DNA of 41,121 bases, from positions 21,578 through 62,698 of the forward strand of contig DYOQ01000008.1 in the NCBI GenBank assembly GCA_020720455.1, given 5' to 3'. The notes below the pieces were generated by a model, which was not told the DNA's origin, made no database searches, and was given only the letters and a program-made list of their open reading frames with translations. This DNA comes from Bdellovibrio sp. GTDB taxonomy: Bacteria > Bdellovibrionota > Bacteriovoracia > Bacteriovoracales > Bacteriovoracaceae. The position numbers were made by a program, and so were the translations under genes. Positions 1 through 41,121 of this stretch are shown here, in pieces (the first letter of the stretch is position 1; every line of letters starts with the position of its first letter).

Positions 1-2
1 AA

Positions 3-650
3 TTAGCAAAACCACAACCAACCATTGCAACCATTGCAACCATTGCAACCATTGCTCCGACAATAGCACCAGCAGTGACTCCTTCAGCAAAATCTGTTAC
101 AACAAAAGAGCAAGTAGAAAAACTTATACCACAACCACAACAACAGACACTACTTCCTGTTGCCGTAAAGCTAGAACAAGATAACGCTTTAACTACACCG
201 TTTAAAGTGGAACTCTATCCAATTAAAGATGATATGTACTCTGTTAACCAAAACCCCTCAGAAGAGATCAAAGCTATCATTCCAATAGAAACACAAAAAA
301 AAGTTGTTAAAGATAATCAAAATATTTATATAATTGCCGACCAAGATCAGACATGGATTACGTACAAAAAAGATAATAATAGTATTCGTCAATTTCTACT
401 AAAAAAGGGGGAGGACACCTTTGTCAGTGGAAAAGAGGTTAGAATTTTTGTCGGAAACGTAAATGCTGTAAAAGTATTTTTAAACAATCATCCCCTCCAG
501 CTCTCTCCAACATCTAAGAATGGGGTCAAAAGCCTCGTTTTCCCTCGAGAAGCAAAGAGTAAATACAAAATCCCACTTTTTATCCACGAACCTGGGAAGG
601 AAGTAATTGGCAGCGATGAATACGAATTACTAATTAATAAAAATGACTGA
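3..650 (+). CDS. Unknown Pro/Thr/Ala-rich protein, 5' end outside window
   Basis: The frame is open from the first codon of the window, so the GTG at position 75 is not the real start and the protein is truncated by the window edge. The visible N-terminal part reads as repeats of Thr-Ile-Ala, encoded by four copies of a 9-base unit, then a Pro/Gln-rich low-complexity stretch, then roughly 130 residues with mixed hydrophilic beta-like sequence. I recognise no domain. Low-complexity Thr/Ala/Pro sequence of this kind often links a membrane anchor or helix-turn-helix part to a C-terminal periplasmic domain (RodZ-like proteins are one example), but that is only a suggestion. Its stop overlaps the next gene by 8 bases, which indicates translational coupling with the ChaN-family protein. 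Confidence 0.75.
   Translation, partial: LAKPQPTIATIATIATIAPTIAPAVTPSAKSVTTKEQVEKLIPQPQQQTLLPVAVKLEQDNALTTPFKVELYPIKDDMYSVNQNPSEEIKAIIPIETQKKVVKDNQNIYIIADQDQTWITYKKDNNSIRQFLLKKGEDTFVSGKEVRIFVGNVNAVKVFLNNHPLQLSPTSKNGVKSLVFPREAKSKYKIPLFIHEPGKEVIGSDEYELLINKND
21..56 (+). repeat. 9-bp tandem repeat, four copies (Thr-Ile-Ala codons)
   Basis: The unit ACCATTGCA occurs at 21-29, 30-38 and 39-47, with a fourth copy at 48-56 that differs only in its last base. The unit is a multiple of three, so gain or loss of copies would lengthen or shorten the Thr-Ile-Ala linker of the surrounding gene without breaking the frame. Confidence 0.9.
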
Positions 651-2271
651 GGTCAATCAAAAGTTCAAAATACATCAACAAATATTCAAGGCATTAAAAA
701 AGAAAGCACTCAGTTTTGAAGGAAGAGCGCCTAGGGAATTAAAGGAGTATCGAAAAAACCATGAAGAACTGGCCAATAGACGTTTTTTAGCTTCAACACT
801 AAAAGAACTTCTTGAATCAATCAAAAAATCCAACATCGTATACTTGGGTGACTTTCACACTTTTGACCAAAGTAGTAAAAATATTGTCAGGATATTAAAT
901 GCTATTCAACAAGTTGAAAAAAAAATAATTATTGCGGTTGAATTTATCCATCAAAACAAACAACACGTTATTGACAACTATCTTAGCGGAGCAATCACAG
1001 AGCTAGAATTTTTAGAAGATATCAATTATCAAGAATCGTGGAGATTCCCTTGGAATCACTATAAACAGTTTTTTGATTTAGCAAAAAAATCTGGCTTACA
1101 AGTGGTTGGCCTTAACAGTATTGGCCAACTACAAGAGCGTGACACAAAAGCAGCAGAGATCATCTCGCGATTCCATGGCCTAGACAACCTCATCATCGTC
1201 ATATTTGGAGAACTGCACATGTCTCCGAACAAGCTTCCACAAAAAGTTTCGGATAGAATTAAGGCAACATTTCCATATACTATTGTTCATCAAAACCTTG
1301 AGGCCATCTATTGGCAACTAGCTAAAAATGGAGTTCCAGATGACCCAATAGTCAAATTCAACCAGAGTGAGTTTGTTATTCAGACATCTCCTCCGTGGAT
1401 AAAATATGAGAGCATGATTTATTGGTATCAGCACCTAAGTGATGACCCTAGTTTTGATATTCATGAATATATCATTGAGTTTGGCACAAAACTTTTTGAT
1501 AGTAATGCTCAAGATAATTTTCTCTTTATTTCAAAAGCATTTCTTGAAATACTGAACCAACCAGTTACAGGCGAAATACTATTAGATTATAACTTATATG
1601 ATCATAGCGGCCTGAGTTACGTAAGCAAAAAACTAAAAAAAGTAGCTCCAAAATCAGTTGCTAATTTTTATGCCAGACTTTTATTAACTGGAAAAAGTTT
1701 CAAACTTCCATACTCAAATGATTTTTACTGTTCAAATTACTCTGTCAATCGGCTCTCATATCTGGCAGGAAAACGTGTTTTTGACTTAATCATTAAACTT
1801 AACAACCCAGGGTTTAAAGAGCAGCAGATATATTCCAAGGGCGGGAATGAAAAAAGATTTATATTTTTTTTCTACCAATCATTAATGGGATATCTCTCTT
1901 CTAAAATTCTAAATCCATATTTAAAATGTGACATGTATCAAGACTTGGCCAGACAACTTAGTGCCCTAAAAAACAAACCAGCACTTAAGAAGAAACTACA
2001 ACTAACTCTTGATATTCTTGATGGACATTCAAAACTCCATATCCTTCTAAAGTCACAAACGTTAAGGGTAATATATAGTAGCGCTTTTTTAACCGCCCAC
2101 ATCGTTGCTGATTCAATTTTTGAAAACTTTTACAAAACAGAGAATAAAGAATTTTATCGAATGATGGATCTCGTTACCAATGGCGATTTGTCTAAAAACA
2201 AATTTATAGAACTAAAAAACATAGTATTTCCAAACAACGAGTATAAAATTCAGAAAAAACGTTTTTTTTAA
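643..2271 (+). CDS. ChaN-family (haem-binding uptake-like) protein with long C-terminal extension
   Basis: Residues about 60-240 resemble the ChaN/DUF399 fold: a beta strand leading into GDFH (69-72), a second strand with AVE (98-100), the Trp-rich segment around 132-138, and a GELH motif at 189-192. In the known family such Glu and His residues line the substrate or haem site and the proteins are usually outer-membrane lipoproteins of about 250-300 residues. This protein is 542 residues, has no signal peptide or lipobox, and its C-terminal 300 residues are mostly helical with no family I can name. The start overlaps the previous stop by 8 bases. Its stop overlaps the stop of the convergent HATPase gene by four bases. 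A cytoplasmic enzyme related to ChaN rather than a haem lipoprotein is the safer reading. Confidence 0.75.
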   Translation: MTEVNQKFKIHQQIFKALKKKALSFEGRAPRELKEYRKNHEELANRRFLASTLKELLESIKKSNIVYLGDFHTFDQSSKNIVRILNAIQQVEKKIIIAVEFIHQNKQHVIDNYLSGAITELEFLEDINYQESWRFPWNHYKQFFDLAKKSGLQVVGLNSIGQLQERDTKAAEIISRFHGLDNLIIVIFGELHMSPNKLPQKVSDRIKATFPYTIVHQNLEAIYWQLAKNGVPDDPIVKFNQSEFVIQTSPPWIKYESMIYWYQHLSDDPSFDIHEYIIEFGTKLFDSNAQDNFLFISKAFLEILNQPVTGEILLDYNLYDHSGLSYVSKKLKKVAPKSVANFYARLLLTGKSFKLPYSNDFYCSNYSVNRLSYLAGKRVFDLIIKLNNPGFKEQQIYSKGGNEKRFIFFFYQSLMGYLSSKILNPYLKCDMYQDLARQLSALKNKPALKKKLQLTLDILDGHSKLHILLKSQTLRVIYSSAFLTAHIVADSIFENFYKTENKEFYRMMDLVTNGDLSKNKFIELKNIVFPNNEYKIQKKRFF

Positions 2272-3716
2272 AAGATAGCGTCTTCAAAATCCTTCAGGAT
2301 CTCTTTCTTCTTTCCACGCTTAAGCGATACAATTTCCTTATTCTTATGTTCACCAGCAGTTATAGCGGCGGCAACATCTTTTCTATTTACGACATCAGGA
2401 GCACGCAATACCATCTGAACTCTACCACCTACAACTACCCCATCAGAAGCGAGGCTGTTTTCAAAAAATATTTTGCAACCAACAATTGTTGCCAACTCTT
2501 TTAGAATTAATAACTCAACGCTAGAACCATCCTTTACAGATACATCAAAACCAGAATCGGCCCTTAGCCAATCTTTGCTAAAACCAACACCGTTATCTGA
2601 CACATTAAACACCATCGTTGCGCCAAGCTTTTTAATACCTACGTTTATGTTTCTTGGGCCAGCAAGATTTGAACACGACTTAATACTATGATTCATTGCT
2701 TGAAACAAAACCTGTTCAAATCCCTCTTCATCGGCCAACACTTCCATTTCACCATCAATGTCCATTTTGACAGAAATACCCAATGTAAACAACTTCTCTG
2801 ATAAAGCATCAATTACCTTTGCGAACACTTTATCCACATTTACAGTAATCGAATCTAAATTTTTACCCATGTCACCTATCGGCAATTTCTTTTCATATGA
2901 AACAGACGAAGCAAAACCATTTTGCTCCAAATCCTCACTACTGACATCGTAAGCAAAGCTAGAAAGTTTCCCCTGATCAATACTTAATTTATACTTTGTA
3001 AATAGGTCCGAACAAGCGTGTAAATTGCACGACTCTAGGGCCAACTTGATCGTTTCTGGAACTGTCCTAGGAACAACGGACATATCAAGCTTAATCATCT
3101 CGCTCTCTGCCTTCCGCTCAATATCAAAACGTTTTAAAAAATCTTTTAAATTACTTCTGTAATCTAACAACAATAAAAATGGAACAACTACTCCCAAAAG
3201 ATAAAATGCAACTTTAAGATTTTCCAACAGCTCTTGTGTCGAAGATTTACCCGTATCTAGAATTGCTACAATATCGTCCTGGAATTCTAAAAGCTTTGTA
3301 TACCTATTCCCTAAAACCGTTGAGGCCCTTTGTTGCTTACGACCATCAAGCTCTAAAATTTTTTGATTAAACCAGTGAACGTCAGTCGCAAATGTATTTA
3401 GGAGTACAGCATTATTTTTAAACACATCTCCCAACTTTTCGTTCCCAAATGCCATAACATCTGCAACACAATCTTCTGTTGAGTCTAAAAAGCCCTTTGC
3501 AAATAGCCCATTGCTACTATCACCAAGAAGTTTTGCCGAATAACTTTGATAGACTCTTGCCATGCAAGTAGATAGTCCATCTGAAAATACAGACAAATTT
3601 TTAGACAACTGTGATGTTTTGTAAAAGACTAAAGTCACTGCTAACAATGTTGCTAGCAACATAATACCTATTAGGCTTTTTTTTCTGTTAAAGACTGCTA
3701 CAATCCTTGTATTCAT
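2268..3716 (-). CDS. Membrane HATPase (histidine-kinase-like) protein lacking a canonical DHp helix
   Basis: Two transmembrane segments (about 15-31 and 168-185) frame a periplasmic domain of about 135 residues, the usual layout of a sensor kinase. The C-terminal part has a GHKL ATPase core: N-box around 336-347 (Asn342, then His-Ser-Ile-Lys where the family has an Asn-Ala-x-Lys-like end) and the G1 box DNGVGF at 374-379, then a GSSVEL stretch in the G2 position. Between TM2 and the N-box I find no H-E-x-x-x-P-type phospho-acceptor motif, so it may act as an ATP-binding sensor, an anti-sigma-type GHKL kinase, or phosphorylate through an unusual site. The ATG follows an AGG with 8-base spacing. 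A promoter fits at 3768-3795. Confidence 0.72.
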   Translation of the reverse strand: MNTRIVAVFNRKKSLIGIMLLATLLAVTLVFYKTSQLSKNLSVFSDGLSTCMARVYQSYSAKLLGDSSNGLFAKGFLDSTEDCVADVMAFGNEKLGDVFKNNAVLLNTFATDVHWFNQKILELDGRKQQRASTVLGNRYTKLLEFQDDIVAILDTGKSSTQELLENLKVAFYLLGVVVPFLLLLDYRSNLKDFLKRFDIERKAESEMIKLDMSVVPRTVPETIKLALESCNLHACSDLFTKYKLSIDQGKLSSFAYDVSSEDLEQNGFASSVSYEKKLPIGDMGKNLDSITVNVDKVFAKVIDALSEKLFTLGISVKMDIDGEMEVLADEEGFEQVLFQAMNHSIKSCSNLAGPRNINVGIKKLGATMVFNVSDNGVGFSKDWLRADSGFDVSVKDGSSVELLILKELATIVGCKIFFENSLASDGVVVGGRVQMVLRAPDVVNRKDVAAAITAGEHKNKEIVSLKRGKKKEILKDFEDAIF

Positions 3717-3767
3717 AATTTAGACCTGCTGTCTAGAGTGGGCGGACTCCTGTCCTACCTTATATAT

Positions 3768-3795
3768 ATTCTACATCACTCACCGTCTTCGTCAA
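3768..3795 (-). promoter_or_regulatory. Sigma70-type promoter for the HATPase gene
   Basis: Read on the minus strand: TTGACG (3790-3795), a 16-base spacer, then TAGAAT (3768-3773), each one mismatch from consensus. Transcription would start near 3761, leaving about 45 bases of leader. The leader holds the small inverted repeat TAGAC-N5-GTCTA (3721-3735), whose loop includes part of the ribosome binding site, so a hairpin could modulate translation; that last step is inference. Confidence 0.45.
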
Positions 3796-3799
3796 CTAA

Positions 3800-3829
3800 T
3801 TGATCATTTCTGCCGATTCTAATTATCAT
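3800..3829 (+). promoter_or_regulatory. Possible promoter for the TonB-like gene
   Basis: TTGATC (3800-3805), an 18-base spacer and TATCAT (3824-3829) lie about 55 bases ahead of the start codon in the divergent intergenic region 3717-3884. The -10 has one mismatch, the -35 two. Nothing else in this gap looks better on the plus strand. Confidence 0.3.
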
Positions 3830-3884
3830 TTAGACTTTTTTTTAATACAGTATTAGTTAATACACATAACAGTTTTAAGATACG

Positions 3885-4709
3885 TTGGTTAAAGCTTTGA
3901 ATAAAATAAATAATGAAGATAATCGTTCGGCCATTTCCATGCTAGTTACCATAACAATATCTATATTATTACATCTAGTATTCTTTCTACTACTACCACA
4001 CACATCAAACATTACTTCACCTGTTGCACATAAGGATAATCCCATCACTGTCACGAGATTAACCCAACCGCCCAAAAAAGAGATAAAAACTGTCGGGAAA
4101 GAAAATGGAAAAAAAAGAGATACCTTCTCAATGTCCGTTGGCCAGCTTGCCCCGCCACCACATAATATAAAGCAAATCATGGAAAACATGCATACACAAA
4201 ATACAAAAGACACTCCAAAAGAAAAAACACATATCAACTCACAAACAGTACCTGTTAACAAATATGAAGTAACAAACTACAACGCTTTATCACCACCAGT
4301 TCAAGATGCATTAGAAATGACAGACTTTAATATGAACATAACACCTCCTAAGGGTGTCTCGATCGATGCGCTAAACGAAACTGAAAAAATATTTTACAGC
4401 TTTTTCAAACGATCATACTCAAAATACGTTAACTCATACGTAAGTACGATTAATGAATTAATGACAAATAAACCCTATCTTAAAAACAAACGTGTTTCTT
4501 CAAAACATATTATGAGCGCCAAAGTTACCTATGACAAAACAGGCAATGTAATCAGCATTCAAGTAATACGCTGGTCTGATGATGATGATCTTCAAAATAT
4601 CTTTCAAAAGACAATTGAAGAGATTAGAAATATACCAAACCCACCCAAAGATTTGATTCAAGAAGATGAGACCTTTGTCATACATTACGAACTACATTTC
4701 AACAAATGA
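3885..4709 (+). CDS. TonB-like energy-transducing protein
   Basis: One N-terminal transmembrane helix (about 18-37) follows a short charged cytoplasmic tail; then comes a long Pro/Lys/Thr-rich periplasmic spacer (about 40-150) and a C-terminal domain (about 200-274) with the alternating beta pattern of TonB/TolA C-termini, including a segment reading tydktGnvisiqVirwS. In the known family this protein couples the ExbB/ExbD motor to outer-membrane receptors; no exbB or exbD is in this window. The TTG start has no clear Shine-Dalgarno; an ATG at 3939 (residue 19) would put the helix at the very N-terminus and is less likely. The 3' end overlaps the convergent anti-sigma-like gene by 11 bases, suggesting that the two units are tightly packed rather than separated by a terminator. 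Confidence 0.7.
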   Translation: MVKALNKINNEDNRSAISMLVTITISILLHLVFFLLLPHTSNITSPVAHKDNPITVTRLTQPPKKEIKTVGKENGKKRDTFSMSVGQLAPPPHNIKQIMENMHTQNTKDTPKEKTHINSQTVPVNKYEVTNYNALSPPVQDALEMTDFNMNITPPKGVSIDALNETEKIFYSFFKRSYSKYVNSYVSTINELMTNKPYLKNKRVSSKHIMSAKVTYDKTGNVISIQVIRWSDDDDLQNIFQKTIEEIRNIPNPPKDLIQEDETFVIHYELHFNK

Positions 4710-5118
4710 CAGAATTAACTGCAAACGCAACGACAACCAAAGCAGATAGAATTCTTAGCGGCCAACTCTTTGACATAATCTTTAATGACTCACCAACCAC
4801 TTTAAGAGTATCGCTAAACTTATATAACTTAGACTCTAAATCTTTGTCATAAATTTTTAACACAATATCTTGAATTTCATTCTCTAGAAAATTAAGTGTC
4901 GAATCATCTGGTGTTACATGTGGGACATAACTCCTAACCACATCTTCCTTTGTTTTGTACAACTTATACTTTTGCTGACATTTGTGACACTGTTCAAAAT
5001 GTTTTTTTTGTCTAATGGTAAATTCAACATCCATCACAACACTACTCTCTAACAACTGCCAGTGCTTGCACTCAAGACCCTGTTTACCTGAGTGATTAAA
5101 TTCGTAACATAAATTCAT
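4699..5118 (-). CDS. Membrane-anchored anti-sigma-factor-like zinc-finger protein
   Basis: The first half carries Cys and His residues in the order C-x-H (LECKHW) then HFEQCHKC, the H-x3-C-x2-C signature of zinc-containing anti-sigma (ZAS) domains. A single transmembrane helix occupies the last 20 residues, so the finger would face the cytoplasm with the protein anchored at its C-terminus. It sits directly downstream of, and overlaps, a sigma-region-like gene, the classical arrangement of an ECF sigma factor and its membrane-bound inhibitor. I place the start at the ATG at 5118, which has AAGGG 9 bases upstream, instead of the TTG one codon earlier. The periplasmic side has almost no domain, so a sensor would have to be another protein. 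Confidence 0.6.
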   Translation of the reverse strand: MNLCYEFNHSGKQGLECKHWQLLESSVVMDVEFTIRQKKHFEQCHKCQQKYKLYKTKEDVVRSYVPHVTPDDSTLNFLENEIQDIVLKIYDKDLESKLYKFSDTLKVVGESLKIMSKSWPLRILSALVVVAFAVNSVIC

Positions 5119-5527
5119 CAATTTTTCCCTTTAAGATTTGCTGGACAACATCTGTTATTGGTATACCAACAATGCTTGAGATTTCACTTGGACTATATTT
5201 CAAGTGTGTCTTTAAATAAAGAATAGCTCTTTCGATAATAGGTTTTGAATAAAAAAAAGTTGCTCTATCCCCATCAATAAGATTGCTTCTCTCAATATGA
5301 CAACTTCTCCTCATTCCTAACTGATATAAGAATGCAAGAATATTAATCGGGACACTGTTTAAATTTAAGCGCTCAAAAGACTCATCTTTAATGGAGACTA
5401 AATATGCTGCCACCGCATCAATAACGAGTTGTTGTGCTTGAAGCTCATCAGGAATCAACGAGTAAGCAAAAGGATAAAATTTTAAAACATGCCCATTTAT
5501 AATGGTTGTTAGCGTCTTATGATCCAC
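5096..5527 (-). CDS. Small sigma70-family-like protein (degenerate ECF type)
   Basis: At 143 residues it is short for an ECF sigma factor (usually 160-200). The N-terminal segment has the region-2-like pattern fYpfAYSLIPDElqAqqLviDAv, and the C-terminal 45 residues look like region 4: a helix (ILYLKTHLKYS), then psEIsSIvGIpitdVvqqI, a helix-turn-helix in which S-x-x-EI-x-x-x-x-G-I-x-x-x-x-V matches ECF sigma region 4.2. The middle, where promoter melting residues sit, is weak. It begins with GTG in the longest frame and has no strong ribosome binding site. Its 3' end overlaps the anti-sigma-like gene by 23 bases, so the pair is translationally coupled. It may be a real but divergent sigma factor or a regulator derived from one. 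Confidence 0.55.
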   Translation of the reverse strand: MDHKTLTTIINGHVLKFYPFAYSLIPDELQAQQLVIDAVAAYLVSIKDESFERLNLNSVPINILAFLYQLGMRRSCHIERSNLIDGDRATFFYSKPIIERAILYLKTHLKYSPSEISSIVGIPITDVVQQILKGKIDEFMLRI

Positions 5528-5602
5528 GCAAGAATTCTAACACATAAGGAATATAATACAACAAGAACATCTCTGAGTGAAAGATTCGGCCATCGAATCG
5601 TT

Positions 5603-6955
5603 TTAACAGGTTAGGCCAATTAATGATCCTTGACATGAAAAAGGTGTAGCACTTAATACCTCAACATCTACCCATTTACCTAAAAAATCATCATTTTCAG
5701 ATGGTGGAACAAAATGGATCAAACGATTGCAACTACTTCTTCCTTTCCATTTTTTTACCCCCCTCATTCTCCCAGCACCTTCAACCAGTAGCGTCGCTTT
5801 GCTGCCAACAAAACTAGACCGTATTTCAACCTGGATTTTTTCTTGAATTTGTTGAACAGTTTGAAGTCGTTTACTTTTCTCACTCATCAACAATTCATCT
5901 ACAATCTTTTCAGCTACAGTACCAGGACGTGGTGAAAATTTATAGGAGTAAATTGAATCAAATCTGGCCTTTTCTAATAACGATATGGTTTCTAAAAATT
6001 CATTCTCTGTTTCATTTGGAAACCCAACAATTATATCTGAGGTGATAACAATTCTTGGATTAGCTTCACGTATTTTTTCAAGAATCTCCAAATAGTGTGA
6101 CGAGGTGTAACGTCTTCCCATTCTCTTTAATACTGAATCAGAACCTGACTGAACAGGAAGATGTAAATGATCCGAAAGTTTATCACAAGTAGAATGTGCT
6201 TTGATTAAATCATCTGAAATAAAATATGGATGACTAGTCGTATATCGCAATCTTTTTAGGCCAATAAGATCGTTCACAGCAAGTAACAAGTCAGAGAACC
6301 GCTCATTATTTTCTTTTCCAAAAGCATTAACATTTTGCCCCAAAAGAGTAACTTCCTGTACTCCTGTTGCTATTAGATTTTTAATATCACTTAATATCTC
6401 GCTCGATCTTCTCGACTTTTCTCTACCTCGAGAGAAGGGGACTATACAGTAGGTACAAAAGTTATTACACCCTTTTATTATGTTCACAAATGCTTGAGGA
6501 GATTTATTGATAATCTTTGTCTCTATCGAATAATCCTGTGATGGATCATAACTATCATAGATAAATTTACTATCTCCATTTTGGACTCTTTCGACCATTT
6601 TATTAATGTTATCAATCTGGTCTGTGCCAAAGGCAAAATCTAAATGTTTATATTTTTTTATTAAATCATTACCTTCTATTTGGGCAACGCAACCGCCAAC
6701 GCCAACAATAACGCTCTTATTTTCCCTCTTCTTCAATACTTTTACTTCACCTAAACTCGAATAAAATTTTGAATTTGCCAAATCCCTAATTGCACAAGTA
6801 TTAAACAAAATTAGATCTGCCTCTTCAATGTTTTTTGATAACTCATAGTTCAATTCAGATAAATTGGACAAAATTCTCTCTGTATCATGATAATTCATCT
6901 GACACCCAAAAGTTTTAATCCAAACCTTTTTGCTACTCTCTATTATTTTTTTCAT
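5603..6955 (-). CDS. miaB: tRNA-2-methylthio-N6-dimethylallyladenosine synthase MiaB
   Basis: This radical-SAM methylthiotransferase adds a methylthio group to i6A37 of tRNAs reading UNN codons. The N-terminal UPF0004 domain supplies three cysteines for the auxiliary 4Fe-4S cluster (Cys18, Cys54, Cys89). The radical SAM motif C-x3-C-x2-C is at 163-170 (CNNFCTYC). The C-terminal 70 residues form the TRAM RNA-binding domain. The length of 450 residues is normal. It starts at an ATG 31 bases after the end of mtnA, so the two are probably co-transcribed. A perfect 6-base inverted repeat (5583-5588 with 5594-5599) follows the stop but lacks a U-run. Confidence 0.95.
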   Translation of the reverse strand: MKKIIESSKKVWIKTFGCQMNYHDTERILSNLSELNYELSKNIEEADLILFNTCAIRDLANSKFYSSLGEVKVLKKRENKSVIVGVGGCVAQIEGNDLIKKYKHLDFAFGTDQIDNINKMVERVQNGDSKFIYDSYDPSQDYSIETKIINKSPQAFVNIIKGCNNFCTYCIVPFSRGREKSRRSSEILSDIKNLIATGVQEVTLLGQNVNAFGKENNERFSDLLLAVNDLIGLKRLRYTTSHPYFISDDLIKAHSTCDKLSDHLHLPVQSGSDSVLKRMGRRYTSSHYLEILEKIREANPRIVITSDIIVGFPNETENEFLETISLLEKARFDSIYSYKFSPRPGTVAEKIVDELLMSEKSKRLQTVQQIQEKIQVEIRSSFVGSKATLLVEGAGRMRGVKKWKGRSSCNRLIHFVPPSENDDFLGKWVDVEVLSATPFSCQGSLIGLTC

Positions 6956-6986
6956 GTAATCTTACCCAAGCTCGCATAGAAATAAA

Positions 6987-8027
6987 TCAAAACAGTTTTA
7001 GTGCTTCTGAGAACGGTGGTTTTAAAATTCCTTTTTCTGTGATTATACCTGTAATTAACTCAGCAGGAGTAACATCAAAGGCCGGATTTCTAGTTTTTAT
7101 AGATTCTGGGGCCGTAAGCACACCTGCAAACTTATACACCTCAGACCCATCTCTCTCTTCAATAACAATATCCTTACCAGTTTTTGTAGCTAAATCAATT
7201 GTTGATGATGGACAGGCAATATACAAAGGAATATTAAAATATTTTGCCAAAATAGCAACGCCGAGAGTCCCAATTTTATTAGCTATATCACCATTGGCAG
7301 CAACTCGATCAGTGCCAACAATTATGACATCAATTAAACCTTGTGACATTATATGCGCGGCCATATTATCTGTAATTAATGTTACATCGATCCCCGCATG
7401 ATGAAGCTCGAAACTAGTCAGTCGTGCACCTTGTAGTAGTGGTCTTGTCTCGTCAGCATAAACTCTAAACCTTATCCCCTTTTTATGTGCAACATACATC
7501 GGAGCTAAAGCTGTTCCAAATTCAGAAACTGCAAGCGCCCCAGCATTACAGTGAGTCAGCACTCCAACACCATCTTTGATCAAAGATTGTCCATGGCCAC
7601 CAATTTGCTTACATATCAACTTGTCCTCTTCATGAATACCAATTGCCTCTTTTAAAACAACCCCATAAAGTTCCTTGGTGGTACTACATCCAGAATTTTT
7701 AGCTCTATTAATTATACGATCAATGGCCCACCTTAAATTGACAGCAGTTGGACGAGCACTATCTAAATAATTCCCATTTTTTTCAAGCAGTGTTAAAAAC
7801 TCTTGAGTCGAACTATTTTTAAAATCTTTCATTGAAAGGGCAAGGCCATATCCACCAGCAATACCAATCGCAGGTGCACCTCGGACCTTCAGTTGTTTAA
7901 TACTATGCCAAACATCTTCAATCGTATTTTGTTTTTCTACTTCAATTTTTGTTGGTAGCTTTGTTTGATCAAGAAAATAAAGCTCGTTATCAACAAGCTC
8001 GACACTTTTAGGAATAGTCATTTTCAT
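6987..8027 (-). CDS. mtnA: Methylthioribose-1-phosphate isomerase
   Basis: MtnA converts 5-methylthioribose-1-phosphate to methylthioribulose-1-phosphate in the methionine salvage pathway; homologues can also isomerise 5-deoxyribose-1-phosphate. The eIF2B-alpha-like fold is clear, with RGAPAIGIAGGYG near the N-terminus, the catalytic Cys160 in LTHCNAGALA and Asp240 in VGTDRVAANGD. These numbers equal those of the Bacillus enzyme only if translation starts at the ATG at 8027; the longer TTG start (8039) lies on top of the Shine-Dalgarno sequence GGAG and should be rejected. No other methionine-salvage gene is present nearby. It precedes miaB with a 31-base gap and follows the Ser/Thr kinase gene after 58 bases. 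Confidence 0.93.
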   Translation of the reverse strand: MKMTIPKSVELVDNELYFLDQTKLPTKIEVEKQNTIEDVWHSIKQLKVRGAPAIGIAGGYGLALSMKDFKNSSTQEFLTLLEKNGNYLDSARPTAVNLRWAIDRIINRAKNSGCSTTKELYGVVLKEAIGIHEEDKLICKQIGGHGQSLIKDGVGVLTHCNAGALAVSEFGTALAPMYVAHKKGIRFRVYADETRPLLQGARLTSFELHHAGIDVTLITDNMAAHIMSQGLIDVIIVGTDRVAANGDIANKIGTLGVAILAKYFNIPLYIACPSSTIDLATKTGKDIVIEERDGSEVYKFAGVLTAPESIKTRNPAFDVTPAELITGIITEKGILKPPFSEALKLF

Positions 8028-8085
8028 AGTTATCTCCAAGGATGGTGAATATACCGTCAGATCTGTACTATGTCATGTGAGTTTT

Positions 8086-10434
8086 TTAGATGTTTTCGCA
8101 AAAATCAACTAAGTCATCTTCATGTTTAATTTTGACTTTTGCCTTGTGAAATATATCCGATCCCAATTTTTTATATGACAACTCGTACTCACCAGTAGTT
8201 CCACTATCTCCAGATGCTGGCAACTGAATACCTTTTGCTGTCTTTATTGGTAAACTCTCTGATCTCTTTTCACCATATAACTCAAAAGATAAAGTGCCTG
8301 TAACGCAATCACGAGAAGTCATTAAATAACCAAACGACTCTACAGCTGTCTGTGGAATCTCAACTTCCATTAAATCGCCACCTGCTAAACTTATCTTTTG
8401 AACAAAGTGTTTGCGATTTTTAGTTTCAACCCTCAACGTAAACTCTTTTTCGGCCGGAACCTTTATCTCACCTAGAACAAACACGTCTTTTTGCTCTCCA
8501 TCAATAAAAATTTTGTGCTTATACTTTTTATAGTTTGTAAGAACTATTTTTGCCATTTTATCACTTGTTCCATTTTGTTCACCACCATTGCTTACACTTT
8601 CACCAACATTTTTTGAAATAGATGAAGGATCTCGCTTATCTCCCTCTATGTCTTCAGACGTTACATCAACTTTTGCAACTTCTTCCTCAGCTACTGGGTT
8701 ATTCTCAACTGACTGATCATTTTTTTCAACTTTAACATTTTCGGCAACAACAGTTGAATCAATCTGAAATCCAATCATCGTTCTTAATATTTTTGAAATT
8801 GCACTTGTTTCAGGTTTTTCTACGAAAACAAAATAACCACCGCCGGCCACAATCAAGAGAGATGCAGCGATAACTGCTCTAAACATCATCTTAAATGAAG
8901 AACTTTTTTTCTGCGCTGGCAACACTGATATATCTGTTATCGTTTTTTTCTTTTTCTTTTTGATACCAGAACTAGTAGTAGTACCTGTTCCAGTCTTTTT
9001 CTTCTTTTTCTTTACCCCAATCGAGGTGGTCGTCCCTCCAGTTCCCAACTTCTTTTTTTTCGTCTCTAAAGAGGATTTTGTATCTATTATAATTGATGTC
9101 TTTGAACCTTCAATATTATCAGCATCTAATACTTCTGTTCTCATTTGAGTTTGCTCTACATTACCCGCACGCTTAAGAGCTTTGTGATCAGTCTTGGTCT
9201 GACCTGAAGAAATTTTATTTGCTACCGTTTTCTTCTTCTTTGCTGTATCTGCACCAATAACCGGGGGTTTTTCTCCAGAAAGTTTAATTTTCTTATCCGC
9301 GTCTTCAAAACCAAAATCAATCATATGAATGGGTTGACGCTTTGTTTTAGCTCCAGAAGTAGACGAAGACAATCCATTTGAACCAGTTATCGATCCAGCA
9401 CTCTTGCCTTGATCCTGCTCTCTTTGCAAATCATCTAGATACGGCTTGAGATCTATCTGTCCAAACTGAAATAGTTTTTCACGATCTTTCTTTATATCAT
9501 CTTTAAATAACTCTTTCGCAAAATATGCCAAGTCAGTTGGATTAAACTCTGAATAGTTAGCATACAAAAATTTAACAAGAGCTCTGTTTAGTTTATCTAA
9601 CGTCTCAAAACGGTCATCTCTACTCTTTGAAAGTGTTTTTAAAACAATATCATCCAGTTCTTTCGGAACATTTGGATTAACAGTAGAAGGGGCCGGAATA
9701 TTACATGCTTGAATCTCTTTTAGTATCGCCAATTCATTAGATGCTTTAAACAACTTACGACTGCACAACATCTCCCAAATTGTAATACCTAATGCAAACT
9801 GATCGTATCTAGAATCAAGTCTATGTCCATCTAAATACTCTGGTGCCAAGTAAGATAGTTTTCCTTTAATGGTTCCAGCTTGTGTTGCATCAGCAGCATT
9901 AGTTTCTGCTTTTGCTATCCCAAAATCTATAACCTTAACCGCTCCATCATAAGTGATCATGATGTTATGTGGGGATATATCTCTATGAATAATATTTGCT
10001 TTTTTACCTGTTAACTTATCTATAAATGTATGGGCATAGTGAAGGCCTTGACAAACTTGAGTTATAATATAAACAGATATTTCGACCGGGAAAACAAAAT
10101 TTCTCTCTTTAAGCTTATCTAGATACTCTTTTAGATTTTTACCATCCACATACTCCATGGCCGTATAGAGCTGTTCATTCATTAGGCCATAATCATACGT
10201 CTGTGCAATGTTTGGATGAATTAAACCAAACGTCACCTTAATCTCACCTTCAAACATCGCTCTAAAGGATTCGTCTTGAGAAAACTGTTGTTGAACTGTT
10301 TTTATAGCAACAATTTTATCAGCTTGTTCACCCAAGAACCTAGCTCGTGATATCTTGGCCATCCCACCATCAACTAGATGATCTAGTATCAAGTATCTGC
10401 CAAATCTCTCCAACTTTAAATCATTATCGGCCAT
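8086..10434 (-). CDS. Transmembrane Ser/Thr protein kinase with lysine-rich repeats and extracytoplasmic tail
   Basis: Residues 10-290 are a Hanks-type kinase: Gly-rich loop at 21-29 (degenerate, VDGGMAKIS), Lys45 in VAIK, HRDISPHN with Asp152 and Asn157, and DFG at 170-172, so it should be catalytically active. A linker follows, then three poly-lysine blocks (about 459-497) separated by Thr/Gly-rich spacers with the consensus tGTgtTtSsGi. A transmembrane helix lies at about 517-538. The last 240 residues face the periplasm and include a beta-rich stretch around 630-690 that recalls PEGA-type domains. It sits last in a minus-strand row after the PilZ protein, hydrolase and lipoprotein. An AGGAG precedes the ATG by 11 bases. 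A FliA-like promoter is possible at 10458-10484. Confidence 0.93.
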   Translation of the reverse strand: MADNDLKLERFGRYLILDHLVDGGMAKISRARFLGEQADKIVAIKTVQQQFSQDESFRAMFEGEIKVTFGLIHPNIAQTYDYGLMNEQLYTAMEYVDGKNLKEYLDKLKERNFVFPVEISVYIITQVCQGLHYAHTFIDKLTGKKANIIHRDISPHNIMITYDGAVKVIDFGIAKAETNAADATQAGTIKGKLSYLAPEYLDGHRLDSRYDQFALGITIWEMLCSRKLFKASNELAILKEIQACNIPAPSTVNPNVPKELDDIVLKTLSKSRDDRFETLDKLNRALVKFLYANYSEFNPTDLAYFAKELFKDDIKKDREKLFQFGQIDLKPYLDDLQREQDQGKSAGSITGSNGLSSSTSGAKTKRQPIHMIDFGFEDADKKIKLSGEKPPVIGADTAKKKKTVANKISSGQTKTDHKALKRAGNVEQTQMRTEVLDADNIEGSKTSIIIDTKSSLETKKKKLGTGGTTTSIGVKKKKKKTGTGTTTSSGIKKKKKKTITDISVLPAQKKSSSFKMMFRAVIAASLLIVAGGGYFVFVEKPETSAISKILRTMIGFQIDSTVVAENVKVEKNDQSVENNPVAEEEVAKVDVTSEDIEGDKRDPSSISKNVGESVSNGGEQNGTSDKMAKIVLTNYKKYKHKIFIDGEQKDVFVLGEIKVPAEKEFTLRVETKNRKHFVQKISLAGGDLMEVEIPQTAVESFGYLMTSRDCVTGTLSFELYGEKRSESLPIKTAKGIQLPASGDSGTTGEYELSYKKLGSDIFHKAKVKIKHEDDLVDFCENI
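8941..9064 (-). repeat. Lysine-codon-rich repeats inside the kinase gene
   Basis: Three blocks of four to six consecutive Lys codons alternate with short Thr/Gly/Ser spacers of related sequence. On the plus strand they appear as long T/C runs broken by ACCAGTTCC-type spacers. The block falls just before the transmembrane helix on the cytoplasmic side. The repeats are imperfect at DNA level, so they look old rather than recently slipped. Confidence 0.75.
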
Positions 10435-10457
10435 AAAAATGTGTACTCCTAATGTTA

Positions 10458-10484
10458 ATATCGGAGCAAATAAAAAAAAACTTA
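10458..10484 (-). promoter_or_regulatory. Possible FliA (sigma28)-type promoter for the Ser/Thr kinase
   Basis: On the minus strand TAAG (10481-10484), 15 bases, then TCCGATAT (10458-10465). The consensus is TAAA-N15-GCCGATAA, so 3 of 4 and 6 of 8 positions match. Transcription would start near 10451, right at the AGGAG ribosome binding site. Weak on its own; it gains some weight from the better match at 18271-18297. Confidence 0.3.
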
Positions 10485-10510
10485 GTCTTTTTTCTTAAAA
10501 AAATGATTGA

Positions 10511-11005
10511 TTAAATATGGATTATAGAGTCAGGAAATGAAGAAAACGTCATATCAAACTGTTCTGGCCCACTACCACAAAATCCTACAACGCTGTATAA
10601 TCTAAAAGCATAACTCTCATAATCTGGGTGTAACTTAAAATTATTTTTAAAATCAGGGATAACTACCTCAGCATACGAAATTTTTTCCAACCTATCCCTT
10701 AGCATTTTATAAGTTATCTTATTACTGTCTTGAGAATAAGCAAGCATTACAAAAAAATTTGAACAACTATCAACAACTTCCAACTCTTTAGTTGAAAATA
10801 GTTTTCTAATTAAGTCTTCTTTACCAACTTTTTTAACAAAAATCTCTGCAACTAAGGACATCTCTTGAAACCATGAGTATCTGTTAAGTTTTATCTCTTC
10901 AATTGTGAGCTCTCCTGATACAAATCTATTTTTAGATGACGTAGAACAAGCAACAAAAAAAATTGTTGTTAAGAAAATCGTCCAGCACATTACTCTACCA
11001 AACAT
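10511..11005 (-). CDS. Putative lipoprotein of unknown function
   Basis: The N-terminus is a lipoprotein signal peptide: two positively charged or polar residues, a hydrophobic core, and the lipobox FVAC with Cys20, followed by Ser-Thr-Ser-Ser. Asp is not at +2, so outer-membrane sorting is plausible under the Lol rule, which is known from enterobacteria and may not hold here. The remaining 145 residues match nothing I recognise; one more pair of Cys (about 97 and 148) might form a disulfide. It starts one base after the alpha/beta hydrolase stop (TAAGATG) and its Shine-Dalgarno GGGAG lies inside the end of that gene, so the two are coupled. Confidence 0.75.
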   Translation of the reverse strand: MFGRVMCWTIFLTTIFFVACSTSSKNRFVSGELTIEEIKLNRYSWFQEMSLVAEIFVKKVGKEDLIRKLFSTKELEVVDSCSNFFVMLAYSQDSNKITYKMLRDRLEKISYAEVVIPDFKNNFKLHPDYESYAFRLYSVVGFCGSGPEQFDMTFSSFPDSIIHI

Positions 11006-11006
11006 C

Positions 11007-11804
11007 TTAAACTCCCATTAACTTTACTAACCAATGGTATATCTCTTTTTTTAAAATGTCTTTAGATAGCGTTAAGAATTTTTTATCGACTCTCCTAATT
11101 ATCTTATCACAGCAAGAAGAAACTTCATCTTGCTCATCACAAATAAGTAGCAGAGGTTTATCTACATAGAAACAATTCTCAATAGCATCTTTTGTAAACC
11201 GCTCTAGCTCTTGATACAAACCAATACTCATGCGTTTATGACTGAAGCAACTAGTATCACTACAATAAGCGACAGGCGCTACTCTTAAATGCTTAACAAA
11301 ATCAATCTTTCCTAGTCTTTTAAATGGCTTTGACACTAGCGTTTCACCAATAAACATCGGTCGTTGCAAAATACATCCGATAAAATTAGCTCGACTGCCA
11401 TAATTTACAAAGTAATTTAAACAGACGATGGCGCCAGTTCCAAACGAATATAGAACTCTTTTCCTGACACTACTCTTTTCATCCAACCAATTAGCAATGC
11501 TATCAATGTCATCAAAATACTCTTTGCATGAACTAACATGAACCCGTGGCCCACTACTTAATCCATGGCCTCTTAAGTCAAACAAAACTACAGAGCCAAT
11601 CAATGAATTGTCGGTGTCCAGGAGAGAAGAAGCAAACTCAAGATAGGTATCATGCATGCCTAGAATAGAATGGACAAACACAATCTCTAATAAATTTTTA
11701 TCTTTTAAAAGTTGATTTTCGATTCGTTTATAATATAAAAAATTTTGACCTGAAACGATTTGCCCGGATGAAACTACAATGCTGGTCTTATCGTAATCGA
11801 CCAT
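11007..11804 (-). CDS. Alpha/beta-hydrolase-fold protein, catalytic serine apparently lost
   Basis: The pattern of strands and motifs fits the monoglyceride-lipase/serine aminopeptidase S33 group: VHSILGMHD (oxyanion-loop position, His-Gly replaced by His-Ser), FDLRGHGLSSGPR at 75-87, and LLLICDEQDEV for the acid residue. The nucleophile elbow, normally G-x-S-x-G, reads S-F-G-T-G at 120-124 in YSFGTGAIV, so Gly122 stands where the catalytic Ser should be. The DNA codon is GGA and the frame is intact around it. The protein may be a non-enzymatic member or use another residue. It lies five bases after the GYF-PilZ gene and one base before the lipoprotein gene in the same operon. Confidence 0.8.
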   Translation of the reverse strand: MVDYDKTSIVVSSGQIVSGQNFLYYKRIENQLLKDKNLLEIVFVHSILGMHDTYLEFASSLLDTDNSLIGSVVLFDLRGHGLSSGPRVHVSSCKEYFDDIDSIANWLDEKSSVRKRVLYSFGTGAIVCLNYFVNYGSRANFIGCILQRPMFIGETLVSKPFKRLGKIDFVKHLRVAPVAYCSDTSCFSHKRMSIGLYQELERFTKDAIENCFYVDKPLLLICDEQDEVSSCCDKIIRRVDKKFLTLSKDILKKEIYHWLVKLMGV

Positions 11805-11809
11805 AATGA

Positions 11810-12622
11810 TTATGCCGTTTCAACATACTGATCAATAGATTTGTGAGCTTCTGAACTTAGATTTTCAAACCTAAGAGAAAATCCTTGGTTACCATCGAGT
11901 ACCCTGACAATTTTTCCAGCGGCGACGAAACAGTAATCACTATTGGTTGGGTGAACATTCATATTAATAGTCTCACCAACGATGACATTCATTCCAGAAA
12001 CTAAAACTTGTACACCACCAATAGAGATATCTCGACAGACACCTTCATAAACGTTGTTATTATCATGAAATAACATTCTTGCAATAAATGGTTTTCTCTG
12101 ATCCAGTCTTCTTTGTTCTTCATCAATCACAGGAGGAATTCCCATAAAAAGCTCTGAATATTTTGGAATATCTGCCAAAAAAATCCAATCTTTCATTCCA
12201 GGTGTAAAGATATATGTTTTAGGGCCAACTCTATTATCAAAAAACAATTTTTTTATTATGTTCATTGAATATGGGCCATACTCTGTAGAACTCGTACCTC
12301 TGTCTACTCCAATTTTTATTAAGAAAATTGGGGCATCTAAATCATACTTTACCCAACTAAACTCTTTTATTGGAGGTAGTTTTAAAACATCAGGAACTTT
12401 ATCACTCTGCTTATTTACAATAGCTACAATCGCTTCCTCTTCTTGATGTAATAAATAATCTAGCTCTGATAAGTCACAAATTTTCTCCCAATTTTCTAGT
12501 CCCTTTTTCCACACATAACTTTCTGCATTTAATTTTCCCTTTGCAAATAGCACCTTCAGCTCATCTTCAACAACAGGTCCAACTCGCTCACTTCCTTCTA
12601 CATAGTACCAACTTACAGACAT
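11810..12622 (-). CDS. GYF_2-GYF_2-PilZ protein, predicted c-di-GMP receptor
   Basis: Two GYF_2-type domains come first: residues 4-55 (WYYVEGSERVGPV, then YVWKKGLENWEKI) and about 100-160 (YGPYSM, then YIFTPGMKDWIFL). GYF domains bind proline-rich peptides in known cases. A PilZ domain follows (about 175-268), with R-x3-R in RRLDQR and the D-x-S-x-G-G motif as DISIGG, both of which contact c-di-GMP in characterised members, so binding is likely. I choose the ATG at 12622, which has GGAGA eight bases upstream, over the longer frame starting at 12673. It heads a short operon with the hydrolase and lipoprotein. A -10-like TATAAT is at 12654-12659. Confidence 0.88.
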   Translation of the reverse strand: MSVSWYYVEGSERVGPVVEDELKVLFAKGKLNAESYVWKKGLENWEKICDLSELDYLLHQEEEAIVAIVNKQSDKVPDVLKLPPIKEFSWVKYDLDAPIFLIKIGVDRGTSSTEYGPYSMNIIKKLFFDNRVGPKTYIFTPGMKDWIFLADIPKYSELFMGIPPVIDEEQRRLDQRKPFIARMLFHDNNNVYEGVCRDISIGGVQVLVSGMNVIVGETINMNVHPTNSDYCFVAAGKIVRVLDGNQGFSLRFENLSSEAHKSIDQYVETA

Positions 12623-12653
12623 GATAGTTCTCCAAAAAAATTTGTTATAATTA

Positions 12654-12659
12654 ATTATA
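12654..12659 (-). promoter_or_regulatory. -10 element TATAAT upstream of the GYF-PilZ gene
   Basis: A perfect TATAAT on the minus strand lies 32 bases ahead of the chosen start codon at 12622. I see no good -35 at 16-18 bases distance. The site also argues against the longer reading frame that would begin at 12673, upstream of it. Confidence 0.35.
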
Positions 12660-12703
12660 CGCTTAGCAACCAATGGGAAATATAGGTAAAATATTCCAAA
12701 AAA

Positions 12704-13603
12704 TTAGTAGATAATTCCGATTTGTTTTCTTAAATCATTAAATGCCACCCGATCATACCATGATTGAGAACAAAAATTTGATAAGATAACCGTCCCGTTC
12801 ATTCGTGTAGGGTCAATCCAGATGGAACATCCAGTAAATCCCGTGTGGCCAAAACTGCTCAATGTAGCGTTTTTTCCAGCTAAAGTTTTCGATAGATCTG
12901 TGGCCCTATCCCACCCCATCACATAACCTTTATTCCCTACTTTATCTAACTGAGACTCAACGTTCTTTACAAAAGAAAACCGACGTTCAAGGTTTAGTAA
13001 TGTTTTAGATAGGCCCGTTACAGTACCAAACAACCCAGCATGTGAGCATTTTGTTCCAATAATAAAAGCATTATCATCGTGTACTTGGCCATAAATCTCT
13101 TTCCCACCCCTAAACCCAGTAACTACACTCATAAAATTATCAGGAAGCTCTTTCCAGTGTGCAATTTCACTATCCCAAGTATCGCCAACTAAATCATATA
13201 ACATTTTTCCTGATTTTTTTTCCAACTCAAGCATTAGTCGAAGAGCAGAAAAATCTGAGTATAGGGTTGGTGACTCTTTTATCTCATAAGAGAGTATCAG
13301 CTCCTTCCAACTTTTTGATGACAACCTTCCCCATGCAGGAAGGCCTCCACAATGATTAAGTAATAACTCTTCATGTTTCGAAAATAAATTTTTATACATA
13401 ATTCTTGCCACGCCTAACGTTAACGGCTTTGTTAAACTTGCAAGATCAAAAAAAATTGGAGTAGATGACGGTATAATTAAACCATTTTCTATCTGAAAAG
13501 TTTCCAATTCACCACGATTAAAATCAATAGAAGCAACTGCCAAATTAGAAAACTTAAACTTTTCCATTTCTGACAGAGTTAAATTTATAATATCTACTAA
13601 CAT
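12704..13603 (-). CDS. Beta-lactamase/transpeptidase-fold serine hydrolase
   Basis: The class-C/PF00144 motifs are present: S-x-x-K as SLTK with Ser56 and Lys59, Y-S-D (LYSDFSALR) in place of Y-x-N, and HTG (FGHTGFTG) in place of KTG. These are typical of the esterase or peptidase branch rather than of true beta-lactamases. The length of 299 residues is a little short for the family. There is no signal peptide, so it probably acts in the cytoplasm, perhaps on peptidoglycan fragments or esters. Its ATG overlaps the last 7 bases of glyS, so it is translated as the last gene of the exporter-glyS unit. Confidence 0.85.
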
Positions 13604-14925
13604 TTTAAACGATCACGAATTACCTGTCTTATGCTATCTATAGAAACTCTCTCCTGAACCATCGTATCTCTGTCTCTAAACGTAACGCTGTTATCATTTA
13701 AAGATTCAAAATCAATTGTCATACAAAGAGGTGTTCCAATCTCATCGTGACGTCTATAACGTTTCCCAATTGATCCCGCATCATCATACTCAACCTTATA
13801 ATTTTCAGATAAATCTGCAACGATTTTTTCTGCAATTTCAGGCAGCCCACCTTTTTTAACAAGAGGAAGAATCGCTGCTTTAATCGGTGCAAGTTTGGGA
13901 TGGAGTTTTAATACTACTCTTTCATTATCAGGATCACTCTTATTTTCCACTCTATAAGCGTCACAAAGAAGGGCAAGAATTGTCCTATCACAACCAACAC
14001 TCGTTTCAATAACAAACGGGAGATATTTTTTATTTCCATCAGCTTGATCAACATAGAGAAGATTTTTTCCACAATACTCTTGATGCTGTTTCAAATCAAA
14101 ATCTGTTCGAGAATGAATCCCTTCCATCTCTCCCCATCCAATTGGAAACTCATACTCAATATCTGTTGCAGCATCAGCATAGTGGGCCAACTTATCTGAC
14201 GGATGATCAGAAAATTTAAGTTTTTCCGCTCTAATCCCATTTGCTAAATGCCAATTCCACCTCGTCTCTTTCCACTTGGCCATAAACTCGCGCTGAGTTC
14301 CAGGTTTAATAAAATATTGCATCTCCATCTGTTCAAACTCTCTAGTTCTAAAAATAAAATTCCCTGGAGTAATCTCATTTCTAAAAGCTTTACCTATCTG
14401 AGCTATACCAAATGGGAGTTTTCTTCTCATTGTTGATTGAATATTTGGAAAATTAACAAATATACCTTGCGCCGTCTCTGGCCTTAAATATATTGTAGAT
14501 GCTGAATCTTCAACTGCTCCCATTTGAGTTTTAAACATCATATTAAATGCACGAATGTCCGTAAACGTTCCACTCTTTCCGCATTCTGGACAAGCTGCTT
14601 TCAAATCGATCATATCAGCTCTAAATCTGCTCTTACACTCTTTACAATCAACCATCGGATCATTAAATGCATCAACGTGGCCTGAGGCCTTCCACACTAA
14701 TGGATGCATCATAATAGCAGCATCGACACCATCAATATCATCTCGGTAGGTCATCGACTTCCACCACTTATCTTTAACATTTAATTTTAGCTCAACACCC
14801 AGTGGCCCATAATCCCAGCAAGAACCAAGACCTCCGTAGATTTCACTACTTTGAAAAATAAACCCTCTCCTTTTGCAAAGAGAGACAAGATCACTCATCG
14901 ATTCTAAATTTGTTTCTACACTCAT
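13597..14925 (-). CDS. glyS: Glycyl-tRNA synthetase (single-chain, dimeric type)
   Basis: This class II synthetase charges tRNA-Gly. It starts with the family hallmark [18 protein letters not shown] and [11 protein letters not shown], has a four-cysteine zinc knuckle (CKEC ... CPEC, about 97-118), motif 2 as FRNEITP ... [13 protein letters not shown], and motif 3 near [16 protein letters not shown]. The 442-residue length matches the bacterial/archaeal dimeric type and not the alpha2beta2 type of most proteobacteria. The C-terminal anticodon-binding domain is intact. An AGGA precedes the ATG. It lies 17 bases after the MsbA-like gene and overlaps the beta-lactamase-fold gene by 7 bases. Confidence 0.95.
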
Positions 14926-14942
14926 AATTAATTCCTACTAAA

Positions 14943-16670
14943 CTAAGTTTCATGACTACTTATCTGTTTCCCAAACTCATACAGCTTTTTATACTCTCCA
15001 CTCATACTAATAAGCGCTTGATGGTTTCCACTCTCCACAATTTTTCCATCCTTCATAACAAAAATTTTATCATAATTTTGGATTGTTGAAAGTCGATGAG
15101 CAACAGCAATAACTGTTTTACCACCAGAAATATCCTCGAGGGCCTTCTGAACAACTTTTTCAGACTCATTATCTAAAGCACTAGTCGCTTCATCAAAAAG
15201 TAAGATTTCAGGGTTTCTCAAACACGCCCTTCCAATCGTAACCCGTTGCTGTTGTCCTCCAGAAAGTCTTGTTCCTCTATCTCCAACAACCGTCTCTTCT
15301 TTACTTGGAAGTTGATTGATAAAATCTGTAGCATATGCCATTTTGATCGCTACTCCTATTCTTTCATCTGTATAGTTTCCACCGATAGTTAAATTGGCCT
15401 TAATTGTATCATGAAACAAAAATATATCTTGGCCAACAAAACCAAATAACGACCGAACATCTGAGAGTGAAATATCTTTAATTGAGACACCATCAATTAA
15501 AATATCTCCTCGATCTACATCATATAAACGTAATAACAGATTCACCATCGTTGACTTGCCTGAACCTGATGGGCCGACCAACGCAACCTTTTCACCTTTG
15601 TTAATAGTTAAGGACAAATTAGAAACCACATCACTGTCACCATAAGAAAACGATAGGTTTCTAATCTCAATTTTTTCTTTAAACGAAGAAATTGACACAA
15701 CTCCAGTGTCAATTTCTTCTGCCATACCCAAGACCCCAAAAATTCTATCAGCAGCGGCCATTGCCTGGCCCATTTTAACATTTGCTTGAGAGTACTTTCT
15801 AATTGGATCCATAAGAAGTGCTAGTGCTGCAATAAAACTAACAAAATCTCCAACTGAGATCTCTTTACTAGCTATTCGGTGATGAGCAAAAATAATAACA
15901 CCTGAAAAAGCAATAGCACCTACGAATTCAACAAATGGATGGGCCAACTCTTCTACTACTGTAGTTTTCATCTGAGAATTAAAAAACTTATCCTGAACCG
16001 CTACAAATCTTTGAAGTACAAACTTTTGCAAGTTAAAGGCCTTGGTAACCTTCTGGCCAGAAACACCTTCTGCTAAAGAATGAGTAAGGTCCGCAATATC
16101 CTCTTGAACAATTACCTGATTTTTTCTAATTAACTTTCCACTAATTCCAAATATGATAATAAACATTGGCGCAACAACGATGACGATCATAGTGAGTTGC
16201 CAATCTCGATAAAAAGCAAGGCCTAGCATCACAATAGCGGTTAAAGGCTCTCTGACTAAATCAATCGCACTTCTAAATCCGATAGAAAAAATAACCGTAT
16301 CATTTAATACATTTGAAATAAGCGTCCCTTGCTTATTTTTATTAAAAAATGACATCGGAAGTCTTTGCAACTTATCAAACAAGTCACTCCTAACTGAACA
16401 GGTAGCTCTATCAACAACAAACCTTATCCAGTAAAAATGAAAAAACCTTGCAGGAAAATTAGCAACTCCAAGAGCTAAAATTAGTAACGCATAAAAAATG
16501 GCCTCATTAAAAGAGGAGTTTTCATTTAGGCCAGAATCAAAAATATTTTTGACCAAGTATACCTCGCCACCTTTTATTCCAGCTAAAACAAAAGATAACA
16601 GCAAGGAACCGACAACCCTCTTCCAATATGGTTTTATATAGGGTAAAAGTAATTTTATAAAGTTTAGCAT
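14943..16670 (-). CDS. msbA: MsbA-like ABC exporter (half transporter)
   Basis: An N-terminal membrane domain with about six helices (1-310) is fused to an ATPase domain with Walker A GPSGSGKST, the signature LSGGQQQR, Walker B ILLFDEATSALD and the switch His in VAHRLST. Length (575) and organisation match MsbA, which flips lipid A-core across the inner membrane as a homodimer. The divergent neighbour gmhB makes a heptose precursor for lipopolysaccharide core, which favours a lipopolysaccharide role; a general multidrug exporter of the same family cannot be excluded. I see no Shine-Dalgarno ahead of the ATG. It is the first gene of a run with glyS and the beta-lactamase-fold gene. Confidence 0.82.
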   Translation of the reverse strand: MLNFIKLLLPYIKPYWKRVVGSLLLSFVLAGIKGGEVYLVKNIFDSGLNENSSFNEAIFYALLILALGVANFPARFFHFYWIRFVVDRATCSVRSDLFDKLQRLPMSFFNKNKQGTLISNVLNDTVIFSIGFRSAIDLVREPLTAIVMLGLAFYRDWQLTMIVIVVAPMFIIIFGISGKLIRKNQVIVQEDIADLTHSLAEGVSGQKVTKAFNLQKFVLQRFVAVQDKFFNSQMKTTVVEELAHPFVEFVGAIAFSGVIIFAHHRIASKEISVGDFVSFIAALALLMDPIRKYSQANVKMGQAMAAADRIFGVLGMAEEIDTGVVSISSFKEKIEIRNLSFSYGDSDVVSNLSLTINKGEKVALVGPSGSGKSTMVNLLLRLYDVDRGDILIDGVSIKDISLSDVRSLFGFVGQDIFLFHDTIKANLTIGGNYTDERIGVAIKMAYATDFINQLPSKEETVVGDRGTRLSGGQQQRVTIGRACLRNPEILLFDEATSALDNESEKVVQKALEDISGGKTVIAVAHRLSTIQNYDKIFVMKDGKIVESGNHQALISMSGEYKKLYEFGKQISSHET

Positions 16671-16710
16671 TTGACAATAGTAGCTAAAAATACTGACATT
16701 GATAATACCT

Positions 16711-17235
16711 ATGATTAAAAAAGCAATATTTCTTGATCGTGACGGAACAATAATAACAGATAAACACTATCTTCATGATCCAAATGAGGTTGAATACCTC
16801 CCAAACGCTACGAACGGAATGAAACTTCTTCAAAAAATGGGATATTCCCTCTTGATAATCACCAATCAATCAGGAATTGGAAGAGGTTACTATACAAAAG
16901 AACAAATGGATTCTGTGCACATTCAAATGCAAAACGACATGATTACTTTTGGGCTGCAAAAATACCTCGATATCGCCTTTTGCCCCCATGGCCCAGATGA
17001 TCTGTGCAATTGCAGAAAACCACACCCAACTCTTATTAACGGTCTCATTTCAAAATGGAATATTGATCCAAACTCAAGCTACATGATTGGAGATAAAGAT
17101 ATTGATGCTAAAACAGGACAAAATGCCAATATCAAAGGATGCCTTATTCGAGGTAAAGCAGATCATGAGAAGTTAATTTTCCAGGACCTTCTAGATTTTG
17201 CTAACTATATCAAAAAGAGCAGCCGAAATAGTTGA
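16711..17235 (+). CDS. gmhB: D-glycero-D-manno-heptose-1,7-bisphosphate 7-phosphatase
   Basis: This HAD-family phosphatase removes the 7-phosphate in the synthesis of ADP-heptose for the lipopolysaccharide core. With the ATG at 16711 the nucleophile motif FLDRDGT has Asp9 and Asp11, TNQSGIGRG follows as motif II, and the family zinc site C-x-H ... C-x-C is Cys91, His93, Cys99 and Cys101. GDKDID provides the C-terminal acidic pair. The TTG at 16699 would add four residues and is less likely. There is only a 40-base gap to the divergent exporter gene. The last 45 bases overlap the convergent helicase gene. Confidence 0.92.
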   Translation: MIKKAIFLDRDGTIITDKHYLHDPNEVEYLPNATNGMKLLQKMGYSLLIITNQSGIGRGYYTKEQMDSVHIQMQNDMITFGLQKYLDIAFCPHGPDDLCNCRKPHPTLINGLISKWNIDPNSSYMIGDKDIDAKTGQNANIKGCLIRGKADHEKLIFQDLLDFANYIKKSSRNS

Positions 17236-18204
17236 TCTAATTTTTTTCCAAAGGCCCATTTTAAAACTATCCATTAAGTAAGCATTATACGATTCGCCCT
17301 TTCTTCCGCCTCTACCTATCATCTGAATAAGTTGATCCTCGTCATTTACTTTATAACCTATAAACACCCCTTCAATTGGCGGCAAATTTACTCCATGACT
17401 TAAGGCCGTCGTTGAAAAAATACAAGATGGAGGACGACTTCTTGATGATAGCGCCGATACAAACTTATCGACTTCACCACCGACGCATCCAATAGCATCT
17501 ATTTTTCTTCTACTACAAAAATCTAACCAGTGCTCGACATCTCTCCGATAGTGAACAAAATAAATTAAGGTGTTTGTTGTTTTTTTTAGTTTAAAAAAGA
17601 ACCTTCTGTTTAAAAATTTCGCTCCTAGATGGCCATAAAAAAATATTTCTTTAGGGGGGAAGAGCAGCTGACGATTTCCTAGATCGACAACAAACCCATG
17701 TTGGTAATTAAGAATTACTCCATGTTTTAAAAAATCTAAAATATCATCAGAAACTGTTGCACTAAGAGCAAGAAGATTGATCCCTTCACTCATGATTCCA
17801 ATAAGCGCTTCCCACATAACTGGCCTAAAACTACTACCCCAATGATAAAAGAGGTGTAGCTCATCCATTACGACTAAATAACTCTCTTTATCGTTCTCAA
17901 TAGCGGACATTAATTTTACAGAGAGTAGTTCTGGAGTTATTACCAACACTCCACGTTTCTCTTTCATAAAACGGTCTAACGATGCATCTTCCGAACATCC
18001 TATGCCATAGGTATCAGCAATCTTTCTTATACTAGCTGAAAATTCTAGGGCCAACGCCTTCAGAGGAGAAACGTAAACAACTTTTCTATCTAACTTGTTG
18101 ATTAAATCGCGAAGCATTCTAGTTTTCCCCCAAGCAGGAGGGGCAATAAATAGCATAAAGGTTGAATCTATATCTAAAACTTGCGAAAAATTCATTCTCC
18201 ACAT
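17191..18204 (-). CDS. Compact superfamily-2 DEAD/DEAH-like helicase
   Basis: Motif I is APPAWGKT (about 21-28), motif II DELH (114-117), motif III SAT (148-150) and motif VI IGRGGRKG near the C-terminus. Together they give the two RecA-like lobes of an SF2 helicase. At 337 residues it is close to the minimum core, without an N-terminal or C-terminal accessory domain, and the Q-motif is absent. SF2 proteins with DELH and a motif VI ending in GRGGRKG resemble Ski2/Mtr4-like or Hel308-like groups in these motifs. Translation probably starts at the ATG at 18204; the TTG before it is one codon longer. The opposite promoter region is shared with the kinase-like pair. Confidence 0.75.
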   Translation of the reverse strand: MWRMNFSQVLDIDSTFMLFIAPPAWGKTRMLRDLINKLDRKVVYVSPLKALALEFSASIRKIADTYGIGCSEDASLDRFMKEKRGVLVITPELLSVKLMSAIENDKESYLVVMDELHLFYHWGSSFRPVMWEALIGIMSEGINLLALSATVSDDILDFLKHGVILNYQHGFVVDLGNRQLLFPPKEIFFYGHLGAKFLNRRFFFKLKKTTNTLIYFVHYRRDVEHWLDFCSRRKIDAIGCVGGEVDKFVSALSSRSRPPSCIFSTTALSHGVNLPPIEGVFIGYKVNDEDQLIQMIGRGGRKGESYNAYLMDSFKMGLWKKIRSTISAALFDIVSKI

Positions 18205-18270
18205 CAAGCAATTCTTAATAGATCACCACAAGAATAACTTCATGAAATCACAAGTAGCGTACCAATTTAT

Positions 18271-18297
18271 TAAACTATTTCTATCAGCTGTCGATAA
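18271..18297 (+). promoter_or_regulatory. FliA (sigma28)-type promoter of the secreted kinase-like pair
   Basis: TAAA (18271-18274), exactly 15 bases, then GTCGATAA (18290-18297): 11 of 12 positions of the flagellar sigma consensus TAAA-N15-GCCGATAA. The start codon at 18306 lies only nine bases after the -10, so the predicted transcript would begin at or just before the ATG and be leaderless or nearly so. FliA-type promoters are known to drive attack-phase genes in Bdellovibrio, which would make this gene pair attack-phase expressed. Confidence 0.6.
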
Positions 18298-18305
18298 GAG
18301 TAATA

Positions 18306-19649
18306 ATGAGAAATAGAATTATCACTTACATCATATTTATTGCTATCTGCATGCCATCTATACTTTTTGGAAAAACAGTTGAACTCTTTAATTCTGATGG
18401 CACTCAAAACATCAAGTCATATGAAAAAAATTTCCCCAGCTCAAGATCTCCCAAATATGAGCAGGACTCAATTAAGCAAGGAGACTCATTTAAAATGCCT
18501 GATGGTAGAGAGTTTAAAGTTGAAAAAAAATTAAGCAGTAGTGGCAGCAACTCATACGTTTTTAAAGTTATCCAAACAAAACCATCAAGCGAGATAACGG
18601 GACAAGCTGTTGCTCTTAAAATTCCGATATCAACAGAAAAACAAAAACTTAATGCTCTAAGCAATTATGTCGAAGTCATGCAACGATTAAAGAGTGAAGG
18701 TATTCGAGTTCCAGAAATAATAAGGACACCTATTTCCAAAAATATCCCATACGTTGCAATGGAGTTAATTGAAAATCCAATCCATCTTATTTCTGCAATT
18801 AGAACTGCCGCAACTAAAGGAAAAGAGTCTCTCGAATACAAAGGTTTGATAAAACTCGCAAAAGAAACTGCCAAATTTACAACAGTTATGGATCTAAATA
18901 CTGAACAGGTAATCTATGATAACGCAAGACAAGAGTACGTTCTTATGGATGCTCAAAATTTTATTAGAAAATACTCCGGTTCACCACTTATTGAAGAAGA
19001 ACAAAACATATTTATCGGAGAAAATACAATATTGTCTAACGGAAAAAGTCAGTATAGGCCTCAAAGTGGCCAAGAAGAAGAACTTATTGATGATATAAAA
19101 AAGACAATAAGTAACGAGCGAAGCAAAATTCGAAATAGCTCATGGGAAAATATTAAACATCTAAAAGCAGTAATGGAAAACCCACCACCAGGAATGAGTT
19201 TTAATGAATACTATGATGTACTGAAAAGCTTAGTCGAATATAAACAGCTTCCAAGCATTGATCAAATACCTCACCTTTTTCACTTTCAAGTTAAACCAAC
19301 ACCAGAACAATTTTATAATTTGCTTCCCTTTAAAAGTGGAGGTATCCCATCTCCAGCAAATCTTTCTGCAATCTATCACAAAATCCCAAAGGATGAAAAA
19401 TTTCAACAATATTACAGTTTGATATTAGAAAAAATAGACGAACGGGCCCAGATTTTAGGTAGTAGTAAAAACATTGAGAGACAACAAAAGGCAAAAAAAT
19501 TAATAGCGGCAAAAGAGTTGATAATCGCCTCACTCGAAAAGCACAAAGCTGAAATTACCTCTTTACCAAATGGAAAAAAGCTTATGAGACAGATCGCTCC
19601 TCCGACTTGGTACAATAGATGCTTAGCAATGATTCTTAATAATTTTTAG
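18306..19649 (+). CDS. Secreted kinase-fold-like protein, paralogue 1
   Basis: I know no named family for the whole protein. A Sec signal peptide (1-22) is followed by a conserved start (ELFNSDGTQNIKSY). Residues 60-225 show protein-kinase/APH-type landmarks in order: MPDGREFKVEKKLSSSGSNS in the glycine-loop position, Lys105 in AVALKIP, Glu123 in a following helix, a hinge AMELI, Asp196-x4-Gln201 (DLNTEQ) as catalytic loop, and Asp215 in VLMDAQNF as metal-binding Asp. The Gly loop is degenerate and the DFG reads DAQ, so activity is uncertain. Residues 230-447 are helical, with PPPGMSFNEYYDVL and repeated IPK/IPH elements. The next gene is a paralogue 23 bases downstream. The FliA-type promoter abuts the ATG. 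Confidence 0.8.
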   Translation: MRNRIITYIIFIAICMPSILFGKTVELFNSDGTQNIKSYEKNFPSSRSPKYEQDSIKQGDSFKMPDGREFKVEKKLSSSGSNSYVFKVIQTKPSSEITGQAVALKIPISTEKQKLNALSNYVEVMQRLKSEGIRVPEIIRTPISKNIPYVAMELIENPIHLISAIRTAATKGKESLEYKGLIKLAKETAKFTTVMDLNTEQVIYDNARQEYVLMDAQNFIRKYSGSPLIEEEQNIFIGENTILSNGKSQYRPQSGQEEELIDDIKKTISNERSKIRNSSWENIKHLKAVMENPPPGMSFNEYYDVLKSLVEYKQLPSIDQIPHLFHFQVKPTPEQFYNLLPFKSGGIPSPANLSAIYHKIPKDEKFQQYYSLILEKIDERAQILGSSKNIERQQKAKKLIAAKELIIASLEKHKAEITSLPNGKKLMRQIAPPTWYNRCLAMILNNF

Positions 19650-19672
19650 CAAAACTACCGATAAATCTTTTG

Positions 19673-21022
19673 ATGATATTTACAGTTAAACTTTACTTAA
19701 TATTTATTACTCTTATTATTCCTACTCTACTTTTAGGCAGAACCATTGAGCTATTTAACACTGATGGCACTCAAAATATTAAAGCATACCAACGATATAT
19801 TCCTAAACGAGGTTCAATTCCAGGAAAAAATTCTGAAATACTAAAAAACGGAGATATTTTAAAAATGCCAGATGGAAGAGAGTTTAGGTTTGAAGGATTA
19901 CTAGGAAGAGGAATGAGAACTTATGTTTACCGCGCTATTCAAACAGCTCCACTTGATGAAGTTACAAATACCCCTATCGCTCTAAAAATCCCTTTAACAA
20001 GCTCAAAGCTAACCCTAGCATCCATGTCTTCATACACTGAAACAATTCAACAGGTCTTCAATCATGGTATTAACACAGTCAAAATAATTCATACACCAGC
20101 AACAAAAATAACACCATACATAGCTATTGAACTACTGCCTCAAACGTTACCTCTCACCTCTGCCATCTCCGTTGCTTCCAAAAAAGGAAACAATTCCGCT
20201 GAATACAAAGCACTTCTTAAATTTGCCAAAGAGACGGCCCATCTAACCAAAGTTGGAGATACACATATTGAACAATTAGTATTTGATGAAGTAAAAAAAG
20301 AGTACGTATTACTTGATGGTGAAAATTTCGTTAGAAAATATACCGGATCTCCATTAACAAAAAACGAGCCAAATATTCTAACCGGAGAGTATTCGCTACT
20401 GTCAACTGGAAGGAGTGTATACATACCGGTAAGCGAGGAGGAAGAACAGCTCATAACCGATATCGAAAATACCATTGAAAAAGAACGTTTAAAAATAAAA
20501 GACCAAAACTGGAATCATCTTCAATCGTTAAAGCAAACAATGAAAAATCCGCCACCAACTACAAGCTTTGACGAATATTACAAAACTTTACAAGAACTTG
20601 AGTTATATGGTGAGCTTCCTAGCTTTGAAGAGATTCCTCATCTGTTTAGTTTTGAAAAAAAACCAACCTCAGAGCAACTTTATAATCTTTTACGTTTTAA
20701 AAATGGCGTTATTCCATCAAATAGATCTATCAGTGAGATTTATAAAAAAATACCAAAAGATGAAACATTTCTAAAATTTTATGATTTATACTTAAGCAAG
20801 TTTGAAGAATCAATTGAGATAAATAGCGAAGGCAACCTTGAAGTCAATAAAGTCATAACTCACGAACTAAAAATGGCGAAAGCGGAAATTATAAAAAAAC
20901 TTTTAAGAGACAAACGTGCAATTCTTAAGCTCCAAGACGGAGACAAACTACTTGATAAAATTTCTGCACCAAACCTACTGACGATCTGTCTTCGACATAT
21001 TTTAAAAACACTTCAGCTGTGA
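19673..21022 (+). CDS. Secreted kinase-fold-like protein, paralogue 2
   Basis: It is similar to the preceding protein over its whole length, with the kinase-like landmarks at the same residue numbers: a better glycine loop LLGRGMRTYVY (77-87), Lys105 in IALKIP, Glu123, hinge AIELL, Asp196 in VGDTHIEQ with Gln201, and Asp215 in VLLDGENF. The GD-x-H form resembles aminoglycoside phosphotransferases and related small-molecule kinases. The signal peptide ends after LLLG (about 22). I use the ATG at 19673; the TTG just before it adds one residue. No clear Shine-Dalgarno is visible, so it may depend on translation of paralogue 1. The end overlaps the convergent recO gene by 21 bases. Confidence 0.8.
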   Translation: MIFTVKLYLIFITLIIPTLLLGRTIELFNTDGTQNIKAYQRYIPKRGSIPGKNSEILKNGDILKMPDGREFRFEGLLGRGMRTYVYRAIQTAPLDEVTNTPIALKIPLTSSKLTLASMSSYTETIQQVFNHGINTVKIIHTPATKITPYIAIELLPQTLPLTSAISVASKKGNNSAEYKALLKFAKETAHLTKVGDTHIEQLVFDEVKKEYVLLDGENFVRKYTGSPLTKNEPNILTGEYSLLSTGRSVYIPVSEEEEQLITDIENTIEKERLKIKDQNWNHLQSLKQTMKNPPPTTSFDEYYKTLQELELYGELPSFEEIPHLFSFEKKPTSEQLYNLLRFKNGVIPSNRSISEIYKKIPKDETFLKFYDLYLSKFEESIEINSEGNLEVNKVITHELKMAKAEIIKKLLRDKRAILKLQDGDKLLDKISAPNLLTICLRHILKTLQL

Positions 21023-21769
21023 AATCTTTATTACCTCATGAGAAGCAAGATAGTTCATCGCCATATCGAGTATTGACTGATCGCACACGTCAAGCATATA
21101 GGATTCTTCGAATTTGATTTTTTTAGTTCTATCAATCTCTCTCCAAAACTTTATACCTTGATCACTTGGAAAATCTCGAACATCGCCATTACAATCCTTG
21201 CAAGAAAATCCACCTTCAACATCAATAAACGAATGGACATCACTCGAAATTAAAATTTTATCGCAATAGATACAGTTAGTAGTTACTGGGAATATCCCAT
21301 GAAATTGCATCAGCCTTGCAAAATACATAAACATGTGAGCATGAATATTTAACCTTTGTTCTTTTTCAAATTTATCAAGCAAATATATTCCATTACTAAG
21401 CGTAAGAAAAAGTCCTTCATTTTCACTCGAATCATCATCGAATGATTCCTCTAGTGCAACCTGAGAACAAATCTCAAGCATCAAGCAAAGATTGCAATAT
21501 GTCTTATAATTTTTTGATATAGATTCATGCCGCCACAAATAGTCCCACTCTTTGGCACTTTTCAAATCACTTGGCCTACCGCTTGTTTTTATCATCACTC
21601 TAAACATGTTACCAATTTCAAGCGGAACACAAACATTTTTGCCTATTCGATTTTGAACGCCATAAAAAAGAATTGAGACTTTCTGGCCTCTTCTTGTTAA
21701 AAAACTACAGATTAAATCTTTATCTCTGAAAGGGGTTTTTCTTAATAAAATCCCCTCAATTGAACTCAT
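21002..21769 (-). CDS. recO: DNA repair protein RecO
   Basis: RecO helps load RecA on SSB-coated single strands in the RecFOR pathway. The N-terminal OB-fold has the typical start EGILLRKTPFRDKDLICSFLTRRGQKVSILFYGV, here summarised as EGILL-x6-DKDL ... LTRRG. A zinc-binding module lies about 168-200, with CIYC and CKDC. Length 255 is normal. Its ATG overlaps the nuoI stop as ATGA, so it is translationally coupled to the nuo genes, an unusual partner. The C-terminus overlaps paralogue 2 of the kinase-like pair by 21 bases. Confidence 0.9.
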   Translation of the reverse strand: MSSIEGILLRKTPFRDKDLICSFLTRRGQKVSILFYGVQNRIGKNVCVPLEIGNMFRVMIKTSGRPSDLKSAKEWDYLWRHESISKNYKTYCNLCLMLEICSQVALEESFDDDSSENEGLFLTLSNGIYLLDKFEKEQRLNIHAHMFMYFARLMQFHGIFPVTTNCIYCDKILISSDVHSFIDVEGGFSCKDCNGDVRDFPSDQGIKFWREIDRTKKIKFEESYMLDVCDQSILDMAMNYLASHEVIKISQLKCF

Positions 21770-22281
21770 AATCTATCTTTCAGTGCCTTCTCTTTCCACG
21801 AACGAGCTTCGTCTGACAGATAATCTATTTTCAAATCTTGAACATTATATGTCGAATATTCAAATTCAGTCGTATGAAACAAACACTCAGTTGGGCAAAC
21901 AGTTGTGCAGTTGCCACAAAAACAACAAAGCGCTTTATCAATCGTATACTGAGTTAAATCAAATTTTATCGCAGTCCCTTTTGAACTTTTCTTTTCAGGA
22001 GCATCTACCGCTCTTTTTTCTGTTGCAATTGTAATACATCCAACAGGACAAGCTGTCGCACACGCTTTACAACCTATGCAATCATCGACATCGTTATAAA
22101 GTCTCATTCGAGTACCTTTAGGTAGAGTCTCTTTCTCTTCTGGGTACTGCAAAGTCACCTCTTTCTCTTTAAGAACGTAACCCATTGTAATCGCCATACC
22201 TTTTGATATTGAACTAACGGCGTCCCAAATGTTTGTAAAATATTTTTTAACTGTTAATTGTCCATCTGTTTGTGTCGTCAT
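21766..22281 (-). CDS. nuoI: NADH-quinone oxidoreductase subunit I
   Basis: NuoI carries the N6a and N6b 4Fe-4S clusters that pass electrons towards N2. Two ferredoxin motifs are clear: DDCIGCKACATACPVGC (C-x2-C-x2-C-x3-C) and CCFCGNCTTVCP. The protein is 171 residues, the normal size. The N-terminal segment after the start lacks a membrane helix, as expected. ATG and the nuoD stop overlap as TAATG, and the stop overlaps recO as ATGA. A 16-residue insert rich in Lys and Ser between the cluster motifs is the only unusual part. Confidence 0.95.
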   Translation of the reverse strand: MTTQTDGQLTVKKYFTNIWDAVSSISKGMAITMGYVLKEKEVTLQYPEEKETLPKGTRMRLYNDVDDCIGCKACATACPVGCITIATEKRAVDAPEKKSSKGTAIKFDLTQYTIDKALCCFCGNCTTVCPTECLFHTTEFEYSTYNVQDLKIDYLSDEARSWKEKALKDRL

Positions 22282-23429
22282 TATCTATCCACCTCGCCTA
22301 GAACAATATCTAAACTTCCAATTGTTGCAACCAAGTCAGCAATCATCATTCCTGGTGCAATCTCACCTAGTGCTGACACGTTCGTAAAACACGGAGACTT
22401 AACTTTGAATCTATACGGGCCCTTCTTTCCATCTGAAATGATGTGATATCCAAGCTCACCTTTTGGACACTCGGTTCTCATATATATTTCACCAACAGGA
22501 ACCTTTATCACTCTAGGAACCTTTGTAGTAAACTCTCCACCCTCTTCTCTTAGCTTAACAAGAGCTTGTTTGATAATTTTTACAGACTGCTCCATCTCAA
22601 CCATTCTGACATAGTACCTATCCCAACAATCACCGACGCAACCCTTTAACCCTTTTCCTACAGCGACTTCAAAATTAAACTCATTGTAAATTGAGTAAGG
22701 TTTTTTCTTTCTTAAATCCCATTCAACTCCGGCCCCTCTTAGGACTGGCCCTGTTATACCGTAATCATAGCAATAATCTTTATCCATCACACCAACATTT
22801 GCTGTTCTTTCAATAAAAATCTTATTCTGAGTTAGCAAGGTATCATACATTTTAAGTTGATCTTCAAAACCAGCGCAAAACTTTTCAAGACCTACAATTA
22901 AATCGTTCGAAACATCCCGAGATACCCCACCAATAGAGATATAATTATATAGCAATCGTCCACCAGAGATCGATTCAAAAAAACTAATGATCTTTTCTCT
23001 CTGATCAAATGCGTACAAAAAAGGAGTAAATGCTCCAATATCAATTCCGTAGGTACCAAATGCCACCAAGTGAGAAGCAATTCTTTGCAACTCAGAAACT
23101 AATACTCTAATGACTTCTGCTCTTCGAGGAACAGCGATGCTTGCCAACTTCTCAATCGTAATAGCATAACCAAGCTCCATATTCATTGAAGCAAGGTAAT
23201 CCATTCGATCAACAAATGGAACGATCGCTCTATAGTCGGCATTCTCACAATGTTTTTCCATACATCTGTGCAAATAACCAATATGAGGAATTGCCTCTGC
23301 TACAATCTCTGAGTCCGTCTTGATTTCAACTCTTAAAACACCGTGAGTAGCAGGGTGTTGTGGGCCCATATTGACCGTTAACAATTCACTTTTTATTTTT
23401 TCATCGTTTCCAATAAACTCTACGCTCAT
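22281..23429 (-). CDS. nuoD: NADH-quinone oxidoreductase subunit D
   Basis: This 49-kDa-type subunit forms the quinone-binding site of complex I together with NuoB. The hallmark NMGPQHPATHGVLR is present near residue 20, followed by PHIGYLHRCMEKHCE, and the C-terminus ends in DIVLGEVDR. Here NuoD is separate, not fused to NuoC as in Escherichia. Length 382 is normal. AGGTGA precedes the ATG. It is preceded by nuoC after 7 bases and followed by nuoI with a one-base overlap. Confidence 0.96.
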   Translation of the reverse strand: MSVEFIGNDEKIKSELLTVNMGPQHPATHGVLRVEIKTDSEIVAEAIPHIGYLHRCMEKHCENADYRAIVPFVDRMDYLASMNMELGYAITIEKLASIAVPRRAEVIRVLVSELQRIASHLVAFGTYGIDIGAFTPFLYAFDQREKIISFFESISGGRLLYNYISIGGVSRDVSNDLIVGLEKFCAGFEDQLKMYDTLLTQNKIFIERTANVGVMDKDYCYDYGITGPVLRGAGVEWDLRKKKPYSIYNEFNFEVAVGKGLKGCVGDCWDRYYVRMVEMEQSVKIIKQALVKLREEGGEFTTKVPRVIKVPVGEIYMRTECPKGELGYHIISDGKKGPYRFKVKSPCFTNVSALGEIAPGMMIADLVATIGSLDIVLGEVDR

Positions 23430-23436
23430 AAATCAC

Positions 23437-23934
23437 CTACTTCATTTTGGACGCTGGATTAATCACCATGCCATTATAGCTCTCTTCTGATTTGAAATCT
23501 TTCCGAAGAGGATAACCAACGAAACCATCTGGACAGAGAATCCTTCTGCAATCTGGGTGGCCAGTAAACTCAACACCAACCATGTCATAACACTCTCGCT
23601 CTAGCCAATTGGCTGCTTTCCAAACATCTGAAACAGATGCTATTTTTGGAAGTGAATCACCTTGTTTTTGAAGCTTCACTTTTAAAATAAGCTCAGTGTT
23701 ATTAATAAAACTTGCAATAATATAACTTAGTTCAAGATATTCTGGATAATCACAACCAGTAATTACCTGAAGAACATTAAACTCATGTGTACCGCTCTCT
23801 TTTAATAGTTTGCAAACATCAACAATAAAAGCTGGATTAACACTTATTGAACTATCTCCAACTTCAGCTTTGTTAAAAGTCGCTTCTACACCTTTAATCC
23901 TATTATTCAGTAATCCTACAATTTCGTTATGCAT
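23437..23934 (-). CDS. nuoC: NADH-quinone oxidoreductase subunit C
   Basis: The 30-kDa-type subunit of complex I. The diagnostic part is the segment [19 protein letters not shown] followed by [18 protein letters not shown], which matches the family signature ERE-x-x-DM-x-G-x-x-F-x-x-HPDLRRI-x-x-x-D. Length 165 is normal for unfused NuoC. The ATG overlaps the nuoB stop by 8 bases. Confidence 0.95.
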
Positions 23935-24409
23935 TTGTTACCCACTTATCTTTTAACATTCTCTCTTTGGATATTTTTTCCTGCAATACCATCAAACCTT
24001 CAATAAGGGCCTCTGGACGTGGTGGACAGCCTGGAACATAAACATCAACAGGAATAATTTCATCAACGCCTTTAACAACGTTATATCCATGCTTCCAATA
24101 TGGGCCACCCTTGTTTGCACAAGAACCCATTGCGATAACATACTTTGGCTCTGCCATCTGCTCATAAAGAGTTTTAATTCTTTCTGCCATCTTAAGAGTT
24201 ACAGTTCCTGCTACGATCATTAGATCGGCCCTTCGAGGTGTTGCCATAAATGCTCCACAACCAAACCTTTCTAAATCGTATTTAGCGGCCCCAGTTGCCA
24301 TCATTTCGATCGCGCAACAAGCTAGTCCGAAGGTCATTGGCCATAGCGAATTTTTCCTTCCCCAGTTTAAGACATCATCAACAGTAGTAAGAATTATACC
24401 ATCTTGCAC
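23927..24409 (-). CDS. nuoB: NADH-quinone oxidoreductase subunit B
   Basis: NuoB holds the N2 cluster next to the quinone site. The ligands are recognisable: the tandem Cys pair in [18 protein letters not shown] and [12 protein letters not shown] place the start at the GTG at 24409, which has GGAG six bases upstream; the TTG at 24421 in the longer frame overlaps that ribosome binding site, the same artefact as in mtnA. nuoA, which usually precedes nuoB, is absent: the next gene upstream is the unrelated subtilase. A sigma70-type promoter fits at 24455-24483. Confidence 0.95.
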
Positions 24410-24454
24410 ATGCAGCTCCAATGTGAATACTAATACTGAATAAAAACGTAATTT

Positions 24455-24483
24455 AATTTACAATCAAGAAAATTCTCAGTCAA
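24455..24483 (-). promoter_or_regulatory. Sigma70-type promoter of nuoBCDI-recO
   Basis: TTGACT (24478-24483), 17 bases, TAAATT (24455-24460) on the minus strand. The -35 has one mismatch and the -10 two. The predicted start near 24448 leaves about 40 bases of leader before the GTG start. It lies in the 78-base gap between nuoB and the subtilase gene. Confidence 0.45.
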
Positions 24484-24487
24484 CAAC

Positions 24488-25816
24488 TTACTCAAGAATC
24501 TTTTTAGCGGCAGCACCAAGATCAAGCCTACCACCACTGACAGTTTTTCCTTTTAGCGATTGCTCAGGTGCTACAGTTTGTAGAACTATTTTTTTAATAA
24601 ACAGAGCAAACCCTGCTGGATCATTATAGTATCTGTTATTAACATTTCGTGGGGCAATTGCATGTAATAGGGCCACTGATCCCGTTACATGTGGAGTTGC
24701 CATAGAGGTACCAGTCATTCCTCCAACCATATTGTAAGGTATCGTCGAATAGATCTCAGTCCCTGGAGCTCCTAGATCAATAAATTTTTGTCCAAACCCA
24801 GCTTGGCCATATATTTTGCCATCTTCATCAGTATTAGTTACCGATATAATGTAGTCACTCGAACATCCAGACGGAACATCTCCAACATTATCCACATTCC
24901 ACGCTCTATTTGCAGTAGCAACAACGTTTACAATACCAAGTTTACCCATTTCATTATAAATATCATTCCATAGTGGGTATTTTTCTGAATTACAATCAGC
25001 ACCATTAATTCCAAAGCTTGAATTAACAGCTACAACGTTTGCACCAGCTTGGCCTTTTGATTCTAGCCAAATTTTTTTCTGTTTTAATACATAACCGTAT
25101 GACGCAAGAACTGATGATGTTGAAAAAGTTTTCATTAGTACAGGCATCAACTTAACATCCCAATTAATTCCAGCAATATGCTTATCATTATCTCCCTTTG
25201 CACCGATGATTCCGGCAACATGAGTTCCATGTGATTCACCTGTTGGAACTGACGGGGCAGAATCATACCCGTAGTAATCATCTACGTATCCGTTGTTATC
25301 ATCATCAATTTTGTTTTTTGGAATTTCCCCTTTATTGATCCAGATATTATCCTTTAAATCTTCATGAGTAATGCTTATGCCTTCTTCAACAACTGCAACT
25401 ACAATATCGTTACCGGCCGCATCCGTACCGCCTGTACTATAACTCCAAGCTTCTGAAGCACCAATCCCAAACTCACCATCACCATTAATTGACCACTGAT
25501 CATAAAATCTTGGATCAGCGGATACTAACCTTTGAGTAACTGGATGATCTTCTTGAATGTACTCAAACTCTCCAGTGCTAAGAAGTGAGGTACGTAAAGA
25601 TGTAAACCCTCCTCCCTTTACTTCTGGTACATTTATCAAATAAATACCGAGATCTTGAACGAGAGGTTTTTCAACTTGAATGCCAAAACTTGCCAAAGCA
25701 ATTTCTTCAGGAATTACATTAATTTGTTTAATTTTTCTTTTTACGATAAAACTTTTTGAAAAAGACGGAAAACTACATAGAAGCGATACAATCGCCAGTG
25801 ATAATAGGTTTTTCAA
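24488..25816 (-). CDS. Secreted subtilisin-family (S8) protease with Glu in the Asp position
   Basis: A Sec signal peptide (1-20) and an inhibitor-like propeptide (about 22-98) precede the S8 domain. His196 lies in SHGTHVAG, the oxyanion Asn303 in VVATANR, and Ser371 in GTSMATPHV. The catalytic Asp motif, normally V-x-D-S/T-G, reads VVEEGI, so Glu144 takes the Asp position; the next bases read HEDLKDN as in kexin-type enzymes. The acidic insert DDDNNGYVDD at 171-180 is a likely calcium site. The start is TTG, supported by GAGGGG six bases upstream. Exported proteases of this kind are common in predatory bacteria. It follows rpmB. Confidence 0.92.
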   Translation of the reverse strand: MKNLLSLAIVSLLCSFPSFSKSFIVKRKIKQINVIPEEIALASFGIQVEKPLVQDLGIYLINVPEVKGGGFTSLRTSLLSTGEFEYIQEDHPVTQRLVSADPRFYDQWSINGDGEFGIGASEAWSYSTGGTDAAGNDIVVAVVEEGISITHEDLKDNIWINKGEIPKNKIDDDNNGYVDDYYGYDSAPSVPTGESHGTHVAGIIGAKGDNDKHIAGINWDVKLMPVLMKTFSTSSVLASYGYVLKQKKIWLESKGQAGANVVAVNSSFGINGADCNSEKYPLWNDIYNEMGKLGIVNVVATANRAWNVDNVGDVPSGCSSDYIISVTNTDEDGKIYGQAGFGQKFIDLGAPGTEIYSTIPYNMVGGMTGTSMATPHVTGSVALLHAIAPRNVNNRYYNDPAGFALFIKKIVLQTVAPEQSLKGKTVSGGRLDLGAAAKKILE

Positions 25817-25879
25817 AATTACCCCTCTGTTAAAAGCCGTGACATTTTACTGGCCCGACAAACAATAACCATCGATAAA

Positions 25880-26113
25880 TTATAAGTAACGGTGGCCATA
25901 CTTTCTAACAAACTCAGAAAGTGAGCCAATTTTATCAAGCGTTCTAATCGCTCTTGTTGAAAGTTTTAATTTTAAAGAGATCCCTGTTTCAGGATCAAAT
26001 ACTGTTTTTTCTTTTAGGTTCGGTTGTTGTCTCATCTTTGTCTTATTTTTAGCATGAGAAACTTTATTTCCAACCAATCTTTTTTTTCCTGTCAAATCAC
26101 ATGCACGTGCCAT
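25880..26113 (-). CDS. rpmB: 50S ribosomal protein L28
   Basis: The start MARACDLTGKK and the pattern VSHAKNKTKMRQQPNL are typical for L28. The length of 77 residues is normal. The ATG at 26113 is chosen because L28 proteins begin with Met-Ala/Ser-Arg/Lys-x-Cys and a GGA lies ten bases upstream; the longer frame adds 14 unrelated residues. This form has no C-x2-C zinc ribbon beyond Cys5. rpmG, often its neighbour, is not here. A good promoter lies at 26177-26205. Confidence 0.95.
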   Translation of the reverse strand: MARACDLTGKKRLVGNKVSHAKNKTKMRQQPNLKEKTVFDPETGISLKLKLSTRAIRTLDKIGSLSEFVRKYGHRYL

Positions 26114-26176
26114 AACTACATCCTTAATCAATACCAACATTAACGAATTAATCAACTAAACTAAACTAAGCGAAAC

Positions 26177-26205
26177 ACTATATACTCGGCCAAAGGAAAA
26201 TTCAA
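26177..26205 (-). promoter_or_regulatory. Sigma70-type promoter for rpmB
   Basis: Minus strand TTGAAT (26200-26205), 17 bases, TATAGT (26177-26182). The start would be near 26170, giving a leader of about 57 bases that contains three CTAAA-like pentamers (about 26156-26170). It begins directly beyond the stop of the transketolase gene, so rpmB does not rely on read-through. Confidence 0.5.
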
Positions 26206-26209
26206 GATA

Positions 26210-27127
26210 TTATTTATTACTCAGATTATCAACTATTCGTTGTGCTACGAGTCCATGTTTTTCAAGTAACTCTTGTGGGGTACCTGATTCACCAAACTGG
26301 TCTCGAACACCATATCTTTTAACCCTTCGTGGGGTTTGAGCACTCTCAGATATCCACTCCGCAATCGCCGACCCACTACCACCCATCGTTGTATGATCTT
26401 CAAAAACCACAAACTCATCAAATTTTTTTGCAAGCTCGCCCATAAATTTACTGTCAAGTGGTTTTACTGTACTCATATTATACACGGCAGGTGACATGAC
26501 ACCTTTACTCTTTAATATGGTGGCGGCAGTCGCAACCTCTTCAAGCATTCCACCAGTCGAAAGAAAAGCCACCTTTTCACCATCAACAACTTTTTGGAAA
26601 ATTCCCGGTTTAAAACTATCCAAATTAAACGGTTTTACCTCTTGACGAGTAAGTCTAATATAAACTGGGCCAATATGTTTTATTGCCCACTCGATACACT
26701 CATGAGTCTCCTTATCATCGGCAGGTTGTAGCACAACCATTCCAGGAATTGATCTCATGAGCGCAATATCTTCTAGGCCCATTTGCGAGTGGCCATCTTC
26801 ACCAATAGCAACACCACAGTGAGTTCCAATTAATTTAACATTTGCTTGAGCGTAACCAATAGACATTCTGATTTGGTCAAATCTACCTGTTAAAAACGCG
26901 GCGAAACTACAAATAAACGGAATTTTTCCTGTAAAAGAGATCCCTGCTGCCGTACCAATCATATTGGCCTCTTGAATCCCCATCTCAAAAAAACGAGTCG
27001 GATATTTTTTTGCAAAAAGGGCAGACATTGTAGACTTTGAAAGATCCGCATCAAAGCAAACAACGTTTGAATATTTCTCTCCAAGTTGCGCTAACGCCTC
27101 TCCAAAAGATTTTCTTGTCGCTTTCAT
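26210..27127 (-). CDS. Transketolase, C-terminal subunit (split form)
   Basis: This is the pyrimidine-binding plus C-terminal half of a thiamine-diphosphate transketolase. It contains the PYR-domain segment RFFEMGIQEANMIGTAAG, with the Glu that activates the cofactor, the HCGVAIGEDGHSQMGLEDIALMRSIP stretch in abbreviated form GEDGHSQMGLED, and the C-terminal VFEDHTTMGGSGSAIAEW. The gene follows its N-terminal partner as TAGATG with GGAGG ahead, so the subunits are made together. Split transketolases are frequent in archaea and in bacterial sugar and glycan clusters. No complete tkt is visible in the window. Confidence 0.93.
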   Translation of the reverse strand: MKATRKSFGEALAQLGEKYSNVVCFDADLSKSTMSALFAKKYPTRFFEMGIQEANMIGTAAGISFTGKIPFICSFAAFLTGRFDQIRMSIGYAQANVKLIGTHCGVAIGEDGHSQMGLEDIALMRSIPGMVVLQPADDKETHECIEWAIKHIGPVYIRLTRQEVKPFNLDSFKPGIFQKVVDGEKVAFLSTGGMLEEVATAATILKSKGVMSPAVYNMSTVKPLDSKFMGELAKKFDEFVVFEDHTTMGGSGSAIAEWISESAQTPRRVKRYGVRDQFGESGTPQELLEKHGLVAQRIVDNLSNK

Positions 27128-27976
27128 CTATGCCTCCAATCCTATCTGGAAATTTTTTCTAACTTCCTCCAGTGCAGTTTTTAACTCATTATCATTTGGT
27201 GCCTTACCGTGCCACCCCACCTCATTCTCCATAAAAGATACCCCCTTGCCTTTAACAGTGTTTGCAACTATTAAGTTTGGTATGTTCTTTACTCGATTAC
27301 GATACGCTTTATTAAGTTCAGCATAACTATGGCCATTTACTTCGGTAACGTTCCAGCCAAACGCTTCCCATTTTTTTGCAAGAGGATCGAGCCCCATAAC
27401 ATCTTTCGTATAACCATCAATTTGTGCTTTATTGTAATCAACAATCAGAGTCAAATTATCCAATTTAAAATGTGGCGCAGATAGTGCAACTTCCCAAATC
27501 TGTCCCTCTTGTGACTCACCATCACCAATTATGCAATAAACATGGTTAGGATTTTTATCCATCTTATAACCTAGCGCTATACCCTGAGCAAATGATGCCC
27601 CTTGGCCTAAACTACCAGTGCTGGCCTCCATATATGGAATCCTCACTCTATCAGGATGGCCTTGAAGTCTTGAGCCGAGATGCCGTAAGGTCATTAGCTC
27701 TTCGTTCGTAATGTCATAACCGACCTTATTCAAAATTGCATATAGTGCAGGCACTCCGTGGCCTTTACTTAAAACAAGTCTATCTCGATCATTTGTGTCC
27801 GGTTGCTTTGGATTGTGTTTCATTACACCACTCTTAGCTAGCAACGAGTAGAGAATTTCTATCATCGACAAACTGCCACCAGGATGGCCACTGTTACACT
27901 GATGAATCATTTTCAAAACTGCCTCACGCACGATTGGCGTCTCTTTTGCCCAGGTTTCAAAAATAACTTGGTTCAT
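27128..27976 (-). CDS. Transketolase, N-terminal subunit (split form)
   Basis: The cofactor-binding half: HQCNSGHPGGSLSMIEIL at the start, LSKGHGVPALYA, and the diphosphate-binding motif GDGESQEGQIWE ... VDYNKAQIDG. The enzyme moves two-carbon ketol units between sugar phosphates; the split form may serve a specialised sugar pathway. I choose the ATG at 27976 with GAGGTG in front, not the GTG two codons earlier that lies in that sequence. The gene diverges from the aldo/keto reductase gene. Confidence 0.93.
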   Translation of the reverse strand: MNQVIFETWAKETPIVREAVLKMIHQCNSGHPGGSLSMIEILYSLLAKSGVMKHNPKQPDTNDRDRLVLSKGHGVPALYAILNKVGYDITNEELMTLRHLGSRLQGHPDRVRIPYMEASTGSLGQGASFAQGIALGYKMDKNPNHVYCIIGDGESQEGQIWEVALSAPHFKLDNLTLIVDYNKAQIDGYTKDVMGLDPLAKKWEAFGWNVTEVNGHSYAELNKAYRNRVKNIPNLIVANTVKGKGVSFMENEVGWHGKAPNDNELKTALEEVRKNFQIGLEA

Positions 27977-28051
27977 ATTCACCTCGAAATCTTAAAAAAT
28001 ATTTTTAAAAAGAAATGGTACATGGTAACGTGCAAAGGTGCTAGGAGAAAA

Positions 28052-29002
28052 ATGGGAATTTTAGGAAATTGCAAAATAGCTTTTGGTGGAGCAAGTGTTA
28101 GTGGCGAAGGCGGCGGATACGGTTTCGGCGAGATTTCTCATCAAGCTTCCGATGATTTAATCTGGTATGCTTTTGAGCGAGGTATCTTAGTTTTTGACAC
28201 CGCCCCATGCTATGGTTATCACCAAAGTGAAATAAGAATTGGCCGAGCATTAAAACCTGTCAGAGAAAAAGTAATTATCGTCTCAAAATCTGGAGTCACG
28301 TGGCATTCAAATAAACGAATGGATATGACAAACGATCCAGCAGTTACGAAGAAAATGCTAGAGGATTCTCTTCGGTCGCTAGATACAGATTACATCGATA
28401 TCTATATGATTCACTGGCCAGATAAAAACGTAGACATTAGAAAACCGATGGAAGTCCTGTCAAAAGCAAAACTAGAAGGTAAAATTAAACATATCGGCCT
28501 ATGTAATACAACAGTTGATGATATAACTCTTGCAGGCGAAATAGATAAGATTGAAGTTGTTCAATCAGAGTTTAATATTTTTAATCACCAAGCAAGAGAA
28601 AAACTTTTTCCTTTTTTATCAAAAAGCAGTATCGAATTTATGAGTTGGGGAACTTTTGATAAAGGTGTCTTAACAGGAAATGCAAAAAAGGGCCGAGTGT
28701 ACGATAAGTTTGATTTAAGAAGCTGGGCCCCATGGTGGAAAAAAAGTAATTTAGATGAAAAATATGAGATGGTTGAACAGTTAAAAACAGTTGCTAAAAA
28801 TCAGAATGTCTCACTTCTAGACTTGGCGCTTGGATTTAACCTAAATCATAAAGATCTTAGTATCGCTATCTGTGGAGCTAAAAATATCAAGCAGCTTGAC
28901 GAAATATTAAATTCTGTAAAATCTTTATCTTCTAAAGAAAACAAAGATGCCTGGCAGTTTAAACTCGAATCAATCAATAACTTATTTAAGGGTAAAATAT
29001 GA
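28052..29002 (+). CDS. Aldo/keto reductase
   Basis: A (beta/alpha)8 NADPH-dependent reductase. The catalytic residues are visible: Asp in FDTAPCYG with Tyr four residues later, Lys in IVSKSG, and His in YMIHWPD; the family hallmark GRAL follows. The C-terminal GAKNIKQLDEIL is the usual cofactor-binding end. At 316 residues it is normal. The longer frame begins inside the divergent transketolase gene; the true start is the ATG at 28052 with AGGAG upstream. The stop overlaps the next small ORF as ATGA. It likely acts on a sugar or sugar nucleotide given the neighbours. Confidence 0.92.
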   Translation: MGILGNCKIAFGGASVSGEGGGYGFGEISHQASDDLIWYAFERGILVFDTAPCYGYHQSEIRIGRALKPVREKVIIVSKSGVTWHSNKRMDMTNDPAVTKKMLEDSLRSLDTDYIDIYMIHWPDKNVDIRKPMEVLSKAKLEGKIKHIGLCNTTVDDITLAGEIDKIEVVQSEFNIFNHQAREKLFPFLSKSSIEFMSWGTFDKGVLTGNAKKGRVYDKFDLRSWAPWWKKSNLDEKYEMVEQLKTVAKNQNVSLLDLALGFNLNHKDLSIAICGAKNIKQLDEILNSVKSLSSKENKDAWQFKLESINNLFKGKI

Positions 29003-29088
29003 ATAAAAAATCTTCCGTTTTTTTAAAACCGATTGATGGCACAGCTCCACTATCTATTACCAAAACCAAAACGGAAAAAGCCGCATAG
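28999..29088 (+). CDS. Possible 29-residue coupled small protein
   Basis: ATG overlaps the aldo/keto reductase stop (ATGA), AAGGG sits seven bases ahead, and 29 codons later TAG leads into AGGA and the ATG of the glycosyltransferase six bases on. The peptide is basic with a Lys-Thr-rich second half and contains FLKPIDGTAPLSITK. The alternative is that this gap is only a spacer: it includes the inverted repeat TTCCGTTTT (29013-29021) and AAAACGGAA (29068-29076), which could form a hairpin near the next ribosome binding site. Confidence 0.45.
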   Translation: MNKKSSVFLKPIDGTAPLSITKTKTEKAA

Positions 29089-29093
29089 GACGA

Positions 29094-29963
29094 ATGGTAA
29101 CAATCTCTGTTGTAATCCCAACATATAATCGATGTAGTGTACTAACACGAGCAATTACTTCAGTTGCTAAACAAAGCTATAGTGCTGATGAGGTAATAGT
29201 TATTGATGACGGTTCGACAGATGATACTCGAGATGTCATCACACAACTCAAATCGACATTTTCAAATTTAAAAATTGTCTATATAAAAACTCCGAATCGT
29301 GGAGTTAGTGCTGCAAGAAATACTGGGATTAGCGCTTCTAAAAATTCATGGATCTCATTTTTAGACTCAGACGATGAATGGTTGCCAAAAAAACTTAAGC
29401 TACAAGTTGATGCCCTCAACAGCGATTGCAATTTGAGAATTATTCATGGAAATGAGCTATGGATAAAAGACGGCAAACACTTAAATCAAAAACTGATTCA
29501 CAAAAAATGTGGTGGAGATATTTTTTTAGAGTCAACCGAAAGATGTTTAATCAGTCCCTCGGCAGTATTGATTGAAAAGAAATTGCTAGAAGAGATGAAT
29601 GGTTTTGATGAAAAGTTTGAAGTGTGTGAGGACTACTTTCTATGGCTTAAAATAACTGCCAAACATACCGTGGGATTTATAAATGAACCAATTCTTAAAA
29701 AGTATGGCGGCCACGATGATCAGTTATCTAGAAAATATTTTGGAATGGATTACTGGAGGGTTAAAGCTCTTGCACAAGTAATCGAACAATGTCACTTAAA
29801 AGATAACTACAAAGTAAAAGCAACTCAGGTGCTAATTTCAAAAGCATCAATTCTACTAGATGGGTACCTAAAGCACTCAAATATGAAATATTATGATGAG
29901 ATTTCTAATATAAGAGAAAATTTCAAAATTAACGAGCACACTTTGCTTCATAATCAATTTTAG
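29094..29963 (+). CDS. Family 2 glycosyltransferase
   Basis: GT-A fold enzyme with the nucleotide-binding start ISVVIPTYNR, IDDGSTDDT, the metal-binding FLDSDDEW (D-x-D equivalent) and a downstream acceptor loop with CEDYFLWLKI. Family 2 enzymes add sugars to surface polysaccharides or lipopolysaccharide. The protein is 289 residues and has no membrane helix. It is the third gene of the plus-strand unit with the aldo/keto reductase, and its end overlaps the convergent HExxH gene by 35 bases. Confidence 0.9.
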   Translation: MVTISVVIPTYNRCSVLTRAITSVAKQSYSADEVIVIDDGSTDDTRDVITQLKSTFSNLKIVYIKTPNRGVSAARNTGISASKNSWISFLDSDDEWLPKKLKLQVDALNSDCNLRIIHGNELWIKDGKHLNQKLIHKKCGGDIFLESTERCLISPSAVLIEKKLLEEMNGFDEKFEVCEDYFLWLKITAKHTVGFINEPILKKYGGHDDQLSRKYFGMDYWRVKALAQVIEQCHLKDNYKVKATQVLISKASILLDGYLKHSNMKYYDEISNIRENFKINEHTLLHNQF

Positions 29964-30891
29964 CTTGATCATATTTAGTTTTTACTTTATCAGGTTCGCT
30001 TGCAGGATTTCTACCTATTGCGCTCTTCATTATCTCCAATCTCTTTTCATCATTTGCACAAACTTTTGATTTAATACCTTCAAACTCTTTTATCGCAGCA
30101 ACTGGATACGGCAGATCGTATGCCGATGAAATAAAGGAGGGATGATCTTTGCCTACTACTTCACTAAACTCATCTTCATGTCCCGCTTGTTCCATTTTTT
30201 TCATAAACCATTCATAATGTTCACCAACCATATAAAACTGTTTAATCGCTAAATCTTTTGATAACTCATCACTACTATCTAAAACTGTTTTACACTTGGA
30301 ATTATCAAACTCTTTTTTTGAAAGTTCCTTGTAAACCGTGCACTCAGCAAGATACGCATCAACCTCACCACCTCTACCTTCAACTGTAGAGTGAATAAAT
30401 TTTTTAATATTAAAATCACTTGTATATGGATTAAAGCTCTCTCTAAACGTATAGTGAGTAAGCTCGTGCGCTAAGTCTAGTAATGCATTTATAAGGTTTA
30501 AATTTCTATTGATATAAACTACGGACTTTGTTTCATATACCATGACAAGAGGATCTTCCTTGGAAAACTTTCTAACTAATGTGGTATCAGTGATTGATCC
30601 GCTTCCCTCTTTAATAACATCAACGAGAATCTGTCCATACTCAGCAGCTTTTGTAGAGGCACTAAGAAGAATTTTTTTACCTGACGCTGTATTGTTTAGA
30701 ATTTTGATCAACTTTTCAACCCTACTCTCTTCGGAGTCACCAAGGTTTAACCAGCTCGCACTAAATTTTAGATCTTTGTTGTCACTTATATCGATACCTA
30801 TATCATCAGCAAGCGAGAAGCCCGACAGAACCGCTATAGTAAGTATAGTAAGTATGGTAAGTATATGTAGTTTAAATAATGAACATCTCAT
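29929..30891 (-). CDS. Exported HExxH protein, putative metallopeptidase
   Basis: A signal peptide (1-28, ending SLADD) leads a protein of 320 residues. The zinc motif His142-Glu143-Leu-Thr-His146 is followed by a Tyr, and GRGGEVDAYLAEC at about 169-181 offers a Glu as third ligand, the layout of gluzincin-type peptidases. I recognise no named family. Three copies of a 9-base unit encode Ile-Leu-Thr in the hydrophobic core of the signal peptide. A Shine-Dalgarno AAGAG is seven bases ahead of the ATG. Its substrate cannot be judged from sequence; its periplasmic or secreted position next to glycan genes suggests the envelope. Confidence 0.65.
   Translation of the reverse strand: MRCSLFKLHILTILTILTIAVLSGFSLADDIGIDISDNKDLKFSASWLNLGDSEESRVEKLIKILNNTASGKKILLSASTKAAEYGQILVDVIKEGSGSITDTTLVRKFSKEDPLVMVYETKSVVYINRNLNLINALLDLAHELTHYTFRESFNPYTSDFNIKKFIHSTVEGRGGEVDAYLAECTVYKELSKKEFDNSKCKTVLDSSDELSKDLAIKQFYMVGEHYEWFMKKMEQAGHEDEFSEVVGKDHPSFISSAYDLPYPVAAIKEFEGIKSKVCANDEKRLEIMKSAIGRNPASEPDKVKTKYDQAKIDYEAKCAR
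30838..30864 (-). repeat. 9-bp tandem repeat in signal-peptide codons, three copies
   Basis: AGTAAGTAT at 30838-30846 and 30847-30855, then GGTAAGTAT at 30856-30864. On the coding strand these encode Ile-Leu-Thr repeats in the core of the signal peptide. Slippage would alter the core length by three residues. Confidence 0.85.
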
Positions 30892-31048
30892 TTTTAGACT
30901 CTTCGTCTAAAAAAAAAAAAGCATCAGATGAATGTTTAAAAAAAATCAAAGGGCAGATATGGCCACTACTGACAAGTTGTAATTACCAACATTTACTATA
31001 AAATATGGATTACAAGTTAATTTTTTAAGTTAATCGGAAGGAACAAAA
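30892..31048. other. Divergent intergenic region ahead of the MCP gene
   Basis: The gap of 157 bases has A-runs and a TATAAA (30997-31002) that could serve the plus strand, with TTGTAA only 14 bases upstream, so no convincing -35. Two GTTAAT hexamers (31016-31021 and 31029-31034) lie just before the ribosome binding site GGAAGGAA. The first is part of CAAGTTAAT, also found ahead of the second porin gene. No FliA-type site of good quality is present. Confidence 0.35.
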
Positions 31049-32446
31049 ATGAATAAAGTTTTATCACTTATCATGTTTTCAAATAGTGGAATTACTAAGC
31101 GGCTTTTAATCACCATCAACTTACTCTCTGTAATTATTCTAGCGATTCTTGCAGTAACGGTGATCAACAATACCAATAGATCTCTCACTGGTTTAATGGA
31201 TTCAAAAATCTCTTCGGTTCGAAGTTTCTTGGCCAATATCAACGCTCTAAATATAATAAATGATTTTAAAGAAGATATGGAAAAATCAGCAATGACAACT
31301 CTTAGAGATGGCGATTTTGGGTATGTAGGTTTTTTAAATAAAGATAAAGTCACATTATATGAGGAGTATGATCAAAAAGTAGATAAAGCAACGCTTAATT
31401 TTACAACAGAACCTGTTATAGATCAGGACAGTAAAACAAAAGATGTTATAGGCCATGTTAAGATTGGCCAAAACCCAGAACGAATTGCAAACGAAGTAAC
31501 AAAAACAACAACGATGATTATCTCCATCATTGTTGCAGGACAGGCCATTCTGTCTTTATTCTTGTTAGCTCTAGCAAGATCTATATCTGCACCACTAACT
31601 TCGTCATCGTCTAACTTAAAAAGTAGAGAGCGTGAACTTAATGAAATCTCGGGACACCTTCTTCGAACTGGAAAAAAATTAGCAGAAAGTTCACAAAAGC
31701 AAGCGGCCGCAACTCAAGAGGGTGTTGCAACGATGGAAGAGATGAAATCGATGATCGGTAGAACAAACGGATTTATCTCTGATTCAAAAAAAATAGTATT
31801 AGAAGTAAAAGGAAATACTGAACAAGGTGATGAAGTAATAAAGGAACTAATCTCTTCAATGAATCTTATTCAGCAAGCAAATAATCAGCTTCAAGATATC
31901 GCTGGTATTATTGACGATATCTCTAATAAAACAAACATAATTAATGACATCGTTCTAAAAACTCAACTACTATCATTTAACGCCTCAATCGAGGCCGCAA
32001 GAGCTGGGCAACACGGTAAGGGTTTTGGTGTCGTTGCAGAAGAGGTTGGAGCTCTAGCGGAAGTAAGTGGTAAAGCTGCTAACGAGATCGAAGAACTTTT
32101 AGGCCGTGGCCAAAAACAAGTAACTGATATCATCAATACAATTGGACAAAGAATTTCTAATGGTGAAGAGGTTACAAATACTGCAGCTTCAATTTTCCAA
32201 GAGGTCTCTTCAAAGGTAACAAGGATAAATGATCATATCACTCAAATTTCATCTGCAGCTGAAGAACAGTTTAGTGGTGTAAAACAGTCATCTGAGGCGT
32301 TAAACTTAATTGATAGTGTTTCAAAAAACACTACGGAGATTTCGCAAACCGCTGTATCATATTCGGAGCAACTGAATAAACTTAATAAACACATAAAAGC
32401 AATTATGAGTTCATTAGATAACGTAATTTTTGGCCAACGTGGTTAA
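31049..32446 (+). CDS. Methyl-accepting chemotaxis protein
   Basis: Two transmembrane helices (about 20-40 and 150-172) frame a periplasmic domain of about 105 residues that resembles a single Cache-type sensor. The cytoplasmic part has the signalling hairpin FNASIEAARAGQHGKGFGVVAEEV, which binds CheA and CheW in the known family, and flanking coiled-coils. The HAMP segment after TM2 is short and not convincing. A strong GGAAGGAA ribosome binding site precedes the ATG. It is 18 bases ahead of the porin gene, so it is probably transcribed together with the porin and the PstS-like gene. Confidence 0.92.
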   Translation: MNKVLSLIMFSNSGITKRLLITINLLSVIILAILAVTVINNTNRSLTGLMDSKISSVRSFLANINALNIINDFKEDMEKSAMTTLRDGDFGYVGFLNKDKVTLYEEYDQKVDKATLNFTTEPVIDQDSKTKDVIGHVKIGQNPERIANEVTKTTTMIISIIVAGQAILSLFLLALARSISAPLTSSSSNLKSRERELNEISGHLLRTGKKLAESSQKQAAATQEGVATMEEMKSMIGRTNGFISDSKKIVLEVKGNTEQGDEVIKELISSMNLIQQANNQLQDIAGIIDDISNKTNIINDIVLKTQLLSFNASIEAARAGQHGKGFGVVAEEVGALAEVSGKAANEIEELLGRGQKQVTDIINTIGQRISNGEEVTNTAASIFQEVSSKVTRINDHITQISSAAEEQFSGVKQSSEALNLIDSVSKNTTEISQTAVSYSEQLNKLNKHIKAIMSSLDNVIFGQRG

Positions 32447-32464
32447 TAATTTTTAGGAGGTACC

Positions 32465-33739
32465 ATGAAACATTTTTTTTTGCTGATCCTTTGCGCACTA
32501 GCAGCAGGAACCGTAAGCGCTAATTCATTAGAGGAATTGGATCAAAGAGTATTTGATCTTGAAGACAAGCTATCTGGTAAAAAACCGGTAACACCAATGG
32601 ACTCCCTTGGTGGAAAGTTCGGTGGTGTTCTGTACACTGGCGTGAACATGGCAGCAAGCAAAGATTATGCTGGTAAGAAAAGTCCTAAGGATTTAAACAA
32701 TGTTTTAAGACTTGATATGTATTTTACTGGCGATGTTACAAAAGATATCGAATATATGGTCGTTCCTTTCTGGTACTACTGGAGTCCACGTGCTAATAAT
32801 GGTGAATACGCAGATAGAAGTTCTGAAGGACAAAGAGAGACAATTACGTTTATCTACAGACTAAATGCTAAATTTAAATTTGCTAATAATCAATCGTTAA
32901 CAGCTGGTAGATATGTTGCTCCATTTGGAACATATCTTGCTACCTACTCTCCACTTAGTGATCAGCTTAGTTACTGGCCACAGATGGTTCTTCCAAATGG
33001 TGGAATTACCTACTCACCAGTTATTGATGGTCTAAACTACGATGGGCAAACTTCTTTTGGTGGTTCTACTCTTAAATACAATGCTTACGTTGGTATGCAA
33101 AGTGTTGACGGGGCAACTTTTACTTTAAACGATCTAGAGAAAAAAATGTTTATTGGATATCCACATAGACTAATCTACGGTGGGTACTTAAACCTTGTCA
33201 CACTAGACAATATGCTAGCGATAGGAACTAGCGTCCAAGCAGGGAAGCGTTATAATGACTTCATCGCGTATGGAGTTGATGCTCAGTTAAATCTTGGCAA
33301 ATTCGTTTTAAAAGGCGAAATGATGAAGACTGACGAGGACGATTATGCTGATCAAGAGACGGCCGCTACGGTTACCACGGCCGACGCATTCATTGACTAT
33401 TATATCTCTCGTCTTGATTCAGATAAAACATCATACTACGTTGAGCCAAGCTATAGGATAAATGATAAATTCCAAATAGCTTTAAGATATGATTTTATCG
33501 ATTTTGATTCTGAAGCATTTTATCATAATGATGAAAAAACAATTATCAGACTAGGATTAAACTATTTCCCTACACCTGGTTCAATTGTCAGAATCGGTGT
33601 AGACAAGCATGATTTTAAAGCGACTCAAGCAACTGCTGATGAGCAGACTTTTATTATGAATCAATTAATTCCAACAACTGCCGCAACCGTTGATCCTGAT
33701 TACATGGAGTACTCAGCATCATTAACGTTGTCATTCTAA
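32465..33739 (+). CDS. Outer-membrane porin-like beta-barrel, copy 1
   Basis: A signal peptide (1-20) is followed by a short heptad helix (LEELDQRVFDLEDKLSG) and a barrel of alternating strands ending in the C-terminal Phe (YSASLTLSF) needed by BamA. GRYVAPFGTY resembles the GR-x3-PFG motif of phosphate-selective porins O/P. The stretch LDSDKTSYYVEPSY is identical in the second copy. The AGGAGG ribosome binding site is strong. The gene sits between the MCP and the PstS-like gene; phosphate or other anion uptake is a guess from that context. Confidence 0.85.
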   Translation: MKHFFLLILCALAAGTVSANSLEELDQRVFDLEDKLSGKKPVTPMDSLGGKFGGVLYTGVNMAASKDYAGKKSPKDLNNVLRLDMYFTGDVTKDIEYMVVPFWYYWSPRANNGEYADRSSEGQRETITFIYRLNAKFKFANNQSLTAGRYVAPFGTYLATYSPLSDQLSYWPQMVLPNGGITYSPVIDGLNYDGQTSFGGSTLKYNAYVGMQSVDGATFTLNDLEKKMFIGYPHRLIYGGYLNLVTLDNMLAIGTSVQAGKRYNDFIAYGVDAQLNLGKFVLKGEMMKTDEDDYADQETAATVTTADAFIDYYISRLDSDKTSYYVEPSYRINDKFQIALRYDFIDFDSEAFYHNDEKTIIRLGLNYFPTPGSIVRIGVDKHDFKATQATADEQTFIMNQLIPTTAATVDPDYMEYSASLTLSF

Positions 33740-33754
33740 GATGAGGAGAATCTT

Positions 33755-34165
33755 ATGAAAAAATTATTATTTACTCTAACGTTACTGAGTATGTTTACCG
33801 TCTCAGCGTATGCAGAAAAATATGCTGTTGTTGTAAACACTGATAATGCTGACGCTTCTGACATCAAGGATTATTTTTTACTTAACAATGAGAACTGGCC
33901 AACAGTTGGTGAAGTCTCTGTTTACGAAATGTCAGGAACTCCTGTTCACGAAGCATTCTTGTCACAGGTACTTAAAATGGACAAAGGGGCCTATGACACC
34001 CATTGGAATGGTAGAAAATCTGCCGGTAAGACTGCAAAGCCAACAGATGTAAAGAGCGCTTCATACATGCACAGATTTATTAAAAACAAGAAAGGGGCAA
34101 TTGGATATATACCAGAGGCCCAATCTACTGGACTAAAAGTAGTTACGACTTTTGACGGACCTTAA
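33755..34165 (+). CDS. Small PstS-like periplasmic binding protein, copy 1
   Basis: The signal peptide is 1-20 (ends AYA-E). The 116-residue mature part carries the pattern of the short PBP-like phosphate-binding proteins (PF12849-like): a strand, FLLNNENWPT, then F-x3-VL ... YDTHWNGRKSAGKTAKPTDV, and GAIGYIPEA near the end. In full-length PstS these elements line the phosphate site, but this version is half size, so it may act alone as a sensor ligand or deliver to another protein. It is co-transcribed with the porin (15-base gap, GAGGAG) and ends at a strong terminator. Confidence 0.8.
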   Translation: MKKLLFTLTLLSMFTVSAYAEKYAVVVNTDNADASDIKDYFLLNNENWPTVGEVSVYEMSGTPVHEAFLSQVLKMDKGAYDTHWNGRKSAGKTAKPTDVKSASYMHRFIKNKKGAIGYIPEAQSTGLKVVTTFDGP

Positions 34166-34168
34166 TTA

Positions 34169-34192
34169 AAAGGCCGGAGAAATCCGGCCTTT
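34169..34192 (+). terminator. Rho-independent terminator after PstS-like copy 1
   Basis: A 10-base perfect stem, AAAGGCCGGA with TCCGGCCTTT, closes on a GAAA tetraloop, followed by a pyrimidine-rich tract. On the minus strand the same hairpin is followed by TTTAATTAAGG, so it could also stop transcription of the convergent RDD gene, which ends at 34225. Confidence 0.85.
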
Positions 34193-34230
34193 CTCTTCTC
34201 TTCTCTTCTCTTATTTCTTATTTCTTATTT
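34191..34230. repeat. Pyrimidine simple repeat between convergent genes
   Basis: TTCTC in four direct copies (34191-34210), then TTATTTC copies to about 34230. Such runs mutate easily by slippage. They lie just beyond the terminator and up to the end of the RDD gene. Confidence 0.85.
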
Positions 34231-34980
34231 ATTTACAACAACAGAACCAAGCCAATAATCATGTAATGTTCTTTTTGGATAATTCATAAAAATAATGAGT
34301 ATCCCTACAACTGTGATAATTGATACAGGCTTGCCAAGAAGTTCTCGTTGAAAAGCATCTGCTGATGATAACATGTCACCTTCGGTATTAATTACTCTTA
34401 TGTCTAACAAACTTTTTCCCACACTACTCCCATGTCTTATGGACGGAATAAGGAGTACTACCATATACGTACAAAAATAGATAACGGCCCTTACCAAAAT
34501 AGTGTTTATACCTTCTGACAAAATTTTAAACTGATCTTTTTCTAAAAGAAAAATAACTAACCCAATAATTCCACTATCAATTAAGAATGCTGCACCTCTT
34601 TTAAAAAACGGTGCTATATCATAAACAGAGACATTTTCTTCGTTAGTATTATGATGTGAATCTGTATACTCCTCTCTAGTTCGTCTAACAGGTTTCGACT
34701 TAAAATCTAATTCAAGCTCTTGTTGTTTATTAGCAGCTTGCTTTCTTGATCTTTTCTTTATAATTAATGACGAGTCACTAATTCTAATCTGCGCTCTTGT
34801 TAGAACACTAGTAAGCTCTTTGCCATCGACAACAAAACTCCATGTGTTTTTTTTACGACGAGCTCTCTTTTTGCACTCAATCTGTTCATTCGTTGGCCTT
34901 AAAACAATCGTCGTGCTCTTCGTGATATCAACATCTGTTTCGGTCTTATTATCATCGCCTTGTGAAGTTTGAATTATCAT
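34225..34980 (-). CDS. RDD-family membrane protein
   Basis: The C-terminal 130 residues have three membrane helices with the RDD elements: FKRGAAFLIDSGIIG (Arg and Asp in the first helix), GSSVGKSLLDIRV after the second, and a final TLHDYWLGSVVV (Asp-Asp-like end). The first 110 residues are hydrophilic, basic and cytoplasmic, with KRARRKKNTW and KKRSRKQAANKQQ patches, and may bind nucleic acid or lipids. The function of RDD proteins is mostly unknown; some act in transport or envelope stress. It starts 8 bases after the prc stop, with AGGAAA upstream, so it is in the prc operon. Confidence 0.88.
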   Translation of the reverse strand: MIIQTSQGDDNKTETDVDITKSTTIVLRPTNEQIECKKRARRKKNTWSFVVDGKELTSVLTRAQIRISDSSLIIKKRSRKQAANKQQELELDFKSKPVRRTREEYTDSHHNTNEENVSVYDIAPFFKRGAAFLIDSGIIGLVIFLLEKDQFKILSEGINTILVRAVIYFCTYMVVLLIPSIRHGSSVGKSLLDIRVINTEGDMLSSADAFQRELLGKPVSIITVVGILIIFMNYPKRTLHDYWLGSVVVNK

Positions 34981-34988
34981 AACATTTC

Positions 34989-37229
34989 CTATTTCTTGCT
35001 TTTAATCATATCTTGCATAACATAGAGAGCTTCTTCTAACTCGATATCTTTTTGTAACTTCTCTATCCACTCTTTCTTTTTCTCTTTTATATCCTGGGCC
35101 CAGCGTTTCTTATCTTTTTCGTATACAGTAATTTTATCAAAGGACATAATCGACTTTTCAAACTCTGAAACCACAATATCTTTATTAAACTCATCTGTTT
35201 TTAATTTTTTATTAAGTTCTTTGCTCTCATTATCTCTTGCTCTAATATCAGCTATATTCAGGCTAAAACTGGTCTCATCATTTCGTTTAACTAAATAGTC
35301 AATTGCTTCTTTTAATCTTTTAAATTTTACATTATTTTTCATTCTAGAAGCACTTTTGCTTATCAATGATTCAACGTTATACTGGGCCTTGGTCCACTTC
35401 TCAAAAGGAACAGGATTGATTTCATCCCACTGCAACGCAAAGTCTAAATCTTGCTCTCTACTCTTATAATGCTCCGATCTATCAGACAGAACAATATCAG
35501 GAGTTATCCCTTTATGTTGTGTAGACGACCCAGTTACTCGGTAAAATTTTTGCAACGTAACTTTGAGTGCACCAATCTCTGTTGTTAAAAAACGGAGTAA
35601 CTGCCCTTGGCTCAAATTAACAACTGCTTGAACAGTCCCTTTTCCATGAGTGTGTTTTGCCCCAATTATCACTGCTCTAGCGTAATCTTGTAAAGCACCA
35701 GCTAAAATTTCAGAAGCACTTGCGCTAAATCTATCTAGCATGATAATTAAATTACCACCGTAAACTATCTCTGAATCTGTATCTGCAAGTATATCTACAT
35801 CTCCTTTATAACCTTTAACCTGAACAATAGGACCTTTATCAATAAAAAGACCACTCATCTGTCTAGCATCTTCAAGGGCACCACCACCATTTTCTCTTAA
35901 ATCAAGAATGATCCCTTCAACTCCTAATTTTTCTAAACGTACAAGTTCTCTTTTAACGTCGTCTGTACAATTTCTCGATATGTCACCAAAGTCGCGGTAA
36001 AACTTTGGTAATTTGATATAACCAACTTTCTTACCAAGTTTCATATGTTTAATCACAGACGATTTCGCAAACGATTCTGCAATTTGAACTACATCTCTAA
36101 CTATCTTGATAACCTTTCGACTTCCATCAACTTTTTTAACGGTCAAACGAACCTCTGTCCCTTTTTGACCTCTGATGTGCCTAACAGCATCTTCAACTCT
36201 CATATCCTCAAGATCGACCGGCTCAGTTCCTTCTTCACTTTGGGCCACCATAACGATCAAATCACCGACCTCTAACTCTTTTTGTCTCCACGCAGCTCCA
36301 CCTGGAACAATATTTACAACTTTGATAAATGAATCATCTTCTTGTAATACGGCCCCAATGCCTTCTAAGCTACCACTCATCTCAATATTAAAATCCTCTT
36401 TTTTTTGCGGTGGCATATATGCTGTATGTGGATCAAATATTGTAGCAACCGAGTTAAATAACTTTTCTAAATAATCTTCTTCTGTCTCTTTTAAAAGTCT
36501 TGTGAAAATTCTTTTATATTTTTTTGATATCTCAGCTCTAGCACTGTCAACAATTTCTGACGGAGATAACAGTTTTTCTGGTTTCTCTTTTTTACCCTTT
36601 TTATCTTTAACTTCACTATTTTTCAACTGTTCAGGATTAACTAACTTTTGAGGATCATTTAATCTATGTTCCTCAACATCCTTACTTGAAATAATCTCTA
36701 ATTTTTTCTCGCCATCTTCTGACTGCTCATCCTCTATCGATAGGATTTTGTATATCATCGCATACTTTAACTGTTTTCTCCAAAGTTCTTGTAGCTCTTT
36801 CTCATTCTTGGCAAAATCTCTCTTCTTCGGTTCCGTCTCGATACTCTCTTTAACATCAAAATCAAATGGCTTCGCCATTATCTTCTCTCGCATCCTTTCA
36901 ACTTGCTTCACTCTTGTCTCAACAAGAGTTTTTGCAAGCTGCACAAGTTCCATATTGCCGTTACTTAGTTCATCATCAATTTGAACTTTATATTTTTTTA
37001 ACTTTTCAATATCACTCTCCATTAAAAATTGTTTTCCAAAATCAATTCTTTTTAAAAACTCGTCAAACGCTTTTGCAGAGAGATCGTCATCGATTTTAAT
37101 CTGCCGGTAATGATACGTCTCAAGAGCACTTTTTATTATCCCAGCAACAATCGCTGTATCGCTCGAAGGAACAACTACAGAAGAAAACAGTATGAAAAAC
37201 AAAAAAAAGTATACCCTTAAGGCCATCAT
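34989..37229 (-). CDS. prc: C-terminal processing (tail-specific) protease Prc
   Basis: A signal anchor at 1-20 leads an S41 peptidase of 746 residues. The PDZ domain (about 280-380) has SLEGIGAVL and VPGGAAWRQKELEVGD. The catalytic dyad is Ser504 in FSASASEIL and Lys530 in THGKGTVQ, with a one-residue longer spacing than in Escherichia Prc. Residues 130-250 contain a Lys/Glu-rich insert. Prc trims periplasmic proteins and peptidoglycan hydrolases. I choose the ATG at 37229, preceded by AGGACGG, over the frame that starts 63 bases earlier. It is followed by the RDD gene. Confidence 0.94.
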   Translation of the reverse strand: MMALRVYFFLFFILFSSVVVPSSDTAIVAGIIKSALETYHYRQIKIDDDLSAKAFDEFLKRIDFGKQFLMESDIEKLKKYKVQIDDELSNGNMELVQLAKTLVETRVKQVERMREKIMAKPFDFDVKESIETEPKKRDFAKNEKELQELWRKQLKYAMIYKILSIEDEQSEDGEKKLEIISSKDVEEHRLNDPQKLVNPEQLKNSEVKDKKGKKEKPEKLLSPSEIVDSARAEISKKYKRIFTRLLKETEEDYLEKLFNSVATIFDPHTAYMPPQKKEDFNIEMSGSLEGIGAVLQEDDSFIKVVNIVPGGAAWRQKELEVGDLIVMVAQSEEGTEPVDLEDMRVEDAVRHIRGQKGTEVRLTVKKVDGSRKVIKIVRDVVQIAESFAKSSVIKHMKLGKKVGYIKLPKFYRDFGDISRNCTDDVKRELVRLEKLGVEGIILDLRENGGGALEDARQMSGLFIDKGPIVQVKGYKGDVDILADTDSEIVYGGNLIIMLDRFSASASEILAGALQDYARAVIIGAKHTHGKGTVQAVVNLSQGQLLRFLTTEIGALKVTLQKFYRVTGSSTQHKGITPDIVLSDRSEHYKSREQDLDFALQWDEINPVPFEKWTKAQYNVESLISKSASRMKNNVKFKRLKEAIDYLVKRNDETSFSLNIADIRARDNESKELNKKLKTDEFNKDIVVSEFEKSIMSFDKITVYEKDKKRWAQDIKEKKKEWIEKLQKDIELEEALYVMQDMIKSKK

Positions 37230-37313
37230 GTCCGTCCTATGCAAAACCAACCAGATTAATACTATATAATATAATAGGAGTTTATCTAACAAAGATCAAA
37301 GATTAATAATTTT

Positions 37314-38501
37314 TTATATTCTTTGACCATTTGGCATAAATTCAATTTTTTCAATTTTCTGCACATATGAAGATATCAACGTTTTCCAATCGACAAAACC
37401 ATCGGCCTTTCTCATATAAATTTTATCAGGTTTTATAATCGGTTTCTTCGGTGCAAACATACTGCACATATCGCTATGAGAAATCTTTGAAATATCATGT
37501 GTCCCAAATCTAATTGCAAGATCGAGAATCTCTCTCTTTGTATATCCAAGCAGTGGTCTAAATATTGATCTTGTAGAGACCAAATCAAGGGCAATCAAGT
37601 TGTTAATCGCTTGACTAGCAACCTGTCCAAGCGAATCACCTGTTACTAGAGCATCACTTCCTATTTCATCAGCAACGATATTGGCCGCCATAATCATATA
37701 TTTTCGAAGAAGAACAGTTCGATACTCAGGTTTAGAAATCTCAGCAATTTTTTTCTGGATCTCTCCAAACGGAAAAATATAGAGGGCCGCGCGTGGTTGC
37801 AAAACAGAAAGATTTTCCATGATCTTTATCAGTTTTTCCCTCACCTCAGTTCCGACATGAGGATAAGCGTAGAAAAAAATAAAATCCTGATGACAACCTC
37901 TCTTTGCCATCAAGTAACTCGCTACCGGAGAGTCAAACCCTCCAGATAGCATTGTTAAAATTTTTCCATGTACACCTACTGGAAAACCACCAAGGCCATC
38001 AATTTTCTCAACGGCCAAATAGATACTCTCATCCATAACTCTTACATCAACAACTCTATCAGGCACTGACAAATCTACTCTTAATCCTGGATAGTTTTTA
38101 AGAAGGATACCACCAAGTTCAGTTGCAATCTCCATTTTATTCATTGGAAATTTTTTATTACTTCTTTTGGCCCTTATTTTAAAACTTACATTTATCGTAT
38201 TAATGCTGGAAAATAGTTTCACCGCTTCTACTGCTAACGCTTCAAACTCCAGTGGTAACTTAACAGCTAGCAATAAAGAATTAATGCCAGGAACCTTTGC
38301 TAAAGCACTTATTGCCACATCACTAAAATCTACACTACTTTCAAGTAACAGGCAGTGGCCATCTTGAATGCAGTGAAACTTAGTACCATGATAAAGAGAC
38401 ATTAGACTCTTTATGTTAGCAACTAACTTTTTATAATATAAATAGCGGTTATCACCTTTTAGCCATAGCTCATCTACTATTATTACGACACATTTTACCA
38501 T
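37314..38501 (-). CDS. thiI: tRNA 4-thiouridine sulfurtransferase ThiI
   Basis: ThiI adenylates tRNA U8 and transfers sulfur to make s4U; it also takes part in thiazole synthesis in some bacteria. A THUMP domain covers about residues 60-160 and the PP-loop ATP motif is LSGGFDSPVAS (about 181-191), followed by FFYAYPHVG. The protein has no rhodanese domain, so a persulfide must come from another protein; a Cys is found in SDMCSMFAPKKP. Length 395 is normal for the short type. Its first 7 bases overlap the end of the truncated regulator remnant. Confidence 0.93.
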   Translation of the reverse strand: MVKCVVIIVDELWLKGDNRYLYYKKLVANIKSLMSLYHGTKFHCIQDGHCLLLESSVDFSDVAISALAKVPGINSLLLAVKLPLEFEALAVEAVKLFSSINTINVSFKIRAKRSNKKFPMNKMEIATELGGILLKNYPGLRVDLSVPDRVVDVRVMDESIYLAVEKIDGLGGFPVGVHGKILTMLSGGFDSPVASYLMAKRGCHQDFIFFYAYPHVGTEVREKLIKIMENLSVLQPRAALYIFPFGEIQKKIAEISKPEYRTVLLRKYMIMAANIVADEIGSDALVTGDSLGQVASQAINNLIALDLVSTRSIFRPLLGYTKREILDLAIRFGTHDISKISHSDMCSMFAPKKPIIKPDKIYMRKADGFVDWKTLISSYVQKIEKIEFMPNGQRI

Positions 38502-38974
38502 GTTATCTCTTCTGAACTATCTACATTACCCTTCTCAATCAATTTAGACAGCTTTTCATTATGAAGCTTAATAATTGTTAGAGGATTATTTATCTCATGA
38601 GCAACCCCTGCGCCCATAACACCTAATGATGCCATTTTAGATGACTGAACAATCTGTGATTGCATCTCTACCAACTCGTTGTGGGCCGATTTTAAATCAT
38701 TAAAGCTCTCTTCAAGTATCCTATTTTTTTCTACTAACTCAGACTCCAAAACTAGATTATCTTGCTCAATAAGAGATTGATACTTGTAAAGACTAATTAA
38801 GTTTCTACACCTAAGCTCAAGCTCTTCCTTTCTAAATGGTTTATTAATAAACTCACTAGCACCTAAGTTTAGCGATTTGAAAAAAAAATTATCATCCTCA
38901 ATCGTCGTATGTATGTACTGTGGCCTCTTTGCTTGTATTGGAACATCTTCTACAATCAATATTTTATTTTTCAT
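38495..38974 (-). pseudogene. Remnant of a response-regulator/histidine-kinase hybrid (internal and C-terminal deletion)
   Basis: The frame is open for 159 residues but the domains are incomplete. It begins as a receiver (KILIVEDVPIQAK) and jumps at about residue 17 to the end of a receiver (TTIEDDNFFFKSLNLGASEFINKPFRKEEL), missing about 55-60 residues including the phospho-acceptor Asp. A coiled coil and a HisKA helix follow, with the phospho-His in AHEINNPL, but the protein stops before any HATPase domain. The stop overlaps thiI. It might still be translated as a short dimerisation fragment. An extended -10 promoter is present upstream. Confidence 0.75.
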
Positions 38975-38992
38975 ATATTTCTCTTAGCACAG

Positions 38993-39001
38993 ATTATAAC
39001 A
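38993..39001 (-). promoter_or_regulatory. Extended -10 promoter of the regulator remnant
   Basis: TGT-TATAAT on the minus strand: TATAAT at 38993-38998 with TG at 39000-39001. No good -35 is visible, as is common with extended -10 promoters. The transcript would start near 38986, 12 bases before the ATG, and probably continues into thiI, prc and the RDD gene. Confidence 0.4.
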
Positions 39002-39092
39002 GTAATAATAAAATTTAAAAGAATAGTGGCCTACCGAATTCCCAGACAATTATCATCAACTATTGCGGAATAAAAATTCTTAAAAAAAAGTC

Positions 39093-39121
39093 TTACACTT
39101 AATGTTAATGCAAGTTAATAT
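39093..39121 (+). promoter_or_regulatory. Promoter and GTTAAT repeats upstream of the second porin gene
   Basis: TTACAC (39093-39098), 17 bases, TAATAT (39116-39121). Two direct GTTAAT hexamers at 39104-39109 and 39114-39119 are ten bases apart, one helical turn, and a related CTTAAT begins at 39098, so an activator or repressor may bind on one face. The second hexamer overlaps the -10. Confidence 0.4.
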
Positions 39122-39169
39122 ATATATGTATTCAGGATAATAGATCAAAATGGCAAAGGAGGCTATCCA

Positions 39170-40549
39170 ATGACGAGGGTCACGCTATTAGTACTTGTAT
39201 CGTTTATAATGTTGCTCGGTTCATCTAAAGTATTTGCTGAGAAAAAAAGGGCCGGAAGAAAAGTTACTGAAAAACTTAAAGAGATCGATGATCGTCTATT
39301 TGACGTTGAAGAGAAGTTAAGTGGTAAGTTCCCAATGACTCCGATCGACGCTATGTTGTCGAGGTTTGGTGGTGTTCTCTTCCACGATCAAAAGATGAGC
39401 ATGAGTGAAAATTATGCTGGAGCATCCAATGCTACCGACTTAAACACAGAGACTAGGGTCGACTTAATTTTTGCTGGTGATATCTCCGAAAAATTAGAGT
39501 ATCTATTCGTCCCTGCTTGGTTCTTCATGACAGAAAGAAACAATGCTGATCAAGCAGATAGAAACAGTAAGGAATCAAGGCTCCATATGAACCTCGTTTA
39601 CCGTATTAGTGGAACATATAAGGCCAGCAACGCTTTAAATATTAAGTTTGGTAGAATCGTTGCTCCGTTTGGCTCTTACATTGATGCTTATGCACCGTCA
39701 TCAGAGATTATGTCTCACTGGCCACAGATGGTTATGCCGCAAGGTGGTGTTCTTGTTTCAACCGTTCTTGACGGTATTCAACTTGGTGGTACATTTCAAC
39801 TTGGTTCAATTTCACGTTTTTCTTACCGAACATATTTAGCTGTACACGGTACTGACCAAGCTAGCTATACTGACAATCCAGTTGCAAAGCACCTTTTCAC
39901 CGGCCATCCAAACGAAGCTCTTTTTGGTTTTAGAACAATACTTGACCTAGGTTCAAACGTTGCTCTAGGTGCATCTTTCCAAGGTGGTAAAAGAAGAGCT
40001 GGCTACAAAGCAATAGGAGTAGATGGTAACTTCACATTTGGTCGATTTAAAATCAGAACTGAGTATGTAATGACATCGGAGACTTCAGTTGAGAATTTGT
40101 ATACTGAGACAGAGTTAAATACAATGGCAACGTTATGTGGAGGGGGGAACGCATATCAGTGTCAAGCGTTTGAAACAGGTCTCGGCGAATATTACATAAC
40201 CAGACTAGACTCAGATAAAACATCTTACTATGTCGAACCTTCATACTGGTTATCAAACAAGATGATGATTGCTGCTCGTTATGACTTTATTGACATGGAT
40301 AACATTTTCAACCATGGCAAAGCTAAAACAATTAAGGGACTGACTCTTAACTATTTTCCAGAGCCGCAGCTAATGTTAAAACTAAACTTTAATATGCATG
40401 ATTATGAGGCAGCAGATGCTAACAATGCTTTTACAGCTGGTACAACGCCTTCTGCTCAAATGATGATTTTCGGTACAACAACAGCAGCAGCATTAAACGC
40501 TAACCCAGATTATAACGAAGTGTCAGTCTCTGCGACACTCTCATTTTAA
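39170..40549 (+). CDS. Outer-membrane porin-like beta-barrel, copy 2
   Basis: A paralogue of the porin at 32465. The signal peptide (1-23, ends VFA-E) is followed by a basic stretch (KKRAGRK), the heptad helix (LKEIDDRLFDVEEKLSG) and the barrel, with GRIVAPFGSY, HWPQMVMPQGG, LDSDKTSYYVEPSY and RYDFIDMD shared with copy 1, and the terminal Phe in SVSATLSF. One loop has two Cys (in TLCGGGNAYQCQAF) that could form a disulfide; copy 1 lacks them. The AAGGAGG ribosome binding site is near perfect, as for abundant outer-membrane proteins. Confidence 0.85.
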   Translation: MTRVTLLVLVSFIMLLGSSKVFAEKKRAGRKVTEKLKEIDDRLFDVEEKLSGKFPMTPIDAMLSRFGGVLFHDQKMSMSENYAGASNATDLNTETRVDLIFAGDISEKLEYLFVPAWFFMTERNNADQADRNSKESRLHMNLVYRISGTYKASNALNIKFGRIVAPFGSYIDAYAPSSEIMSHWPQMVMPQGGVLVSTVLDGIQLGGTFQLGSISRFSYRTYLAVHGTDQASYTDNPVAKHLFTGHPNEALFGFRTILDLGSNVALGASFQGGKRRAGYKAIGVDGNFTFGRFKIRTEYVMTSETSVENLYTETELNTMATLCGGGNAYQCQAFETGLGEYYITRLDSDKTSYYVEPSYWLSNKMMIAARYDFIDMDNIFNHGKAKTIKGLTLNYFPEPQLMLKLNFNMHDYEAADANNAFTAGTTPSAQMMIFGTTTAAALNANPDYNEVSVSATLSF

Positions 40550-40564
40550 GCGAAGGAGGGTAAA

Positions 40565-40990
40565 ATGAAAAAAATAATAATTACTCTGCTAGCGATAATG
40601 ATTTCAACAGCAGCTTTTTCAGAAGAGTTTGCAGTAATTGTAAACGCTGCAAATGATGGTGAGGACCCAAGGGGCCACTTCCTTCTTCTTTCTGATTCAT
40701 GGGCAAACGGTGCTCAATCTGTTCCGTTTGAAGTTGACCCACAAGGAAATAGTAAACAAGAAAAAGCTCAAGAATCGTTCTTAAATGCTATTCTACAAAT
40801 GAGTCCAAATCAGTACCGTCAACACTGGGTGGATCGTAAGGCCGGTGGTAACACTGTAAAGCCTACTCTAGTTAGGAATTACGACGCAGTTAAAACTTTT
40901 GTTATGAGAAAAAAAGGTGGGATCGGATATCTTCCAAAAAAGATGGCCGGTGGTAACGTAAAAATTATTGCAACATTTAATGTTGAATAA
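40565..40990 (+). CDS. Small PstS-like periplasmic binding protein, copy 2
   Basis: A paralogue of the gene at 33755, again 15 bases downstream of its porin and with AAGGAGGG. The signal peptide (1-19, ends AFS-E) is followed by FAVIVNAAN, FLLLSDSWANG, FLNAILQMSPNQYRQHW, the basic-Gly loop DRKAGGNTVKPTLV and GGIGYLPKKM. These match the elements of copy 1 and of the short phosphate-binding-like family. Mature length about 122 residues. A strong terminator follows, so this pair forms its own operon. Confidence 0.8.
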   Translation: MKKIIITLLAIMISTAAFSEEFAVIVNAANDGEDPRGHFLLLSDSWANGAQSVPFEVDPQGNSKQEKAQESFLNAILQMSPNQYRQHWVDRKAGGNTVKPTLVRNYDAVKTFVMRKKGGIGYLPKKMAGGNVKIIATFNVE

Positions 40991-41008
40991 CTACTGATAC
41001 TCGTTTAT

Positions 41009-41040
41009 AAAAAAGGCCACCAATCTGGTGGCCTTTTTTA
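41009..41040 (+). terminator. Rho-independent terminator after PstS-like copy 2
   Basis: Stem GGCCACCA (41015-41022) with TGGTGGCC (41026-41033), extended by six A-T pairs, three-base loop ATC, and six T after the stem. The A-run in front makes it bidirectional in form. Confidence 0.9.
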
Positions 41041-41121
41041 TTCCTACATATCTAACTTTTAGTGGTGGGACAAACTTAGCTATAAATATTTAACCCTTTC
41101 ACATTTACAAACTCTCTTAAC

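Follow-up and report, generated by a model that had tools for sequence, protein, structure and literature searches.

Two tandem genes in the window, the whole stretch of 41,121 nucleotides of DNA that was analysed from Bdellovibrio sp., a relative of the Bacteriovorax predators, probably encode Sec-exported members of an undescribed protein-kinase-like (PKL) family, nearest by profile to aminoglycoside phosphotransferases (APH), that would transfer phosphate outside the producing cell. Such a family is puzzling, since kinases depend on ATP, which is missing outside the cell, the periplasm included. Hardly any descriptions exist of bacterial kinase-like proteins that are exported by a plain signal peptide without an injection machine, and a whole exported family with intact Asp residues raises the direct question of the ATP source. 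The family would also bring an exported branch with a beta-3 Arg to the PKL superfamily, many of whose members have been found to do unexpected chemistry.

The tandem pair

The two open reading frames, proposed in the earlier note to share their whole length, are indeed homologous from end to end: they align over 442 residues with 47% pairwise identity (N-lobe 42%, C-lobe 51%, C-terminal region 46%). A homologue search of the own genome returned these two copies and no more. The equal numbering of K105, E123, D196, Q201 and D215 in both copies holds provided that copy 2 starts at ATG 19673; counted from TTG 19670, the copy 2 residues are K106, E124, D197, Q202 and D216. The features of the pair are the following:

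18306..19649 (+): copy 1, predicted exported kinase-like protein, 447 aa, member of the 46-sequence family
18306..18371 (+): copy 1 predicted signal peptide, about residues 1-22 (from the sequence and from the hydrophobic N-terminus seen across the family)
18531..18563 (+): copy 1 glycine loop LSSSGSNSYVF, degenerate and one residue longer than the consensus
18618..18620 (+): copy 1 beta-3 Lys105 (Arg in 43/46 members)
18891..18893 (+): copy 1 catalytic-loop Asp196 in MDLNTEQ (45/46 in the family)
18906..18908 (+): copy 1 Gln201, in the position of the catalytic-loop Asn (Gln 41/46, Asn 4/46)
18948..18950 (+): copy 1 putative metal-binding Asp215, at the place of the DFG Asp (44/46)
19620..19622 (+): copy 1 lone C-terminal Cys439 (family alignment, Cys count)
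19670..21022 (+): copy 2, predicted exported kinase-like protein (450 aa with the TTG start at 19670, 449 aa with the ATG start at 19673)
19670..19738 (+): copy 2 predicted signal peptide, about residues 1-23 (sequence; hydropathy test)
19898..19930 (+): copy 2 glycine loop LLGRGMRTYVY (G81 in 44/46)
19985..19987 (+): copy 2 beta-3 Lys, K106 by the TTG start (family alignment)
20258..20260 (+): copy 2 catalytic-loop Asp, within VGDTHIEQ (family alignment)
20273..20275 (+): copy 2 Gln, in the position of the catalytic-loop Asn (family alignment)
20315..20317 (+): copy 2 putative metal-binding Asp (family alignment)
20435..21019 (+): copy 2 C-terminal helical region, spanning about residues 256-449 (AlphaFold2 model, region comparison)
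20987..20989 (+): copy 2 lone C-terminal Cys440 (42/46 aligned; 41/46 in the last 25 residues)

The helical C-terminal region of copy 2 shows weak homology to that of the long relatives and is missing from members of about 300 aa that consist of the kinase domain only. The PPPxxSF[ND]EYY and IPK elements, earlier described as conserved, are common to the two window copies only and not to the 46-member family.

Export and the C-terminal cysteine

The N-termini of copy 1 (MRNRIITYIIFIAICMPSILFG) and copy 2 (MIFTVKLYLIFITLIIPTLLLG) are both signal-peptide-like and lack a lipobox. An N-terminal hydrophobic segment is found in 45 of the 46 members by a crude hydropathy test, which is not SignalP, and the sole member without it is a truncated frame. 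The full crude signal-peptide rule is passed by 38/46, and a lipobox-like pattern occurs in one member. The export signal proposed for both copies is upheld, and the proteins are very probably exported.

A lone Cys, which the earlier note does not mention, lies about 8-12 residues before the C-terminus and is followed by a short hydrophobic stretch. It is aligned in 42/46 members, falls within the last 25 residues in 41/46, and is the single Cys of the mature chain, within those last 25 residues, in 36/46. It is nearly as conserved as the catalytic residues, and it is retained where the helical C-terminal region is missing. The simplest idea is a possible disulfide between molecules. That the Cys belongs to a tail common to exported proteins was considered and rejected: in 400 kb of one relative, 115 ORFs are signal-peptide-like, and among them only the family member has a sole Cys within the last 15 residues.

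Fold and homology to kinases

The AlphaFold2 model of copy 2, built from a six-row alignment (pLDDT 74, pTM 0.61), follows the kinase order of elements, b1-b2-b3-aC-b4-b5-aD-aE-b7-b8; its catalytic loop (196-200) has pLDDT below 50, and its C-lobe after b8 is kinase-like in part only. A Foldseek search of this model against the PDB gave 232 matches at E<=0.001, of which the best 50 all have a kinase fold; the best among the matches listed is PRPK/Bud32 (E 2.5e-6). The viral structure library likewise returned kinase-fold proteins. A second model, of the relative L042, is poor (pLDDT 58), and its fold matches are again mostly kinases. Structure prediction and fold search thus agree with the kinase-like fold first suggested by motif order.

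Profile comparisons lead in the same direction. The best 60 matches of a 27-row family profile among all PDB sequences are protein kinases, with TTK at the top (E 4e-4, over the N-lobe). The broader 41-row alignment (A8) gave weaker PDB matches, with kinases only at E 0.01 and the unrelated PYL10 at 0.2. Using hhalign against a profile of APHs from the same phylum, a probability of 94.9% was obtained over 145 columns spanning the glycine loop, beta-3, the catalytic loop, and the DFG-like metal Asp; Ser/Thr kinases reached 27%, ABC1 24%, and reversed decoys at most 0.2%. The profile was also run on 722 sequences; reversed decoys made up half of the set, and 277 sequences were ORFs from the family loci. 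The only non-relatives matched were two Ser/Thr kinases (7e-8, 7e-7), both included since genome searches had already matched them, and the independently gathered APHs (2e-4, 1e-3); no reversed decoy and no non-family neighbour ORF was matched. The distant member L031 carries the textbook motif DLHAENIVY..LDFG. These searches support homology to APH-type and Ser/Thr kinases. A PKL fold is therefore regarded as established at the level of prediction, and it is very likely correct.

Family membership and conservation

The family alignment holds 46 members gathered from whole genomes of the phylum. A single-protein search of genome contigs found no relative. When 59 related genomes were searched at the protein level, homologues turned up in five other genomes from the taxonomic family of the window. 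Profile searches located members in 23/129 genomes of the order and 56/369 of the phylum. Four named relatives, from Bacteriovoracaceae and Bdellovibrionales, were found with a closer family alignment, and the family is present in Bacteriovorax BSW11_IV and MedPE-SWde. Members outside the taxonomic family of the window are mostly about 300 aa long and comprise the kinase domain alone.

The single window sequences have no Pfam match, and scans of members with Pfam, NCBIfam, PADLOC, and PHROGs gave sporadic chance-level matches, none significant. PF01636 matched none of the 27 members scanned, and PF00069 gave no match above cut-off in the window copies or the members scanned. No description of the family was found in the literature. 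The family is undescribed and covered by no Pfam or NCBIfam family, and by the Pfam threshold its sequences are not APHs.

The glycine loop, both Asp residues, and the Gln/Asn are among the best-conserved positions of the 46 members: glycine 81 is kept in 44, the catalytic Asp in 45, the metal Asp in 44, and an amide in the catalytic loop in 45 (Gln in 41, Asn in 4). Arg273 is present in 42/46, and G81, D197, and D216 are invariant in the broader A8 alignment. The family consensus reads LGxGNTT ... ALRLP ... IGDFHxxQxVY ... WxLLDW; the APH-like GD-x-H loop noticed earlier in copy 2 corresponds to its GDFHxxQ. The window pair departs from the consensus in having Lys for Arg, and Gly/Ala replacing Trp after the metal Asp. 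Degenerate members also occur: L077:4718-5728 has neither the glycine loop nor the metal Asp, and both Asp residues are missing from L080.

The earlier note had read Lys105 and Glu123 as the canonical lysine and its alpha-C partner. Asp196 and Asp215 stand as conserved residues, but Lys105 does not: the beta-3 position is Arg in 43/46 homologues and Lys in three, two of which are the window copies. The alpha-C reading of Glu123 fails too, with Glu at that position in only 11/46. Judged from these sequences, the family is not a canonical Hanks-type kinase and should not be filed there, since neither the beta-3 Lys nor the alpha-C Glu is a family feature.

Evolution and genomic context

Terminal branches of the family tree are long, with a median of 1.13 changes per site. 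The window copies are sisters (support 100/99), and their neighbour is a kinase-only protein from another genus; consequently, the pair reads as a lineage-specific duplication, and its Lys is most likely a reversion. Several genomes carry two or more copies. A second tandem pair, in a different bacterial family, lies at L077:3751-5728 (-). Its upstream copy, which has lost the glycine loop and metal Asp, is more degenerate than the downstream one, a pattern shared with the window pair. Tandem pairs are possibly kinase/pseudokinase pairs, with two cases only.

No neighbour recurs across distant loci, so the gene neighbourhoods give no operon clue and no pointer to a secretion route or substrate. 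In the window, a stand-alone short DEAD/Helicase_C protein (17191-18207, -, 338 aa) lies just upstream of the pair and is divergently transcribed. A canonical Ser/Thr protein kinase (8086-10434, -; PF00069, E 1e-38) is encoded about 8 kb away. An exported subtilase-family protease with a signal-peptide-like start (24488-25816, -; PF00082, E 1e-33) adjoins the nuo genes. An origin from phages or plasmids is unsupported: no relatives were found in viral contigs, nor by tblastn in phages and plasmids.

In genus g71, which is Bdellovibrionaceae-like, the best sampled, and probably Bdellovibrio, the family is found in 0/24 genomes. Patchy (56/369), with long branches, no conserved neighbours, and no member in g71, the family has the pattern of an accessory, fast-changing exported factor, not that of core predation machinery. 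The absence from g71 speaks against a function in predation generally but leaves room for an effector particular to some lineages.

Proposed function and alternative explanations

The proteins are most likely ATP-dependent transferases acting outside their own cell, and the odds are judged to favour catalytic activity of the family. The mature protein would consist of the kinase domain, followed here by the helical C-terminal region and the lone Cys, which may link molecules through a disulfide. The nucleotide phosphates would be held by the beta-3 Arg, or by Lys in the window pair, with the catalytic Asp serving catalysis and the Gln/Asn and second Asp binding metal. Phosphate or another nucleotide-derived group would then be passed to a substrate outside the producing cell. 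As the periplasm has no ATP, it would have to come from a compartment that does, most likely another bacterium's cytoplasm, reached after release; otherwise, nucleotides from broken cells could be used, or the protein could be a binding protein. Export combined with a need for ATP makes action in another cell plausible, though it is judged less likely than not. Delivery into prey would fit an exported, fast-evolving protein in a group known for predation. It is unlikely that the whole proposal holds at once, namely that these are Sec-exported PKL phosphotransferases of Bdellovibrionota working only in another cell's cytoplasm on its ATP, disulfide-linked via the Cys, and undergoing rapid diversification as effectors of predators or competitors. 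Of the two proteins, copy 2 is the stronger candidate for an enzyme; copy 1 may have less activity or play a regulatory part.

Several features count against activity, which could be altered or lost: the beta-3 Arg, the unconserved alpha-C Glu, and the Gln amide. They give weight to a somewhat unlikely alternative, an exported pseudokinase family in which the fold is kept without catalysis as a binding or scaffold module for a nucleotide, peptide, or cell-wall ligand. The location outside the cell, without ATP, and the plainly degenerate members L077:4718-5728 and L080 favour it as well. However, the catalytic Asp (45/46) and metal Asp (44/46) are retained despite about 20% identity and very long branches, and Arg at beta-3 is compatible with catalysis: in human choline kinase alpha2, the alpha-phosphate of ADP is held by Arg146, Asn311, and Asp330 (PMC4364537).

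Catalysis of another kind on the same fold (AMPylation, glutamylation or similar) is improbable. PKL proteins such as SelO and SidJ are known for it (PMC10870513), and the altered residues of the nucleotide site would suit a nucleotide bound in a different pose. Against it, the sequences show no specific link to SelO or SidJ and no significant Pfam or NCBIfam match. It is highly improbable that chance produced this order of motifs in a secreted helical protein unrelated to kinases. The missing Pfam matches of single sequences would agree with it, but the PDB profile search, the AlphaFold2 model, Foldseek, hhalign, and the 722-sequence test all lead to kinases, and decoys score nothing.

Comparison with known systems

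With APH (PF01636), the family shares the 145-column profile-profile match (94.9%) and the GD-x-H loop. hhalign places the family GDFHxxQ..LLDW on the Brenner-type loop HxDxxxxN, with Asn in 4/46 only. The family differs from APH in being exported, in its Gln instead of Asn, in its beta-3 Arg, and in a reduced C-lobe. Choline kinases (human CK alpha2, LicA) offer a parallel for the Arg, which in CK alpha2 contacts the nucleotide alpha-phosphate (PMC4364537), and two PF01633-type proteins of related genomes also carry Arg on the likely beta-3 (L103 FCRIY, L116 VFRFY). The family Arg would be the structural equivalent of Arg146, and by itself it does not mean a dead enzyme. In contrast to choline kinases, the family has no PF01633 match and no choline-site motif, and is exported.

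PRPK/Bud32 and Ser/Thr kinases (TTK, VRK3, YabT) supply the top fold matches of the model among those listed, with PRPK/Bud32 first, and TTK heads the listed PDB-sequence matches. Identity to PRPK/Bud32 and Ser/Thr kinases is 11-17%; the family lacks the VAIK Lys/alpha-C Glu pair, and no APE-type activation segment was recognised. Fam20C and VLK are eukaryotic exported kinases, with a kinase-like fold in secretory compartments that receive ATP; no sequence match to them was found.

A family kinase-like domain ends an incomplete 1144-aa protein (L188:885-4319, -), whose catalytic loop, DVRDMALVQEA, looks degenerate. Two exported fusions of 788-906 aa from the same phylum, L189:3229-5949 (+) and L190:5009-7375 (-), carry a large N-terminal part with FLARDGELL..DTGFSGTIPD, and the proteins have no Pfam match above cut-off. 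They share with the family an N-terminal signal, a C-terminal kinase-like domain that the family profile matches (ALKVA, GDLNPKN/GDMHSKN, IDSG), and a Cys near the C-terminus; they differ from it in the extra N-terminal part and in having the canonical Lys and Asn.
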